DNA from: Bacillus sp. KH172YL63 | GTDB taxonomy: Bacteria > Bacillota > Bacilli > Bacillales > Bacillaceae_B | Length of the DNA: 64,000 bases | Direction of reading: 5' to 3' | Assembly: GCF_011398925.1 (NCBI RefSeq) | Contig: NZ_AP022842.1 | Coordinates: 3,150,001 to 3,214,000, forward strand | Shown here: positions 1 to 64,000 of the stretch, piece by piece | How positions within the stretch are numbered: the first letter of the stretch is position 1 | Layout of the letters: each line of letters starts with the position of its first letter | Notes under the pieces: generated by a model | Databases searched by the model: none | Seen by the model: only the letters and a program-made list of their open reading frames with translations | Told to the model about the DNA's origin: nothing | Program-made: the position numbers and the translations under genes

Positions 1-29
1 CCCCGTGTCCGGCATCTCCTTGATCAGGT

Positions 30-2444
30 TTAGCCTCTCAGCTCTGCTCCTGCTTTTTCTTTTACTGCTGCAAGTACTTTGTCGTGTACTTTTACTACTT
101 CTTCGTCGGTTAGTGTTTTTTCCGGGTCGAAGTATTTTAGTGAGAAGGCAAGGGATTTTTTCCCGGCTTCCATATGTTCGCCTTCGTAAAGGTCGAAGAC
201 GGATACTTCTTTCAGGAGTTTGCCTCCTGCTTCTTTGATGATGGTGTTGAGCTGTCCGGCTTTCACTTCTGTGTCCACGACAAGGGCGATGTCTCTTGTG
301 ATGGATGGGTGACGCGGGATCGGTGTGTAGCTTAGTGCAGGCTTCTCATAGTGGAAAATAGGTGAAGCCTTCAGTTCGAAAACGTATGTTTCGTTGAGGT
401 CCAGTTCTTTTTCCGCTTCTGGGTGGATGGCGCCTACAAAGCCGATGACTTCGTCGTCGAGAAGGATTTCAGCCGTTCTTCCAGGGTGCATGCCTTCAAC
501 AGTTGCCTGGCGGTAAGAGATGGCGTGTGCGACGCCGATTTCTTCGAATAAGCCTTCCAGGATTCCTTTTGCTACGTAGAAGTCTGCCGCTTTTTTCTCT
601 CCCTGCCAAGGGTGTAGATGCCACAGGCCTGTGAGTGCGCCTGCGATGTGTTCTTCTTCTCTAGGAAGTTCTTCGCCTGATTCGCTCAGGAATACGGATC
701 CCACTTCGTAGAAGGCAAGTGAGTCGTTTTGACGTGCTTTGTTATATGAGATGACTTCCAGCAATTGCGGGATGATGCTGAGGCGAAGGTTGCTTCGCTC
801 TTCACTCATCGGCATCAATAGGCGGACCGGTTCTTTTACGTCCAGTGCGTATTGGGTTGCTTTTTTGTCATTTGTCAGTGAGTACGTGATTGCCTGAAGG
901 AGACCGGCTCCTTCCAGGTAGCGGCGTACCGTACGGCGTTTCAGTTGGTGATTGGAAAGTCCACCTGGTGTTGCTTCACCTTCCGGCAGCGTCATTGGAA
1001 GGTTGTCGTATCCGTAAAGACGTGCTACTTCTTCAAGCAGGTCTTCAGGGATCGTGATGTCTCCCCTTCTTGTCGGTGCTGTCACGGTGAAAGTATCGCC
1101 GTTCACTTCCAGATCGAATTGCAGGCGGCGGAAGATGTCTTCCACGGTTTCTGCAGTGATGGATGTACCGAGTGACGCATTGATTTTATCAAGGGTGATG
1201 TCCACTTTGGCAGGCTGGATGTCGATTTCGTTGAATAAAACAGTTCCTTCAAGGACTTCTCCGCCTGCGTATTCAGCCATAAGTTGTGCCGCTCTTTCTC
1301 CTGCTTTCAGGACGCGGTCGGGATCGACTCCCTTTTCGTAGCGGGTGCTCGCTTCGCTTCTGAGACCGTGGTCTTTGGATGCACCCCTTACGATCGCGCC
1401 TGTGAAGTATGCTGCTTCAAGGAGAACGGTCGTTGTGTCTTGTTGAACCTCTGAGTTCGCTCCACCCATGACGCCGGCAAGGGCAACTGGTTCTGATCCG
1501 TTTGTGATGACGAGCTGGCTGCTTGAAAGGGTTCTTTCTGCATCATCAAGCGTCACGATGGTTTCTCCATCTTTCGCACGGCGGACAAGGATTTCTTTTG
1601 AGCCGAGGCGGTCGTAGTCGAACGCGTGCAGCGGCTGGCCGTATTCCAACAATACATAGTTGGTGATATCCACGACGTTGTTATGCGGACGGATCCCTGC
1701 TGAGATCAGTGCGTTTTGCATCCACAGCGGGGACGGACCGATTTTGACGTTTTTGATGATTTTCGCACCGTATAGCGGGTTATCTTCCTTCGCTTCTACG
1801 TTGACGGATACGTAATCAGAAGCCTTTTCGCTGGCTTCAGATACAGCCGTCTGTGGAAGCACCACGTCTCGGTAAAGAATTGCTGCGACTTCATATGCCA
1901 CACCAAGCATGCTGAGGCAATCGGAACGGTTTGGCGTTAAGCCGAGTTCAAGGATGGCATCATCAAGGTTTAATAATGCAACGGCGTCCTTCCCTACTTC
2001 TGCATCCTCTTCGAACACGTAAATGCCTTCTGCGTGCCCTTTCGGTACGAGCTTGCTTTCGACCCCTAGCTCCTGAAGGGAACAGATCATGCCGTGTGAT
2101 GCTTCTCCGCGAAGCTTGGCTTTTTTGATTTTGAAATTACCTGGAAGCACAGCGCCCACTTTTGCAACGGCCACTTTTTGACCTTTGGCGACGTTTGGTG
2201 CACCGCAGATGATTTGGACTGGTTCTTCTTCACCTACGTCCACCAGGCATTTATTCAATTTGTCTGCATCCGGGTGTGGTTCGCATTGTAAAACATGACC
2301 GACGACCACATTTTTGATGCCTTCTCCGATTCGTTCGACACCTTCCACCTCGATGCCGCTTCTCGTGATTTTTTCTGCTAATTCTTCTGGTGTTGTACCG
2401 GATAAATCTACGTAATTCTCTAACCATTTATATGAAACAAACAT
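30..2444 (-). CDS. pheT: Phenylalanine--tRNA ligase beta subunit
   Basis: Beta chain of the cytosolic alpha2-beta2 phenylalanyl-tRNA synthetase, which binds tRNA-Phe and edits mischarged Tyr. The 804 residues match the usual bacterial length. An N-terminal EMAP/OB-type tRNA-binding domain covers about residues 40-150, B3/B4 editing and B5 domains follow in the middle, and a C-terminal FDX-ACB anticodon-binding domain ends the protein (about 710-804, with [12 protein letters not shown]). The start has AAGGAGGT 8 bases upstream. It lies 19 bp after pheS and must be cotranscribed with it under the pheS T-box. Identification is secure. Confidence 0.97.
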
Positions 2445-2463
2445 GTGTTAGTACCTCCTTCGT

Positions 2464-3501
2464 TTATTCTTTCGTTCCGAACTGTGTGACAAAGCGCGTA
2501 TCATTTGTGTAGAAATGACGGATATCATCGATTCCGTATTTCAGCATGGCGATCCGCTCTGGTCCCATTCCGAATGCGAATCCAGTGTATTTCTTAGAAT
2601 CGAATCCTGCCATTTCAAGTACGTTCGGGTGGACCATCCCTGCACCAAGGATTTCGATCCAGCCGGTTCCTTTACAGACACGGCAGCCTTTTCCACCACA
2701 GATTTTACAAGAGATATCCATCTCGACGGAAGGCTCTGTGAATGGGAAGAAGCTCGGGCGAAGGCGGATTTCACGATCTTCACCGAACATTTTCTTGGCA
2801 AACACGTTCAGTGTTCCTTTCAGGTCGCTCATGCGGATGTTTTCATCGATCACAAGTCCTTCGATCTGGGTGAATTGATGGGAGTGGGTCGCATCATCCG
2901 TATCACGGCGATACACTTTACCCGGGCAGATGATCTTGATCGGACCGTTGCCTTTTGCAAGTTCCATCGTTCTTGCCTGTACAGGTGAAGTATGTGTACG
3001 CAGCAGCGTTTCTTCTGTGATATAGAATGAATCCTGCATGTCACGGGCCGGATGTCCTTTCGGAAGGTTCAGCGCTTCGAAGTTATAGTAATCCTTCTCG
3101 ACTTCCGGACCTTCAGCAACCGAGTAGCCCATGCCGATGAAGAGGTCTTCGATTTCTTCGACAATCATCGTCAGCGGATGATGATTCCCCTTCTTCACCG
3201 GACGGCCAGGCAGGGTGACGTCGATTGTTTCAGACGCAAGCTTCTTCTCGACAGCCTCTTTTTCAAGGACAGCCTGCTTCGCTTCGATCGTTTCAGTGAT
3301 GGCGCCACGGACTTCGTTTGCAAGTGCCCCCATTTTCGGGCGTTCTTCTGCAGACAGTTTCCCCATGCCTTTCAACGCTTCAGTGACAGGACCTTTTTTA
3401 CCGAGGTATGCAACACGGATCGCGTTCAATTCTTTCAGATCAGCTGCTTCATTTACCTTTTCGATTGCTTCTTGTTGAAGGGATCGTAATTTATCCTCCA
3501 T
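2464..3501 (-). CDS. pheS: Phenylalanine--tRNA ligase alpha subunit
   Basis: Catalytic alpha subunit that aminoacylates tRNA-Phe. An N-terminal coiled coil (about residues 1-90) precedes the class II core, with motif 2 around [15 protein letters not shown] and motif 3 in [15 protein letters not shown] longer open frame extends upstream to 3627 but runs through the T-box terminator. The ATG at 3501 follows AAAGGAGG and gives 345 residues, close to the B. subtilis protein. First gene of the pheST operon. Confidence 0.97.
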
Positions 3502-3545
3502 TATTCTTCCTCCTTTAATGTATATCGTCCGAAAGGGGTCTGGAC

Positions 3546-3815
3546 AAATAAAAAAACCCCATCCCAAAAAGGGACGAGGTTTATATCGCGGTACCACCCT
3601 TATAAGTATATCCACAGGGGGATACACTCACTTCATTCGGATAACGGCTTTGCCGGTGCATCTTTACATTCAGCGAACTGAATGGTCCCGATGCCAACTC
3701 GAGAGGTGAAATCTTCGCATCACGGTTTCTTAAGAATGCTTTCAGTCCAGGACATTCTCTCCCTTAAAGAAGTGCATGTGCTACTTTCCTCTTTCAACGT
3801 TTTTAAGTTATATGT
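3546..3815 (-). ncRNA. T-box leader of pheST (Phe specifier)
   Basis: tRNA-sensing attenuator on the minus strand. The conserved T-box AGGGTGGTACCGCG is at 3587-3600 and is followed by a terminator (AACCTCGTCCC / GGGATGGGGTT, then a U run) at 3551-3582. A TTC triplet at 3708-3710 is followed by ACCTCT. The thrS leader has ACC at the same place before the same ACCTCT, which marks these triplets as specifier codons for Phe and Thr. Uncharged tRNA-Phe should stabilise the antiterminator and allow pheST transcription. Confidence 0.93.
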
Positions 3816-3820
3816 GCATT

Positions 3821-3849
3821 ATTATAGTGAATTTCAAGGTAAATTTCAA
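3821..3849 (-). promoter_or_regulatory. Sigma-A promoter of pheST
   Basis: On the minus strand, TTGAAA (-35, 3844-3849) and a perfect TATAAT (-10, 3821-3826) are separated by 17 bp. The predicted start near 3814 opens the T-box leader. Confidence 0.8.
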
Positions 3850-3864
3850 ACCTTTTCAGGAAAT

Positions 3865-4626
3865 TCACTGCCCATTTTTAAAATAGTAAAGCAAAACGCC
3901 GGCGGCAATCGCCACATTCAACGATTCGCTTTTTCCATAGATGGGGATGTAGAGGTTCTGATCGGTTTCAGTCAACAGTTCCTTCGTCATCCCGTTCCCT
4001 TCATTTCCGACGATGAGGGCATATGTGGATCCTGGCTTCACCCCGGTATACTCAATGCCGTTTTCAAGGGCTGTCCCGTAAACCGGAATGCTGCGCTCCT
4101 TCATTTCATCAATGACGTCTGAAAGATCACGTCTCACAAGCGGGATATGGAAATGGGCTCCTTGCGCTGAGCGGAGTACTTTAGGGTTATAAGGGTCCAC
4201 CGTCCCTTTTCCGAGCACAACCATATCAATTCCGGCTGCATCTGCCGTGCGGATGATCGTCCCGATATTCCCGGGATCCTGTAGTCCATCTAGGAGCATG
4301 AACGTTTTCGCTTCCTTCGTATCATGCTCATCTTCTTTCTGCTTACAGATCGCAAAGATCCCCTGTGGCGTCTCCGTATCAGACAGCACTTTCCCCACTT
4401 CAGCTGAAACCATCGTGACAGGCACCTCATCGACGGTCCACTTTTGCGGCATATCGACTCCTTCCACCACAATCAGTTCAAGGACCGTGCCGCTTTGCTT
4501 TAACGCTTCCTCCACGAGATGAAAGCCTTCAATGATATATGTACGAGTAAGATCTCGTTCCTTTTTCGTCAACAGCTTCTTCCACTGCTTCACAACAGGA
4601 TTTTTCGAGGATTGAATATACTTCAA
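3865..4626 (-). CDS. ysgA: SpoU/TrmH-family RNA 2'-O-methyltransferase (YsgA-like)
   Basis: SAM-dependent RNA ribose methyltransferase of the SPOUT superfamily; the target is probably rRNA but cannot be read from sequence. An N-terminal substrate-binding domain (SSKNPVVKQWKKLLTKKER, then EGFHLVEEAL) precedes the SpoU catalytic domain, with motif 1 in QDPGNIGTIIRTADAAG, motif 2 in LIVGNEGNGM and motif 3 in IPIYGKSESLNVAIAAGV. The frame is open from an ATG at 4656, but TTG at 4626 is preferred: AAAAGGAG lies 9 bases upstream and the product then begins like B. subtilis YsgA, giving 253 residues. Confidence 0.88.
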   Translation of the reverse strand: MKYIQSSKNPVVKQWKKLLTKKERDLTRTYIIEGFHLVEEALKQSGTVLELIVVEGVDMPQKWTVDEVPVTMVSAEVGKVLSDTETPQGIFAICKQKEDEHDTKEAKTFMLLDGLQDPGNIGTIIRTADAAGIDMVVLGKGTVDPYNPKVLRSAQGAHFHIPLVRRDLSDVIDEMKERSIPVYGTALENGIEYTGVKPGSTYALIVGNEGNGMTKELLTETDQNLYIPIYGKSESLNVAIAAGVLLYYFKNGQ

Positions 4627-4750
4627 TCGTATCCGCTCCTTTTGATTACTATTCAAGCTCTCATTATACCTTAACTTTCATACATAATAAATTCAATTTG
4701 AGACATGATAACAATGAATTCCTCAACCTATCAAAAAGGAGAAATGTGTG

Positions 4751-4972
4751 ATGAACCTTAACTTGCGAGCAGCAATCATACACAACGTATCTGGGAATAA
4801 CCAGGATGAACTGAGAGACACCATCGTCGATGCCATCCAAGGGGGAGAAGAAAAGACCCTACCGGGACTTGGTGTTCTCCTTGAAGTCTTCTGGCAAAAC
4901 GCAGATCCCGAGGAACAGCGAATGGTCCTTGAAACGTTGGAGGAATCTCTGCAGCAACAACAATCGCAATAA
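4751..4972 (+). CDS. sspI: Small acid-soluble spore protein I
   Basis: Minor SASP of the spore core, 73 residues. It matches B. subtilis SspI along its length: [19 protein letters not shown], then [12 protein letters not shown] and [13 protein letters not shown]. The gene diverges from the methyltransferase gene. AAAGGAG is 9 bases before ATG 4751; a GTG at 4748 is the alternative start. In B. subtilis this gene is transcribed by sigma-G in the forespore. Here CATGATA near 4705 could be a forespore -10, but the -35 is not convincing. Confidence 0.95.
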
Positions 4973-4978
4973 GGATGA

Positions 4979-5010
4979 GGGTGACCCGTTTATGGGTTGC
5001 CCTTGTTTAT
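4979..5010 (+). terminator. Terminator after sspI
   Basis: Stem GGGTGACCC / GGGTTGCCC with a short loop and a following TTGTTTAT tract, just after the sspI stop. Confidence 0.7.
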
Positions 5011-5100
5011 TGAAAAAAAAATTTTCTTCACGGCCGTTTGAAGATGCCTCTTTCAGTGGTAATGAACTAATACATATTTTCCGGAAGGGGCCATGCATGC

Positions 5101-5643
5101 ATGAGTGACAAAAAAAGCGCACTGCTGATCATCGATATGATCAACACATTCGATTTCGACGGCGGTGATCAATTGTATGAAAACACATTGAAAATCGTTG
5201 GAAACATAGACAGGCTGAAGAAAAAAGCCAAGGAAGCCGGAATCCCGGTCATTTATGTGAACGACAACTACGGGCTCTGGCAGGACAATATGAATGACGT
5301 CATCGAGAAATGCAAAAAAGGAAAGGGGAAGAAAGTGATCGAAGCACTCCACCCCGACACCGATGACTACTTCATCATTAAACCGAAGCATTCATGTTTC
5401 TTCGGGACCCAGCTTGATATTCTTCTTCATCAGCTGGATGTGAACCACCTCATCCTGACAGGCATCGCCGGGGACATCTGCGTCCTTTATACGGCCAACG
5501 ATGCCTACATGCGGGAATACGAATTGACGATCCCGAAGGACGGCATGGCTTCTGAAACAGGGGCAGACAACGAAAGTGCGGTCCGCATCATCCAAAAGAC
5601 GATCGGCGCTGATATGGGGCCGGCGGAGGAGATTGATTTCTGA
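5101..5643 (+). CDS. Isochorismatase-family cysteine hydrolase
   Basis: Single-domain amidohydrolase of 180 residues in the isochorismatase/nicotinamidase superfamily. The candidate triad is visible: D12 in LLIIDMINTF, K94 in IIKPKHSCFFGT and C127 in GIAGDICVLYTA. The substrate is not determined; it is not a close match to the usual PncA nicotinamidase, and the genes either side give no pathway hint. The start follows GAAGGGG by a few bases. It is monocistronic and converges on the M42 peptidase gene, with a family A array between them. Confidence 0.82.
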   Translation: MSDKKSALLIIDMINTFDFDGGDQLYENTLKIVGNIDRLKKKAKEAGIPVIYVNDNYGLWQDNMNDVIEKCKKGKGKKVIEALHPDTDDYFIIKPKHSCFFGTQLDILLHQLDVNHLILTGIAGDICVLYTANDAYMREYELTIPKDGMASETGADNESAVRIIQKTIGADMGPAEEIDF

Positions 5644-5792
5644 TGAAGGGGGTTTGGTTCGTAAATGAAGACTTGCGCTTAAGATTCTCTGATTTTTTTA
5701 CTGAAATAGAGGTATTTTATTGAGTTGCCTTCAAGTAAGATGCTCATTCACGTGCTCCGGGGCCTCGAATCAAGTGTTTGCTACCTGGACTC

Positions 5793-5923
5793 CCGTTATA
5801 TGAGCCGGTTTCGGACTCTTATGAGCGGGTTTTCGAATTTATGAGCAGGTTTCACGATTTATGAGCCCGGATCCACATATATGAGCCGCTTCCCTTGTTT
5901 TATGATCACTTTGTCGAAAATCC
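5793..5923 (-). repeat. Family A phased array, copy A1
   Basis: Read on the minus strand: GATTTTCGACAAAG (5908-5923), then six TCATA boxes. On the plus strand they appear as TATGAG/TATGAT starting at 5799, 5820, 5840, 5860, 5880 and 5901, that is 21-20-20-20-21 bp apart. Spacers of about 10 bp differ from other copies. It sits between two convergent genes. This is the only inverted copy in the window and lacks one T in the leading motif. Confidence 0.9.
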
Positions 5924-5933
5924 TTACCCATAC

Positions 5934-5968
5934 AAAAAGATGCCCGTCACAACACGGGCATCTTTTTT
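5934..5968. terminator. Bidirectional terminator
   Basis: AAAAAGATGCCCGT / ACGGGCATCTTTTTT perfect stem with a short loop. It lies between the convergent hydrolase and M42 peptidase genes and has A and T tracts on both sides, so it can work in both directions. Confidence 0.88.
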
Positions 5969-5974
5969 CATCTC

Positions 5975-7060
5975 TTAGTCAAATGTAATTCCGTCAACCG
6001 CAGTACGGTCTAGTTTCTTGATCACTTCTGTAATCAGCTTGACGGTGTTTTCGTAGTCATCACGGTGGAGCATCGCCGCATGTGAGTGGATGTAGCGGGT
6101 CGCGATCGTGATGGATAATGCAGGCACGCCGTTTGCGGTGATATGGATCGCACCTGAATCCGTGCCTCCGCCTGGAAGTGCATCGAATTGGTATGGGATG
6201 TTCAATTCGTCAGCCGTATCTGTGACGAAGTCCCGCAGGCCTTTGTGGGACACCATGGATGCATCATACAGAATGATCTGCGGGCCGTCTCCCATTTTGC
6301 TTGAGGAATCTTTATCCGAAATACCCGGCGTATCCCCTGCGATGCCGACGTCTACTGCGAAGGCGATGTCAGGCTGTATTTTGGCCGCTGCCGTTCTTGC
6401 ACCGCGGAGGCCGACTTCTTCCTGCACCGTGCCGACGCCGTACACGACGTTCGGATGCTTCTCGTTTTGAAGATGCTTCAAGACGTCGATTGCAATCGCG
6501 CAGCCGATCCGGTTATCCCATGCTTTGGCAAGGAGCATCTTTTCGTTATTCATGACCGTGAATTCAAAGTGAGGGACGACCATGTCGCCAGGCTTCACGC
6601 CCCACTCCTTCACTTCCTCACGGCTGGATGCACCGATGTCGATGAACATATCCTTGATCTCAACAGCCTTTTTCCGTGCTTCAGGAGATAGGATGTGCGG
6701 CGGCTTGGAGCCGATCACACCGGTGACGTCCCCTTTGCTTGTCACGATTGTCACACGCTGGGCAAGCATAACCTGTGACCACCAGCCGCCGACGGTTTGA
6801 AAGCGGAGGAATCCTTTGCTGTCGACCTTGGTGACCATGAAGCCGACTTCATCCAGATGGCCCGCAACCATGATTTTCGGTCCCTGCTCATCCCCGACCT
6901 TCTTCGCGATCAAGCTTCCAAGATTGTCGGTCAGCATCTCATCTGCGTACGGTTCTATGTATTTTTTCATGACGTTCCGGACTTCCCGCTCATTACCGGG
7001 AACCCCTTTGGCATCGGTCAAATCCTTGAGCATCGTCAACGTTTGATCTAATTCTGTCAT
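5975..7060 (-). CDS. ysdC: M42-family metallo-aminopeptidase (YsdC-like)
   Basis: Cytosolic dodecameric-type aminopeptidase or endoglucanase-like peptidase of family M42, 361 residues as in B. subtilis YsdC. Two-metal ligands are visible in order: His in [13 protein letters not shown], Asp in [11 protein letters not shown], the Glu pair in [13 protein letters not shown], Asp in FAVDVGIAG and His in RYIHSHAAM. The exact peptide substrates are unknown. The terminator at 5934-5968 follows it. Confidence 0.92.
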
Positions 7061-7134
7061 TATTTCGCCTCCCTAAATGTTGTTGCTTCTTCATTATACT
7101 AAAATGTGAGCTTTTCTTCAAAAGCTCCTACCTA

Positions 7135-7623
7135 TTAATATCCTTCTTTTTGGCGATTATAATTCACTTCATTTTTCTTGACATATGCTTCGAACACATC
7201 TTCATGTGAGAATCCGAGGAGTTCGCCGAGATAAACGTATTGCCTGAACAACTGCTGGAAGTGTTCCACAGATCGTTCTTCGGCAAAGTGATTCACTTCT
7301 TTAAACACTTCCAAGAATTGCTTCGACAGGTCTTCGTTCGTGTAATTGGTATCGCCGAGATCAAATTGCATGATGCCGATTTCAATCCCGAGTGACAGGA
7401 TGAAGTGGATGCCGTCAACAAACTCCTCAAGAATCACATCATCTGCTGAAGACGCCTTCTTGCTCCAGAACTTAAAGCTGCGGGTTTCATTGGCAAGCTC
7501 CCCGATTTCCACAAGCAGCGCAAGCACCTTCTTCTCGACTAAATCTTCCTCTTCCAATCCGTGTTCCTTTTCAATATGCTCATCAAGTTTTTTCTGCATG
7601 TCCAACAGCTTTTCAATATTCAT
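7135..7623 (-). CDS. Dimeric-type dUTPase (all-alpha NTP pyrophosphohydrolase)
   Basis: 162-residue helical protein of the MazG-like/dUTPase_2 superfamily, which hydrolyses dUTP to dUMP and keeps uracil out of DNA. The Mg-binding helix motif ALLVEIGELANETRSFKFW and the second acidic motif EEFVDGIHFILSLGIEIG match the dimeric dUTPase pattern (E-x2-E ... E-x2-D). This fold is unrelated to the trimeric Dut. It lies 74 bp upstream of ysdC on the same strand. The substrate could be another dNTP, but the family match is good. Confidence 0.85.
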   Translation of the reverse strand: MNIEKLLDMQKKLDEHIEKEHGLEEEDLVEKKVLALLVEIGELANETRSFKFWSKKASSADDVILEEFVDGIHFILSLGIEIGIMQFDLGDTNYTNEDLSKQFLEVFKEVNHFAEERSVEHFQQLFRQYVYLGELLGFSHEDVFEAYVKKNEVNYNRQKEGY

Positions 7624-7698
7624 TCATTCTCTCCCCTTCGCATGTCTATGGTTGCTCTCCTCTAGTATGACAAAAAACAAAACAAATTTTAAATAAAA

Positions 7699-7724
7699 TG
7701 AAACCTATATTCACTTCAATCGTA
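7699..7724 (+). promoter_or_regulatory. Sigma-W type ECF promoter of ysdB
   Basis: TGAAAC at 7699-7704 and CGTA at 7721-7724 with exactly 16 bp between them. This is the sigma-W consensus, and B. subtilis ysdB is a sigma-W regulon member, so site and gene support each other. Confidence 0.85.
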
Positions 7725-7762
7725 AATATAGGGGAAGAAATATGCCTACGGAGGTAATGGTT

Positions 7763-8149
7763 ATGCTTTGGCTTATTCGATTAGTGATTTTTTTCCTCAT
7801 CCTTTATCTTTTATACCGCAGTGTGAAATACATCATGAATCCAAAGCGAAAACTCGAACTTGCACAGGAACAGAAACGTTTCTATTTTCTAGATGATCAG
7901 GATAATGTACGGAAGAATTTCCATGTGACGTATAAAGGTGTGTTGTTTGAAGGTGAAAAATATCTCGGCTCAACCGAAACATCCTTTGAGGTCGTATCGA
8001 TCTTTGTATGGACGAAGAATATTGCTTCTTTAAAAGGGCTCACGAAGGATGACTTTGAATATTTGCAGCAGGAAATCAAAGAGCGCTATCCAAACGCCAA
8101 GCTGGACTGGAAGAGCCCGGTTCATGAGTTTTTGAGGGAGCGGCAGTGA
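7763..8149 (+). CDS. ysdB: Sigma-W controlled membrane-anchored protein YsdB
   Basis: 128-residue protein of unknown function with one N-terminal membrane segment (LIRLVIFFLILYLLYRSV) and a soluble, mostly charged domain ending in SPVHEFLRERQ. In-frame ATGs exist at 7742 and 7757. ATG 7763 is chosen because CGGAGG lies 8 bases before it, and the length is then close to B. subtilis YsdB. Expression should respond to cell-envelope stress through the TGAAAC-N16-CGTA promoter. A family B array starts 12 bp after the stop. Confidence 0.85.
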   Translation: MLWLIRLVIFFLILYLLYRSVKYIMNPKRKLELAQEQKRFYFLDDQDNVRKNFHVTYKGVLFEGEKYLGSTETSFEVVSIFVWTKNIASLKGLTKDDFEYLQQEIKERYPNAKLDWKSPVHEFLRERQ

Positions 8150-8160
8150 GGGTTGTTGGT

Positions 8161-8270
8161 TTCGCCGTTAAAATCGGGATTTCGCCGTTATTTTCAGGAT
8201 TTCGCCGTTAAAATGAAAATTTCGCCGTTATATCGAGAATTTCGCCGTTAAATGAATATTTTCGCCGTTA
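8161..8270 (+). repeat. Family B phased array, copy B1
   Basis: Six perfect TTCGCCGTTA boxes at 8161, 8181, 8201, 8221, 8241 and 8261, exactly 20 bp apart, with variable 10-bp spacers. The base after each box alternates A, T, A, T, A, T. It lies between convergent ysdB and the TVP38-type gene. Confidence 0.97.
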
Positions 8271-8326
8271 TCCCCCTTACAGGACACCTAATCAGGAGTC
8301 TGGAAGGGGGTAATTTTTTGTGCAAC

Positions 8327-8357
8327 AAAAAAATGACTGGTTGAACCAGCCATTTTT
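8327..8357 (-). terminator. Terminator of the TVP38-type gene
   Basis: AAAATGGCTGG / CCAGTCATTTT stem followed by T residues in the minus-strand reading, just beyond the stop at 8392. Confidence 0.75.
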
Positions 8358-8391
8358 ATGCTACCGCATGATTTTATCAGAAGAAAATCAT

Positions 8392-8961
8392 TCACTTCCC
8401 CGGAAAAAACTCCCGCCACTCAATCACCCGTACTTTCTCCCTCAACAGGTAAAAGAGCACGATAAGTCCGAGCAGGATCATGGCAAGGATGGGCGGGGAG
8501 AATTGTTTGATGTATTGGCCGAAGACGGTGTAAAAGAACGCCAGGGGGATGTTGGACAGGACAGAGGCGCGGATGAAGGGTTTGAGCTCCTTCTTCCGTT
8601 CGAGCAGGCACAGGTTGAGCAGTTGATAGTGGACGAAAGGGATCAGTCTGAGCACCGCAATTTGTCCGGTGGTCAAGGTGGCATTCCGTCCGAACCATCT
8701 TTCCTTCAGTCTGAGGAGCTTCTCATAAAAGGCGGTGAAGCTTTTGATGACAAAGTAAAATGTGACAGATAAGAGCGTTAAACCGACCAGGGAATACAGG
8801 GTGCCGAGGATACTGCCGAACAGCACCCCTCCCGCCATGCATACAAGGGCGACGGGGATGAACAGGAACTGCCTGAGGATATGAAAGAGGATAAACAGGA
8901 CCGGAGCCAGGTATCCGCTTGCTTCCATGAAGGCGAATGCAGCAACCAAACGTTCGTCCAT
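8392..8961 (-). CDS. TVP38/TMEM64-family membrane protein (YtxB-like)
   Basis: 189-residue integral membrane protein of the VTT/DedA superfamily. About five hydrophobic segments are visible, with the family re-entrant motif region FIPVALVCMAGGVLFG followed by GTLYSLVGLTLLS, and PFVHYQLLNLCL later. DedA-like proteins are linked to lipid scrambling and proton-dependent envelope homeostasis, but the function here is unknown. AGGAGG lies 11 bases before ATG. It resembles B. subtilis YtxB, though its position between ysdB and ysdA differs from my memory of the B. subtilis order. Confidence 0.8.
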   Translation of the reverse strand: MDERLVAAFAFMEASGYLAPVLFILFHILRQFLFIPVALVCMAGGVLFGSILGTLYSLVGLTLLSVTFYFVIKSFTAFYEKLLRLKERWFGRNATLTTGQIAVLRLIPFVHYQLLNLCLLERKKELKPFIRASVLSNIPLAFFYTVFGQYIKQFSPPILAMILLGLIVLFYLLREKVRVIEWREFFPGK

Positions 8962-9057
8962 GGCTTATCCGACCTCCTTCTGCTTCACTAAGCTGTAAAT
9001 GTGCGTTCTTTACATAGTATGTAGATAGATCGGGTTAAAGAATGGAAACTTGACTTT

Positions 9058-9336
9058 CTACAGCTGAGCGTTCAGCCAGATGAAGAACAGGCAATGGAGC
9101 ATGACGAGGAGCGGGAAACCCAGGGCGAATTGTTTGTGCTTTGTTTTATGTCTGTATACTTTCATGCCGAGATAGGCACCGACACTTCCGCCGAGGATCG
9201 CGACCTGCCAGAGCACCCGCTCACTGATCCTGTATTGATGACGTTCTGCTTTTCTTTTGTCACGCCCCATCATGATGAAGGCGATGAAGTTGATGATGAT
9301 GGCATAAAGATAGAGAATGCCTGTTAGTGAGTCCAT
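9058..9336 (-). CDS. ysdA: DUF1294 membrane protein YsdA
   Basis: 92-residue membrane protein, DUF1294. Hydrophobic segments (LYLYAIIINFIAFIMMG and FPLLVMLHCLFFIWL) flank a central basic region, and the family signature WQVAILGGSVGAYLGMKVYRHKT is complete. Function unknown. As in B. subtilis it lies directly downstream of rplT, separated here by a strong terminator. Confidence 0.88.
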   Translation of the reverse strand: MDSLTGILYLYAIIINFIAFIMMGRDKRKAERHQYRISERVLWQVAILGGSVGAYLGMKVYRHKTKHKQFALGFPLLVMLHCLFFIWLNAQL

Positions 9337-9365
9337 GAATGCTACCTTCTTTCCGTTTTGATATG

Positions 9366-9396
9366 AAGAAAGGACCGGCCAGGGGCCGGTCCTTAT
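9366..9396 (-). terminator. Terminator of infC-rpmI-rplT
   Basis: AAGGACCGGCC / GGCCGGTCCTT stem with T-rich continuation on the minus strand, between rplT and ysdA. A second perfect small hairpin, CTGCTGAC / GTCAGCAG, lies at 9400-9417. Confidence 0.85.
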
Positions 9397-9421
9397 TGTC
9401 TGCTGACGGGTCAGCAGTTAA

Positions 9422-9799
<378 letters not shown>

Positions 9800-9809
9800 C
9801 TATTACTTC

Positions 9810-10010
9810 TTATTTTAGGTTGTCAAGCATATGACGAATGCGTTTGAAATCTCCTTTAGAGACAACAGCCGCTTTACGTAGCTTACGTTTTGCTTTAGTA
9901 GATTTGTTTGCGAATAAGTGGCTTGTGTAAGCGTGTGAACGTTTAAGTTTACCAGAACCTGTTTTCTTGAAACGCTTAGCTGAGCCGCGGTGAGTTTTCA
10001 TTTTTGGCAT
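9810..10010 (-). CDS. rpmI: 50S ribosomal protein L35
   Basis: 66-residue basic protein, [20 protein letters not shown] at the N-terminus, diagnostic for L35. Middle gene of the infC-rpmI-rplT operon, 28 bp before rplT. Confidence 0.98.
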
Positions 10011-10033
10011 GTGCTTTTCCTCCTCGGGTCCTC

Positions 10034-10552
10034 TTATTTTTCGTTAACTGGTGCAAGCACCAAGAACATACTGCGACCATCCATTTTAGGCTTTGATTCA
10101 ACGGTTGCTACATCTTTGCATTCATCACTGAAGCGATCCAGAACGCGTTGACCAATTTCTTTGTGCGTGATCGCACGGCCTTTAAATCGGATTGACGCTT
10201 TAACTTTGTCTCCTTTTTCAAGGAACTTACGAGCGTTGCGAAGCTTGGTGTTGAAATCATGCTCATCGATCGTAGGGCTTAGACGCACCTCTTTAAGATT
10301 GATGATCTTCTGATTCTTACGTGCTTCTTTCTCTTTCTTCTGTTGCTCAAACTTAAACTTACCGTAGTCCATGATACGAGCAACAGGTGGTTTTGCAGCT
10401 GGTGCAACAAGAACAAGATCAAGGTTTACACGTTCAGCAATTTCAAGAGCTTCGTTCTTGGATTTGATTCCAAGTTGCTCACCGTTTTGATCGATAAGAC
10501 GTACTTCACGGGCACGAATCGTTTCGTTTAAGATCATGTCTTTGCTAATAAT
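10034..10552 (-). CDS. infC: Translation initiation factor IF-3 (AUU start)
   Basis: IF-3 binds the 30S subunit, prevents premature 50S joining and checks the start codon. N domain ([20 protein letters not shown]), linker helix ([15 protein letters not shown]) and C domain (KATHKEI-type [17 protein letters not shown]) are all present. An upstream ATG at 10585 would add 11 residues lying over the ribosome-binding site. GGAGG lies 6 bases before ATT at 10552, and translation from there (M-I-S-K-D...) matches other Bacillus IF-3 proteins. A non-AUG start is typical for infC and allows autocontrol. Confidence 0.95.
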
Positions 10553-10617
10553 TAGCCACCTCCAAGGTTTATTAAAAGAATACACGGCTTTGGTCGAGCA
10601 CCCACATGTTTTTTGTA

Positions 10618-10780
10618 CTTAGCGCACAAAAAAAGATGCGAGTGTCGAAACACCCGCACCTGATTATTAAGCATATATATAGGCTTTAATAGTCAATCAC
10701 ATACCTGCCAACAGCATAAATGCGTCATTCAGGTGAGAAGCGGGTAGCTTCTGCTTGTACCAAACTGTATTCAATTCACC
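10618..10780 (-). ncRNA. L20-type leader and attenuator of infC operon
   Basis: Long 5' leader between the promoter and infC. It ends in a strong terminator: GTGCGGGTGT, loop TTCG, ACACTCGCAT, then eight T (about 10624-10660, minus strand). Position and layout match the L20-controlled attenuator of B. subtilis infC. The L20-binding secondary structure itself was not folded. Confidence 0.8.
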
Positions 10781-10786
10781 TTAGAT

Positions 10787-10815
10787 ACTATATCACATGA
10801 CAAAACCGCTGTCAA
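10787..10815 (-). promoter_or_regulatory. Sigma-A promoter of infC operon
   Basis: TTGACA (10810-10815), 17-bp spacer, TATAGT (10787-10792) on the minus strand. Near-consensus, fitting a ribosomal protein operon. Confidence 0.85.
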
Positions 10816-10893
10816 ATAATCATTTAATATCACAACGTATTTCATAATATCAGACATCTCAGGTAAGTGCAACAGTTTTTTTGAAATTAATAT

Positions 10894-10961
10894 AAGAGGG
10901 ACGGACCTCAAAGACACGCTCTTTGTTCAGTACAATGGGCATGTGGAGGTCCGTCCCTCTT
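10894..10961. repeat. GGGACGGACCTC palindrome, copy P1
   Basis: AAGAGGGACGGACCTC and its exact reverse complement GAGGTCCGTCCCTCTT flank a 36-bp middle. Placed directly after the thrS stop, so it may serve as the thrS terminator, but no long T run follows. Related palindromes occur at 58788 and 59437. Confidence 0.85.
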
Positions 10962-10966
10962 CTTTT

Positions 10967-12898
10967 TTAGCGGTTCGCTTCTTTTGTGATGTGGGCGATG
11001 AATGCGTCAAGGGAGATTGTTTCTGATTTTTGTTCGCCGTATTTGCGTACGTTTACAGCAGTTTCCTTGATTTCATTGTCACCTACAACAAGCATATAAG
11101 GTACTTTGCTCATTTGTGATTCGCGGATCTTATAACCGATCTTTTCATTTCGGTCATCGATCTCAACACGGAGTCCTTCTGCTTGAAGCTTCTCTTTCAC
11201 TTCTTTCGCATAGTCGAAGTGGACATCCGGTGATACAGGGATCACTTGAACCTGTGTCGGAGCGAGCCATGTCGGGAATGCACCTTTGTATTCTTCGATC
11301 AGGAATGCCACGAAGCGTTCCATTGTAGACACGACACCGCGATGGATGACGACCGGACGGTGCTGCTTCCCGTCTTCCCCTACATATGTTAAGTCAAAGC
11401 GCTCTGGTAGCAGGAAGTCAAGCTGTACAGTTGACAGTGTTTCTTCCTTGCCAAGTGCCGTTTTCACCTGAACGTCCAGTTTAGGGCCGTAGAATGCCGC
11501 TTCCCCTTCTGCTTCGAAGTACTCGACATCAAGCTCGTCCATCGCTTCTTTGATCATGCCTTGGGCACGGTTCCACATGTCATCGTCGTCGAAATATTTC
11601 TCCGTATCGGCCGGATCACGGTAAGACAGGCGGAAAGAATAGTCATTCAGGTCAAAGTCTTTGTACACTTCCTGCACAAGACGGACGACGCGCTTGAATT
11701 CTTCCTTGATTTGGTCAGGACGGACGAAGATATGTGCATCATTCAACGTCATTCCCCGGACACGCTGCAGTCCGGACAGTGCACCGGACAGCTCGTAACG
11801 GTGCATCATGCCAAGCTCGGCGATGCGGATCGGAAGCTCACGGTAGCTGTGGATGCCGTTTTTATAAATCATCATATGATGCGGGCAGTTCATCGGGCGA
11901 AGGACAAGGTCTTCATTGTCCATTTCCATGACAGGGAACATATTGTCCTGATAGTGATCCCAGTGACCGCTTGTTTTGTACAGCTCAACGCTTCCCATCA
12001 CCGGCGTGTAGACGTGGTCATAGCCAAGACGTTCTTCTTTGTCCACGATGTAACGCTCAATGATGCGGCGGATCGTCGCACCTTTAGGAAGCCACATTGG
12101 CAGACCTTGTCCAACTTTTTGCGAGTTCATGAACAGGTTCAATTCTTTCCCAATCTTACGGTGATCACGCTCTTTCGCTTCTTCTAAAAGACGAAGATGC
12201 TCTTCCAGGTCTTCTTTCTTGAAGAAGGCCGTACCGTAAATCCGTTGAAGCATTTTATTATCGCTGTTTCCGCGCCAGTATGCACCGGCGATGCTTAACA
12301 GCTTGAATTCTTTGATCTTATTTGTTGAAGGGATATGAACACCGCGGCAAAGATCGAAGAACTCACCTTGCTCATAGATGGAAACCTGTTCCCCTGCCGG
12401 GATCGCTTCAAGCAGCTCAAGCTTGTACTCGTCACCGATCTCCTCGTACATTTTCTGAGCTTCATCACGGCTCACTTCTTTACGGATCACTTCCAGATTT
12501 TCACCTGTGATCTTCTTCATTTCCTTCTCGATCAACGGAAGATCTTCCGGTGTGAACGTGTGCTCAGAATCGATATCGTAGTAGAATCCGCCTTCGATGA
12601 CCGGGCCGATGCCAAGCTTCGTTTCCGGATACAGGCGTTTGATCGCCTGTGCCATCAAGTGGGCAGAGCTGTGGCGAAGGATTTCAAGTGCATCTTCTGA
12701 AGGTGGCGTCACGATTTCAATCGCGCCATCTTCCTGGATACCTGTGCGTAAATCGATCAATTCTCCGTTGATTTTTCCTGCAAGGGCCTTCTTCTTCAGC
12801 CCCGGACTGATTGATGCAGCAATTTCTTCAGTTGTTGTCCCTTTAGGGAATTCTTTCACATTCCCATCAGGGAACTGCATTTTCACTATTTCTGACAT
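10967..12898 (-). CDS. thrS: Threonine--tRNA ligase
   Basis: Class II synthetase of 643 residues. An N-terminal TGS domain is followed by the editing domain ([16 protein letters not shown]), the catalytic core with zinc ligands in [10 protein letters not shown] and [11 protein letters not shown] (motif 3), and a C-terminal anticodon-binding domain ([13 protein letters not shown]). The open frame starts at a GTG (12907) lying inside the Shine-Dalgarno sequence; ATG 12898 with AAGGAG 8 bases upstream is the true start. A T-box controls it. Confidence 0.97.
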
Positions 12899-12965
12899 GT
12901 GTTTCACTCCTTATATGATCTACATCGTTCCTACGTTCCTCTCAATCATGAGGAGGGCCTCAGGC

Positions 12966-13250
12966 ACAACAAAAAACCCCGCCCCTTCACGATTGAAGGG
13001 ACGAGGTTAGTACATAATCTCGTGGTTCCACCCAACTTCTCATCGCCCGCTTATGGACAATGACTTCATTGAAAACGAATAACGACATTTAGCCGTCAAT
13101 CATTACTGTGGATCCTGACCGGAACCGGTTCACGATTGAAGTTCAGAGGTGGTAAATATCACTAACGTATTAGGAAGCTTGCAGCCTTTGGCTCCCCTCT
13201 CTGTGAATGGAATAGGAATATTGTTGTCCTCATCATAACCTGTGTGTATT
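12966..13250 (-). ncRNA. T-box leader of thrS (Thr specifier)
   Basis: Conserved T-box GGGTGGAACCACG at 13021-13033 (minus strand), followed by a terminator with CCTCGTCCCTTCA / TGAAGGGGCGGGG-type stem and U run at about 12969-13006. The candidate specifier ACC is at 13151-13153, directly before ACCTCT, exactly as TTC is in the pheS leader. The upstream boundary is approximate because I found no clear promoter. Confidence 0.92.
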
Positions 13251-13317
13251 GACTTATTATGTAGGTATTATAATCGGTTATGTGCCGAAAAGCAAGGGCT
13301 TCCGCTAAACTGATTTC

Positions 13318-14184
13318 TTATTCATTTGCCAGGTCCCAAGTGGGGTAAAGAAGGGTGTCAGGAAAATAATGCTGCGGCAACAGATCGATCCGCTCTTCAA
13401 AAATATTCTGCATCGTCCTGATCAATGGCTGTTCCAAATTCCCGTAAACAAAGATTTTCTCAGGCGCAAGTGATAACAACGGAGCGATTGTGTATGAATC
13501 CACGTACAGAGGGTGGTTCGTCAGCAGCCGCTTATCAATCACCTTCGAAAGCTCCCGCCTCGTCACTTCTTTCATGTCTTCGTCAAAAAAACGGAACCCA
13601 TCCCCTGTTGCATACAGGTGGATCGCCTTCATCTTCTGTTCCCTCGAAGCGAGATATTCCCTCAGCATATGAATGAACATTTGATATTCCTGCTCCATTT
13701 TGTATTCATCGATGGCAAGGTCGACAATCTGGAGAAGCCTTTCCTGAAGCTCCTTCAGCCTGAACTTGCTGAATGAATCAAATGAAATCGGCCCTTTCCC
13801 CTCCAGTATCATCTCGAGGCTCGTGCGGACATACCCGTCCTCGTCCCATTCAGACAAGAGCTCCATCAGCTCCGGCCGTTCCCCCATCCTCATTTCTGAA
13901 ATGATTTCCAGTATATGATTGATTTCATGGGCGTCTTCATAGTAATACTGATCCTGAAGGATGCACGCACACCAGTCCAGGCATTTATCCTGAATGACGA
14001 ATCGGGAAACGCCTTTGAATAGTTTTTCTTTATCCTGAAAAAAAGGAGAAATGTCGATCGTCAGATGAAAATGCGCTTTATGTTGAAATAGCGTTTCATG
14101 AAACCATGATTGGATGAATTCTTTATTGAGGTATTGTTGGAGCTTTAGTGCGTCGCTCTTTTGCTTAAAAATGAATTCAATCAA
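13318..14184 (-). CDS. ytxC: Sporulation protein YtxC
   Basis: Soluble 288-residue protein of the YtxC family, conserved in spore formers beside thrS; biochemical function unknown. No membrane segment or catalytic motif is evident; it is rich in acidic and aromatic residues. The open frame starts at 14208, but TTG 14184 is better: AAGGAGG lies 9 bases upstream and the product then begins M-I-E-F-I-F, like YtxC homologues. It is upstream of thrS with the T-box leader between. Confidence 0.82.
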   Translation of the reverse strand: MIEFIFKQKSDALKLQQYLNKEFIQSWFHETLFQHKAHFHLTIDISPFFQDKEKLFKGVSRFVIQDKCLDWCACILQDQYYYEDAHEINHILEIISEMRMGERPELMELLSEWDEDGYVRTSLEMILEGKGPISFDSFSKFRLKELQERLLQIVDLAIDEYKMEQEYQMFIHMLREYLASREQKMKAIHLYATGDGFRFFDEDMKEVTRRELSKVIDKRLLTNHPLYVDSYTIAPLLSLAPEKIFVYGNLEQPLIRTMQNIFEERIDLLPQHYFPDTLLYPTWDLANE

Positions 14185-14320
14185 ACTTTCCCGCCTCCTT
14201 AAACCCAAATCCCTGATTTATATATATGGGAGGCTTGTATGAATTAGAAGTTTCTGGGGGAAATTTATTGGATGGAAGCCTGGAAATGCAGTTCCGCTTT
14301 CTATTTACTAATAGCATGTG

Positions 14321-14562
14321 GTGATTTCCGCTGCAGGGGCTCGCTTTCCGCGGGGTGGGCGGTGAGCCTCCTCAGCTGCGCTTCCGGGGTCTCACCTGTC
14401 CAGCTCCGGCGGCTAGCCCCTCGAGGTCATAAGCTAAATGGTCCAAGAAGGCAAAGACCGCCTTCTTAGGCCCATTCATCTTATGTTTGTCGGGGCTGAA
14501 CAAGCCGCCTCCGCCTTTCTTTCTGTCCCACTATCCCGCAGGAGTCGAGCCCCTTCCGCTCC
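14321..14562. repeat. Large hairpin repeat R1 with nested hairpin
   Basis: Shares GATTTCCGCTGCAGG, GCTCGCTTTCCGCGGGG, AGCCTCCTCAG, GGGGTCTCA and CCCGCAGGAGTCGAGC with repeat R2 at 20264. Outer arms GGGGCTCG / CGAGCCCC and inner arms GGTGAG / CTCACC pair. A second structure at 14408-14509 (GGCGGCT...AGCCGCC, AAGAAGGC / GCCTTCTT) is absent from R2, so one repeat seems to be inserted in another. An apparent short open frame here (14272-14469) is part of the repeat. Confidence 0.85.
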
Positions 14563-14677
14563 AATCTATTAAGCATATTATTCTAAAAACATGAACCCAA
14601 AACCATAAAACACACGACCATTGCTTTCATACTGCCCATTCATTTTTTTCATTCTTCTTTCTCCAACCAATGGACCC

Positions 14678-14717
14678 AAAAAAGAGAGGATCCCCCCTCA
14701 GGGATTTCCTCTCTTTT
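14678..14717 (-). terminator. Terminator after dnaI
   Basis: AAAAGAGAGGAAATCCC / GGGATCCTCTCTTTT stem followed by T residues on the minus strand, next to the dnaI stop. Confidence 0.85.
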
Positions 14718-14719
14718 CG

Positions 14720-15664
14720 CTATTCTCTCCGGTTCCGGCCGTCGATGTGGACGGGTTGGGAGAGGTATTTGATGCGCTCCATGATGCGGGCGGCTTTTAG
14801 TTTTTCTTCTTCGCCCCTTTGACTGTATGTCAGGTGATGGGTGAGTTCGTTGAAGTTGAAGTTGGACGTGAAGAAGGTCGGCAAGTTCTCGAGCATGCGG
14901 TACTGGAGGATGGTGCCGAGGATTTCATCCCTTCCCCAGCTGGACATCGTTTCTGCGCCGATGTCATCGAGCATGAGGATCGATGCGGTTTTCACCATTT
15001 CCAGTTTCTCGTTGATCGAGTTGTCGCCGAGTGATTGCTTGATTTCCCGGAAGAACTCGGGAACGTACACAATCAGGGAAGCGATCTTCTTCTCGGCCAG
15101 TTCGTTTGCCATCGCGCCTAATAAGTAGGATTTGCCGACTCCGAACTTGCCGTAAAAGTACAAGCCTTTCATTTTCGTCCCTTCAGAATAGGTTTCTACG
15201 AAATTCTTCGCCAGGCGGACCGCTTCCAGCCGGCTCTTAGTATCGAGCTCAAGGGTCTGGAAGGATGCCTGCAGGATATCTTTCGGCACGTACAGGCTTT
15301 TGATGAGACGCTGGGAGCTTGTCCGCTCGTCATGTATGACTTTGCGGGGACAGCGGTGATACTCGATGTCGATCGTATCCCCCCTGATGACGAGATGAGG
15401 GTCGTAGCCTTCCATCATGTTTTTACATTCCTGCAGAGAAGGACAATACCTGCACTCTTTGCTTTGAGAGATGTATTCATACAGCTTCATGAGGCTGTTG
15501 TTGACCATCTCTGCCGTCACCAGGCCTTCGTTCTTTCGGATAAAGTCCTTTACATCATTGTTTTCAAGGATCTCTTTTTTCATTTGTTCATATCTTTGTT
15601 GAAACGAACCAGAAGTCGCCAACCGTTTCAGGGTGTTGTTTATGTTCTCCACCGTTCTGTTCAC
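14720..15664 (-). CDS. dnaI: Primosomal helicase loader DnaI
   Basis: AAA+ ATPase of 314 residues that loads the replicative helicase DnaC at oriC and at restart sites, together with DnaB and DnaD. The N-terminal helicase-binding domain carries a zinc motif (C71, C74, C80 and probably H90). Walker A is GKFGVGKS at 172-179 and Walker B is LMLDDIGAE. It starts one base after the dnaB stop region, so dnaB and dnaI are translationally linked. Confidence 0.96.
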   Translation of the reverse strand: MNRTVENINNTLKRLATSGSFQQRYEQMKKEILENNDVKDFIRKNEGLVTAEMVNNSLMKLYEYISQSKECRYCPSLQECKNMMEGYDPHLVIRGDTIDIEYHRCPRKVIHDERTSSQRLIKSLYVPKDILQASFQTLELDTKSRLEAVRLAKNFVETYSEGTKMKGLYFYGKFGVGKSYLLGAMANELAEKKIASLIVYVPEFFREIKQSLGDNSINEKLEMVKTASILMLDDIGAETMSSWGRDEILGTILQYRMLENLPTFFTSNFNFNELTHHLTYSQRGEEEKLKAARIMERIKYLSQPVHIDGRNRRE

Positions 15665-17053
15665 CTACTTCCGAAAATTTTTGAGTTCTTCTTCGAGCTT
15701 CTTCTTTTCTGCTTCAAAATCGTAATCTTCTGCCGGGGATTCGGATTCTTTCGCCGTGTCTTCTTCCTTGAACCATTCAGGAAGCTTTTCGGTCCGGATC
15801 GGTTTTCGCCGCTTGGTCGATTTCGATTCCTTCTTCCCTTCGGCCCATTCGAGATACTGCTTGTGCTCCTTTTTCGCCAGGTCCATTGCTTCACTTGCAG
15901 TCGTCACTTTTTTCCTTGACCAGTGGGATGCGATTTTTTCCATATATCCTTTGGTGAGCTTCATATCGGTCTTCAGCAATACATACTGCACCAGGACATT
16001 CATGACCCCGATCGGAAGCTTTTGTGACATGAGCACTTCTTCGACAGCCTGTAGATCCGCCTTCGAAGGGGAACCGCCGTTTGAAATGTCTGAGAGCACA
16101 TCTTTCGGTGATGTCGTTTCCAGGTATTCGATCAGCTCCTCTTCCTTTGAAAGGGGCTTGTCGGATTTCACCGGTGCCTTCACTTCGGTTCTTGTCGTCA
16201 AATCGGGCAATTGATCTCCGGACTTCAATCCGTACCAGTCACGGGCTGTTTTCCTCAGCAATTCTATGTTGATCGTATCATCGGCATCCAGGGAGCTTAA
16301 GACGATGTTTTTCATCTGCAGGGGATCGATGCCGTACAAATAACTCAGCTTCAACACCGTATCCTTCACATTTGCCGTGAACGCACGCCTTGGCACCATT
16401 GATTCAGACAGTCCTGAAAGTAGCAGCTGAAAATCGAAATCCACTTCATCGAGTGAAAGGCCTTCGTTCCTGCCATATTTCATATATTGTTCACCGGATG
16501 CCGCCTGTGAATCCACGTTGGCGTCATGGTGAAGAAAATTGATCGGTTCCGACGTAAAGACATCCTGAAACGATCGGGTGATATTCGTATACGACCCTTT
16601 TTCAACCGAGACATCTGTGAAGAATTTCTTCAACCGTAAATAATGGGTCCGTCCGATCTTACGGTACAAATAAACATTCAACATGCCGTCGTGAAAAAAC
16701 TCCTCCGGTGACAAAGGGGGCTGCAATTCATAAAGGAAGCTCCGGTCGTCACCATCCTTCTTTTCATACACCTTCAAAAGCCCGATGCCTTCAAGCTTCA
16801 TTCTTGCCTCATATACATCCTGCAGATTCACAGACAGCACATTCATCAAATGATAGTGGGTGGAATCGGTCGACCACAGGCGGTTCTCTTCCACTTCCCC
16901 CCATAAACTCATATAGAGGCTGTAGCAAACAGATCCGATCAAAGGCTGGTATAAAAATGTAATGATTTTCCGGTCATATTCCTGAAGCATCCCATTGGTC
17001 CCTACCGTGTAGTGATCGATTGGCTGTATTTCATTCCAATGCTTCTTCATCAT
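15665..17053 (-). CDS. dnaB: Replication initiation and membrane attachment protein DnaB
   Basis: Gram-positive DnaB (not the helicase), 462 residues. It recruits DnaD and DnaI for helicase loading and attaches the origin to the membrane. DnaB/DnaD-type domains are recognised around residues 1-130 and 300-410 (SRKKVTTASEAMDLAKKEHKQYLEW). The C-terminal part is highly charged (KKESKSTKRRKP, EEDTAKESES). Operon with dnaI downstream; nrdR lies 98 bp upstream on the same strand, as in B. subtilis. Confidence 0.93.
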   Translation of the reverse strand: MMKKHWNEIQPIDHYTVGTNGMLQEYDRKIITFLYQPLIGSVCYSLYMSLWGEVEENRLWSTDSTHYHLMNVLSVNLQDVYEARMKLEGIGLLKVYEKKDGDDRSFLYELQPPLSPEEFFHDGMLNVYLYRKIGRTHYLRLKKFFTDVSVEKGSYTNITRSFQDVFTSEPINFLHHDANVDSQAASGEQYMKYGRNEGLSLDEVDFDFQLLLSGLSESMVPRRAFTANVKDTVLKLSYLYGIDPLQMKNIVLSSLDADDTINIELLRKTARDWYGLKSGDQLPDLTTRTEVKAPVKSDKPLSKEEELIEYLETTSPKDVLSDISNGGSPSKADLQAVEEVLMSQKLPIGVMNVLVQYVLLKTDMKLTKGYMEKIASHWSRKKVTTASEAMDLAKKEHKQYLEWAEGKKESKSTKRRKPIRTEKLPEWFKEEDTAKESESPAEDYDFEAEKKKLEEELKNFRK

Positions 17054-17151
17054 AGTTAGATTCTACCTTTCATAAAAACTCACGAGGTCAACGCCCCGAA
17101 GTACCAGTCAAAGAGAAAAGAGCCAAAGAAATCCATCTTCAGCTCATTCTT

Positions 17152-17607
17152 CTACTCTTTTTTAATTAATTCCTTTAATTCGTCTATGAACACATTAATA
17201 TCTTTAAATTGACGATAGACTGATGCAAAACGGACATAAGCCACTTCATCCACTTTCGCAAGGTGATCCATGACCATCTCGCCGATCTTCACAGATTCCA
17301 CTTCGGATGCACCTTGATTCCGAAGGTCTTTTTCAATATCCGTTGAGATCTTCTCTAATCTCTCAAGGGGAACAGGACGCTTCTCGCACGCCTTGATCAA
17401 TCCCCTCAATATCTTCTCTCGACTAAACTCTTCTCTTACCCCTTCTTTTTTCACCACAATCAGAGGAAGCTCTTCCACCTTCTCGAAAGTCGTGAAGCGG
17501 AACGTGCACACTTCACACTCTCTCCTTCTCCTGATTGAACGTCCTTCATCAGCAGGACGGGAGTCTACAACTCGTGTACCATTATGCTGGCAAGACGGGC
17601 ATTTCAT
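17152..17607 (-). CDS. nrdR: Transcriptional repressor NrdR
   Basis: 151-residue zinc and ATP-cone repressor of ribonucleotide reductase genes. A zinc ribbon ([17 protein letters not shown] ... [12 protein letters not shown]) is followed by an ATP-cone ([16 protein letters not shown]). The frame is open to 17670, but ATG 17607 begins exactly at the zinc ribbon and follows GGAG, as in all NrdR proteins. First of nrdR-dnaB-dnaI. Confidence 0.95.
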
Positions 17608-17689
17608 AATATCAGCTCCGTTATTACATACTATTACCTTCATCATATAAAAAAGCCGGGTCATACACAAGCGTATAAAGGATTTACCG

Positions 17690-18070
17690 TTATTTCACTT
17701 TATTCAGCTCACTGTCGAGCCTCTGATAATAGTGGTTGATTTGTGCCTTCAACACGGTATATGTACCGAAGATCTTCCCTTTATCCGCACTGACCTTGAA
17801 GTCGATTGCCGTTTCGAACGGCCGGACGGTGATGACCGTTGCGACGATGAACAGCTGTGGCATCCCGTTTTTCCTCACGGTGATCTCCCCTCTGTCCTTC
17901 GACTGGGAAATCACTTCATACTCTGATGAAGAAAACAGTTCTAATACTGCATTAAATGCACCTTGATGCATCGCTTTATAATAGTGGGTTTGTAATTCTT
18001 TATCATCATGCGCATCAGACGTCTCGCACTCTGACTGAAATCGTTTCAACAGGGTCTTTAATCCGCTCAT
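17690..18070 (-). CDS. Conserved cytosolic protein of unknown function
   Basis: 126 residues, no signal peptide or membrane segment. Predicted mixed alpha/beta with a repeated hydrophobic strand pattern ([35 protein letters not shown]). Similar proteins sit between speD and nrdR in other Bacillus species, usually annotated only as cytosolic protein. The start follows AGGGAGGAACTTCAT. I do not recognise a function. Confidence 0.7.
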
Positions 18071-18232
18071 ATGAAGTTCCTCCCTTTATTTACCCTTATT
18101 TTACACGAAAATAGAGGGATTGGAAAATAGGAAAAGAGCGGCGGGCGGGGATGATGGCAGGATTCTTGTGAAAAGTGGCTGGTTTGTTAGGAGTGAGTGC
18201 TGGTTGATTTCCGGCATCCAAACCAACAACAC

Positions 18233-18266
18233 AAAAAAAGAGATGCATAATTCACGCATCTCTTTC
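18233..18266 (-). terminator. Terminator of speD
   Basis: AAAGAGATGCGTGAATTATGCATCTCTTT stem-loop followed by a T run in the minus direction, just past the speD stop. Confidence 0.85.
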
Positions 18267-18279
18267 GGGTTATAATCGA

Positions 18280-18660
18280 TTAAAGGGCTTGAGCCTGAGA
18301 CTTTTTCACTTGTACTGGACCCATACCACGTGGCAATTCAATTGTTTCGCGAGTGTCCGCACCTAGCGCGTCTGCAATATATTCAGCAGCGATATTAGGA
18401 TCTAAATCACCGCAAGTATATACATCAATGCTGGCATAACCGTGTTCAGGAAAACTGTGGATGGTTAAGTGTGATTCAGAAATGATCACGACTCCACTTA
18501 CACCTTGAGGCGCAAATTTGTGGAATGCCACCTCACGCACTTCCGCACCTGACTTAAGCGCAGCATCTACGAATGTTTTCTCAATACCTACTACATCGTT
18601 TAATTTTTCAAAATCGCAACCCCATAATTCTGAGATTACATGGCGACCCATTGTTTCCAT
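18280..18660 (-). CDS. speD: S-adenosylmethionine decarboxylase proenzyme
   Basis: 126-residue class 1B AdoMet decarboxylase, supplying decarboxylated SAM for spermidine synthesis. Autocleavage between E62 and S63 in [17 protein letters not shown] creates the pyruvoyl cofactor; H68 and C83-region (YTCGD) are conserved. It follows gapB as in B. subtilis, but gapB has its own terminator here and speD has its own promoter at 18817-18845, with a leader of about 150 nt that can fold. Confidence 0.96.
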
Positions 18661-18711
18661 TTCGTATTTCCCCCTTTGACATGATTTTTTTCGTCAAAAT
18701 GAACGCATCCT

Positions 18712-18778
18712 TTGGCAAAATCTTAATTACCACGGGGGAAAGTTAGTCCGAAGAGGTCCTAACCCTTTAAGTAATTAA
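18712..18778 (-). promoter_or_regulatory. Structured 5' leader of speD
   Basis: On the minus strand an outer stem TTAATTAC / GTAATTAA encloses GTTAG ... CTAAC with a CTTCGG-containing loop, and a CCCCC run follows. It lies wholly between the speD promoter and start codon. A cis-regulatory RNA is plausible, but I do not recognise a known riboswitch class. Confidence 0.5.
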
Positions 18779-18816
18779 ATCAGTATTCATTTGCTAATAA
18801 GAAGTTCACGAAAAAT

Positions 18817-18845
18817 AGTATACTTTGTTTAAATCTCTTTTGCAA
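18817..18845 (-). promoter_or_regulatory. Sigma-A promoter of speD
   Basis: TTGCAA (18840-18845), 17 bp, TATACT (18817-18822), minus strand; start predicted near 18810, giving a leader of about 150 nt. Confidence 0.7.
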
Positions 18846-18935
18846 TAAATTTCTTTAAACTTTTTTAAATGGGCATTCCGGCCGTTGACGAAAGGGGATT
18901 CAGCCGCTTTCAGCCATGATTTTCCGAAAAAAAAG

Positions 18936-18965
18936 AAAAAGGACGCGTCACGGTCGACGCGCCCT
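18936..18965 (-). terminator. Terminator of gapB
   Basis: GGGCGCGTC / GACGCGTCC stem followed by TTTTTCTTTTTTTT in the minus direction. It separates gapB from speD. Confidence 0.85.
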
Positions 18966-18997
18966 AAAAGCATAGCTTATCGTTTATGTTGATTCTT

Positions 18998-20026
18998 TCA
19001 AACGTTCACTTCTTGTTTTGCGCTCATTTTGGATGCCACGAATTTAGCCAGGTCGACGACGCGGCAGGAGTAGCCCCACTCGTTATCGTACCATGCGAGC
19101 ACTTTCACTTTCCGGCTGCCCATGACCATTGTGGACAGGCCGTCGATGATCGCTGAATGAGGATTCGTATTGAAGTCGATTGATACCAATGGTTCCGTCG
19201 TGAATTGAAGGATGCCGTCCAAAGAGCCGATCGATGCCGTGATGAAGGCATCATTGATTTCGTCCACGGTGACGTCCCTTTTCACATCAACAACAAGGTC
19301 GACAAGGGATACGTTCGGCGTCGGGACACGGAGTGCCATGCCGTGCAGCTTTCCGCTTAACTGAGGTAGCACCAATGACAGCGCTTTCGCGGCACCCGTC
19401 GTTGTCGGGATGATGGACTGTCCGCATGCTCTTGCCCGGCGCAGGTCTTTATGCGGGTTATCGATATTTTTCTGATCATTTGTGTATGCATGGACCGTCG
19501 TCATCAGACCGTTCTCGATCCCGAACTGCTCATCGAGGACCTTTGCAACCGGAGCCAGGCAGTTCGTCGTGCATGATGCATTTGAAATAACACTATGTTC
19601 TTCTATATTTAATGCGCTTTCATTTACGCCCATCACAATCGTGATATCTTCATTTTTACCAGGGGCCGTCAAAATGACTTTCTTGGCGCCGGCTTCAAGG
19701 TGAAGGCTTGCTTTATCCTTTGAATTGAATTTCCCTGTCGCTTCGATCACGATATCAATGTTCAATTCACTCCAAGGCAATGCTTTCGGATCACGGTTGC
19801 TCAACAGCATGACACGTTTGCCGTTTACGATGATGGCATTGTCCTCTGCCACTACTTCCGCCTGGAATGTGCCGTGATTTGTGTCATACTTTATTAAATG
19901 GGCTAACGTTTCAGCCGGGTAGCTCGCGTTGATGGCTACAACCTCTAAGTTATCATCTGTAATCGCTTTTCTGAAAACCATTCTCCCAATACGCCCAAAA
20001 CCATTGATTGCAATTTTCGCCTTCAT
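18998..20026 (-). CDS. gapB: Glyceraldehyde-3-phosphate dehydrogenase, gluconeogenic GapB type
   Basis: 342 residues. N-terminal Rossmann fold (INGFGRIGR), catalytic C152 in SNASCTTNCLAP. The segment INASYPAETLAHLIKYDTNHG is typical of GapB (NADP-preferring, gluconeogenic) and not of glycolytic GapA. The neighbouring speD, coaE, mutM and polA also match the gapB locus. Two inverted CcpN-like sites upstream suggest repression on glycolytic substrates. Confidence 0.94.
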   Translation of the reverse strand: MKAKIAINGFGRIGRMVFRKAITDDNLEVVAINASYPAETLAHLIKYDTNHGTFQAEVVAEDNAIIVNGKRVMLLSNRDPKALPWSELNIDIVIEATGKFNSKDKASLHLEAGAKKVILTAPGKNEDITIVMGVNESALNIEEHSVISNASCTTNCLAPVAKVLDEQFGIENGLMTTVHAYTNDQKNIDNPHKDLRRARACGQSIIPTTTGAAKALSLVLPQLSGKLHGMALRVPTPNVSLVDLVVDVKRDVTVDEINDAFITASIGSLDGILQFTTEPLVSIDFNTNPHSAIIDGLSTMVMGSRKVKVLAWYDNEWGYSCRVVDLAKFVASKMSAKQEVNV

Positions 20027-20048
20027 AAATCCGGCTCCCCTCTATATT

Positions 20049-20092
20049 AATGTTATACTTATATGATTGATTTCTAAAATTAGTATAACATA
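20049..20092 (-). promoter_or_regulatory. CcpN-like operator pair at gapB
   Basis: AGTATAACATA at 20082-20092 is the exact reverse complement of the CcpN motif form TATGTTATACT. A second site AATGTTATACT at 20049-20059 on the plus strand matches at 10 of 11 positions. They are inverted with 22 bp between them and lie 23-66 bp before the gapB start, as in B. subtilis gapB control. Confidence 0.65.
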
Positions 20093-20263
20093 TTGAGAGA
20101 ATTAGTTAATAAGTATTTTGCTGATATTAAATGTTTTATTATTCTGACAAATGTACTTATTGAATGTATATTGTGTTGCTTTGCATTCATACATGATTTC
20201 GCGGTCAAGAGCCTGGTCTATTATGGGTGACTTCATTTTTAAAAACCAACATCATAGATATTG

Positions 20264-20382
20264 GCGATTTCCGCTGCAGGTGCTCGCTTTCCGCGGGGCG
20301 TGAGTTGAGCCTCCTCAGGCTTCGCCTTGTGGGGTCTCAACTTTCACGCGTTTCCCGCAGGAGTCGAGCACCTTCCGCTTCA
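20264..20382. repeat. Large hairpin repeat R2
   Basis: Imperfect palindrome of about 119 bp. Outer arms GTGCTCG / CGAGCAC and inner arms GTTGAG / CTCAAC pair; in R1 (14321) the same positions read GGGCTCG / CGAGCCC and GGTGAG / CTCACC. Both arms changed together, which supports a conserved folded form. It lies between gapB and coaE with no gene. Confidence 0.85.
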
Positions 20383-20502
20383 ATCAAATGAGCATGTTTT
20401 TCCAAAAAAACATGTAAACCGAGACCTACATCTTCAAATCCCCAACACATATCATTCTCCGAAGTTAAACCATTTTTTTGTGCAAGAATTTCAATCAGAC
20501 AC

Positions 20503-20533
20503 AAAAAAACCGACAAGGGCTTCCTTGTCGGTC
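20503..20533 (-). terminator. Terminator after coaE
   Basis: ACCGACAAGG / CCTTGTCGGT perfect stem followed by seven T in the minus direction; ends the polA-mutM-ytaF-coaE run. Confidence 0.9.
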
Positions 20534-20543
20534 ATTTCTCTTG

Positions 20544-21149
20544 CTAGGGTTTCAAGTCCCATTCTACTATTAGCGCTTCAAGCTGTTCCTTGGTGTCATG
20601 CAGTGAGCCGTTGTTGTCGATGACTGCGTCGGCAAGGTTGACTTTTTCTTTCAGCGGGAATTGTGACGCGATGCGTGCTGATGCGTCTTCTTTGCTGAAG
20701 TGGTTCCGCTCCATGAGGCGGGCGAGCTGGGTTTCTTCGTTGACGTATACGACGAGGGTCCGCTCGACCATCCATGTGAGTTCACTTTCAAACAGAAGCG
20801 GGATGTCCATGAAGATCGTTTGTTTGCCTGCAGCGACGGCTTCGTCTTTGTGCTGGAGCATCATCTGCCTCACTGCGGGGTGGACGATGCCGTTCAGCAC
20901 TTTTCTTTTTTCTTCTGAGTTGAAAATGATCTGCCCGAGCTTTTCCCGGTTGATCGTGGAATCGTTGGGATGGAGGATGCCGTCGCCGAATTCCTCCACG
21001 ATTGCCAGATAGGCAGGCTGGTCGACTTCGACCACCATGCGGGCAGCGAGATCAGCGTCGATGATCGTGTATCCTTTTTCATTGAGCATGGCGGAAACGG
21101 TGCTCTTGCCGCTTGCGATTCCGCCGGTTAATCCGATGATTCTTGCCAT
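20544..21149 (-). CDS. coaE: Dephospho-CoA kinase
   Basis: Last step of coenzyme A synthesis: phosphorylates the 3'-OH of dephospho-CoA. 201 residues with P-loop GLTGGIASGKST at the N-terminus, the IDADLAAR CoA-binding motif and the lid region ERNHFSKEDA. Last gene of the polA-mutM-ytaF-coaE cluster. Confidence 0.96.
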   Translation of the reverse strand: MARIIGLTGGIASGKSTVSAMLNEKGYTIIDADLAARMVVEVDQPAYLAIVEEFGDGILHPNDSTINREKLGQIIFNSEEKRKVLNGIVHPAVRQMMLQHKDEAVAAGKQTIFMDIPLLFESELTWMVERTLVVYVNEETQLARLMERNHFSKEDASARIASQFPLKEKVNLADAVIDNNGSLHDTKEQLEALIVEWDLKP

Positions 21150-21170
21150 TGTCCCATCCTTTCCGGCACA

Positions 21171-21803
21171 TTAAAATCGCAGGATCCCGATGAGGATGAG
21201 CAGGACGCCCGGGAGGAATGATACGCGGTGGATCCACCGCAGATGGGAAAAGAATTCCCCCAGCTTGAGTCCCGAGAATAAGAACGTAAAGCTCATCACC
21301 AGGATCGCTGACGTAAGTAATATAGGTGAAAAATGTAAGAGTGCTGCGCCAATTCCTGCCCCGAATGCATCCAGTGATAAGGCGATCCCGAGCATGAATG
21401 CCTCGATCCCGGTGATCGTACCTGATTTATCAAAGTCTGCGGTGAGGGGCTTTCTTAATATTTGAATCACTAAACCGATCGATTTAATTTCAAAGTTGAT
21501 CAACGTTTTTTCATGTGACAGGACAGTTTCCTTTTCCGGTCTGAAAAACTGGTAAAGGACGGCTGCCCCGATCACGACGAGAATCAGGCCGCCGATTCTG
21601 CCGGCCCATACCGGATCGATGATGGAGCCGAGGGTCCGGCCGAGCAGCATGGCCAGTAATAGGGAGCTTGCAGAACAAACCGATATGATGCTGATTGATT
21701 TTGCATGTATTTTCACTTTACGTAATCCGTAGGTCAATCCGGTGCTGAAACTATCGAGACTAACAGCAAATGCCAGCAGTAATAAGGAGATTGTTTCACT
21801 CAT
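21171..21803 (-). CDS. ytaF: Sporulation membrane protein YtaF
   Basis: 210-residue polytopic membrane protein of the MntP/YtaF superfamily, with six hydrophobic segments in two related halves (SLLLLAFAVSLDSFSTGLTYG and AFMLGIALSLDAFGAGIGAAL, each with the family Asp in SLD). B. subtilis YtaF has a role in sporulation; a cation-transport activity is inferred from the fold only. It lies 21 bp before coaE. Confidence 0.9.
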   Translation of the reverse strand: MSETISLLLLAFAVSLDSFSTGLTYGLRKVKIHAKSISIISVCSASSLLLAMLLGRTLGSIIDPVWAGRIGGLILVVIGAAVLYQFFRPEKETVLSHEKTLINFEIKSIGLVIQILRKPLTADFDKSGTITGIEAFMLGIALSLDAFGAGIGAALLHFSPILLTSAILVMSFTFLFSGLKLGEFFSHLRWIHRVSFLPGVLLILIGILRF

Positions 21804-21871
21804 CTAATAGCCCTCCCAGAAATCATTACAATACTATATGGTAAGGGCTTATCAGATGTTAAATGTTCTTT

Positions 21872-22696
21872 CTACCGCTGACAGCGGGGACAGTAATGGG
21901 TCCCTCTGCCTGCTGACACCTTCTTCTCAATGATGCTGCCGCAGTTCCTGCACGGCTCACCTTTTCGGCTGTAGACGTAGAGGTTTTGCTGAAACATCCC
22001 CATCTGTCCCTGGGAATTGACGTAGGAGCGTATCGTGCTCCCTCCCATTTCCACGGCTTCAGATAATGTTTCAATGATACGTTTATGCAATTCTTCGATC
22101 TCTAGTGTAGACAGAGATTTCGACTTTCTGTCCGGATGGATGCCTGCACGGAATAACGCTTCATCCACGTAGATGTTCCCCAATCCGACCAGGACGGTTT
22201 GATCGAGCAGCGCCGCTTTCACGATCCGCTCGGTTTTCCCGAGCTTTGCGGCGAGATATTCAGGGATGAATCCCTGCTGAAATGGCTCCGGCCCCAATTG
22301 GAGAAGGGGAAGATGAAGCTCTTCCTCCCCCTTCCTGAAAAGGTGCATCGTGCCGAATTTCCTTACGTCCCTGTATCTTAGCTCGGTCCCGTCGGTGAAG
22401 TGAAAAATGACGTGGGTATGCTTTTCGACAGGGTCGCCCTGATCGGAAAGATTATATTTCCCTTCCATTCTCAAGTGGGAAACGAGTGCGACATCATTCA
22501 GGTAAAAGACAAGGAACTTCCCTCTTCTTCTCATCTCGAGGATTTCCTGTCCCTTCAGGCTGTCGATGAATTGTTCAGGATCCACCGGGTTTTTGATCAT
22601 CTTTGGCCAGGAGACGGTGACATCCTCTATCTTCTTACCGAGCACAAGGAGCTCAAGCGTTCTTCTGACCGTTTCTACTTCTGGCAATTCAGGCAT
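21872..22696 (-). CDS. mutM: Formamidopyrimidine-DNA glycosylase
   Basis: Bifunctional DNA glycosylase/AP lyase that removes 8-oxoguanine and FapyG. The N-terminus MPELPEVETVRRTL carries the catalytic P2 and E3. The helix-two-turn-helix contains the conserved Lys region (GLGNIYVDEALFRAGIHP), and a C-terminal zinc finger CRNCG ... HYCPRCQ is intact. 274 residues. It follows polA by 24 bp; the pairing with Pol I suits base excision repair. Confidence 0.97.
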   Translation of the reverse strand: MPELPEVETVRRTLELLVLGKKIEDVTVSWPKMIKNPVDPEQFIDSLKGQEILEMRRRGKFLVFYLNDVALVSHLRMEGKYNLSDQGDPVEKHTHVIFHFTDGTELRYRDVRKFGTMHLFRKGEEELHLPLLQLGPEPFQQGFIPEYLAAKLGKTERIVKAALLDQTVLVGLGNIYVDEALFRAGIHPDRKSKSLSTLEIEELHKRIIETLSEAVEMGGSTIRSYVNSQGQMGMFQQNLYVYSRKGEPCRNCGSIIEKKVSAGRGTHYCPRCQR

Positions 22697-22720
22697 GATG
22701 CCACCTCCTCCAAAAGGGTT

Positions 22721-25351
22721 TTATTTCGCATCGTACCAGGTTTGGCCGTAGGAGTAATCGACCTTCAATGGCACTTCAAGCTCCATCGCATTCTCCATCA
22801 CTTCCGGTACGATTTTCTTCAACGTTTCGATTTCATCTTCAGGGGCTTCAAAAATCAATTCATCGTGCACCTGAAGCAGCATGCGGGTTTGAAGATTCTC
22901 TTCCTTCAAGCGCTCAGCCATATCAATCATCGCCTTCTTGATGATATCGGCAGCACTTCCCTGAATCGGCGTATTCATCGCGGTACGCTCCGCAAAGCTT
23001 CTAAGATTGAAGTTCCGGCTCGTGATTTCAGGCAGGTAGCGGCGGCGGTTCATGAGCGTCGTCACATAGCCTTTTTGCTTCGCATCCTGGACGATGTCTT
23101 CCATATAATCCTTCACACCAGGGAAGCTTTCTAAATATTTCTTGATGAATTCCCCTGCTTCCTTACGGGTGATATCAAGACTCTGCGACAGGCCGTAATC
23201 ACTGATTCCGTAAACGATCCCGAAGTTGACGGCTTTCGCATGCCTTCTCATATTGGATGTCACGGCATCTTTTTCCACACCGAACACGTCCATCGCTGTT
23301 TTCGTATGGATGTCCATGTCATTGCGGAACGCTTCGACGAGCTTTTCATCCTTCGCAATATGAGCGAGGACACGGAGCTCGATCTGAGAATAATCGGCAG
23401 CGAACATGACCCAGCCTTTTTCAGAAGGAATGAACGCCTGGCGGATCTTGCGGCCTTCTTCCAGACGGATCGGGATGTTCTGCAGATTCGGATCCGTTGA
23501 GCTTAGGCGGCCCGTTTGCGTCAGCGCCTGGTTGAAGCGGGTGTGGATCTTGCTTGTATCTTGATGAACAACCTTCAACAATCCTTCCAGGTAGGTGGAC
23601 TGAAGCTTCCCTAGCTGGCGGTAGTGAAGGATATGATCGATGATTTCGTGCTTCGGCTGAAGTTTTTCCAACACGTCGGCAGAAGTGGAGTAACCCGTCT
23701 TCGTCTTCTTCACGACAGGCAGGCCAAGCTTCTCAAAAAGAATCACCCCAAGCTGTTTAGGGGAATTGATGTTAAAGTCCTCCCCGGCCAGTTCGTGGAT
23801 ATTCTTTTCAAGCTCTTCCAAACGGTGTGCGAGCTCATCCTTCATTGTCAGTAAACGGTCCTGATCCACCTTCACCCCGGTGAATTCCATCTCGGCAAGA
23901 ATCAGGGCAAGCGGCAGCTCAAGCTCCATGAACAGGGTATCCAGTTCGTTTTCTTCCAGCTCTTTCAGGCACGTGTCCTTTAATTCATGCAGGATGTACG
24001 CCTTACGTGCAACATGCTCTGCCAAAACATCCTCTGAAGGGACTTTCTGCTTCGCCCCTTTGCCGTACACCGCTTCGTCGGTTTCAATCGACGGCTGGCC
24101 ATGGCCTTTCGCGATTGATGCGAAGTCGTCACTCGATTCTGACGGGTTGATGATGTAAGACGCCAGCAGCAGGTCAAATTCGATGCCTTTGATGTCGATT
24201 CCCTGACGCTTCAACGCCACGACCGTCTCCTTCGAATTGTACACATACTTCGACGCACTTTCTTTCTCCGCCCACTTCTTAAACGCCTCTGACTTCAGCG
24301 CCGTTTCAAGGGTGAAGAAAATCGTCCCCTTTTCATTGTGAAGACTCATCCCGATCACTTCTCCGAGATGATAATTTTCTTCGAGCATTTCGATATAAAG
24401 GGACGTTTCATTCGTCAGATGTTCCTCTTTGACCTCTTCGACCTTATTAAAATCGATCTTATCAAGCTCTTTCGGTGCCTCTTCAACAGACTCACCCATT
24501 TTTTCCAATAATGAATTGAAGCCAAGGTCACGGTAGAAGTCCTTTAACTGGGCTTCCACAATCCCTTCATACTGGAGCTCCTCCACCTTGATCTCGATCG
24601 GGGCTTCCCTTAGGATCGTCGCCAATTCTTTACTCATGATCGCCTGATCTTTATTGTCTTCAAGCTTTTCTTTCAATTTCTTCCCGCTCACCTGATCGAT
24701 CGAATCAAGGAGTTTTTCAAGGGATTCAAATTCCTTCAACAGCTTGATTGCCGTCTTCTCTCCGACGCCGGGCACGCCCGGGATATTATCAGAACTGTCT
24801 CCCATCAAACCTTTCATATCAATGATCCGGTCAGGGGTGATTTCCCACTTCTCCTTAATATGCTCAGGCGTATACACCTCAATATCGGTGATCCCTTTTC
24901 GGGTAATGCACACAGTCGTATGCTCCGAGCTTAACTGAGTCAAATCCTTATCCCCGGAGTAGACCTTCACTTCGAACCCATCCGCTTCCGCTTGCAGGGA
25001 AAGGGTCCCGATAATGTCATCCGCTTCATAATTTTCTTTTTCATAACGCTTGATCCCGTATGCATCCAAAAGCTCCCGGATATATGGGAATTGCTCGGAT
25101 AATTCAGGCGGCGTCTTTTGTCTCCCGCCTTTATATTCCTTAAATGTCTTATGTCTGAAAGTCGTCTTTCCCGCATCAAACGCTACGAGAATATGAGACG
25201 GCTTTTCATCTTCCATGATCTTTTGCAGCATCGTCGTGAAGCCGTACACTGCATTTGTATGTACACCCTTATCATTATTCAGCAACGGCAGGGCAAAAAA
25301 AGCACGGTACGCAATGCTGTTTCCGTCAATCAATACTAATTTCTTGGACAT
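22721..25351 (-). CDS. polA: DNA polymerase I
   Basis: 876 residues. An N-terminal 5' nuclease (about 1-290, with AFDAGKTTFRHK and GDSSDNIPGVPGVGEKTA) precedes a 3'-5' exonuclease-like domain (about 310-470) and the family A polymerase. Polymerase motifs are intact: A in ADYSQIELRVLAH, B in RRHAKAVNFGIVYG, C in LQVHDELIFEAP. The exonuclease-like domain reads SLYIEMLEENYH where an active enzyme has D-x-E, so proofreading should be lost, as is normal for Bacillus Pol I. Confidence 0.97.
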   Translation of the reverse strand: MSKKLVLIDGNSIAYRAFFALPLLNNDKGVHTNAVYGFTTMLQKIMEDEKPSHILVAFDAGKTTFRHKTFKEYKGGRQKTPPELSEQFPYIRELLDAYGIKRYEKENYEADDIIGTLSLQAEADGFEVKVYSGDKDLTQLSSEHTTVCITRKGITDIEVYTPEHIKEKWEITPDRIIDMKGLMGDSSDNIPGVPGVGEKTAIKLLKEFESLEKLLDSIDQVSGKKLKEKLEDNKDQAIMSKELATILREAPIEIKVEELQYEGIVEAQLKDFYRDLGFNSLLEKMGESVEEAPKELDKIDFNKVEEVKEEHLTNETSLYIEMLEENYHLGEVIGMSLHNEKGTIFFTLETALKSEAFKKWAEKESASKYVYNSKETVVALKRQGIDIKGIEFDLLLASYIINPSESSDDFASIAKGHGQPSIETDEAVYGKGAKQKVPSEDVLAEHVARKAYILHELKDTCLKELEENELDTLFMELELPLALILAEMEFTGVKVDQDRLLTMKDELAHRLEELEKNIHELAGEDFNINSPKQLGVILFEKLGLPVVKKTKTGYSTSADVLEKLQPKHEIIDHILHYRQLGKLQSTYLEGLLKVVHQDTSKIHTRFNQALTQTGRLSSTDPNLQNIPIRLEEGRKIRQAFIPSEKGWVMFAADYSQIELRVLAHIAKDEKLVEAFRNDMDIHTKTAMDVFGVEKDAVTSNMRRHAKAVNFGIVYGISDYGLSQSLDITRKEAGEFIKKYLESFPGVKDYMEDIVQDAKQKGYVTTLMNRRRYLPEITSRNFNLRSFAERTAMNTPIQGSAADIIKKAMIDMAERLKEENLQTRMLLQVHDELIFEAPEDEIETLKKIVPEVMENAMELEVPLKVDYSYGQTWYDAK

Positions 25352-25462
25352 GCAAGTCCCTCCTATACAGGCTTGAGTTTCTACTCTTTATTCTATCATG
25401 TTGGGGGGTGGAAGGGAAAAGAGGTGGGCTTGGGGGTGGGTAAGAGCGGGGTGCGGGGGGCC

Positions 25463-25592
25463 GCGATTTTTCGACAAAGAGATTATATATGGAGGAAAGC
25501 GGATCATATATCAGGATCTCCGCTCATAAATTCAAAATCGAGCTCATATTATCTGAAAGCAGCTCAAAAGTCTTGAAAACCGGCTCATATAT
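25463..25592 (+). repeat. Family A phased array, copy A2
   Basis: GATTTTTCGACAAAGA at 25465, then TCATA-type boxes at 25483 (TTATA), 25504, 25524, 25544, 25564 (TCAAA) and 25585: spacing 21-20-20-20-21. The left flank (25395-25462) is almost only G and T with some A. Confidence 0.92.
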
Positions 25593-25952
25593 CGGGCTGG
25601 GGCATGATTTTCTTTCCCGCACAATCTATTTTCAGATGATGTTGTACGTCATTCTTCATTTCTTATAAAAAAATAGACTGGTTTTGAACAAAAGCCCTTT
25701 AAAATTTGTAATTTAAAGATCTTTTCGTATAGTTGTTTTCGTAGTGATTAACGTAATTCAAGTAAATTCCCCTTGATGCCTGCTATGGAATTTTTTCATT
25801 CTACAGTCTCAAATTACCGAAGTTGCTCACATGAACGTCTAATAATAACACCAATCTATACAAAAAGAGCCTTTCACAAACCCCCCAGCCATATTCCCCA
25901 AAATAAAAACCCCCGCAAAACAGGCAACACCCATTTCACGAGAGTCTTCATA
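25593..25952. other. Intergenic region without a recognised gene
   Basis: About 360 bp between array A2 and the hflC stop. AT-rich to about 25860, then A/C-rich (CCCCCCAGCC, CCCCCGC). I see no open frame with a ribosome-binding site, no convincing hairpin and no further array. Confidence 0.5.
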
Positions 25953-26888
25953 TTATTCCGTATAGCCCATCAGCAGTCTTGCGTATGGGGAGTCGGATGG
26001 TAAGATGATGACCGTTTCGTCATCGACGGTTTTCTTGTAGGTTTCGAGCGTTTTGTACAGGTCATAGAAGCTTGGGTCTTTGGAGAATGATTTGTTGAAG
26101 ATCTGTGCTGCTTCTGATTCTCCTTCGGCCCGGATGACGTTGGCGTCGGCTCCCGCTTTGGCGAGCAGTTCTTTTACTTCACGGTCGGTTTCGGCGGTGA
26201 TCCTCTGCTTTTCGGCGTCCCCTTTGGAGAGGTATTCCTGTGCTTTGGATTCACGTTCTGAGATCATCCGTGTGTAGACGGAGTTTTCATTCGCTTCCGG
26301 CAGGTCGGTCCGTTTCATGCGGACGTCGACGACGACGATTCCGTAGCCGTCACGCTCTAGAAGTTCGTTCACTTTTTCCGTGACCCGGTCGTTCAGGCTT
26401 CCCCGGGAAGATTTTTCGTCATTGATGATTTCGTCATACTCGAGCTGACCGAGCTCTGAGCGGACGACTGAGTAGATGAATTCTTCCATTTTCGTTTCGG
26501 CGTTGATGACAAGTCTTGCGTTTTTGATCATTTTCAGTGGATCCTCGATGCGCCATACTGCGTAGTTGTCGATGAGCATCCGTTTTTTGTCTTTCGTGTT
26601 GATTTCCGCTTCGGTTACGTCATAGGTCATCTGGTGCTTCGGCAGGGTTGTGACTGATTGGATGAACGGGATTTTATATTTCAGTCCCGGGTCTTTGTCG
26701 ATCCGGACGACTTCACCAAATTGACGGACAACCTTGTATTCCCCTTCTTTCACAACGAAGAGGCTTGTGAACAGGATGACCAGGGCAGCAATGAGGATGA
26801 TGAGGAAGATCCCCAGTTTCGTATATCGCTTCCATTCAACCGGTTCTTTCTTTTTGGAGTTGATGTCAAATACGTTTTGATCACTCAT
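25953..26888 (-). CDS. hflC: Protease modulator HflC (SPFH/band 7 protein)
   Basis: 311-residue membrane-anchored SPFH protein. One N-terminal membrane segment (LGIFLIILIAALVILFTSLFVV) is followed by the band 7 domain (KEGEYKVVRQFGEVVRI) and a coiled-coil region (EAQEYLSKGDAEKQ-type, about 190-260). HflC pairs with HflK around the FtsH protease and limits its action on membrane proteins in E. coli. ATG 26888 overlaps the hflK stop by 8 bases, so the two are translationally coupled. A GTG at 26897 is the alternative start but is too close to AGGAAGG. Confidence 0.9.
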   Translation of the reverse strand: MSDQNVFDINSKKKEPVEWKRYTKLGIFLIILIAALVILFTSLFVVKEGEYKVVRQFGEVVRIDKDPGLKYKIPFIQSVTTLPKHQMTYDVTEAEINTKDKKRMLIDNYAVWRIEDPLKMIKNARLVINAETKMEEFIYSVVRSELGQLEYDEIINDEKSSRGSLNDRVTEKVNELLERDGYGIVVVDVRMKRTDLPEANENSVYTRMISERESKAQEYLSKGDAEKQRITAETDREVKELLAKAGADANVIRAEGESEAAQIFNKSFSKDPSFYDLYKTLETYKKTVDDETVIILPSDSPYARLLMGYTE

Positions 26889-27840
26889 TGCTGTCACTTC
26901 CTTCCTGTTTCGCCGGCGGCGTTTGTTCCATTTGACGGATAGGGAAATATTTCAGCGTTTCCCCGGAGTCCTTCATAATGTATATTTCTGCATCCGGCAG
27001 CACGTTTTCCAGCGTTTCGAGGACAAGACGCTTACGTGTGATTTCCGGATTGGATTTGTATTCATTGTACAGCTTATCGAATACGGCGACGTCACCACGG
27101 GCCTGTTCTATACGGGCGATTTTATCCCCTTTTGCACGGGAGATGATTGCGTCCTTCTCCCCTTGTGCTTCATTAGAGCGCTGATTCCGATATTTCTTTG
27201 CTTCGTTGATCTTTGTGTTCATCGTTTCACGGGCATCGGTCACCGCTGTGAAAGCAGATCTAACTTCCGCATTCGGCAGTTCAACATCCTGCAGCTTCAC
27301 GGCAAGGATCGAAATCCCGATGTCATAGTCGTCGATCAGGCTCGTCAGCAAATCCCTTACCTGGGCTTCGATTTCTGCTTTTCCGCTCGTCAATGCGTCA
27401 TCGATCAATGAGCTTCCGATGATGCTTCGGAGTGAAGAAGATGTGGCATCGTACAAGATTTCCTTCGGGTCATCTGAGTTGAACAGATAACTTTCAGGAT
27501 CGGTGATTTTCCACTGAACAACCAGATCGGCAAGGACGATGTATTCATCCCCGGTGATCATTTTTGTTTCTTTAGGGAAATCCTTGATCTTCCCGTCTTT
27601 TTCTTCATATCCAAACTGAAGACTGAAGGTTTCTTTAGATAGCACTTCCACTGACTGCATCGGCCACGGCATCTTGAAGTGAAGGCCTGGCTCCACGATC
27701 GGTTCACCGGCTTCCCCGAATGTCAAAACAAGGGCCTGTTCCGATTCGTCAACGGTGTACCATGAAGTTAGTAATACAAAGATTAATAGAATGGCCGCCA
27801 AAATCATTCCTGCCAACATATAAATGCGTTTTAAACTCAT
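26881..27840 (-). CDS. hflK: FtsH protease activity modulator HflK
   Basis: 319-residue SPFH partner of HflC. An N-terminal membrane segment (MLAGMILAAILLIFVLLTSW) precedes the band 7 domain (TVDESEQALVLTFGE ... PGLHFKMPWPMQSVE) and a coiled coil (AKKYRNQRSNEAQGEKDAIISRA). The C-terminal tail is polar. It lacks the glycine/proline-rich N-terminus of proteobacterial HflK. To my knowledge B. subtilis has no hflKC here, so this is a lineage-specific insertion between phoR and polA. Confidence 0.9.
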   Translation of the reverse strand: MSLKRIYMLAGMILAAILLIFVLLTSWYTVDESEQALVLTFGEAGEPIVEPGLHFKMPWPMQSVEVLSKETFSLQFGYEEKDGKIKDFPKETKMITGDEYIVLADLVVQWKITDPESYLFNSDDPKEILYDATSSSLRSIIGSSLIDDALTSGKAEIEAQVRDLLTSLIDDYDIGISILAVKLQDVELPNAEVRSAFTAVTDARETMNTKINEAKKYRNQRSNEAQGEKDAIISRAKGDKIARIEQARGDVAVFDKLYNEYKSNPEITRKRLVLETLENVLPDAEIYIMKDSGETLKYFPIRQMEQTPPAKQEGSDSNE

Positions 27841-27963
27841 GAGTACCCTCCCTTTTCTACTCTATATCTTATTTTTTACCTACTAAGATATACGGGCTGA
27901 GTGGAAAAAGGTTTCAGAAATATTAAGGGAAGATGACAAAAAGGGGTTGTGGGGGCGCTTACA

Positions 27964-28010
27964 AACAAAAAAAGCGGAAAGACGAGAACGGGGTTAGTTC
28001 TCGCCTTTCC
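27964..28010 (-). terminator. Terminator of phoPR
   Basis: GGAAAGGCGAGAAC / GTTCTCGTCTTTCC stem (27976-28010) followed by seven T in the minus direction, about 100 bp after the phoR stop. Confidence 0.88.
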
Positions 28011-28110
28011 TTAACACCTTGGATGAAGGGGTTTCATCTAGTATCGTATCACCGGATTATTAACAGGGATTTAATCTATTGTAAAGAAAATGTAAACAAT
28101 GGGAAATCCG

Positions 28111-29910
28111 CTAATTTTTTTCCACATCATCAAGGAGAGAATGAGCAGGCGGACGTTTGTGCAAGGTGACCGTGAAGGTGGTCCCTTCATTCAGCTCGCT
28201 TTCCACTTCGATGCTCCCTTCATGGGCCTCGATGATATGTTTGACAATGGCAAGTCCAAGGCCTGTTCCGCCTGAGTTTCTGCTTCTTGCCTTGTCGACC
28301 CGGTAAAAGCGTTCAAAGATGCGGGGGATTTCTTCCTGGCTGATGCCCATCCCGTTATCTTTGACGCTCACGTATACATTGTCACTGTCTTCCCCGACGG
28401 AAATCAGGACATTCCCGCCTTTAGGCGTGTAGACGATAGCATTGCTGACCAAATTGATGAACACCTGCTTTAAGCGGTACGAATCAACAACAGCGCTTCC
28501 CCTTGAAGCAAAGGATGCCTGAAGGGAGATGTCCTTTGATTTCGCTTTCTCTTGGAGGATCGGCATGACGTCTTCGATGAGGCCCGCCACATCTTCCTCA
28601 TGGAGGGACAGCTCGAAGCCGTGCTTCTCGATCTTCGACAGTTCTAACAGGTCCTGGATCAACGACTGCAGCCTGTCACTTTCCATCAGGATGATATCGA
28701 GGAAGGATTTTAAGGCATCAGGGTCATTCATCGCCCCGTCCAGTAACGTTTCAGAGAATCCTTTGATGCTTGTGATCGGCGTTTTCAGCTCATGGGAGAC
28801 GTTCGCCACGAAATCTTTCCGCATCTGCTCAAGCTTCTTCAGCTCGGTGATATCATGGAATACGACGACAATCCCTTTCCATTCGTCGTTATGGCCGATG
28901 ATCGGCGCACCGTACACTTCATAATGCTTTCGGTCGATTTTATGAGGAAGGAGGATCTGCTTTCGCAGTCTTTCCTCTGTCATGAAAATTTCCTCCACAA
29001 GCTTATTCACTTCCTGATAGTGAATCACCTCATGATAGCGGACTTTCTTCAGCTGACTTTCCTTCAGATCGAAGAAATCCCTGAACGTCCGGTTCGTCAA
29101 CACGACAAATCCCCGGTGGTCGATCAGGAGCAGAGCGCTCCCCATATTCTCGATCAGCGTCGTCAATCGGTCCTGCTGCAGGCCTTGGGTGTTCACCATT
29201 TCCTGCAGATTCCTGGCGAGGATGTTGATTGATGAACTCAGCATGCTCGTTTCATCAAGGCGGTCTTCATAAGTCCGTGCCCGGTAGTTCCCCTTGGCAA
29301 GTTCGATCGCCACATTCGTTGCCGATTCAATCGGTTTCGTGTACCTCACCGTGATCCGCGAGCCGAGGATGATGATGAGAACGAGGGCGAGCCCCAGTGA
29401 AACGGAGAGGACGAACCAGATTTGCTGCGTCCCCTTTTCAAGGGCCTCCACCTCTGCACTCATGACCAATAAGCCCATCTTTTCACCCTGCTGATTTTTC
29501 AGCGGGTACCAATAATAACGATATTCTTTTCCGGATGTGACAAGCTTCTTATGCTTTTGTTTTCCATCCCAGTTGGCATGGATTTCTTTGACGATCTTCT
29601 TCTGTTGCGGTCCGATGAGTGAATCAGGCGTTTCCGTGTCATGGATCACGCTGCCTCCCTTATCCAGGATCGTGATCCGGACGTCCAATATGTCACTCAA
29701 GCCTTGGATCATATCGGGATCAATCTGTTTCGGTGCGCCGTTTTCCTCTATCGAACCGGCGAGGAGCCTCGCTTCCTTTTCAATCCTCGAATTGAACGTA
29801 TCCAGGTAAAAATTCTTGAAGATCTGCCCTAACAGTAAACCAAGTCCTATCAATACTGAGATGATTAATGTGATCAGTGCGAATAGGAGCTTTGTCCTGA
29901 ACTTGGTCAT
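28111..29910 (-). CDS. phoR: Phosphate-sensing histidine kinase PhoR
   Basis: 599-residue membrane kinase. TM1 (LLFALITLIISVLIGLGLLL), an extracytoplasmic sensor of about 130 residues, TM2 (IWFVLSVSLGLALVLIIILG), HAMP, a PAS domain (LLIDHRGFVVLTN), HisKA with the phospho-His in VANVSHELKTPITS, and HATPase_c boxes N (FINLVSNAIVYTPKGG), G1 (VKDNGMGIS), F (IFERFYRVD) and G2 (GGTGLGLAIVKHI). Architecture and partner match B. subtilis PhoR, whose signal under phosphate starvation comes from wall teichoic acid metabolism. It overlaps phoP by 4 bp. Confidence 0.95.
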   Translation of the reverse strand: MTKFRTKLLFALITLIISVLIGLGLLLGQIFKNFYLDTFNSRIEKEARLLAGSIEENGAPKQIDPDMIQGLSDILDVRITILDKGGSVIHDTETPDSLIGPQQKKIVKEIHANWDGKQKHKKLVTSGKEYRYYWYPLKNQQGEKMGLLVMSAEVEALEKGTQQIWFVLSVSLGLALVLIIILGSRITVRYTKPIESATNVAIELAKGNYRARTYEDRLDETSMLSSSINILARNLQEMVNTQGLQQDRLTTLIENMGSALLLIDHRGFVVLTNRTFRDFFDLKESQLKKVRYHEVIHYQEVNKLVEEIFMTEERLRKQILLPHKIDRKHYEVYGAPIIGHNDEWKGIVVVFHDITELKKLEQMRKDFVANVSHELKTPITSIKGFSETLLDGAMNDPDALKSFLDIILMESDRLQSLIQDLLELSKIEKHGFELSLHEEDVAGLIEDVMPILQEKAKSKDISLQASFASRGSAVVDSYRLKQVFINLVSNAIVYTPKGGNVLISVGEDSDNVYVSVKDNGMGISQEEIPRIFERFYRVDKARSRNSGGTGLGLAIVKHIIEAHEGSIEVESELNEGTTFTVTLHKRPPAHSLLDDVEKN

Positions 29911-30626
29911 CGGTTTTTAGGCTCCTCCAATTTATAGCCAAGCCCCCGGATCGTTTTGATATAGGTAGGCTTTTTCGTATTGATTTCAATCTTTTCCCGC
30001 AGATGGCTGATATGGACGTCAACGATCCGTGTATCGCCTGCGAAATCATAATTCCACACTGCACTGAGCAGCTGATCCCTCGTCAACACCCTGCCTTTGT
30101 TGTCAGTCAGGTAAAGGAGCAGTTCGAATTCCTTAGGCGTCAATTCCAGCAGTTCTCCTTTGAAATAAGCTTCATACTGTTCAGGATACACCTTCAACTC
30201 GCCCACTTCTTTGTAGTCGGTCGGTTCCTCCACGGCTGCTTCCACTGTTTCCTGGATCGCCTGGCTCCGTCTCAGGATCGCCTTAACCCTCGCCACCACT
30301 TCACGGGGACTGAACGGCTTCGTCATATAATCATCCGCTCCAAGCTCGAGTCCAAGCACTTTATCAAACTCATCATCCTTCGCCGTCAGCATCAGGATCG
30401 GGATATTGATCTTCCGTTGACGCAGCTCCTTGCACACTTCAATGCCGTCCATCGATGGCAGCATCAGATCAAGTATGATCAAATCCGGAGATTCATCCAT
30501 CGCCTTGTCTCTTCCCTCTGCTCCGTCATGTGCCGTCGTAACCGAATAACCGGATTGCTCCAGGTTATACTTCAAGAGTGTTGCAATAGATTGTTCATCA
30601 TCGACTACCAAGATTTTTTTGCTCAT
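29907..30626 (-). CDS. phoP: Response regulator PhoP
   Basis: OmpR/PhoB-type regulator of 239 residues. The receiver domain shows the acidic pair in ILVVDDEQ, the phospho-Asp in LIILDLMLPSMDG and the Lys in YMTKPFSPRE. The winged-helix DNA-binding domain is at the C-terminus (LTPKEFELLLYLTDNKGRVLTR, RIVDVHISHLREKIE, IRGLGYKLE). ATG 30626 follows GGAGG by 8 bases; the frame extends upstream without support. Controls the phosphate-starvation regulon. Confidence 0.96.
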   Translation of the reverse strand: MSKKILVVDDEQSIATLLKYNLEQSGYSVTTAHDGAEGRDKAMDESPDLIILDLMLPSMDGIEVCKELRQRKINIPILMLTAKDDEFDKVLGLELGADDYMTKPFSPREVVARVKAILRRSQAIQETVEAAVEEPTDYKEVGELKVYPEQYEAYFKGELLELTPKEFELLLYLTDNKGRVLTRDQLLSAVWNYDFAGDTRIVDVHISHLREKIEINTKKPTYIKTIRGLGYKLEEPKNR

Positions 30627-30688
30627 TTGTTGTGCCTCCAGAAAAAAAATTAACCCCATCATCCAAACATTTATGTAATTGTACCTTC

Positions 30689-30734
30689 ATTATAATATAA
30701 ATCTCCCCGCTTACCATCATTTAAGCAGATTTAA
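30689..30734 (-). promoter_or_regulatory. Candidate phoP promoter with PhoP-box-like repeats
   Basis: Minus strand: TTAAAT-CTGC-TTAAAT (30719-30734) lies upstream of a perfect TATAAT (30689-30694). PhoP boxes are TTAACA-like direct repeats, so autoregulation is possible, but the -35 is poor and the match is partial. Confidence 0.4.
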
Positions 30735-30811
30735 CCGATTTCTATTAATAGGATGCACGTTTAGCGGCGTGACTATCAGAATGTGAGTAGAGAACCGGCC
30801 ATTGCTACAAA

Positions 30812-30869
30812 ATAAAAAATCCGAACGGCCCCGAATTTCATCACAGAAATTTTGGGGCCGTTCGGATCG
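30812..30869 (-). terminator. Terminator of MaoC-like gene
   Basis: CCGAACGGCCCC / GGGGCCGTTCGG with AAATTTC / GAAATT inside, then TTTTTTATTTT in the minus direction. Very strong, between the MaoC-like gene and phoP. Confidence 0.92.
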
Positions 30870-30875
30870 ATCATG

Positions 30876-31352
30876 TTAAAAGTTTTCCAACGCATGGCTG
30901 TTCATTTTCTCAAGGCGGTGTGGCGGACATACTTTAATCGTTCCGTTCACAACCTTTTCATTCTCTTCATTGGTGGCCGTCACTTGAATCGTCACCATAT
31001 GGTTGAGCGCATCGACCTCTGTCACTTCAAAGAGGAACTGCACCGTCGCATAGTGGTAGACCGGTTTCGGAAATTCGATCTGCTGCTCGACCACGTGAGA
31101 ACCAGGTCCCGGCAAATACTTCGAAACGGCGGAAGTGATGATCCCCGTCAGCATGATCGATGGCACGATCGGCTTTTTAAAAGGCGTTTGTGACGCATAA
31201 TCGTGCTGGATATATAATGGATTGGCATCATTTGTGAGCCCAAGATACAGAAGCAGTTCGTTGTCTTCAATCTTCTCTGTCAGGGTCAACTTTTCGCCGA
31301 CCGACATCTCTTCGATTTTTCTTCCCAGTTTTCTCTTTTTCCCCAGTAACAT
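30876..31352 (-). CDS. MaoC/hydratase-2-like hot-dog protein
   Basis: 158-residue hot-dog fold protein related to (R)-specific enoyl-CoA hydratases. The hydratase-2 signature region reads LGLTNDANPLYIQHDYA: D42 and N44-P45 are kept, but the catalytic His expected five residues after the Asp is Y47; a His occurs at 50. The protein may therefore not be a classical hydratase. ATG 31352 follows GGAGG by 8 bases; a GTG at 31367 overlaps the ribosome-binding site. Monocistronic with a strong terminator. The role in fatty acid metabolism is inferred only. Confidence 0.75.
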   Translation of the reverse strand: MLLGKKRKLGRKIEEMSVGEKLTLTEKIEDNELLLYLGLTNDANPLYIQHDYASQTPFKKPIVPSIMLTGIITSAVSKYLPGPGSHVVEQQIEFPKPVYHYATVQFLFEVTEVDALNHMVTIQVTATNEENEKVVNGTIKVCPPHRLEKMNSHALENF

Positions 31353-31498
31353 AAGAAGCACCTCCACATTGTAAACGATTACATTTTTAAATAGTAGAAA
31401 TAATGTTTATTGTCTGTCTATTATTATTTTACCATTGTTAGGTTTTCCAGACAAAGAGTTTTTACGCGTGGGGGAGGAATTTTGTTTGAGTGTCTCTA

Positions 31499-31669
31499 TC
31501 AAAAAAATGCCGCTTCACTCCAGTAATAATAGCTCAGCAACACGATGCTGACGACCATGAGGACCGTGTAGTGCTTCTTGTTTTGAATCCGTCTGGTGCC
31601 TCCGTAATAGAAATATAATGCGCCAGCGACGAAAATGATGTAGGCTGTCAGTTTCATAAGCATATTCAT
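31499..31669 (-). CDS. Small membrane protein, 56 residues
   Basis: Short open frame with GAGGTG a few bases before ATG 31669. The product has two hydrophobic segments (LTAYIIFVAGALYFYYGG and VLMVVSIVLLSYYYW) separated by a basic loop TRRIQNKKHYT, and ends SEAAFF. Codon use looks like that of neighbouring genes. I do not recognise a family. It lies between the MaoC-like gene and the 93-residue membrane protein on the same strand. Confidence 0.65.
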   Translation of the reverse strand: MNMLMKLTAYIIFVAGALYFYYGGTRRIQNKKHYTVLMVVSIVLLSYYYWSEAAFF

Positions 31670-31777
31670 TGGTCACCTCATTCAGGATTTTTGTTCAACC
31701 TGCTATGTTGCAATGCGGAAATGTTTTATGTTGAAGGTAGTGTGGAGTTTGGCGGGTCTGCTTTTATATGTCAGCTC

Positions 31778-32059
31778 TCAGGCTTGATTTTTTCTGAGCG
31801 CCCCTATGATGTTCGTCCCTAACATGGCTAAACTGTTGAAAAATAATAGTACTGCTAAATATGCCGAGCCGAATCCTACACCCTGGTCATGAAGGTGGCT
31901 GGCATAAGCGATGCCGATCATCAGAAACAGGACCGGGCTTAGCACCATGATGCCGGATAGGATCCAATTCGAATTTCCTTTTTTCTTATTTCTATAAAAC
32001 GCATACCAGCCACCTATGATGATGAGGAATGCAAATAGAATGAGCAAAGAAATCACCAC
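31778..32059 (-). CDS. Hypothetical membrane protein, three segments
   Basis: 93 residues: segments MVISLLILFAFLIIIGGWYAF, ILSGIMVLSPVLFLMIGIAYA and AYLAVLLFFNSLAMLGTNIIG, with a basic loop RNKKKGNSN after the first. No family recognised. It has the same strand and a similar make-up as the 56-residue protein 110 bp downstream, so they may be cotranscribed. Confidence 0.65.
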   Translation of the reverse strand: MVISLLILFAFLIIIGGWYAFYRNKKKGNSNWILSGIMVLSPVLFLMIGIAYASHLHDQGVGFGSAYLAVLLFFNSLAMLGTNIIGALRKNQA

Positions 32060-32114
32060 CCATTTTTTACCTATTATCCTTTATTTCTTTTCGTTCATCA
32101 ATCTTTTTATGTAA

Positions 32115-32145
32115 AAAAACCGGTCTCCCGAAGGAAACCGGTTTT
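32115..32145 (-). terminator. Terminator of citZ-icd-mdh
   Basis: AACCGGTTTCC / GGAGACCGGTT stem with a TTCG-like loop and a T run in the minus direction, after mdh. Confidence 0.88.
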
Positions 32146-32157
32146 GTTTTACGTTGA

Positions 32158-33096
32158 TTACGCCAATGAAGCCATGACATTCTTCACAGCGTCAGCCGAA
32201 TTGGACAGGGCTGCTTTTTCTTCTTCTGTGAGTTCGAGCTCGATGATTTGCTCGAGGCCGTTGCCGCCGAGGATCGTCGGGACGCCGAGGTAGATGCCTT
32301 CGAAGCCGTATTCTCCTTCAAGATAGGCGATGGCCGGGATGACGCGGCGTTGATCTTTCAGGATCGCTTCCACCATCTGGACAAGTGAAGCCGCCGGGGC
32401 ATAGTAGGCGCTGCCGTTGCCGAGGAGGCCGACGATTTCTCCGCCGCCTTTGCGGGTGCGCTCTACGATGGCGTCGAGACGGTCTTTCGGGATCAGGGTT
32501 TCAAGCGGGATCCCTCCTGCATAGGAGTAGCGGATGAGCGGGACCATGTCGTCCCCGTGCCCGCCGAGGACGAAGCCTGTGATGTCCTTCACCGACAGGT
32601 TCAACTCCTGCGCGACGAATGTGCGGAAACGGGCTGTGTCCAAGACGCCTGATTGTCCGATGACCCGTTCTTTAGGGAAGCCGGATTCTTTAAAGACTGT
32701 GTACGTCATGGCGTCCACGGGATTCGTCAACACGATGATATAGCAGTCTGGTGAATGTTTCACGATTTGCTGGGTGACTGATTTCATGACTTTCTGATTG
32801 GTCTGCACGAGGTCGTCACGGCTCATTCCCGGTTTACGGGCGATGCCGGCCGTGATGACGACGATATCCGAATCCTTCGTATCCTCATAGTTGGAAGTTC
32901 CGATGATGTTTGCGTCAAATCCCTGCACCGGGCTTGCTTCAAGCATATCGAGTGCCTTTCCTTTTGTCGGATCTTCGTTTTGCGGGATATCAACCAATAC
33001 AACATCTCCAAGTTCTTTCTGGGCGAGCATCAGTGCCGTCGTCGCCCCGGTGAAACCTCCACCGATTACAGATACTTTTCTACGTTTAATAGCCAT
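32158..33096 (-). CDS. mdh: Malate dehydrogenase
   Basis: NAD-dependent TCA-cycle enzyme of the LDH-like MDH type, 312 residues as in B. subtilis. Rossmann start [18 protein letters not shown]-specific Asp in VVLVDIPQ, substrate loop [11 protein letters not shown], catalytic His in [10 protein letters not shown]. Upstream ATGs at 33099 and a start at 33120 exist; 33096 is preferred for its spacing to the GGGGGA and for length. Third gene of citZ-icd-mdh. Confidence 0.96.
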
Positions 33097-33126
33097 CATT
33101 CTTCCCCCTATTCGTGTCAATAGACA

Positions 33127-33163
33127 AAGGAAGGAGTGCCCCTGAAAGAAGCACCCCGTCCTT
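33127..33163 (-). other. Intercistronic hairpin icd-mdh
   Basis: AAGGACGGGGTGC / GCACTCCTTCCTT stem with two mismatches and no following U tract, between the icd stop and mdh. More likely a processing or stability element than a terminator. Confidence 0.55.
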
Positions 33164-33174
33164 ATGTCAAATGA

Positions 33175-34449
33175 TTATGCTTCCATGTTTTCGATTAAAG
33201 CAGAACCGAATTCAGAGCATTTCACTTCTGTAGCGCCATCCATCAGACGGGCAAAGTCATATGTCACGACTTTAGAAGCGATTGTTTTCTCCATGGATTT
33301 TGTGATCAGGTTGGCAGCTTCTGTCCAGCCAAGGTGCTCAAGCATAAGCACACCTGAAAGGATAACAGATGATGGATTTACTTTGTCCATACCTGCATAT
33401 TTAGGAGCCGTTCCGTGAGTCGCCTCAAAGATTGCATGTCCTGATTCGTAGTTGATGTTCGCTCCTGGAGCGATACCGATTCCACCTACTTGTGCAGCAA
33501 GTGCATCAGAGATGTAGTCTCCGTTCAGGTTCATTGTAGCCACGACATCGAACTCAGCCGGACGCGTAAGGATCTGTTGTAAGAAGATATCAGCGATTGA
33601 ATCTTTTACGATGATCTTGCCAGCAGCTTCAGCGTCAGATTGTGCTTTGTTCGCTTCTTCCAATCCGTCGGCATCTTTGATCTTGTCATATTGAGCCCAA
33701 GTGAATACTTTATCCCCGAACTCTTTCTCAGCAAGCTCGTAACCCCAGTTTTTGAAAGCTCCTTCAGTGAACTTCATGATGTTCCCTTTGTGAACAAGCG
33801 TTACTGACTTACGGCCTTCAGTGATTGCATAGTTGATCGCTGCGCGCACTAGACGGCTTGTACCTTCTTCAGATACAGGCTTGATTCCGATACCTGATGT
33901 TTCAGGGAAACGGATTTTGTTCACGCCCATTTCATTTTGAAGGAAGCTGATCAGTTTCTTCACTTCATCAGAACCTTTTGCATACTCGATACCTGCATAG
34001 ATATCTTCAGTGTTTTCACGGAAGATGACCATGTCAGTGTCTTCAGGACGCTTAACCGGTGAAGGAACACCTTCGAAGTAGCGTACTGGACGCAGGCAAG
34101 TGAATAGGTCCAACTCCTGGCGAAGGGCAACGTTCAATGAACGGATTCCGCCGCCTACTGGTGTTGTAAGAGGTCCTTTGATCGCGATGAAGTATTCACG
34201 GATCGCTTCAAGTGTTTCGTTAGGAAGCCATTCGCCCGTTTTGTTGAATGCTTTTTCCCCTGCATATACTTCTTTCCAAGAGATCTTGCGCTCGCCTTTG
34301 TATGCTTTTTCAACAGAAGCATCTAGGACGCGTTGAGCTGCTGCCCAAATATCTGGACCTGTTCCGTCACCTTCAATGAAAGGGACGATCGGATTGTTTG
34401 GCACGTTAAGCTGGCCGTTCTGGTTTGTAATTTTTTCACCTTGTGTCAT
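33175..34449 (-). CDS. icd: Isocitrate dehydrogenase (NADP)
   Basis: 424 residues, oxidative decarboxylation of isocitrate to 2-oxoglutarate. Substrate loop with the regulatory Ser equivalent in [13 protein letters not shown]; metal and substrate residues in [22 protein letters not shown]; coenzyme region [12 protein letters not shown]. Length and sequence match B. subtilis Icd. The ATG follows a GGAGG. Second gene of the operon. Confidence 0.97.
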
Positions 34450-34474
34450 TATGTAACCTCCATTTTTTCATTAT

Positions 34475-34522
34475 GAAAGGGAGTGACCATATGCGCTTAT
34501 GCATTTAAAGTCAGTCCCTTTC
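34475..34522 (-). other. Intercistronic hairpin citZ-icd
   Basis: GAAAGGGACTGAC / GTCACTCCCTTTC arms around a 22-base loop between citZ and icd, without a U tract. It may set mRNA processing or relative expression in the operon. Confidence 0.55.
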
Positions 34523-34568
34523 TCTTATTCATTACACCAATATTTTAACTATTTGTAAATATTGATGA

Positions 34569-35687
34569 TTAACCTCTTTGGTCAACAGGTACGTAAACTT
34601 GCTTGCCTGGTCCTACGTAATCGGCACGCGGACGGATCAGACGGTTGTTTGAATATTGTTCTAAAATGTGTGCCAACCAGCCGGATACACGGCTGACAGC
34701 GAAGATCGGCGTGAACAGATCATGATCGATGCCGAGGCTGTGGTAAACGGATGCAGAGTAGAAGTCAACATTTGGCGGAAGGCCTTTGTTGGCTGTAAAT
34801 ACTTCTTCAACCTTCACAGACATTTCGTAGTATTTACTTTCTCCTCTTAATTCAGTTAGCTTTTTGGACATTTCTTTCAGATGCTTGGCACGTGGATCCC
34901 CTTGACGGTATACGCGATGACCGAAGCCCATGATCTTCTCTTTCTTGTCCAGTTTATCCAGGATATAAGATTCTGCTTTATCGACAGATCCGATTTCAGT
35001 CAGCATCTTCATCACCTGCTCGTTAGCCCCTCCGTGAAGCGGCCCCTTCAATGCGCCGATTGCAGCAGTGACGCCTGAATATACATCAGACAGCGTCGCC
35101 ACACATACACGTGCAGTGAACGTGGAAGCGTTTAACTCATGGTCCGCATGAAGGACAAGCGCTTTATTGAACGCCTCTACTTCGATCGGCTCAGGGTCGT
35201 TGCCAGTCAGCATGTATAAGAAGTTTGCCGCGAATCCAAGATCCTTGCGCGGTGCAACCGGTTCCTTGCCGCTGCGGATGCGTGAGAAGCTTGTCACGAT
35301 CGTCGGGATCTTCGCCTGAAGACGGATCGCCTTCAAGTAGTTTTCTCTCTCATCCATCTCGTCAGCTTTATCATCATACAGTCCAAGTAACGACACGGCA
35401 GAACGCAGAGCCGCCATCGGGTGGACTTCCTTGATATTGTACATCTTGAAATGTTCGATTACTTCCTTAGGCAGTTCAGCGTTATCTGCCAACAGCTCTT
35501 TAAATTCTTGAAGTTCTGATGATGTAGGCAGTTTAAGATGCCATAATAAGTAGATAACCTCTTCGAAACTAGCATTGTTTGCCAGATCATCTATGTTGTA
35601 GCCAACATATGTAAGAGTATCGTCTATGATCGAACTGATAGATGATGTTGTTGCTACAACCCCTTCTAATCCGCGAGTTGCTGTCAT
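34569..35687 (-). CDS. citZ: Citrate synthase
   Basis: 372-residue type II citrate synthase, entry step of the TCA cycle. Catalytic residues are visible: His in GPLHGGANEQV, His in MGFGHRVYRQGDPR and Asp in PPNVDFYSASVYHSLG. First gene of citZ-icd-mdh. A cre-like site upstream (35879-35892) fits the known carbon catabolite control of citZ. Confidence 0.97.
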   Translation of the reverse strand: MTATRGLEGVVATTSSISSIIDDTLTYVGYNIDDLANNASFEEVIYLLWHLKLPTSSELQEFKELLADNAELPKEVIEHFKMYNIKEVHPMAALRSAVSLLGLYDDKADEMDERENYLKAIRLQAKIPTIVTSFSRIRSGKEPVAPRKDLGFAANFLYMLTGNDPEPIEVEAFNKALVLHADHELNASTFTARVCVATLSDVYSGVTAAIGALKGPLHGGANEQVMKMLTEIGSVDKAESYILDKLDKKEKIMGFGHRVYRQGDPRAKHLKEMSKKLTELRGESKYYEMSVKVEEVFTANKGLPPNVDFYSASVYHSLGIDHDLFTPIFAVSRVSGWLAHILEQYSNNRLIRPRADYVGPGKQVYVPVDQRG

Positions 35688-36240
35688 AATAATCTCTCCT
35701 TTTGGTAAGTATTTCTCTTTTACCCATTTTCATATGAGCATAAAACCCTACGAAACATTCAGTCTGGTAGGCTTGTTTAAAAAGAACAGAAATAAAAGCG
35801 TTGAGCGCCTGCTCAATCCCTATACAAAAAATGATTCCCTGCCCTTCTGAAGCATCACTGCCACAGGACGAGAGCTTGGGATGCGCTTACATTTCCTATT
35901 ATAAACAATTATCTGACTTTTGTGAATGAAAACGCACCAATTTCTATAAAAATTATTTTTCTAGAAAAATAAACCATGGGAAAATGGGCTTGTTGAGGAG
36001 GGAATTTTAAAGACCGCTTTCCCTGATTGGGCAAAAATGCTTTGGAAATAATATTGAATGGTATCACGAATGTGGGAAGAAGGGGGATGGCCCGTCCCCA
36101 CGCCTTTTCCCCTGCCGGCCAATCATTATCGTGCCATATCAACTCTCCCGTTAATCTTTCATTGACGGCACAAATATATCTTCCTTTCATTTCCTGTCTC
36201 CTATAAAATAGAAGTAATAGACCCGGCAGGAGGGAAGCCT
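35688..36240. other. citZ-ytvI divergent intergenic region
   Basis: 553 bp between divergent genes. Contains a perfect dyad TTGAGC-GCCT-GCTCAA near 35801-35816 and a cre-like site at 35879-35892. An open frame at 35909-36190 (minus) lacks a ribosome-binding site and any recognisable domain, so I do not call it a gene. Confidence 0.5.
35879..35892 (-). promoter_or_regulatory. Candidate CcpA cre site upstream of citZ
   Basis: ATGTAAGCGCATCC on the minus strand fits the degenerate cre consensus WTGNAANCGNWNNCW at all but the last position. It is about 190 bp before citZ, a gene under CcpA control in B. subtilis. Confidence 0.5.
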
Positions 36241-37347
36241 TTGAATTTAGAATATGTTTATCGAACGATCCGATTTCTCATTGTTCTCGCCGTCATCGTG
36301 CTCTCACTGATTTCACTCTATTACATATGGAAACTCGCTTATCCATTCATCATCGCCGTCGCCATCGCCCTGCTGATCAACCCGATGGTCAACTGGCTCG
36401 AGCGGTGGCTACCAAGGGTGTGGGCCGTCACATTATCCCTCATCCTGATCGTGGCCATGTTTGCAGGCCTCATCACATTATTGATCGCAGAAATTGTATC
36501 AGGTGCCAATTACCTGGCAGAAGTGCTCCCTGACCATGTGGAAACACTCGTCCAATATGCAGAAGATTTCATTGTCGGGCAGGTGATCCCGTTCTACAAT
36601 CAGCTGGCCGGGATTTTTAAAAATCTCGAAGCAGGACAGCAGGAAACGATTTTGAAAAACGTCCAGACGGCAGGCACGAAGATCGCCACTTCTGCAGGGG
36701 ATTTCCTGCAAAACTTCTTCACCAAACTGCCCCAGCTCATTTCCTGGATCCCAAATGCAGCATCGGTCCTGATTTTCGCAGCACTGGCGACCTTTTTCAT
36801 CAGCAAAGACTGGTACAGTTTATCGGCCAAAGCGGAAAAAATCATTCCCGGTAAAGCCATGAGCAGCGGAAGAAAAGTATTCATCGACTTAAAACGGGCA
36901 CTGTTCGGATTTATCCGCGCCCAGTTCACGCTCATTTCCATCACAGCGATCATCGTGCTCGTCGGCTTGGTGATCCTGCGTGTCGACTACGCCATCACCA
37001 TCGCGCTCGTCACCGGGCTCGTCGACATCCTGCCGTACCTTGGAACAGGAGCCGTCTTCGTCCCATGGATCGCCTATGAGTTCATCACCGGCAACATCGG
37101 ACTCGGCATCGGCCTGTCGGTCCTCTATATGGTCGTCGTCGTCCAGCGCCAGATCATGGAGCCGAAAGTCCTGTCTTCAAGCATCGGACTCGACCCGCTC
37201 GCAACACTGATCGCCCTCTTCGTCGGCTTCAAGCTCATCGGCTTCCTCGGCCTGATCGTCGGACCGGTCGTACTGGTCATCCTCTCCACACTAAAGAGAG
37301 CCGGCGTGTTCGAAGATACATGGAAATTCATCATGGGTGTAAAATAA
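36241..37347 (+). CDS. ytvI: AI-2E/PerM-family transporter YtvI
   Basis: 368-residue polytopic membrane protein of the AI-2E (PerM) superfamily. About eight hydrophobic segments, with the family C-terminal region DYAITIALVTGLVDILPYLG and a conserved LSSSIGLDPLATLIALFVGFK. Exported substrate unknown. Starts with TTG, preceded by AGGAGG. Diverges from citZ and converges on fxsA across a shared terminator; same neighbourhood in B. subtilis. Confidence 0.9.
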   Translation: MNLEYVYRTIRFLIVLAVIVLSLISLYYIWKLAYPFIIAVAIALLINPMVNWLERWLPRVWAVTLSLILIVAMFAGLITLLIAEIVSGANYLAEVLPDHVETLVQYAEDFIVGQVIPFYNQLAGIFKNLEAGQQETILKNVQTAGTKIATSAGDFLQNFFTKLPQLISWIPNAASVLIFAALATFFISKDWYSLSAKAEKIIPGKAMSSGRKVFIDLKRALFGFIRAQFTLISITAIIVLVGLVILRVDYAITIALVTGLVDILPYLGTGAVFVPWIAYEFITGNIGLGIGLSVLYMVVVVQRQIMEPKVLSSSIGLDPLATLIALFVGFKLIGFLGLIVGPVVLVILSTLKRAGVFEDTWKFIMGVK

Positions 37348-37350
37348 AGA

Positions 37351-37380
37351 AAAGCGAAGACCAATTGTCGGTCTTCGCTT
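37351..37380. terminator. Bidirectional terminator ytvI/fxsA
   Basis: AAAGCGAAGACC / GGTCTTCGCTTT perfect stem with a 7-base loop, flanked by A- and T-rich tracts, between convergent genes. Confidence 0.9.
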
Positions 37381-37397
37381 TATTTTATACGGGAGTA

Positions 37398-37784
37398 CTA
37401 TCTGTAAATGATCACATTCCCATTATTGATCCAGCGCTTAAATAATCTGTAGATGAAAGGCTTGAACATGCTGCGCGTCGTCGGCAACAGTAAAAGGAAA
37501 CCGATCGCATCGGTGATAAAGCCCGGCGTCAACAGCACAACCCCGCCGACCAGGATGCATAACCCATCCATAATCGCATCTCCCGGCAGCTGACCATATT
37601 GCGCCTCCCTTTGTGCCCTTCTCAGCGTCTCAATCCCCTGCTTCTTCGCCAAATACGCACCAAGAATCCCCGTCGAAATAATCAACAGAACAGTCGGAAT
37701 CAATCCAAACGCCTGCCCGGACAAAACGAGAAGCCCGATTTCCAGTGCAGGAACAATAATCAACAATAGTAACATATATCTCAT
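37398..37784 (-). CDS. fxsA: FxsA-family cytoplasmic membrane protein
   Basis: 128 residues, three or four hydrophobic segments (MLLLLIIVPALEIGLLVLSG, IPTVLLIISTGILGAYLA, MDGLCILVGGVVLLTPGFITDAIGFLLLLP). The FxsA signature PGFITDAIGFLLLLP is complete. In E. coli overexpression relieves phage T7 exclusion; the normal role is unknown. ATG 37784 with GGAGG 8 bases upstream is preferred to the TTG at 37799. Confidence 0.9.
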   Translation of the reverse strand: MRYMLLLLIIVPALEIGLLVLSGQAFGLIPTVLLIISTGILGAYLAKKQGIETLRRAQREAQYGQLPGDAIMDGLCILVGGVVLLTPGFITDAIGFLLLLPTTRSMFKPFIYRLFKRWINNGNVIIYR

Positions 37785-37799
37785 GAAGGATGCCTCCAA

Positions 37800-38019
37800 T
37801 CGTTAGAGTGCTTGCTTGGATACATTATAACATATTGGTGGGAGGGGTGTGCTGCTTGTGTTTTTGGGGTGAGGTGGTCAGGTTTTGGTTATTTTTAGCG
37901 TGGTTTTGGGCTGGGACAACTGGTTTTAGTCGTAGATCGGACTAGTAATGGGCAGAAATTGATGAAGTGAGTGTTTTTTTTGGTGAATAGATAGTGGCAG
38001 AGTGAGGGGGTGGAGGCTA
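37800..38019. other. G/T-rich stretch before C arrays
   Basis: About 220 bp whose plus strand is very poor in C (long runs such as GGTGGGAGGGGTGTG and TTTTTGGGGTGAGGTGG). No gene, hairpin or array seen. A C/A-rich tract (38630-38735) lies on the other side of the arrays. Confidence 0.6.
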
Positions 38020-38267
38020 ATTGCGTGAGATTGGCTAGGTATTGCGTGAGAATCGGGGTTGATTGCGTGAGAATCAGACTTTATTGCGGGACTTTTGGAC
38101 TTTATTGCGTAATTGAAGGTGCGGCGTGAATGCAGTCAACATTTGTAACGAAATTTAACTGTCGCGCCTCATTTTTCGTCGTTCATAAGGTTAAAGTTGT
38201 GACGTAATTGGGAAAATCGCTGTTTTCAAAGGGTGATCACTATTGTGGACCATGCTCCCAGAAGCTA
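38020..38267 (+). repeat. Family C phased array C1 in first 248-bp tandem unit
   Basis: ATTGCG boxes at 38020, 38041, 38062, 38083 and 38104, all 21 bp apart, then about 150 bp of unit sequence (GGCGTGAATGCAGTCA ... ATGCTCCCAGAAG). The same unit restarts at 38268 and 38516. Confidence 0.93.
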
Positions 38268-38515
38268 ATTGCGTCACTTTCGCCATTTATTGCGTGAGAA
38301 TCCGAGTTTATTGCGTGAGAACCAGACTTTATTGCGCGACTTTCGTACTTTATTGCGTAATTGAAGGTTCGGCGTGAATGCAGTCATCTTTCGTACCGGA
38401 ATTTAACTGTCACGCATCATTTTTCATCATGAATCGAAATAAAGTAATCCCGTTATTGAAAAAACACCTGTTTTTACAGGTCAATCACTACTACAACCCA
38501 TGCTCCCAGAAGCTA
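38268..38515 (+). repeat. Family C phased array C2 in second tandem unit
   Basis: Boxes at 38268, 38289, 38310, 38331 and 38352, 21 bp apart. The unit is exactly 248 bp from C1 and is closely related to it along its length, with spacers differing more than boxes. Confidence 0.93.
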
Positions 38516-38650
38516 ATTGCGTAACTTTCACCACTTATTGCGTGAGAATCCCAGTTAATTGCGTGAAAACCACACTCTATTGCGCGACTTTCCAACTTTA
38601 TTGCGTAATTGGGGTGTGGCGTGAATGCAGCACTTTCCAACCCTCGCCCA
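38516..38650 (+). repeat. Family C phased array C3, partial third unit
   Basis: Boxes at 38516, 38537, 38558, 38579 and 38600, 21 bp apart; again 248 bp after C2. The unit breaks off after GGCGTGAATGCAG and a C/A-rich tract follows to the pyk terminator. Confidence 0.93.
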
Positions 38651-38717
38651 CTCCTATCACCTCTCCAACTAACCCACCACTCCCGCACCACCTTCCTCCC
38701 CAAAAACAGACAAACAA

Positions 38718-38748
38718 AAAAACCAGTGCCCCTAAAGACACTGGTTTC
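38718..38748 (-). terminator. Terminator of pfkA-pyk
   Basis: AAACCAGTG / CACTGGTTT stem followed by a T run in the minus direction, just past pyk. Confidence 0.87.
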
Positions 38749-38760
38749 ATTCTAAAAATA

Positions 38761-40521
38761 TTACAATACGCTAGCGTGACCGTTGTAGATAACACCGCGG
38801 GTAGCGTCTACTGTGATTTCCTGGCCGTTTGTGAATAGGTTAGTGGCATTGTCCACGCCTACTACGACTGGGATTCCAAGGTTGATGCCGACTACTGCGG
38901 CGTGGCTTGTAAGTCCGCCTTCTTCGACGATGAGTGCAGAGCATTTTTCAAGTGCAGGCATCATGTCTTTGTCTGTACCGATTGTGATCAGGACAGATCC
39001 TGGTTGTGTGTTGTTCACTGCTTCTTCAGCGTTCATGGCAACAACGGCTTTACCGTATGCAGATTTGCGGCCGATTCCTTGGCCTTTTGCTACGACGTCG
39101 CCGACTACATGGATTTTCATCAGGTTGGTTGTGCCTGATTCGCCGATTGGTACACCAGCAGTGATGACGATGCGGTCGCCGTGCTTGGTCATGCCTGAGT
39201 TCACGCTTTCTTCTACTGCCATGTCAAGCATTTCGTCCGTTGTTGTCACTTGGCGTCCTACTGTTGGGTATACGCCCCATACAAGTGCAAGACGGCGTGA
39301 TACTGAGTCTGTGCCAGTAACAGCGACGATTGGTGCTTTTGGACGGTATTTAGAGATCATGCGTGCAGTGTGGCCACTTTCAGTCGGTGCCACGATGGCA
39401 TTGACGTCAAGGTTAAGAGCCGTGTATGCAACAGATTGACCGATTGCATCTGTCATGTTGTGCTCGCTGTCTTTGCTGCGCTTAGCAAGGATCGCATTGT
39501 AATCAAGGGCAGTTTCTGCTCTTGAAGCGATGTTGTGCATCGTTTGAACAGCTTCAACAGGGTAAGTTCCGGCAGCTGTTTCACCTGATAGCATGATCGC
39601 ATCTGTTCCGTCGAAGATCGCATTGGCAACGTCACTTGCTTCTGCTCTTGTCGGGCGTGGGTTACGCTGCATGGAATCAAGCATTTGTGTAGCTGTGATA
39701 ACAGGCTTACCTTGTGAGTTACATTTTTTGATCAGCTGTTTTTGCACCAATGGTACTTCTTCAGCAGGGATTTCTACACCAAGATCTCCACGTGCAACCA
39801 TCAGACCGTCAGACACTTCAAGGATTTCGTCGATGTTGTCGACACCTTCCTGGTTCTCGATCTTAGGGATGATTTGGATGTGAGATGCATTGTGCTCTTC
39901 CAATAATTGACGGATTTCAAGGACATCAGATGCACGACGTACGAATGATGCAGCGATGAAGTCAACACCTTGCTGGATACCGAAGATGATGTCATTTGCA
40001 TCTTTATCTGTGATTCCTGGAAGGTTGACAGATACGCCTGGCACGTTTACACCTTTTTTGTTCTTAAGAACGCCGCTGTTTTGTACAAGCGTGTGGATTT
40101 CGCCGTTCGCCTGGTCGATTTCAGTTACTTCAAGACCGATTAGTCCGTCGTCAAGAAGGATTTTTGAACCAACGTGAACATCTTCGATCAATCCTTCGTA
40201 TGTAACGGAGAATTTCTCTGTCGTTCCAAGTACTTCTTTCATGGATACGATGATGTTGGATCCTTGCGTCAATTCGATTGCACCGTTTTCCATATTGTTC
40301 GTACGGATTTCCGGTCCTTTCGTATCAAGAAGGATTCCTACGTTTTTACCAGCTTTTTCAGCTGCTTCTCTGATGTTTGTAATTCGTTGTCCGTGCTCGT
40401 CGTGATCACCGTGTGAAAAGTTCAGGCGGGAAACGTTCATCCCGGCTTCGATTAGTTGTGATAACTTTTCTACGCTTTCACTTGCTGGACCGATCGTACA
40501 TACAATTTTCGTTTTTCTCAT
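38761..40521 (-). CDS. pyk: Pyruvate kinase with C-terminal PEP-utilizer domain
   Basis: 586 residues. Beta/alpha barrel ([24 protein letters not shown], signature [13 protein letters not shown]), C-terminal allosteric domain ([22 protein letters not shown]), and the extra PEP-utilizing mobile domain of Bacillus pyruvate kinases (about 475-586, [14 protein letters not shown]). It lies 31 bp after pfkA; the two form the usual glycolytic operon. Confidence 0.97.
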
Positions 40522-40552
40522 TTTTCTTTACCTCCTGAAATCTTACAACAAT

Positions 40553-41539
<987 letters not shown>

Positions 41540-41613
41540 TTATATGTAAATGAATGAAACAACTTGTACCTCGTTCAATAAAACATAGAGTAAGCAATTT
41601 TACCATATATCCT

Positions 41614-41642
41614 GTTATATTCATTACATTAGTATGAACCAA
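41614..41642 (-). promoter_or_regulatory. Candidate promoter of pfkA-pyk
   Basis: TTGGTT (41637-41642), 17 bp, TATAAC (41614-41619) on the minus strand, about 100 bp before pfkA. Confidence 0.55.
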
Positions 41643-41734
41643 TAGACTTTGGATTATTTCTAAAATAACACGAAGGTGCAAGGTTCTCAACTAGATACAC
41701 GAAGTAAACGTAAAAGACGAAATAATCTTTTAAA

Positions 41735-41748
41735 TGAAAGCGTTTCAA
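41735..41748. promoter_or_regulatory. Candidate CcpA cre site upstream of pfkA
   Basis: TGAAAGCGTTTCAA, a near-perfect cre with full dyad TGAAA-GCG-TTTCA, about 220 bp before pfkA. It lies well upstream of the candidate promoter, which would suit activation; it also overlaps a weaker TTGAAA -35 candidate. Confidence 0.65.
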
Positions 41749-41801
41749 TTGTTAATATGTTCAAAATATCACCACAAATAGGAGATTTCTCCCCCTTAAA
41801 T

Positions 41802-41841
41802 GAAAAAGACTGACAAACGGTCATACCCTTTTGTCAGTCTG
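41802..41841 (-). terminator. Terminator of accDA
   Basis: AGACTGACAAA / TTTGTCAGTCT perfect stem followed by TTTTTCATTT in the minus direction, after accA. Confidence 0.9.
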
Positions 41842-41845
41842 TCAT

Positions 41846-42829
41846 TTATTGTATTTCTACCCCGATTAAATCATTTAAAACCGAATAATCGCCCATCGCC
41901 TTGAATTTATCATAGCGATGCTGAATCAGCTCGTCCTTATTCATCGGGATCAGCTCTTTCAGGGATTGCTTCAGTACGGCTTCAATGTAGCCCGCCTGCT
42001 CTTTGACATCCTTGTGTGCGCCGCCCTTGACTTCGGTGATGATTTCATCGACGATGCCGAGCTCTTTCAAGTCCGGTGCCGTGATTTTCATCGATTCGGC
42101 TGCACGTTTCGCCTGGGTTGAATCTTTCCAGAGGATCGCTGCTGCGCCTTCAGGAGAGATGACCGAGTACGTGGAGTTTTCAAGCATGTGAATATGGTTT
42201 CCGACACCGAGTGCCAGGGCACCGCCGCTTCCGCCTTCCCCGATGACGATGCAGATGACAGGGACGGTCAGGCCGGCCATTTCAACGAGATTCCTCGCGA
42301 TGGCTTCACTTTGTCCTCTTTCCTCTGCCGCTTTGCCAGGGTAAGCCCCTTTCGTATCGATGAAGCAGATGATCGGACGGTTGAACTTATCCGCCTGTTT
42401 CATCAGACGTAGCGCCTTTCTGTACCCTTCTGGATGAGGCATCCCGAAGTTGCGGCGGATATTTTCCTTCGTGTCCTTCCCTCGCTGGTGGCCGATGATT
42501 GTGACTGGTACGCCGTGGAATTTCCCGACGCCCGAAACGATCGCTTCATCGTCACCGTACAGGCGGTCGCCGTGCATTTCAATGAAATCGGTGAAGATCT
42601 GGCCGATATAATCAAGCGTCGTCGGACGGTTCGGGTGGCGTGCAACCTGCACCCTTTCCCACGGTCTCATGTTTTCATAAATGTCATTTTGAAGCTTGGC
42701 AAGACGCGCTTCGAGCTTCTCGATTTCCTTTGATAAATCCACGTCTGAATTCTGAGTGAACTCTTTCAGCTCAGCGATTTTTTTCTTCAGCTCATATACA
42801 GGCTTTTCAAATTCCATCTCATTTACCAT
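41846..42829 (-). CDS. accA: Acetyl-CoA carboxylase carboxyltransferase subunit alpha
   Basis: 327 residues. With AccD it transfers the carboxyl group from biotin to acetyl-CoA, the committed step of fatty acid synthesis. N-terminal coiled region ([16 protein letters not shown]), crotonase-like core with [29 protein letters not shown] and the oxyanion region [15 protein letters not shown]. The start overlaps the accD stop by 7 bp, so the subunits are translationally coupled. Confidence 0.97.
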
Positions 42830-43692
42830 GGCAGATCACCGTCCCACTGATGTATATCAAGTATTGTTCCGATTTTCTCTTTCATCTCGAGTCTTGAGAT
42901 GACGCCGTCAAGCTGGCCGTGCTTCAACAGGAATTCAGCCGTCTGGAAGTCTTCCGGCAGATCTTCCCGGATCGTCTGCTCGATGATCCTTCTGCCTGCG
43001 AATCCGATCAGTGCGCCAGGCTCTGCGAAATTATAATCCCCGACAGACGCAAAGCTTGCCGATACCCCGCCGGTCGTAGGATGGGTCATGATTGAAATGA
43101 AGAGGCCGCCATTTTCACTGAGGCGCTTCAAGGCGACACTCGTCTTCGCCATCTGCATCAGGGACAGCACGCCTTCCTGCATCCGGGCCCCGCCAGATGC
43201 GGTGAAGATGATGAATGGGACTTTCCGTTTGTCGGCTTCTTCGATCGCCCTTGTGATCTTCTCACCAACGACTGATCCCATGCTTCCCATACGGAAACGG
43301 GAATCCATGATCGCCGTCACGACCTCGATGCCATTCACTTTTCCGGTCCCGGTCAGGACTGCTTCATTCATCCCTGTTTTCTTCCGGTCCTTTTCAACCT
43401 TGCTCTCATAATCGGGAAAGCCGAGTGGATTTCCTGATACGAGGTCACGATCAAGCTCCTGGAACGTTCCTTCGTCTATAAAACTATTGACTCTCTCCGG
43501 TGAACTCATCCCATGATGGAACCCGCAGTGAATGCATACTTTTAAATTCTTTTGAAGTTCTTTCGTGTACATGATTTTTTTGCAATCAGGACACTTGGTC
43601 ATGATCCCTTCCGGAACGTCCTGTTTCGACGCTTCAGATGGAATTGTCGCATACTTTTTCTTTTTCGATTTATTAAAAAGTTCCTTAAGCAA
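42823..43692 (-). CDS. accD: Acetyl-CoA carboxylase carboxyltransferase subunit beta
   Basis: 289 residues. N-terminal C4 zinc ribbon ([13 protein letters not shown] ... [10 protein letters not shown]), then crotonase-like core with [22 protein letters not shown] and [16 protein letters not shown]. Forms the alpha2-beta2 carboxyltransferase with AccA. It lies 94 bp downstream of the GntR gene on the same strand, so readthrough from the malic enzyme operon is possible. Confidence 0.97.
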
Positions 43693-43786
43693 GGTGAAAC
43701 CTCCTTACCGAATGACAGTAGCCCATTCGCTTCTAGTAGTTAATGCATGATATAAAACTGCTTGACTATCAGTTTAATGGAAAGGT

Positions 43787-44446
43787 TTAGAAAAAGATGT
43801 TGGAAATTGTCACATCTTTATCGACAATTTTCCTCACCCTTTTGTATGTCTCTTGCACAGTCTCTTTCTCTTGTTTCTCGATTCCTTCGAGCATCGTTTT
43901 AAGCTCTTCCCTCATGACGCCGGTGAGTGCTTTTCCCCCGCAGATCAGGGTTTCGAAGTCATTCAAAATATTCCAGATCCGGTGGGAGAGGTGGTTCGGG
44001 TGCATCATGACAATTTCCCTGAACACTTCGTCCAGGGTCCCGCTTTCAGCCACCTTCCCCATCAGGGAATCTACGTTCTTTTTCTCAAGGAAAAGGACTT
44101 TCAATGCTTCCTTCTCGATCATCATCTTCGTATCGAGGATATCTCCCTGCGCCTTGTCGTCCTGAAGAATGAACATTCCCAGAAGGTCGATCAGATGATG
44201 ATCCCGGAAGTCCCTTAAAAAGGTCCCTTCTCCCCGTCTTGTTTCAATCAGGCCCAGCAGCTCCAATGCCCGGAGCGCTTCCCGCACCGAAGAACGGCCT
44301 ACGTTCAGCCGGTCGGTCAGCTCCCTTTCAGACGGGATTTTATCACCGGGCTGCAGGCCGTCCTTTGTGATCATGTCTCGTAACTGGTGAACAATTCCAA
44401 TATAGACCTTCGCGTGAGAATGGAGAGAGTTCACTTCTTTCATCAT
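43787..44446 (-). CDS. FadR-subfamily GntR transcriptional regulator
   Basis: 219 residues. N-terminal winged helix (IPSERELTDRLNVGRSSVREALRALELLGLIE, then the RRGEGTFL wing) and a C-terminal all-helical FCD ligand-binding domain. The start overlaps the malic enzyme stop by 4 bp (ATGA). FCD regulators bind TGGTCnGACCA-type dyads; a perfect one lies upstream of the malic enzyme gene at 45782-45798. This suggests autoregulation of the operon by an organic acid, which is inference. Not equivalent to B. subtilis FapR. Confidence 0.88.
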   Translation of the reverse strand: MMKEVNSLHSHAKVYIGIVHQLRDMITKDGLQPGDKIPSERELTDRLNVGRSSVREALRALELLGLIETRRGEGTFLRDFRDHHLIDLLGMFILQDDKAQGDILDTKMMIEKEALKVLFLEKKNVDSLMGKVAESGTLDEVFREIVMMHPNHLSHRIWNILNDFETLICGGKALTGVMREELKTMLEGIEKQEKETVQETYKRVRKIVDKDVTISNIFF

Positions 44447-45681
44447 TCACTCTTCCCGATTACCGCTAGATCTTCCGTTTTCTGACGGATTTCTTCAGGG
44501 TCCACCTTCAAGCGGGCAACACCCGTCTCCATCGCCGTCTTCGCAACCGCCGCAGCCACGGCAGGAGCAACGCGTTTATCGAACGGAGCCGGGATGACGT
44601 AGTCTGCATGGAGCTCGTCCTCTGTGATGAGAGCTGCGATTGCTTCAACTGCCGCCTGCTTCATCTTTTCATTGATGTGCGTCGCACGGACATCGAGGGC
44701 ACCGCGGAAGATACCAGGGAAAGCAAGGACATTGTTCACCTGATTAGGAAAATCAGAACGTCCGGTGCCGACTACTTTCGCGCCAGCCGCTTTCGCAAGC
44801 TCAGGCATGATCTCAGGGACAGGGTTTGCCATCGCGAAGATGATCGGATCTTCCTTCATCGAAGACACCATTTCTTCCGTCAGCGCGCCTGCAACAGACA
44901 CACCGATGAATACGTCGGCATCCTTCAATACTTCTGCAAGTCCGCCTTTGATGTGGTCACGGTTCGTAAACTTCGCCACTTCGTCTTTCGTACTGTTCAT
45001 TCCTTCAGGACGGCCTTCGTAGATCGCGCCTTTGGAATCACACATGATGATATCCCTTACACCGTAACGGTAAAGAAGCTTGATGATCGCCATACCGGCT
45101 GCACCGGCACCGTTTGCCACCACTTTGATTTCGGACATTTTCTTGCCGACAATCTTCAGGGCGTTCACAAGACCTGCAACAGTAACAATCGCCGTGCCGT
45201 GCTGATCATCGTGGAAGACAGGGATATTCGTTTCTTTCTTTAGTCGTTCTTCGATTTCGAAACAGTTCGGAGCTGCGATATCTTCCAGATTCACGCCGCC
45301 AAACGTCGGCTCAAGGAGCTTGACCGTCTCGACGATCTTGTCCACATCCGTCGTGTTCAGACAGATCGGGAATGCATCGACGCCTGCGAAACTCTTGAAC
45401 AAAACCGCTTTTCCTTCCATAACAGGAAGAGCCGCTTCCGGTCCGATATTCCCAAGGCCCAATACTGCTGTCCCGTCTGATACAACGGCAACCATATTCC
45501 CTTTCATCGTGTAATCATAGACCGTTTCCGGCTTGTCATAGATGACTTTACAAGGCTCTGCCACTCCTGGTGAGTATGCAAGGCTCAGGTCGTCAGCGTT
45601 GCGGACCTCCACCTTGGATTTAGATTCTAATTTTCCTTTATTTACTCGATGCATATGCAGCGCTTCTTCACGTAATGACAA
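44443..45681 (-). CDS. ytsJ: NAD(P)-dependent malic enzyme (YtsJ/MaeB-like)
   Basis: 412 residues. Oxidative decarboxylation of malate to pyruvate, supplying NADPH in the B. subtilis YtsJ case. Short bacterial form without a phosphotransacetylase domain. Malate site SLAYSPGVAEPCK and FHDDQHGTAIV, Rossmann region VVANGAGAAGMAIIKLLYRYG. Followed by the GntR gene (4-bp overlap) and accDA, linking pyruvate/NADPH supply with malonyl-CoA synthesis. Confidence 0.93.
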   Translation of the reverse strand: MSLREEALHMHRVNKGKLESKSKVEVRNADDLSLAYSPGVAEPCKVIYDKPETVYDYTMKGNMVAVVSDGTAVLGLGNIGPEAALPVMEGKAVLFKSFAGVDAFPICLNTTDVDKIVETVKLLEPTFGGVNLEDIAAPNCFEIEERLKKETNIPVFHDDQHGTAIVTVAGLVNALKIVGKKMSEIKVVANGAGAAGMAIIKLLYRYGVRDIIMCDSKGAIYEGRPEGMNSTKDEVAKFTNRDHIKGGLAEVLKDADVFIGVSVAGALTEEMVSSMKEDPIIFAMANPVPEIMPELAKAAGAKVVGTGRSDFPNQVNNVLAFPGIFRGALDVRATHINEKMKQAAVEAIAALITEDELHADYVIPAPFDKRVAPAVAAAVAKTAMETGVARLKVDPEEIRQKTEDLAVIGKSE

Positions 45682-45781
45682 TATGTCCCACTCCTTCTGT
45701 TTCTGTCGGTTCTATCGATTCCCAAAGACTGCGGGAATCTACTGAGATTTATATTTTCGAAAGGAAAATGATAAAGGTCAC

Positions 45782-45798
45782 AGGTGGTCAGACCACCT
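45782..45798. promoter_or_regulatory. Candidate FadR/GntR operator before malic enzyme
   Basis: AGGTGGTCAGACCACCT, a perfect 17-bp dyad containing the FCD-family core TGGTCnGACCA. It lies about 100 bp before the malic enzyme start and past the dnaE stop. The downstream regulator gene belongs to the right family. A terminator reading for the plus direction (a T run follows) is possible but would serve no plus-strand gene. Confidence 0.7.
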
Positions 45799-45843
45799 TT
45801 TTCTATTAAACAATAATATAAATATTGGTTTTAGTAAAGTATG

Positions 45844-48800
45844 TTATTTTAAGATGACATTTGCCTGGCCAAGAATGTGATGAAATTCATTCAGCGCCTC
45901 TTCAGACGGGTTCACCCGCAGATGCCCCGGCAGCCGGACGCTTTTTTTGTCCCGTTCATGGTAGACGATCACACCCGTCTCTCCCTTGAACCGTTTGATT
46001 GCCTGCGTGATCTTCTTCATGGCTTCTTCCCCGTCTATGCTGTTTTCGATTTTCACATACAGGATCTGATTCCGTTCCTTCACCCTTGCCTGCACGCTTT
46101 CCATCGTTTCGACGGTGTTCACGATCACCTGCTGCTTATCATTGCGGTTCTCCACATTCCCGCCGAAAAGAAGGATGTTCCCTTCCTTCAGCTGGATCAT
46201 GTTGTTTTTATACACATTCGGGAATACGACCGCTTCGATTTCACCGGTTTCATCACCGATTTCAAGAAAAGCCATCACTTCCCCTTTTTTCGTCCGGATC
46301 GTTTTCACTGCCGTAATATAGCCCCCGAATGAAATCTTCGAGCCCTGCTGCAAATCGGCAATCTGCGGCAAACCGAGCTCCACGAACAGGGGACGGTGGG
46401 AAGCGAGGGGATGATCTGACAGATAAAGTCCGAGCACCTGCTTCTCATACTGAAGCTTATGATCGATCGTCATGTCGTCGACCTCTACATATTTCGGCTT
46501 CAGGACGAAAGCTTCTTCTTCATCAAACAGATCCGGTTCCCCGTCAGGATTGACGAGCTCTGCGTGCTGAGAGGCCACATCAAGGCTCGCAAGCAGCGTG
46601 GCCCGGTCTATCTGACATTCATCAAACGCACCTGCCAACACCAGGTTCTCAAGGATCTTCCGGTTGATCGTCTTCGTCGACACCCTCATACAGAAATCAA
46701 ACAGATCCTGAAACGGCTTCTCCTGTCTTGCCCGGATGATCTCCTTCAGGGCCGCCGCCCCGATTCCCTTGATCGCACCGAGGCTGTAGCGGATCCGGTT
46801 CTTACCATCCACGGTAAAAACAAACTGACTGCCGTTGATCGACGGGGGCAGGATCTCAATGTCGTAGAGCTTCGCCTCCCGGATATACTGGGCGACCTTC
46901 GTCTCATTCCCCACGACCGAGGTCAGGAGGGATGACAGGAAAAAAGCCGGATAATGTGCTTTTAAATACGCAAGCTGATAGGCGATCTTACTGTAGGCAA
47001 CCGCATGGGAACGGTTGAAGCCGTAGTCTGCGAACCTGACGATCAAGTCGTACGTCGAATTGGCGACCTCTTCACTGTAGCCTTTCTGGGTCGCACCTGT
47101 CACAAAGTGGGCCCGCTCCTGATCGAGGACGTCCTTCTTCTTCTTCGACACGGCCCTTCTCAATAAATCTGCCTCGCCAAGTGAAAAGCCCGCCATTTTC
47201 GAAGCAATCTGCATGATCTGCTCCTGATACACAATTACCCCGTAGGTCATCTCAAGGATCGGCTTCAGATCCGGCAGCGGATACTCGACCCGCTCTCCGC
47301 CGTGCTTCCGTTTGATGTACGTCGGGATGTTCTCCATCGGACCGGGACGATACAGGGCGTTCACCGCCACGATGTCTTCAAAGGCATTCGGCTTCAGCCG
47401 CTTCAGCACATTCCGCATCCCCTCTGACTCCAGCTGGAAAATCCCATTCGTCTGCCCGCTGCTCAACAGCTCAAACGTCTTGCTGTCATCTATCGGAATT
47501 CTGTCGAGGGAAAAAGATTTATCCGCCCCCATCTGAACGTTCTTCACGATCCGCTCAAGTATGCTGAGATTTCGGAGCCCGAGGAAATCCATCTTCAATA
47601 AGCCGATTTCTTCAAGAATGTCCATGGAGAATTGGGTCAGATGGATGCCTGACGAGCTCCCCTGGATCGGCACCCACTGGACGAGGGGCGCTTCACTGAT
47701 CACAACACCGGCCGCATGGGTGGACGTATGCCGCGGCAGTCCCTCAAGCGTACATGCGGTCTGGAATAATTTTTTATAATGATCAGAACTCCCTACAAAT
47801 TCACGGAGTCCCTTCGACTGGTCATACGCTTCGTTCAGCGTGATGCCGAGCTGATTCGGAATCAGCTTCGACAGCTGCTCCTGCTCTTTCATATTCAGCC
47901 CGAACACACGGGCCGTGTCACGTAGCGCCGCTTTCGCAGCGAATGTCCCGAACGTGATGATCTGGGCAACATGGAGACTCCCGTATTTCCGCTCGACATA
48001 TTCGATCACTTCATCCCGCCTGTGGTCCGGGAAGTCGATATCAATATCCGGCATCGTCACCCGTTCAGGGTTCAGGAACCGCTCAAACAGCAGCTGATGC
48101 TCGATCGGATCCACATCGGTGATATTAAGGGCGTAGGACACCAAGGACCCTGCCGCCGATCCCCTTCCAGGACCAGTCAGGATTCTTTGTTCCTTCGCAT
48201 ACTTCATGAAGTCCCAGACGATCAGGAAGTAATCGCTGAACCCCATCTTCCCGATGATCTCAAGCTCGTAATCCAGTCGCTCGATGTATTCATCGGTAAT
48301 CGTGCCGACCTTCTCGCTCAGTCCCTTTTCACTGAGATGGGTCAGCATCTCGAGGGCCGTCTCCCCTTCAGCAAGCGGATACTTCGGCAGCAGCTGCTGA
48401 TGGAACCGGATGTCGAGATGACACCGGTCGGCGATCACCATCGTATTCTCAAGCTCGGTCACGTGATCCGCGAACAGCTCGACCATCTCTTCCTTCGATT
48501 TGAAGTAATACTCCTCACACTCAAGGACGTCACGGTCATCATCCGACAGCTTCACACCATCCCGGATCGCCCCCATGCATTCATGGGCAAAAGAATCATC
48601 CTGTTCGAGATACTGCACATCATTCGTCGCAACCAGCCCGGCACCGGTTTCAGCGGACACTGATTTCAGGAGGGGAATCAGCTCTTCTTCCTCGGGAAGC
48701 CCGTGCTTTTGCACACTCAAATAAAAGGAACCCTTGCCGAACATCTTCTGGAAAGTTTCGATGCCCGCCTTCGCCTGCTCGGTTTTCCCCTTCAGCAAAA

Positions 48801-49200
48801 GCTTCTCGATCTCGCCCCTGATCCCCGGGGTGATGGCGATCAGCCCTTCACTGTAGGAAGCAAGCCACTTCAACGGAAGCCCGTCCTTCGCCTTCGCCCC
48901 GATCGCACTCGAGATTTTTAATAGATTCTGATACCCCGTCTGATTTTCCACCAGAAGGACGAGAGGGTGTGACTCTCCCTCGGTGTCTGATGCTATATCT
49001 GCGGTCAACCCGATAATCGGCTTGATACCTTCCTTTAAACATGCCTTATAAAAAGGTATGGCGGCATACATCATATTTTTATCGGTTAAAGCAAGTGCTT
49101 TATACCCTGATTTCTTCGCTTTATGTACAAGTCCATTTATCGGAATCGTGCTGGACAAGAGACTGTAGGCACTCGCAACTTGTAAATGAACAAATGACAT
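45844..49200 (-). CDS. dnaE: DNA polymerase III alpha subunit DnaE
   Basis: 1118 residues, C-family polymerase of the DnaE type (the lagging-strand, error-prone partner of PolC in Firmicutes). N-terminal PHP domain (FVHLQVASAYSLLSS), palm with the catalytic Asp residues in MPDIDIDFPDHRRDEV, fingers (YGVIVYQEQIMQIASKMAG), HhH motif, and C-terminal OB fold (ISFGGYITAVKTIRTKKGE). ATG 49200 is preferred over GTG 49209, which is only 2 bases from AAAGG. In B. subtilis it also lies next to ytrH-ytrI. Confidence 0.96.
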   Translation of the reverse strand: MSFVHLQVASAYSLLSSTIPINGLVHKAKKSGYKALALTDKNMMYAAIPFYKACLKEGIKPIIGLTADIASDTEGESHPLVLLVENQTGYQNLLKISSAIGAKAKDGLPLKWLASYSEGLIAITPGIRGEIEKLLLKGKTEQAKAGIETFQKMFGKGSFYLSVQKHGLPEEEELIPLLKSVSAETGAGLVATNDVQYLEQDDSFAHECMGAIRDGVKLSDDDRDVLECEEYYFKSKEEMVELFADHVTELENTMVIADRCHLDIRFHQQLLPKYPLAEGETALEMLTHLSEKGLSEKVGTITDEYIERLDYELEIIGKMGFSDYFLIVWDFMKYAKEQRILTGPGRGSAAGSLVSYALNITDVDPIEHQLLFERFLNPERVTMPDIDIDFPDHRRDEVIEYVERKYGSLHVAQIITFGTFAAKAALRDTARVFGLNMKEQEQLSKLIPNQLGITLNEAYDQSKGLREFVGSSDHYKKLFQTACTLEGLPRHTSTHAAGVVISEAPLVQWVPIQGSSSGIHLTQFSMDILEEIGLLKMDFLGLRNLSILERIVKNVQMGADKSFSLDRIPIDDSKTFELLSSGQTNGIFQLESEGMRNVLKRLKPNAFEDIVAVNALYRPGPMENIPTYIKRKHGGERVEYPLPDLKPILEMTYGVIVYQEQIMQIASKMAGFSLGEADLLRRAVSKKKKDVLDQERAHFVTGATQKGYSEEVANSTYDLIVRFADYGFNRSHAVAYSKIAYQLAYLKAHYPAFFLSSLLTSVVGNETKVAQYIREAKLYDIEILPPSINGSQFVFTVDGKNRIRYSLGAIKGIGAAALKEIIRARQEKPFQDLFDFCMRVSTKTINRKILENLVLAGAFDECQIDRATLLASLDVASQHAELVNPDGEPDLFDEEEAFVLKPKYVEVDDMTIDHKLQYEKQVLGLYLSDHPLASHRPLFVELGLPQIADLQQGSKISFGGYITAVKTIRTKKGEVMAFLEIGDETGEIEAVVFPNVYKNNMIQLKEGNILLFGGNVENRNDKQQVIVNTVETMESVQARVKERNQILYVKIENSIDGEEAMKKITQAIKRFKGETGVIVYHERDKKSVRLPGHLRVNPSEEALNEFHHILGQANVILK

Positions 49201-49337
49201 GTTATGCACAACCTTTTTCTCAATATACTTTTATTATAGGAAAGAAACCGCAAAAAAGAAAATATGTTCTCCCTCATATCTTGTCCCCGATCCCCATATA
49301 GTTATCGTAAAGACACGTAATAGATGGAGATGATGAA

Positions 49338-49673
49338 ATGGCAGAAGCTTTCTTTCCGGAACTCTTCAAAAGCTTCTTTATCGCTATGGGCGTTCTGCTC
49401 GGGGGCTCGCTCCTCGGCGGGCTTGCGTCTTTCGCCATGGGGCAGCCCCTGTTCATTGAAATGAGACGACTATCCGACTTCCTCCGCATCTGGGCCATCA
49501 TCGCGGCGATCGGCGGCACATTCGACACCGTCTACAGCTTCGAAAAAGGCTTCCTGAACGGAGAAACAAAAGAACTGTTCAAACAGTTCCTCTGGATCCT
49601 GTCCGCACTCGGCGGCGCCAACACCGCCGCCATGATCATCACCTGGCTCACCCAGGAGCATATGCCGTCATGA
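49338..49673 (+). CDS. ytrH: Sporulation membrane protein YtrH
   Basis: 111-residue membrane protein with three hydrophobic segments (FIAMGVLLGGSLLGGLASFAMG, WAIIAAIGGTFDTVYSF, WILSALGGANTAAMIITWL). YtrH and YtrI are mother-cell sporulation proteins under sigma-E in B. subtilis, needed for full spore formation. GGAGATG precedes the ATG. It overlaps ytrI by 4 bp and diverges from dnaE. Confidence 0.92.
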   Translation: MAEAFFPELFKSFFIAMGVLLGGSLLGGLASFAMGQPLFIEMRRLSDFLRIWAIIAAIGGTFDTVYSFEKGFLNGETKELFKQFLWILSALGGANTAAMIITWLTQEHMPS

Positions 49674-50176
49674 GGATCCCGCCCTTCTACCGGCTCCCCT
49701 CCTGGCAGCGCTTCTTCGCAGGCATGGTCATCGGCGGCATCGTCAGCTGGATGATCTTCCTCTTCATGTTCGGCACCATGCACGAAAAACAGGCCCAAAA
49801 AATCGCCGAACAAAAAAACGACATCAGCAAACTGAAAAACACCCTCTCCTACCTCCAGGAAGAATACAAACAACTCAACAGCGAAAACGAAAATGAACTC
49901 ACCATCCAGGAAGTCAAAGTCAAAATCATCAACACCACCAAAACCAAAGTCGAACTCCTCAGCATTCACGAAACCGAAGACCGGCTCAGCGAAGATCTCC
50001 GCAGCCTCCTCACCAAAGACCTGGAATCGGTTTACGGGAATAAGGAGCTGATTAAGAAGATCATTGAGAATAAAACCGTCAAGCTGAATGATAAGAACTT
50101 CCGGCTGAAGGTCAGGGAGATGTACTTTTATACGACGACGGAGATTACACTGGAGTTGAAGTATGGGGAGGATTAG
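49670..50176 (+). CDS. ytrI: Sporulation membrane protein YtrI
   Basis: 168 residues: one membrane segment (FFAGMVIGGIVSWMIFLFMFG), then a coiled coil (QKIAEQKNDISKLKNTLSYLQEEYKQL, about 45-85) and an outer domain. Overlaps ytrH by 4 bp. Odd feature: synonymous codon use changes abruptly near position 50020, from C-ending codons to G- and T-ending codons for the last 50 or so residues, next to the G/T-rich flank of the repeat cluster. Confidence 0.9.
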   Translation: MRIPPFYRLPSWQRFFAGMVIGGIVSWMIFLFMFGTMHEKQAQKIAEQKNDISKLKNTLSYLQEEYKQLNSENENELTIQEVKVKIINTTKTKVELLSIHETEDRLSEDLRSLLTKDLESVYGNKELIKKIIENKTVKLNDKNFRLKVREMYFYTTTEITLELKYGED

Positions 50177-50292
50177 GTGGGACCTGCTGGGAGGTGGGTC
50201 TTTTTTTGGTTGGGGATGGGTGGGTGAGGGGATGTGGCTGGTTGGGGGCGTGGTGCTGGTGCTGGTGGGGTGGCGCTGGGGGCGTGGGCGTA
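50177..50292. other. G/T-rich stretch after ytrI
   Basis: Plus strand almost without A and C (for example GGTTGGGGATGGGTGGGTGAGG). No gene or hairpin seen. It leads directly into array A3. Confidence 0.6.
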
Positions 50293-50422
50293 GCGATTTT
50301 TCGACAAAGAGATCATATATCTGGAGAAGAGGATCATATTTTAAAAATCCAGCTCATATAAAAAAATTCGAGCTCATATATTTGGAAAGCTGCTCATAAG
50401 TTCGGGAAAGTGGCTCATATAT
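50293..50422 (+). repeat. Family A phased array, copy A3
   Basis: GATTTTTCGACAAAGA at 50295; TCATA boxes at 50313, 50334, 50354, 50374, 50394 and 50415: 21-20-20-20-21. Left half of a 316-bp tandem duplication with A4; it is almost identical to A4 including spacers. Confidence 0.95.
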
Positions 50423-50608
50423 GGATGGGGGGGTGGGAAGATTCGTGGTTTACGGGTTCAGATGAGCTTGTAGCGGTTGTGGGTTTGATGGTTTTTATTA
50501 AAACAGGGGTAATTTTGGGTTGGTTTTTGGTTGAAATGGGGGTTTGGAGTTGATTTAAAGAGAAGAGCTGGTTGGGGATCGGTGTGTGGAGCGTGGCGCT
50601 GGGGCGTA
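50423..50608. repeat. Tail of array A3 (first copy of tandem duplication)
   Basis: Contains GGGAAGATTCGTGGTTTACG, then GAGCTTGTAGCGGTTGTGGG, GATGGTTTTTATTAAAACAG and GGGTAATTTTGGGTTGG, all repeated after A4 and, diverged, after A5. No open frame with a ribosome-binding site. Confidence 0.75.
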
Positions 50609-50738
50609 GCGATTTTTCGACAAAGAGATCATATATCTGGAGAAGAGGATCATATTTTAAAAATCCAGCTCATATAAAAAAATTCGAGATCATATATTTG
50701 GAAAGCTGCTCATAAGTTCGGGAAACCGGCTCATATAT
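50609..50738 (+). repeat. Family A phased array, copy A4
   Basis: GATTTTTCGACAAAGA at 50611; boxes at 50629, 50650, 50670, 50690, 50710 and 50731: 21-20-20-20-21. Exactly 316 bp from A3. Box 4 reads GATCATA where A3 has GCTCATA. Confidence 0.95.
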
Positions 50739-51047
50739 GGCTTGGGGCTGGGAAGATTCGTGGTTTACGGGTTCAGCTGAGCTGGTAGCGGTTGTGGGTT
50801 TGATGGTTTTTATTAAAACAGGGGTAATTTTGGGTTGGTTTTTAATAAAAATAGAGTCTTACAATTGATTTGAGGGAAGAAACTGCTTGGTAGATAGACC
50901 GTTGTGAGATACCGGGAGCATTTATTTATAGAAATAGGCAGATTTTGATCGATAAACGTGGCTTGTGAGAGGTTCTTTAACAGTTCAATAGAGAGATTAA
51001 ATATTACATAAGATCTTGGTTAAAGTGGACCACCGGTATTTTTTATG
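50739..51047. other. Tail of array A4 and unassigned intergenic DNA
   Basis: To about 50870 this repeats the A3 tail. The rest (50870-51047) is AT-rich with no gene, hairpin or array that I can support. Confidence 0.55.
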
Positions 51048-51159
51048 ATTGCGTCGTTTTTCAAGGTAATTGCGTCATTATTTTATTTATTGCGTCGTTT
51101 TGGAGGCGAATTGCGTCTCAAGTGGCGGTCATTGCGTCTGTTCGATTAGTTATTGCGTA
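51048..51159 (+). repeat. Family C phased array, copy C4
   Basis: Six ATTGCGT boxes at 51048, 51069, 51089, 51110, 51131 and 51152 (spacing 21-20-21-21-21). The last box touches the stop codon of the frameshifted hydrolase. It is not followed by the 248-bp unit sequence seen in C1-C3. Confidence 0.93.
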
Positions 51160-52004
51160 TTATCCCATTATTATCCACTCCCGTATGACCTCTCCCACCT
51201 GCTCCGGACAATCCCAATGCACATTATGTTGCGTGTTCTCAATCCCGACTATTTTCACACCCTTCACTTCCTCCTGCAGTTTCTCAATCCCTTTCTGACG
51301 TGAAGGGTCATCATGCGGAATGGTAGCATGAAAGAGCAAAGCGGGACATTCAATGGATGGGTACGTCGTGGAACATGGTTCAAGGTAAAATGCTTTGATG
51401 GTTGCAAGGAGGCTGTCCCTGTCCGCTTTCAATTGATAAAAGCCATCCACCTTTACAAAATTAGATGAAATCATCTTCTCGAGCAGATGATCCCACTGCC
51501 GTGTGGTGTACGCTTTGTATGTGTCCACTACTTTTTCCCAGGAACTATATCTGCCTCCATCAAAATACTCTGCCCAATCGGAAAGGGCCTGCTCTTCCGA
51601 ATACCCCACAACCATTTCAGGGAAAACATACCCTCCGTCTATTAATGTAAGCCCCTTGATTCTGTCAGGGAATGTCGCTCCGATATGCAATGACAGGTCG
51701 GCACCCCAGGAGTGGCCCAACACATAGACTGCTTCAGACGTCACCTGCTGATGACTGCCATGATCCGTTTTGCTAATGAGGAAAAATGATAGTCTTCCTC
51801 CCTATCAAGTGGAGCGGTTGTTCCATGACCGGGAAGATCCACCAGCAGGATATGAAAATCGTTCCGCAGATACCCGGCAAGTTCTAGGAAGCTGTTGGCT
51901 TCGGCGGTCATGCCGTGCAGGCATATGAGTGTCGGGAGTTGTCGGTCACCGGTTTCATAAACAAAGAAGGTATGGTTGTCCATCTTGATTGCGTGTTGTT
52001 TCAT
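51160..52004 (-). pseudogene. Alpha/beta hydrolase, frameshifted
   Basis: Two abutting frames make one alpha/beta hydrolase. The first part (52004 to 51741) has the oxyanion motif LICLHGMTAEANSF and LVDLPGHG. The second (to 51160) has the nucleophile elbow LGHSWGADLS, Asp region and final His in ENTQHNVHWDCPEQV. They meet at 51741-51744, where the frame moves by one base; reading through gives HQQVTSEAVYVLGHSWG in the expected place, so a one-base indel near 51745-51760 broke the gene. A sequencing error or programmed shift is possible. ATG 52004 follows GGGGAGGGG. Confidence 0.75.
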
Positions 52005-52034
52005 GTCATTCACCCCTCCCCTGCTATTCATACA

Positions 52035-52850
52035 TCAAGTAAAAAAACGAGACATCCAAGCAATATAATACGCCCCCGGAATAAAAATAACCTGAGCAAG
52101 CACTGTCCCGCAAAGCCGCGAAATGACCATCATAATGGAAAGCCCTTTTAACTCTTGATAATTCCCCTTCCCATTGGCCACATCATCTGCCAGGACGGAA
52201 ATTTTCGGGTCAATAAACAGCGTCAATAAAATCGTTGCGATACCATTGATCAATCCAGAAGCCATGGTGGCACTGGCCTGTCGATCCGGCACGAGAAGAG
52301 CAGCATAGAGCGCTGCAAGAACGCCAATCGTATACACCGCTGTAATCACCATATTGATGAAAAACAGCCTCTTTGGAATGCTCCTGAAACTGATTCCTTG
52401 CAAATATCTTCGACCGGGCCTGGATATATGGTGGATCCCCCTTTTATACAGGTGATGCTGAAACCCGAACTTGATTAGCCGGGGCACTGAACCTCCCTGC
52501 TCCGAGAGATAAATAATCCCCCTCGAAAACAAAGCCACGAAGGTGGGCAGCAGCACGATCCCAAGGATGGTCCCTAAAGTCGAGGCACCGATCAGCACCC
52601 TGAACTGCTCCTCGACCACCTCTAATTTATGGCCCTTCGGCGCATTATCCGTGAGGCCGCCGGTAAAAGGCTGCTGCATCATATTCGCCATCCTTGACAC
52701 AATGACCATCATGTTAAAAAGGGAAAGACCTGACGCGATCAGCTTCACCCTTGCCCCGGATAATCTGACTGCATATGCGAGCGTCTCGATGCTGTGTATG
52801 ATGAGGATGAAGAGGGCAATCGATAGGACGGGTAGTGATAGATAATCCAT
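52035..52850 (-). CDS. amj: Lipid II flippase Amj
   Basis: 271-residue polytopic membrane protein, DUF2837/Amj family, the alternate lipid II flippase that replaces MurJ in B. subtilis. Seven or so hydrophobic segments. Start MDYLSLPVLSIALFILIIHS and the conserved HSIETLAYAVRLSGARVK and PFTGGLTDNAP regions match Amj. In B. subtilis it is a sigma-M gene; I see no clear ECF promoter in the 55 bp upstream. AAGGAG precedes the ATG. 31 bp upstream of the broken hydrolase. Confidence 0.88.
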   Translation of the reverse strand: MDYLSLPVLSIALFILIIHSIETLAYAVRLSGARVKLIASGLSLFNMMVIVSRMANMMQQPFTGGLTDNAPKGHKLEVVEEQFRVLIGASTLGTILGIVLLPTFVALFSRGIIYLSEQGGSVPRLIKFGFQHHLYKRGIHHISRPGRRYLQGISFRSIPKRLFFINMVITAVYTIGVLAALYAALLVPDRQASATMASGLINGIATILLTLFIDPKISVLADDVANGKGNYQELKGLSIMMVISRLCGTVLAQVIFIPGAYYIAWMSRFFT

Positions 52851-52905
52851 GGTGACAACTCCTTGGGTTTCTTGGTAAAAAGTTCGGTACCTCTTTGACT
52901 ACTCT

Positions 52906-53625
52906 TTAATCACTTTGGTCACGGAGCAAAACATCCCTGATCTCCCCTATAGAAGACACAATCGCAAGCGGAGTATGATCCGTCGGTTTTTCTATTCCTC
53001 TGAAATTGACCCATATGGCATCCATTCCTGCATCCATGGGTCCTATGACATCATGGGTCCACGAATCCCCTATGAAAATCGTTTCTTCCGGTTCTTTATT
53101 AAAAGCTTCTAAAGCAATACGATAAATCCTGGAATCCGGCTTTCTCATACCCAATGGTTCTGAATGAAAGATTTTATCCTGGATAAATATCTCCCCTAAC
53201 CCCATGTTGATTACCTTCTGACGAGGATCATAAAGGCCATTGGTAACAATAGCTACCTCATAACGCTTCGTCAGTTCATCCATTAAATTTAATACATGTT
53301 CGTTCATCTTGATGAATGTCATGCTTGTGATATGAAATAGAGATTCGAATTGTTCAATTGCTTCATTGTTCATCTTCACGCCAAAGGAATCAAACGCTTC
53401 CTTCCAACGCTCTATCTTAAATTCGTATGTACTGATTTCCCCGTGAACAAGTTTATCAATTAGAAATCGTGGAGGCTGTTTTATTTTCTTCAAAAACTGC
53501 TCTCCATCCATCCCCTTTGTATCCGGGTGCTCTGCAAGCGCCTGAATCACGCCATCGTCAAACCATGACGAATTTTCCAGCAGGGTGTCATCGAGATCAA
53601 ATAAAAGCAGTCTGTACTTATTCAT
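52906..53625 (-). CDS. HAD-superfamily hydrolase (YjjG/subfamily IA type)
   Basis: 239 residues. HAD motif I LLFDLDDTLLENS, helical cap (about 20-100), motif II VAIVTNGLYDP, motif III Lys in LGMRKPDSRIY and motif IV IFIGDSWTHDVIGPMDAG. The cap type and sequence resemble YjjG-like nucleoside 5'-monophosphatases; the true substrate is unknown. It is 55 bp upstream of amj on the same strand. Confidence 0.85.
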   Translation of the reverse strand: MNKYRLLLFDLDDTLLENSSWFDDGVIQALAEHPDTKGMDGEQFLKKIKQPPRFLIDKLVHGEISTYEFKIERWKEAFDSFGVKMNNEAIEQFESLFHITSMTFIKMNEHVLNLMDELTKRYEVAIVTNGLYDPRQKVINMGLGEIFIQDKIFHSEPLGMRKPDSRIYRIALEAFNKEPEETIFIGDSWTHDVIGPMDAGMDAIWVNFRGIEKPTDHTPLAIVSSIGEIRDVLLRDQSD

Positions 53626-53700
53626 TTATTTATCAATCCCTTCCTTTTTCATTATCCATTAATTTCTAATTCTGAACAATATCAATTTCGTTATATTCAG

Positions 53701-53828
53701 GATTTTTCGACAAACAGATCATATATCCTGACAACTGGATCATATTTTAAAATTCCAGCTCATAAAAAAAAATTCCGGCTCATAAATTTGAAAAGCCGCT
53801 CATAAGTTCGGGAAACCGGCTCATATAT
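53701..53828 (+). repeat. Family A phased array, copy A5
   Basis: GATTTTTCGACAAACA at 53701; boxes at 53719, 53740, 53760, 53780, 53800 and 53820: the last steps are 20, 20 and 20 or 21 depending on whether the CT before the final TCATA at 53821 is counted; measured on TCATA it is 21-20-20-20-21. It lies between divergent genes. Confidence 0.93.
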
Positions 53829-54122
53829 GGATGGGGGCAGGGTTATCTCGCCGATTATGGGTTCAACTGAGCTTGTAATGGTTCCCGTTTTGATGGTTTT
53901 CATAAAAATAAGGGTAATATGGGTTTGGTTTTCATTAAAATAGAGTATTTTGTCTTTAAAACTTAAAAGCCTGATCCCCTATCAACTCAAGGGTCGGACC
54001 AAACGGAGGACTCATTTTAGTTATATACACTCCTCCATATTTAACCGAAAAAACTTTTTCTTTTACATAAAGTAACTCCCCCAAGAAGATAGTAAGAACA
54101 AAGACCTAAAGGAGACCCCACC
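53829..54122. other. Tail of array A5 and upstream region of propeller gene
   Basis: GGGTTCAACTGAGCTTGTAA, GATGGTTTTCATAAAAATAA and GGGTAATATGGGTTTGG are diverged versions of the A3/A4 tail. From about 53960 to 54122 the DNA is unique and must hold the promoter of the propeller gene, which I cannot place. Confidence 0.55.
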
Positions 54123-55337
54123 ATGAAAAAAGCCATCCTTCTCACCATCATCCTAACCCTACTATTCCCGTCAGCCCCTTCCGCCGCCATCCAAAACCAC
54201 ATCCAGGCAGCATTTATCCGGGAGGGGAATGTGTGGACGTTCATCGATGGGGAGGAGTCCCAAATCACCACTTCCGGCAATGTCCACCAGATGCCGAAAT
54301 GGTCTGGAGACGGCACGATCTTCGCCTATCAGGTCGGTTCGGATGGGAACTCAGAGCTGTGGACTTATCACCTCTCCACCCGTAAAAAGAAGCGGATTTC
54401 TGATAACGGCCGCTCACCTCGGTGGGCGCCCCGGCGAAACCATATCGCCTATACGAACAGGGGGATCCTCGATATTTCAGACTTGAACCGGTTTTACAAC
54501 ATCGCAACCGGAGTGAGCGATTTCACGTGGCTTCCGGACGGCAGCGGGTTCCTGCTTTCTTCGTCGGGCACGCTCAATCCGGATGGCTGGTCGAGCGCTT
54601 CGCTTTTCACCAAAAAAGTTGGGGAGAAATATGAAGATATTGTCTTATTTGGAGGGGTGGAGCCTTTCTTCACACTCCCCCGGGAAATCGGTACGACGGA
54701 GCAGAATCAGCTGATTGCGGTCTCTGCCGAACAGCTGACGTATTCGCCGAGCGGCAAGTGGATTTCCTTTGTTGTGTCTCCGACCGCTTCCTGGTCGATG
54801 GACAGCAATATGGTGTGTGTGATTGATCAGGACGGAGGGAATTTCGAGGTATTGGATGAGATAATTCTGCAGGTGGGAGAGCCGAAGTGGGCGCCATCCA
54901 CAGATATCCTGGCATACATCGCCGGCGGCGGCAGGATCGTGTATGGTTTTAAAAACAAGGATCTTAAAGTGAAGGAAATGCCTGTTGGAGGTGCCCTCAC
55001 CCCCGCCCATTTCGCTGACCTCGACTTCGACTGGATGAGCGACAAATCTCTTGTCGTCTCGAGGGTCAGGGGACGGGCGTGGAGCAATGACTTCAGTAAA
55101 CATCCGCTTCCTGCTTTGTACACCGTGGATATTGAGTCAGTGAAGCAAGAGAAGATCACGAGTCCTCCGAACGGATTCGGCGACTACGCCCCGCAGTTCC
55201 TCCCTTCGATTGACAAGCTCGTTTGGTTGAGGGGGACGTCCATCACCGATTCGAAGAGGGATTTGTGGATCGGGAATGTGGATGGCAGTGATGCGGAGGA
55301 GTGGATTCGGGATGTTGAGGGGATTGTTTTTTATTGA
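54123..55337 (+). CDS. Secreted TolB/WD40-like beta-propeller protein
   Basis: 404 residues. Sec signal peptide (MKKAILLTIILTLLFPSAPSAA, cleavage about 22). Repeated PD40-type blades such as WSGDGTIFAYQ, SPRWAPRRNHIAYTN, TWLPDGSGFLLSSS, TYSPSGKWISFVVS, EPKWAPSTDILAYIAGG and APQFLPSIDKLVWL, roughly six propeller blades. Such proteins bind partners and have no fixed catalytic function. AAAGGAG lies before the ATG. Codons are C-rich at the 5' end and G-rich towards the 3' end, next to array A6. Confidence 0.8.
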   Translation: MKKAILLTIILTLLFPSAPSAAIQNHIQAAFIREGNVWTFIDGEESQITTSGNVHQMPKWSGDGTIFAYQVGSDGNSELWTYHLSTRKKKRISDNGRSPRWAPRRNHIAYTNRGILDISDLNRFYNIATGVSDFTWLPDGSGFLLSSSGTLNPDGWSSASLFTKKVGEKYEDIVLFGGVEPFFTLPREIGTTEQNQLIAVSAEQLTYSPSGKWISFVVSPTASWSMDSNMVCVIDQDGGNFEVLDEIILQVGEPKWAPSTDILAYIAGGGRIVYGFKNKDLKVKEMPVGGALTPAHFADLDFDWMSDKSLVVSRVRGRAWSNDFSKHPLPALYTVDIESVKQEKITSPPNGFGDYAPQFLPSIDKLVWLRGTSITDSKRDLWIGNVDGSDAEEWIRDVEGIVFY

Positions 55338-55370
55338 GGTGATCGTGCTGGTGGCAGCGTTACGTCGGCC

Positions 55371-55500
55371 GCGATTTTTCGACAAAGAGATCATATATAG
55401 AGGATGGCGGCTCATATATCAGGATTCGCGCTCATATTTTGCTGAAACGGCTTATAAATCCGGAAAGGGGATCATAAGTTGGGGAAACCGGCTCATAAGT
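55371..55500 (+). repeat. Family A phased array, copy A6
   Basis: GATTTTTCGACAAAGA at 55373; boxes at 55391, 55412, 55432, 55452 (TTATA), 55472 and 55493: 21-20-20-20-21. Starts 33 bp after the propeller gene stop, between convergent genes. Spacers differ strongly from A3-A5. Confidence 0.95.
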
Positions 55501-55586
55501 GCGACCTGGAGAGGTTTTTTCGGTGATTTGAAGTTCTCTTGAGCTTGAAAGAGGTTGGGATTTGCCCGTTCCTTCAAAAAAATGAC

Positions 55587-55635
55587 TAAAAAGGGGCTGA
55601 TTCAAGACCAATACCTGATTTGTCCAACCCCTTTT
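55587..55635. terminator. Probable terminator between convergent genes
   Basis: AAAAAGGGG / CCCCTTTTT arms around a loop of about 30 bases, with A and T tracts for both directions. The long loop makes it less certain. Confidence 0.55.
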
Positions 55636-55645
55636 TATACAAAAG

Positions 55646-56599
55646 TCACTTCTCAATCTTCAACACAATCACGTCAAACAATTCTCCGTCTGCATAAATG
55701 ACGAACGCCCAGTCTCCGGGTTCTGAAATGGTGACGGACGACGGGGCATGCACATCTGCGCCGTTGTTTTCGCCTCCGAGAGGGATCGTCCAGCTTTCAC
55801 CGTTGTGGAGGATTGGGTGCACGGTCCCGGATTCCCTGTGGTAGGCTGCCACTGTCAGCTCTGAAGCATCGGTATGCCACAGGTGCCACATCCATTTTTG
55901 GCCGGACAGGCTTGGCATGTCGGCGCCGATGATGCCTGATTTGTTTTCATTGCCGATTAGGTTTCGTCCGAACTCGGTCGCTTTTCGGTCCCAATTGATT
56001 TGGAGGAAATCACTTTCTTTGATATAGGCTGGGATGTCTGCCGGTAAAATTCCATCCTCCACTTTCAGGTCGGCATCCCCGTAGAGTTTGCCGTCGAGGT
56101 AGACTTCCATTCTCCATTTCCCGCTGTATGGAATTGCAAAGCTTGTGGTGTAGCGCTGCAAGCTTGAGTACCCGGGGGATGGATCGGTAATTTTTTTTGG
56201 AGGCTGCACCTCGATGCGCTGCCCTGATTTTTCATGAACTGCGATAATCGATAGTGCTTTCCCTTTGAAGGTGTCAAAAGGTTCTTCGAAATGAAAAATA
56301 TATCCAGACGTGGCCCCTGCGTGAAGACCAGGATCCGGAGAGATGCTGAATTCAACTTCATTCTTTTTCAATGCTCCCTGCCGTTCGTTCATGAGCCATT
56401 CGGTTGATACAAAGAAGGCTATTAAACAGATGGCGGCGGTCGTCATGATGAAGATGAGGAATGGCCCGGGGCTCTTTAGTGTCACCGGATGATGAGCGGC
56501 CTGCCGAATCCTGGATCTTTGGATGTGTGTAAAATGCCTGCCCTTATGCGTCGTGGTGTCCATCGCACGCTTTAATTCACTCAGCTTATCTTCCATCAT
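55646..56599 (-). CDS. Membrane anti-sigma candidate with DUF4871-like outer domain
   Basis: 317 residues. Cytoplasmic N-terminus of about 48 residues (ELKRAMDTTTHKGRHF), one membrane segment (FLIFIMTTAAICLIAFFVSTEWL), and a large outer domain with beta-sandwich character and two related segments (YSGKWRMEVYLDGKLYGDADLKVE and EPGDWAFVIYADGELFDVIVLKIE). It overlaps the ECF sigma gene by 14 bp and follows it, the usual place for an anti-sigma factor. No classic zinc motif is seen. The DUF4871 assignment is from memory and moderate. Confidence 0.7.
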   Translation of the reverse strand: MMEDKLSELKRAMDTTTHKGRHFTHIQRSRIRQAAHHPVTLKSPGPFLIFIMTTAAICLIAFFVSTEWLMNERQGALKKNEVEFSISPDPGLHAGATSGYIFHFEEPFDTFKGKALSIIAVHEKSGQRIEVQPPKKITDPSPGYSSLQRYTTSFAIPYSGKWRMEVYLDGKLYGDADLKVEDGILPADIPAYIKESDFLQINWDRKATEFGRNLIGNENKSGIIGADMPSLSGQKWMWHLWHTDASELTVAAYHRESGTVHPILHNGESWTIPLGGENNGADVHAPSSVTISEPGDWAFVIYADGELFDVIVLKIEK

Positions 56600-57128
56600 G
56601 CCCCCTCCTTTCCATCCTCTTTTTCAGTCTGCTTCTGCCCCTGTTCAGCCTCGTTTTAATCGTGTTCCGGTTCAATCCTAACAACCCCTCGATTTCTTCA
56701 ATCGAACATTCTTCATAATAATAAAGGATCATCACTTCACGGTACTTCACCGGTAAATCGAGAACGCTCCTTGAGAGGATCTCTTCCTCGCTTCTCCTCA
56801 ACAATTCGTTTTCAGGCAGGAGATCTTTTGAAGTAAACAGAGATAACAGGCTCCCATTCCTCACTACTCGCCTAAACGCCGAACTCTTCAAAACATCCTT
56901 CGCCCGGTTAATGGCCAGCCGATAAATCCATGCTTTGAAGGACATAATCTCACCGACTTTTTCATAATGTCTGAAGCAGGTGACAAATACATCCTGCACG
57001 ATGTCTTCAGCAAGGCCCCAGTCCTTCACATAGTTGTATGCAAGCTTCGTCAGCCGTTCGCCGTACTCATTCATGATCCGTTCCAGCCATGCATCACGGT
57101 CTTCTGCATGATTCTCCGCTTCCCTCAC
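56586..57128 (-). CDS. ECF sigma factor
   Basis: 180-residue RNA polymerase sigma factor with only regions 2 and 4. Region 2: LTKLAYNYVKDWGLAEDIVQDVFVTCFRHY and FKAWIYRLAINRAKD. Region 4: LPVKYREVMILYYYEECSIEEIEGLLGLNRNTIKTRLNRGRSRLKK, with a helix-turn-helix. Starts with GTG. The TGAAAC-N16-CGTC promoter upstream suggests autoregulation with SigM/SigV/SigX-like specificity. Which envelope signal it answers is unknown. Confidence 0.92.
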   Translation of the reverse strand: MREAENHAEDRDAWLERIMNEYGERLTKLAYNYVKDWGLAEDIVQDVFVTCFRHYEKVGEIMSFKAWIYRLAINRAKDVLKSSAFRRVVRNGSLLSLFTSKDLLPENELLRRSEEEILSRSVLDLPVKYREVMILYYYEECSIEEIEGLLGLNRNTIKTRLNRGRSRLKKRMERRGHDGR

Positions 57129-57160
57129 ACGTCCCTCACCTCATTCCTATATATTGCTAA

Positions 57161-57186
57161 GACGAATCAATGTCGGGGTGGTTTCA
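57161..57186 (-). promoter_or_regulatory. ECF-type promoter of sigma/anti-sigma operon
   Basis: Minus strand TGAAAC (57181-57186), 16-bp spacer, CGTC (57161-57164), about 35 bp before the GTG start. Matches the SigM/SigV-class consensus. Confidence 0.8.
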
Positions 57187-57315
57187 TTTTTTACGAAAAA
57201 AAAATGTTTATGAATGGGGGTTCTATATTTGTTAGGAGGAATCCTTTGATTGTTCTAGAAAATTACATATTAGTAGGAAAGACTTCAATTTATTTAATAA
57301 AAGGAGGAAACCCCC

Positions 57316-57747
57316 TTGTTAAAAATAAAAACCCTTGAAAATAAAGACTATGAATTGATCAAGCAGGCTGAAGAGGTAATAGAAAAGAATTATCGGTATG
57401 GAAGGCACCACATCGGATCAGCAGTGAGGTCGACTAGCGGCAAGGTTTATTCAGCTGTTCATGTAGAAGCGAACGTGGGGCGGATCACGGTGTGCGGGGA
57501 AGCGATGGCGATCGGGAAGTCGATTTCAGAAGGGGATCACGCATTCGAGACGATCGTGGCCGTCGCCCATCCCCACCCGCATGAAGACATCGACAAGTGC
57601 TGGGTAGTCGCTCCCTGCGGCATGTGCCGGGAGTTGATCAGTGATTATGGAAGTCATACAGATGTGATCATTTCTTATGGGGGCAGTTTGGTGAAGTGCA
57701 ATGTGATGGAATTGCTGCCGGAGAAGTATGGGAGTGAGATGGGGTGA
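57316..57747 (+). CDS. Cytidine deaminase-fold protein, blasticidin-S-deaminase-like
   Basis: 143 residues. Zinc site C60-G-E62 (ITVCGEAMAIG) and C101-x2-C104 (APCGMCRELISD), the CDA fold with a Cys as first ligand. Ordinary Bacillus cytidine deaminase has the same C-x-E type but a different length and surroundings; the sequence looks nearer to blasticidin-S deaminase and other unassigned members. Starts with TTG after AGGAGG. Overlaps the next gene by 4 bp (GTGA). Confidence 0.8.
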   Translation: MLKIKTLENKDYELIKQAEEVIEKNYRYGRHHIGSAVRSTSGKVYSAVHVEANVGRITVCGEAMAIGKSISEGDHAFETIVAVAHPHPHEDIDKCWVVAPCGMCRELISDYGSHTDVIISYGGSLVKCNVMELLPEKYGSEMG

Positions 57748-58076
57748 AATTCATGTGGGAGACGCTTCCCAGTTGGTTTTGGGTATTCTATTATTTGTTT
57801 TTACTCGTCACATTCGGTACTGCAATTTCAAGGTTGCTACAAAATAAGCAAAAACAAACGGCAATGGTCGTCATCACAATAACCTTCCTGCTGCCGATCA
57901 TCAGCCTGACAAACAGTATTGGCAGAGCTGACGGAATGAATGAGTTTGAGCATTTATTTTCACAGCTCCAGCTCGGCGCAGCTTGGTCCATCTTCACAGT
58001 TGCCGGTTATATTTTTCTATTCTCATGGTGGGCATTCATTGTGGTGACAAAAGTTCATAGACGCAAAGCAGTGTAG
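57744..58076 (+). CDS. Hypothetical membrane protein coupled to deaminase
   Basis: 110 residues, three hydrophobic segments (FWVFYYLFLLVTFGTAIS, TAMVVITITFLLPIISL, AAWSIFTVAGYIFLFSWWAFIVV). GTG start overlapping the deaminase stop, so translationally coupled. No family recognised. Confidence 0.7.
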   Translation: MKFMWETLPSWFWVFYYLFLLVTFGTAISRLLQNKQKQTAMVVITITFLLPIISLTNSIGRADGMNEFEHLFSQLQLGAAWSIFTVAGYIFLFSWWAFIVVTKVHRRKAV

Positions 58077-58100
58077 GGACCTCGGCATCAGGGTCCCTAC
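58075..58100. terminator. Terminator between convergent genes
   Basis: AGGGACC / GGTCCCT stem with a 10-base loop, followed by ACATTTCTCTTTAT on the plus strand. Confidence 0.6.
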
Positions 58101-58108
58101 ATTTCTCT

Positions 58109-58768
58109 TTATCTACTTTTCACATCATTCACAAGCGTCAAATACTGCCTATCCCCTAACCCGTACTCTGTAAATTTCTCAATCAGACGCGGCACCAGCT
58201 CCTCTGCGGGCACATCCTGATGCTCCACGATATACCGCATAAGGTCACTGTCTTTGCCCAGGTAATTCAAGTAGAGTTGGATCCCTTTTTGTAATGGCTT
58301 TGGCGTAACGTTCTCAGGCATCGTCTTATGAATCATCACCTGTTTGTATATGGCGGCATACCCTCCAGCGTTCAGCTTGTTTTTCGATACAGGCTGGTGC
58401 TGATGATCAACGAGATGAAGGTCGATTGTCCCTCTATAATCTTGTTGGTCCAGCCACGCAAGCACGGTCAGCACATTGATCTGACAGAACATGTCTTCAT
58501 CGAACCATAACGCGATGTGGCTGAAGTCTCCTTCAAAAAGCGGCTGCAAGGGCTGGAGCGTGATGTCATCATATTGAGCCTGAGTCACACCATGAACCTT
58601 TGCCCTCGTCTCGTTAAATTCATCAGAAAATATGTGTTCGCAGGTTTCTCCGTGACACATGGCCTCGTTGAATGGGACCATCGTGGCTTGGGGAAGAAAC
58701 TTTTTCTCTTTGAAGTTGTGATACATTTCGGTCCCATTTAAGATATGTAGGGTTGATGTTTGAGTCAT
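58109..58768 (-). CDS. DUF1835-type protein of unknown function
   Basis: 219 soluble residues. The N-terminus LHILNGTEMYHNF and the later FSHIALWFDEDMFCQINVLTVLAWL (a conserved acidic W-F-x-E/D-D-x-F-C motif) match the DUF1835 pattern found in Bacillus proteins. No DNA-binding motif is visible. Convergent with the deaminase pair; a family P palindrome lies just upstream. Confidence 0.7.
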   Translation of the reverse strand: MTQTSTLHILNGTEMYHNFKEKKFLPQATMVPFNEAMCHGETCEHIFSDEFNETRAKVHGVTQAQYDDITLQPLQPLFEGDFSHIALWFDEDMFCQINVLTVLAWLDQQDYRGTIDLHLVDHQHQPVSKNKLNAGGYAAIYKQVMIHKTMPENVTPKPLQKGIQLYLNYLGKDSDLMRYIVEHQDVPAEELVPRLIEKFTEYGLGDRQYLTLVNDVKSR

Positions 58769-58787
58769 TGTGATTCCTTCCTTTCAT

Positions 58788-58853
58788 AGGGGACGGACCT
58801 CGTTTTCAAGGGTTCATCCCTTTCATTGCAGGAAAACGTGAGGTCCGTCCCTC
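58788..58853. repeat. GGGACGGACCTC palindrome, copy P2
   Basis: GGGGACGGACCTC ... GAGGTCCGTCCCTC, with inner arms CGTTTTC / GGAAAACG. Closely related to P3 at 59437; the two flank the B2 array and the 98-residue gene. Confidence 0.88.
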
Positions 58854-58888
58854 TGCATGTCTCCTCTTGATGCTGCGCAAAAGCACCG

Positions 58889-58998
58889 TTCGCCGATAAA
58901 ATTCGAATAACGCCGTTATATTTTAAATTTCGCCGTTAAAATAATATTTTCGCCGTTATATCCAGGATTTCGCCGTTAAATTAAATATTTCGCCGATA
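58889..58998 (+). repeat. Family B phased array, copy B2
   Basis: CGCCG cores at 58891, 58911, 58931, 58951, 58971 and 58991, exactly 20 bp apart. Boxes 2-5 read (T/A)CGCCGTTA, boxes 1 and 6 read TTCGCCGATA. As in B1, the base after the box alternates A, T, A, T, A. A C/A-rich tract (58999-59060) follows. Confidence 0.97.
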
Positions 58999-59062
58999 AC
59001 CCCTATCCCGCCTCTAAAAACCACAGCCACACAACCCCTCCCAACCCCCATATACCATTCTT

Positions 59063-59359
59063 TCATCCCCTAAACTCTTTTTCTTTCAAATCGAACTTAT
59101 ACTTTTTGTTTATCTTCGTAGCGATTCCCTCTAAAAAAGCCTGTACGGTCATTTTTTCGATTTTATTTGTGTACCATGCTAATCTTGCTCCTTTATGGAC
59201 ACCATCGTGGTACACTTCCATCGGCATATAACTTTCATTCACATAAGTGTAGTCAAACTTGATGAGCAGGATGCTGCCGTCCGGGCATTCGACCTTCACT
59301 TTGTACACAGGATTTTTATATTCAGCTAGTAATTTAACGCCTTTGATCTTCCCTAACAT
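59063..59359 (-). CDS. Hypothetical protein, 98 residues
   Basis: Small soluble protein, rich in Lys, Tyr and Val with a strand pattern (YKVKVECPDGSILLIKFDYTYV) and a basic helical C-terminus (ATKINKKYKFDLKEKEFRG). TGGAGG precedes the ATG at good spacing. No family recognised. Flanked by array B2 and palindrome P3. Confidence 0.65.
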   Translation of the reverse strand: MLGKIKGVKLLAEYKNPVYKVKVECPDGSILLIKFDYTYVNESYMPMEVYHDGVHKGARLAWYTNKIEKMTVQAFLEGIATKINKKYKFDLKEKEFRG

Positions 59360-59436
59360 ATGAATAAACCTCCAACATCTTCAATATATAAAAATGATAT
59401 CAGAAGGCGTCATTTATTTCTATATTTTTCCTCCTA

Positions 59437-59499
59437 GGGACGGACCTCGTTTTTCAAGGTACATCCCTTTCATTACGGGAAAAAGCGAGGTCCGTCCCC
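59437..59499. repeat. GGGACGGACCTC palindrome, copy P3
   Basis: GGGACGGACCTCG ... CGAGGTCCGTCCC with inner arms TTTTTC / GGAAAAA; middle sequence CATCCCTTTCATTAC is shared with P2 (CATCCCTTTCATTGC). Confidence 0.88.
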
Positions 59500-59617
59500 C
59501 AAACCTAAGTCTCTAGACCTAGGCACATATTAGCCTGGAGGACGCTGTGCGCCTGCGGGTTATGGAGTATGTTTATTAGGAAGGTTTGTTTAGTTATTTT
59601 GTATTGGAGGGAAAGGT

Positions 59618-62600
59618 ATGCAAGCTTTGACAAATTGGGTTTTTCGCAATAAGGCGGCCATGGGGTTGTTTATCATCATGACGTTGTTTATCGGCATTAT
59701 TAGTTATTTCCGGTTGCCTATGGAGTTTTTGCCTGAGGCGGATAATCCGCAGGTGACGGTGGTGACGCTTGGGCAGGGGTATGATGCCGGTTCGATGACG
59801 TCTGAAATCACGGAGCCTGTGGAGCAGGCGGTGGCGTCGATTTCGGGGAAGACGTCGATTCTTTCGACGACCGGGGAGGGATTTTCCCAGGTTTCGATCA
59901 ACTTTGATTCGAAGACGGATATGAAGGAAGCGAAGTTGAAGGTTGAGGATGCGATCAAGGGGATCCAGCTTCCTGAGGGAGTCGGGGAGCCGTTGATTTC
60001 ACAGTTGAATACGTCGATGATTCCGATCGGTCAGGTGTCGGTGACATTTGAGGACGGATTGACGAAGAAGAATCTGGATGTTGTGAATGAGGAGTTCAAG
60101 CCACTTTTTGAGAATCAGTCGGGGTTGTCTCAGGCAAGCATCGCCGGGGAAAACAGTGCCCGGGTGCAGATTAATCTGGATCATGAGAAATTGGAAGCTC
60201 TACATATACCGGTCAATGCGGTGATGGGGGTGCTGCAGGGTCAGCATGTGTCGGCTTCTGCGGGTAGTACGACGATTGATGGGCAGAAGAGTACGATCAA
60301 CGTGAGTGATAATTTGACGTCGATCGAGGCGTTGGAGAATTTGCCTGTTCCGCTGCAGGTGCCTGACGCACCAACCGTCAAGCTGAAGGACATTGCGACC
60401 GTTGAGAAGGTGAAGGCGGAAGACACGATCACCCGTGTCAACGGAAAGGAAGCGCTCGCCATCATCCTGTTCAAGGAAAATGATGCAAGTGCCGTGACTG
60501 CAGGGGAAGAAGTGCAGGATACGGTAGATAAAATCAATAAGGACTATGAAGGCGTTGAAGCGACGACGCTGTTTACGACGGGGGAAATGGTGAAGAACTC
60601 GGTGGACAGCATGGTCCGAGAAGTCGGATTGGGTGCCCTGTTCGCGACGCTTGTCATTCTTTTATTCTTAAGAAAATTCAAGCCGACGCTGATTACGGTT
60701 GTGTCGATTCCATTGTCACTCTGTATCACGCTATTCCTGCTCTGGTTGTCGGGAGTCACGCTGAACATCCTCACGCTCGGCGGGGTTGCGGTGGCTGTCG
60801 GACGGCTGGTGGATGACAGTATCGTCGTTGTAGAGAACATTTTCAGGCGGAGCCAGAATGAGAAGCTGTCGAAGAAGACGGTGCTTGATGCGACCATGGA
60901 GGTGTCACGTGCGATCACGTCGTCCACGCTCATCACGGTAGCCGTGTTCCTGCCGATGGGTCTCGTGAACGGATCACTGAAGGCGTTCCTGCTTCCATTC
61001 GGACTGACGGTCACTTACTCATTGCTCGCTTCACTGCTCGTGGCGCTGACAGTCGTGCCTTTACTCAGCCGCGGGATGTTGAAAAATACGACACTGCCGG
61101 CACACAGCACGCCTCACCGCTATGTGAACGTGCTCCGCTGGTCACTGAATCATAAATGGGTGCCGATCCTGCTTGCGGTCCTTGTGTTCGGGGGATCGAT
61201 CGCCCTTTACATGACATTGCCGAAAGCGGCGACCAATGCGAATGATGCATCATTTGTCGCTGTCTCGATGAATTTCCCTAGTGATACACCTAAGGAAACG
61301 ATTCAAGAACGCATGACCAATTTTGAAAATAAACTGGCAGGGTTTGACGGCTATGATCATTTGATCACCCAGTATGGGTCCAGCAGGGAAGCGGCCCAGT
61401 ACGGGGAAGTCGGGGATCCGGATACGGTGTCCTATACGGTCATCATGAAGGAAGGCGCTGATGCGGAAGCCTTCATCGAAGACGTGAATGAAGTGAAGAA
61501 ATCGGAAAAAGACGTGATCATCACCGCGTCACCTGCATCGATCTTCGGCGGGTCTTCAAACTCGAGCATCACGTATGACGTAGTTGGAAATGACGCCGAC
61601 GAACTGCTGGCGACAACCAACACTTTGATGGAAAAAATTGAGGATGTCGACGGCGTGAAGAAGGTGTCCAGTAATCAGGAAAAAACGTCACCTGTCTTCA
61701 CAGTGAAAGTCGATACCGAGAAAGCGAACGCGGGGCAAACAGCGATGCAGATCCGCTCCTTGCTGAATCCGCAGCCGATCGGAGCCGTCAATCTGGATAA
61801 TGAATCGATCCCAGTATTCCTTGATGCAGGCGTCACACCAGAGACAGCGTCCGAATTGAAAGGACTGACGATTGCCACAAATGCAGGCATGAAGCCGCTG
61901 GCGGAAGTGGCCACGATCGAGGAGGAAGAGAAACCGAGTACGGTCCTCCATAAAGACGGTGACTTATACGTCCGGATCACGGCAGAGGTAGAGCCTGAAG
62001 AGCTTTCAATCATTTCTGCAAACATTGATGAAAAAATCAAGGAACTCACCCTTCCGAAAGGGGTATCCATCGATACAGGCGGAGCAGCCGCACAGCAGGC
62101 TGACGACTTCAAAGATCTTGGAATGACGATGCTTGCGTCGATTCTGATCGTCTACCTGATCATGGTGCTCACATTCAAGACGTTGAAAGCGCCGCTTGCG
62201 ATTCTGATCACGCTGCCGCTTGCCTCGATCGGAGCCGTCCTCGGTCTCCTCATCGCGAGGGTTCCGGCAGATGCGACCGCTCTGATTGGTGCATTGATGC
62301 TGATCGGGATCGTCGTCACGAACGCGATCGTCCTGATCGACCGGGTCAAGCAGAATGAAGAAACGATGATCATCCGGGATTCCATCCTGGAAGCGTGCGG
62401 CACCCGCCTCCGCCCTGTCGTCATGACCGCGATTGCGACCATCTGTGCCATGCTTCCCCTTCTCTTCGGCCACACCGAAGACGGAAGCCTCGTATCCAAA
62501 TCGCTCGCAGTCGTCGTCATCGGCGGGCTTGCAGGGGCCACCGTGCTGACGCTCGTCGTCGTGCCTGTGTTCTATGAATTGCTTTATTACAGAAAATCAA

Positions 62601-62650
62601 GAAAACAGCGTGCTGAAAGATTGAGTACGGATGAAAGAGCAGCACAATAA
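59618..62650 (+). CDS. RND-family efflux transporter (SwrC/AcrB-like)
   Basis: 1010 residues. Proton-driven multidrug or lipopeptide exporter of the HAE1/HAE2-like RND class; the nearest known Bacillus protein is SwrC (YerP), which exports surfactin. Twelve membrane segments (one at 13-30, then groups at about 335-465, 525-545 and 845-985) and two large outer domains. The proton-relay Asp pair is in VGRLVDDSIVVVENIFRR. No periplasmic adaptor gene is near, as usual in Gram-positives. GGAGGGAAAGGT precedes the ATG. Substrate unknown. Confidence 0.92.
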   Translation: MQALTNWVFRNKAAMGLFIIMTLFIGIISYFRLPMEFLPEADNPQVTVVTLGQGYDAGSMTSEITEPVEQAVASISGKTSILSTTGEGFSQVSINFDSKTDMKEAKLKVEDAIKGIQLPEGVGEPLISQLNTSMIPIGQVSVTFEDGLTKKNLDVVNEEFKPLFENQSGLSQASIAGENSARVQINLDHEKLEALHIPVNAVMGVLQGQHVSASAGSTTIDGQKSTINVSDNLTSIEALENLPVPLQVPDAPTVKLKDIATVEKVKAEDTITRVNGKEALAIILFKENDASAVTAGEEVQDTVDKINKDYEGVEATTLFTTGEMVKNSVDSMVREVGLGALFATLVILLFLRKFKPTLITVVSIPLSLCITLFLLWLSGVTLNILTLGGVAVAVGRLVDDSIVVVENIFRRSQNEKLSKKTVLDATMEVSRAITSSTLITVAVFLPMGLVNGSLKAFLLPFGLTVTYSLLASLLVALTVVPLLSRGMLKNTTLPAHSTPHRYVNVLRWSLNHKWVPILLAVLVFGGSIALYMTLPKAATNANDASFVAVSMNFPSDTPKETIQERMTNFENKLAGFDGYDHLITQYGSSREAAQYGEVGDPDTVSYTVIMKEGADAEAFIEDVNEVKKSEKDVIITASPASIFGGSSNSSITYDVVGNDADELLATTNTLMEKIEDVDGVKKVSSNQEKTSPVFTVKVDTEKANAGQTAMQIRSLLNPQPIGAVNLDNESIPVFLDAGVTPETASELKGLTIATNAGMKPLAEVATIEEEEKPSTVLHKDGDLYVRITAEVEPEELSIISANIDEKIKELTLPKGVSIDTGGAAAQQADDFKDLGMTMLASILIVYLIMVLTFKTLKAPLAILITLPLASIGAVLGLLIARVPADATALIGALMLIGIVVTNAIVLIDRVKQNEETMIIRDSILEACGTRLRPVVMTAIATICAMLPLLFGHTEDGSLVSKSLAVVVIGGLAGATVLTLVVVPVFYELLYYRKSRKQRAERLSTDERAAQ

Positions 62651-62657
62651 CATCATA

Positions 62658-62697
62658 TAAAAAATCCAGGCCGTCAAGTGAAGGCCTGGATTTTTGT
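62658..62697. terminator. Bidirectional terminator after RND gene
   Basis: AAAAATCCAGGCC / GGCCTGGATTTTT near-perfect stem with a 9-base loop, between convergent genes. Confidence 0.92.
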
Positions 62698-62699
62698 AT

Positions 62700-63125
62700 T
62701 TATTGGCCCAATGTGTCCAGTGCATCCAGCACTTCATTCTGGGCTTTTTCATTTTCAGTTACATAGAACACCAATACATTTTGTTTGCTATAAGCTCTAT
62801 AATTCACCAAATCATGATTAGCTGTCATTTCTTCAAATTGTTTCATGCCCTCTTCCCTGTCAGAAGCCGAGGAAAACACATACACCGATACGAGATCCCC
62901 GTCCAGTTCATACAACTCTGGCGTCACTCCGTTCAAGTCTTGAATAAAGACATTGTCCTCCTCCACATCCGAAGTTTCCTCAATATGAAGCCCATCTTCT
63001 GTCAGGGCGTCTGTCACCTGTTCCACCGTGATCTCGTCAGAATCCGGTGTATCTTTCACTTCCTCAGAGCTGCATGCACTAAGAAAAAAGACCACGAACC
63101 CCGTCAACAACAGCCTTCCTATCAT
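62700..63125 (-). CDS. Lipoprotein of unknown function
   Basis: 141 residues from ATG 63125 (a GTG at 63149 is in frame). Signal peptide with lipobox LLLTGFVVFFLSAC, lipidated Cys about residue 18, then an acidic linker (SSEEVKDTPDSDE) and a small alpha/beta domain. No family recognised. Same strand as the downstream-named DUF4181-like genes, which lie upstream by 34 bp, so possibly cotranscribed. Confidence 0.75.
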   Translation of the reverse strand: MIGRLLLTGFVVFFLSACSSEEVKDTPDSDEITVEQVTDALTEDGLHIEETSDVEEDNVFIQDLNGVTPELYELDGDLVSVYVFSSASDREEGMKQFEEMTANHDLVNYRAYSKQNVLVFYVTENEKAQNEVLDALDTLGQ

Positions 63126-63158
63126 CGTTCCGCTTCCTCTCTCTTTCACTGGATTTCC

Positions 63159-63554
63159 TCACACATACCAATAGTGGTAGCCGATAAAAACAGCCGCCAG
63201 CATGACCACCATCTCCATCAACGTCAACAGCGCTTCCTTTGGGTAGTCGCTCTGCTTCCATTCAAAAAATACCCTTACAACGTAGTCCGCTGACAATAAA
63301 GTGATAAATCCAGTCCAGTATATAAAAAACATCTCTTTACTATAAATGACAGTAACCGCCAACGTCATAATCGTCATGCCATTCACTCGTCTCAACCACT
63401 TGTCAACATTCCTATGTGATTGATTAACATACGAATCTCTAAAGAAGTTCCACTTCTCATTTTTTAATCCTAACCACTTCCTTAATACAGGCTTTACGGC
63501 TCTCATCACAGCCAATACCAATAGAAGCGTCATCATATATTTCAACCAATACAT
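63159..63554 (-). CDS. DUF4181-like membrane protein, paralogue 1
   Basis: 131 residues with four hydrophobic segments (MMTLLLVLAVMRAVKPVL, MTIMTLAVTVIYS, FFIYWTGFITLLSADYVV, MEMVVMLAAVFIGYHYW). The region SADYVVRVFFEWKQSDYPKE is the family core. Function unknown; DUF4181 is my best match. It is a tandem paralogue of the gene starting beyond the window edge. Confidence 0.78.
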   Translation of the reverse strand: MYWLKYMMTLLLVLAVMRAVKPVLRKWLGLKNEKWNFFRDSYVNQSHRNVDKWLRRVNGMTIMTLAVTVIYSKEMFFIYWTGFITLLSADYVVRVFFEWKQSDYPKEALLTLMEMVVMLAAVFIGYHYWYV

Positions 63555-63637
63555 CCATCCCTCTCCATCCTTAAAAAATCATAGACACCTCTGAAAAGAA
63601 GGATCTTTGCCCATCGGCATCAAATTTCAGCGTTCCC

Positions 63638-64000
63638 TCACACATACCAATAGGAATAACCGATAAAAACAGCCGCCAGCAGGACTACCATCTCCATCAA
63701 CGTCAACAGCGCTTCCTTTGGGTAGTCGCTCTGCTTCCATTCGAAAAACGCCCTTACAACGTAGTCCACTGCCAATAATGGGAGAAATACAATCAAAAAT
63801 AGATGGATCGTATCTCCCTTATCTATCGTAATGAACGTAAAAGTGATGAGCGTGATGCCATTCAGTCGCATCATCCACTTCTCAACTTTATGTTGGGATT
63901 CATTTAGGAGAGAATGAGAAACAATATTCTCCTTCTTCTTTTTAATCCCTAAAAATTTCCTTAGCATAATCTTTACGACTGACATAAAAGCCAATACCAA
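63638..64000 (-). CDS. DUF4181-like membrane protein, paralogue 2 (partial)
   Basis: At least 120 residues; the start lies outside the window. It has the same four-segment layout and is almost identical to paralogue 1 in the last 50 residues (VVRAFFEWKQSDYPKEALL), also at DNA level, while the N-terminal half differs. This pattern suggests recent duplication or local gene conversion. Confidence 0.75.
   Translation of the reverse strand: MVLAFMSVVKIMLRKFLGIKKKKENIVSHSLLNESQHKVEKWMMRLNGITLITFTFITIDKGDTIHLFLIVFLPLLAVDYVVRAFFEWKQSDYPKEALLTLMEMVVLLAAVFIGYSYWYV

What the first reader, a model, noticed from the sequence alone, without database searches (positions are those of the whole stretch)
25463..25592. 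Family A: six copies of a six-box array with invariant 21-20-20-20-21 spacing
Copies at 5793 (inverted), 25463, 50293, 50609, 53701 and 55371 each have GATTTTTCGACAAAG, then 17-18 bp later the first of six TCATA boxes. I measured the box spacing in each: always 21-20-20-20-21. Boxes are conserved by position (box 1 GATCATATAT, box 5 mostly CTCATAAGT, box 6 CTCATATA), and the spacer before box 6 is close to GGGAAACCG, while other spacers differ widely. Two-helical-turn spacing puts every box on one DNA face, so a filament or nucleoid protein site, a phased bend, or a mobile repeat whose form is selected are all possible. No open frame runs through it, as the spacing is not a multiple of three. 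I know of no named element like this.
Basis: seen in the sequence. Interest (0 to 1): 0.88.

Follow-up and report, generated by a model that had tools for sequence, protein, structure and literature searches.

The report
Phased six-box DNA arrays in Bacillales
Dozens of gaps between genes in this Bacillus-like bacterium carry a ruler-like DNA pattern, usually six short words two helix turns apart beside a stretch predicted to be bent; the words change between species while the ruler stays, which hints at a DNA-binding protein system not yet identified.

Summary
In detail: all six window copies have six TCATA boxes spaced 21-20-20-20-21; 60 shuffles gave none. Genome-wide the spacing is not invariant: about 33 arrays, mostly six boxes (range 1-7), intervals 20 or 21 bp. 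The unit is GNTCATAWAT plus a variable spacer; the head, reversed, contains the Spo0A-box core TGTCGAA. New: (1) after the last box, A/T tracts run in 10.5-bp register with the array, here and in relatives, but not before the head. (2) Arrays share intergenic sites across Rossellomorea species; boxes persist better than spacers. (3) Box letter 2 has species dialects. (4) Sister species differ sharply in array number. (5) Other box words (CGCCGTTA, ATTGCGT) show the same format in the window. No RNA fold, Rfam, plasmid or phage match; no description seen in the paper listings. Best reading: selected platforms for cooperative, sequence-specific DNA-binding proteins, often after gene ends, with a bent flank. 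Protein, binding and function are not shown. Main rival: old non-autonomous mobile repeats.

The parts
5794..5923 (-). Family A array: head plus six TCATA boxes, 21-20-20-20-21, between convergent genes (isochorismatase-like gene and M42 aminopeptidase gene)
25465..25594 (+). Family A array between hflC-like gene and polA (both minus strand); boxes 1 and 5 degenerate
25595..25780 (+). flank after the 25465 array; pooled over arrays such flanks carry A/T tracts in 10.5-bp register with the array (not tested for this copy alone)
   Evidence: 27 own rows pooled; curvature model
50295..50424 (+). Family A array after the ytrI-like gene, convergent region
50611..50740 (+). Family A array, tandem copy of the previous one (period 316 bp)
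53701..53830 (+). Family A array between divergent genes (HAD-like and TolB-like)
55373..55502 (+). Family A array between convergent genes
8160..8276 (+). Family B array: six TTTCGCCGTTA boxes, 20-20-20-20-20
58888..59004 (+). Family B array: six boxes, 20-20-20-20-20, first and last box CGCCGATA
38020..38117 (+). Family C array: five ATTGCGT-type boxes at 21 bp; first of three units about 248 bp apart
38268..38365 (+). Family C array, second unit
38516..38613 (+). Family C array, third unit
51048..51166 (+). Family D array: six ATTGCGT boxes (mostly ATTGCGTC), 21-20-21-21-21, in the same intergenic region as the arrays at 50295 and 50611

Best explanation
Each array is a selected binding platform. 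A sequence-specific protein binds one box (family A: GNTCATAWAT) per 20-21 bp, so that neighbouring protomers lie on one face of the helix and can bind cooperatively; the phased A/T tracts after the last box would help the DNA bend or wrap into the complex. Families B and C/D would be the same kind of platform read by proteins of other specificity. The complexes often sit just after gene ends, where they could act as architectural or topological marks between genes; in family A the Spo0A-like head could tie the complex to sporulation entry. Shown: periodicity, box conservation, phased flank, polarity of family A and B, shared sites, species dialects, sharp differences in array number between sisters. 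Inferred: a trans-acting protein; cooperative binding; wrapping. Not shown: which protein, that it binds, and any effect in the cell.
For: Six window arrays against 0 in 60 shuffles. Box versus spacer identity in 8 cross-species pairs with equal box number (0.79-0.95 against 0.34-0.81 left- or 0.49-0.91 right-aligned; sites). Dialect of box letter 2: own C 66%, T 0% (173 boxes), G005 C 73%, G008 C 80%, G021 C 76%; G007, G004, G035 C 2-8%, T 23-27%; G022 C 0%, T 41% (12 boxes); G002, G009, G006 A 90-100%. Register after the array in 27 own rows (A p 0.007; T and W none of 300 jitters as strong) and 23 relative rows (none of 300), and not before the head (p 0.14-0.85); family B likewise (15 arrays, after none of 300, before p 0.22). 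Predicted curvature of the 150 bp after the array 1.263 against 1.120 for shuffles in own, 1.186 against 1.121 in relatives. Sister species with and without arrays: G028 19 model hits, G031 1; G005 23, G025 and G026 0. Other words in the same format.
Against: No protein is identified; among the Pfam families listed for flanking ORFs (25 of 88, 25 of 161) no candidate reader stands out, two LacI-type regulators being the only recurrent DNA-binding family seen. Dialects could arise by conversion between arrays, and G028 is intermediate (A 65, C 18, T 15%). Box conservation is biased upwards because arrays were recognised by their boxes, and some of the 8 pairs share members. Own rows in the register test include tandem copies. 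256 of 299 order genomes had no family A match at E 0.001, so the function is dispensable. The head is missing in 8 of 8 G081, 6 of 7 G002 and 5 of 6 G009 arrays. For C/D the register is stronger before the array (none of 300) than after it (p 0.037). Near-identical repeats in some genera (L223, L227) look like minisatellites. The 7 changes on the tree may be gains as well as losses.
Confidence: 0.5

Rival explanations
1. Old non-autonomous mobile elements: a roughly 280-450 bp MITE-like unit whose boxes are (or were) transposase-binding sites, as in the multi-site ends of Tn7-like or IS21-like elements (recalled). Dialects reflect transposase evolution, family loss reflects loss of the transposase.
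For: Scattered intergenic copies; tandem copies 306-327 bp apart (positions); at polA-hflC the gap is about 280 bases longer in G035 than in G007 and about 450 longer in own than in G031, which lack the array (own also holds another repeat there); patchy distribution.
Against: By eye no terminal inverted repeats or target duplication at polA-hflC; no transposase among the families listed for flanking ORFs (capped lists); shared-site copies keep boxes better than spacers, not expected after neutral insertion; at the site remnants decay gradually.
Confidence: 0.22
2. Spo0A-linked regulatory modules: Spo0A~P binds the head and nucleates a second factor on the boxes to control neighbouring genes at sporulation.
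For: The reversed head TTTGTCGAAAAATC contains the TGTCGAA core (PMC3485338, passages read); a head is found in 27 of 28 own arrays; the 12-mer TTTTTCGACAAA occurs 29 times in own against 5 for the reversed control.
Against: Only 5 of 28 own context rows lie between divergent genes. Families B and C/D have no such head in the arrays printed, nor do G081 and most G002/G009 arrays. In several array-poor species the 12-mer is no commoner than its control (e.g. G016 6 against 8, G020 11 against 14, G033 10 against 16).
Confidence: 0.1
3. Chromosomal iteron arrays: sites resembling plasmid origins (initiator box, direct iterons two turns apart, AT-rich bent flank; recalled) that titrate or couple a plasmid or phage initiator protein.
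For: Format resembles iteron origins; iteron cooperativity is abolished when two iterons are separated by half a helical turn (PMC4980987, passage read); several box words would fit several replicons.
Against: No match of one A array, a relative's array (L223), B or C in 72,556 plasmid records or of A in 50,697 phage records; B, C, D were not searched in phages and D not in plasmids; exact B and C patterns 0 in viral contigs; shared old sites.
Confidence: 0.08
4. Intergenic minisatellites that arose by slippage, with no recognised function.
For: Some genera have near-identical tandem copies (L223 18 units, L227 16 units); many species have no arrays.
Against: Same GNTCATA word across genera with different second halves (loci chosen by a model of that word); box conservation and register at shared sites; register in the flank outside the repeat.
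Confidence: 0.06

Closest known systems
Iteron arrays of theta plasmid origins (Rep-binding direct repeats)
   Same: Direct repeats about two helical turns apart, several per array, next to AT-rich or bent DNA (recalled; phase dependence of cooperativity read in PMC4980987)
   Different: Dozens of copies per chromosome, several unrelated box words, no plasmid match for the arrays searched
[quoted passage not shown] the cyanobacterial SDR work it cites is recalled, not read)
   Same: Units of about 20 bp, dispersed, tandem
   Different: Fixed box word with free spacer, box number mostly six, head and phased flank; comparison of sequences not made
REP/BIME elements of enterobacteria (recalled)
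   Same: Dispersed, intergenic, often at 3' ends of genes, many copies per genome
   Different: REP are palindromes; these are direct boxes with no predicted RNA consensus structure
RemA operator of the Bacillus subtilis eps promoter (PMC8481266, passages read)
   Same: Repetitive AT-rich direct sites in helical phase; ring-shaped protein thought to wrap DNA
   Different: There six 7-bp protections with 3-bp gaps upstream of a promoter; here 20-21 bp, mostly after gene ends, with a conserved word
Multi-site ends of Tn7-like transposons (recalled)
   Same: Several transposase sites about 20 bp apart in one orientation
   Different: No terminal repeats or target duplication seen by eye at one site; no transposase among listed neighbours
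LrpC/Lrp-type wrapping sites (recalled; LrpC mentioned in PMC8481266)
   Same: Oligomers proposed to wrap DNA
   Different: No six-box word array known to me

Membership tests
Rfam RNA families | covariance-model match at gathering score | tested here: not met
   only a T-box and an L20 leader in the window
Structured RNA element | consensus fold with covariation | tested here: not met
   0 pairs in 21 six-box arrays
REP/BIME | palindromic unit | tested here: not met
   units are direct repeats; 0 pairs in the consensus fold
MITE / transposon end | terminal inverted repeats and target duplication at an empty/filled site pair | tested here: inconclusive
   polA-hflC comparison by eye: neither seen, flanks diverged
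MITE / transposon end | autonomous partner with transposase | tested here: inconclusive
   none among the 25 families listed of 88 and of 161; whole genome not checked
Iteron origin | adjacent or cognate Rep initiator | tested here: inconclusive
   none among the families listed for flanking ORFs; genome-wide Rep search not run
Iteron origin | presence on plasmids | tested here: not met
   no match (blastn, low-complexity filter on); family D not searched
Spo0A box | TGTCGAA core | tested here: met
   head reversed TTTGTCGAAAAATC; core read; in 48 aligned heads six core letters invariant and the seventh in 47, though many rows were fetched with a head pattern
Spo0A box | bound by Spo0A | not testable with these tools
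   needs ChIP or gel shift
RemA operator | about 10-bp periodic direct sites upstream of a promoter | tested here: not met
   20-21 bp period and mostly after gene ends; RemA binding itself not tested
Phased A-tract bend | A/T tracts in 10-10.5 bp register | tested here: met
   flank after family A and B arrays; curvature is a model prediction

The most novel reading that the evidence does not exclude
Bacillales chromosomes carry an unrecognised class of two-turn box arrays, polar and with a phased bent flank, in several box languages. Each language is read by its own cooperative DNA-binding protein. Languages drift species by species across unlinked sites and can be lost or replaced wholesale while the geometry (about six boxes, 20-21 bp) stays: a diversified, co-evolving chromosome-marking system.
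Probability: 0.35. Interest if true: 0.93.

Novelty: categorically new. Interest (0 to 1): 0.85.

Why it matters
If right, an order of well-studied bacteria has a chromosomal DNA-protein system of which I saw no description in the listings of my paper searches (open-licence papers only). The dialects and the sister-species differences make it directly testable: the unknown protein should be present where the arrays are, missing or changed where they are lost, and altered in its reading surface where the dialect changed. It would also give natural site sets for asking how cooperative filaments or wraps read DNA in helical phase, and whether gene ends carry architectural marks.

Tried and rejected
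RNA element: rejected, 0 consensus pairs, no Rfam match. Recently mobile element: not supported, shared sites and gradual decay. Phage or plasmid origin: no match. Viral contigs: 13 stretches, read by eye: mostly AT-rich or short simple repeats; L257 and L263/L264 are 21-bp tandem repeats holding TCATA, not pursued; B and C patterns 0. Phylum: 2 of 398 genomes (G000, G081), both of this order; only 7 of the 398 are of this order. Exact long pattern in named genomes: 0. Gapped pattern in named genomes: 25 stretches, 14 in Rossellomorea or 'Bacillus sp. BHET2', 11 single hits in distant MAGs taken as chance. Dropped rows: eight MAG loci and L066 were left out, as were arrays under four boxes (under five's curvature test); the overall spacing tally (67 arrays) still holds 10 such rows, its first/middle/last tallies none. 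Of 33 shared-site pairs printed, 9 have equal box number; one is the same genome twice (identical) and was dropped, 8 were scored (7 of them already); 24 with unequal number were not scored. Gene beside the arrays: 67 and 102 ORFs scanned, 25 of 88 and 25 of 161 families listed; the commonest is a PheT domain in 3. PADLOC on the first set only: one reverse transcriptase. Array itself as the bend: not supported in own, slight in relatives. Clustering on the chromosome: 27 merged sites, largest gap 975 kb (p 0.03), sum of squares p 0.003, 10 sites within 3.15-3.39 Mb, unexplained. Terminator just before the head: own 10 of 27 same strand, 4 opposite, 0 and 1 after the array; relatives 3 and 2 before, 3 and 3 after, so a tendency in own only. 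The EM fit only led to the register test. Context rows count one array (L060) twice and tandem copies singly; gene calls are crude longest ORFs. Paper searches were judged from listings (40 of 147 papers listed), except passages in PMC3485338, PMC8481266, PMC4980987 and PMC2884548.

Full report
WHAT WAS CHECKED. The head search found exact copies of GATTTTTCGACAAAG at 25465, 50295, 50611 and 55373, one mismatch at 53701 and two mismatches on the minus strand at 5909-5923. Each of the six is followed by six TCATA-like boxes at 21-20-20-20-21. Scoring six boxes with any 20/21 spacing, the window has 6 arrays at 27 of 30 letters or more and 60 dinucleotide shuffles have none; the best shuffle scored 23, the best array 30.

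GENOME-WIDE ANATOMY. The window is 3150001-3214000 of a single 4.25 Mb contig. BLAST with one array gave 44 matches at E up to 10; a head pattern with up to 3 mismatches gave 32 (control 0). Of 30 loci read from that list, 21 have six boxes, 3 seven, 2 five, 2 two and 2 one; 10 of the 21 have exactly 21-20-20-20-21. One search adds three places (near 2335006, 3219880 and 3526530), about 33 in all. In pooled own and related arrays of four or more boxes, middle intervals are 20 in 136 of 153, the last is 21 in 41 of 51 and the first 20 in 30 of 51. The box is G-N-T-C-A-T-A-W-A-T.

THE HEAD. Reversed, the head reads TTTGTCGAAAAATC and contains the Spo0A core TGTCGAA (PMC3485338, passages read). 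A head is found in 27 of 28 own arrays. The 12-mer TTTTTCGACAAA occurs 29 times in this genome against 5 for the reversed control. Array-poor species have about 6 to 14, above the control in most but not all: G016 6 against 8, G017 6 against 8, G020 11 against 14, G033 10 against 16, G034 9 against 16. Binding by Spo0A is not shown.

A PHASED FLANK. After the last box (14-200 bp), A/T tracts run in register with the array at about 10.5 bp: own rows (27, tandem copies included) A p 0.007, T and W none of 300 jitter nulls as strong; relatives (23) none of 300 for A, T or W. The flank before the head shows no register (p 0.14 to 0.85). A wedge-angle model (angles recalled) predicts curvature in the 150 bp after the array: own 1.263 against 1.120 for shuffles, 85% above; relatives 1.186 against 1.121, 76% above. 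The array alone is near its shuffles in own (1.118 against 1.106) and slightly above in relatives (1.129 against 1.095); the 150 bp before it are not curved. The element is thus polar: head, boxes, phased flank.

GENE CONTEXT. By a crude ORF call the head side faces the 3' end of a same-strand gene in 21 of 28 own rows and 15 of 23 relatives; 14 of 28 own rows lie between convergent genes, 5 between divergent ones, against 5 convergent and 6 divergent of 36 gaps in the window. A terminator-like hairpin lies within 150 bp before the head on the same strand in 10 of 27 own rows and none after the array; in relatives there is no such bias (3 of 23 before, 3 after). Among the Pfam families listed for 67 and 102 nearby ORFs (25 of 88, 25 of 161) there is no transposase; the commonest is a PheT domain in three ORFs, and LacI-type regulators appear in two.

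SHARED SITES, KEPT BOXES. The genus is Rossellomorea, inferred from named loci and equal contig lengths. Arrays sit at the same site and orientation in two to four species. In the 8 scored cross-species pairs with equal box number, box letters 1-7 agree at 0.79-0.95, spacers at 0.34-0.81 left-aligned or 0.49-0.91 right-aligned; the box is higher in all 8. Arrays were found by their boxes and some pairs share members, so the gap is somewhat inflated. At one site printed for 26 species, three have intact arrays, one a headless degenerate one, four remnants, and the other 18 none or a doubtful trace. At polA-hflC, read in 30 species, own, G021 and G035 have arrays, G022 a remnant, the rest no head.

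DIALECTS AND LOSSES. Letter 2 of the box is C 66% and T 0% in own (173 boxes), C 73-80% in G005, G008 and G021, but C 2-8% and T 23-27% in G007, G004 and G035, C 0% and T 41% in G022 (12 boxes); G028 is intermediate (A 65, C 18, T 15%), and G002, G009 and G006 are A 90-100% (arrays taken from a capped hit list). G004, G007, G022 and G035 form a clade on a polA tree of 30 of the 36 genomes. Related species differ sharply in hits to the array model: G028 19, G031 1; G005 23, G025 and G026 0. With 7 hits as the threshold the tree needs 7 changes (shuffled labels 10.1; 15 of 500 as low), gains or losses; the shared sites favour losses. Unlinked sites shifting together suggest a trans-acting reader; gene conversion between arrays is not excluded.

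WIDER OCCURRENCE. The model finds matches in 24 of 36 genus genomes at E 0.01 and 43 of 299 order genomes (23 of 116 genera) at E 0.001, outside the genus mostly by the units and not the head. Some arrays are long and nearly identical, such as 18 units in L223 and 16 in L227. Outside the order 0 of 391 genomes of the phylum sample matched a three-box pattern.

OTHER BOX LANGUAGES. The same window has two six-box CGCCGTTA arrays at exactly 20 bp, three five-box ATTGCGT-type arrays at 21 bp in units about 248 bp apart, and one six-box ATTGCGTC-type array; 60 shuffles gave none for either word. A three-box CGCCGTTA pattern matches 36 times in this genome (control 0) and in 4 of 299 order genomes; ATTGCGT matches 66 times (control 0) and in 10 of 299, including G031 (44) and G025 (39), which have 1 and 0 family A hits. 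All six own family B arrays read are six boxes at 20 bp. Fifteen family B arrays have register after the array (none of 300 nulls as strong) and not before (p 0.22); for 24 C/D arrays it is stronger before (none of 300) than after (p 0.037), so their polarity may be reversed or mixed.

WHAT WAS NOT FOUND. No RNA fold, no Rfam family, no plasmid or phage relative of the arrays searched, no convincing viral match. Searches of the paper library for the box strings and for the topic, judged from listings, showed no description; PMC2884548 (passages) mentions 20-bp small dispersed repeats as a category, which is the nearest literature seen.

JUDGEMENT. The most economical reading is a selected protein platform: one protomer per two turns, cooperative on one face, with a bent flank, often placed after genes. 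Iteron origins (PMC4980987, passage), RemA operators (PMC8481266, passages) and transposon ends work in similar ways; none could be assigned here, some of their features being not met and others untested. The reader protein, its binding and its effect are open.

Noticed in passing
window 25741-25880: A different repeat of about 135 bp with 7 further copies in the genome (82-91% identity), beside the family A array in polA-hflC.
   Followed up: no
L158, L162, L167 (G025, G026, G005), polA-hflC intergenic: Boxes like AACTTGTGCCAC at about 20-21 bp where other species have family A arrays: a possible further box language (L167 also).
   Followed up: partly
window 50180-50290 and other upstream flanks: G/T-rich, A-poor stretch before several own arrays.
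   Followed up: no
window 38040-38637: 248-bp tandem unit, 2.4 copies, holding a five-box array plus a similar tail in each unit.
   Followed up: partly
window 3567-3806 and 10624-10762, minus strand: T-box leader and ribosomal protein L20 leader.
   Followed up: no
one ORF of the 67 beside own arrays (alignment A3): A reverse transcriptase gene near one array; relation unknown.
   Followed up: no
L071, L187 (G009, G002): Arrays alternate GATCATA and GATCGTA boxes, giving a 40-bp super-period, beside an RNase HIII-type gene in L187.
   Followed up: no
own genome, 3.15-3.39 Mb: 10 of 27 merged family A sites fall in this stretch, with a 975-kb stretch elsewhere free of them.
   Followed up: partly
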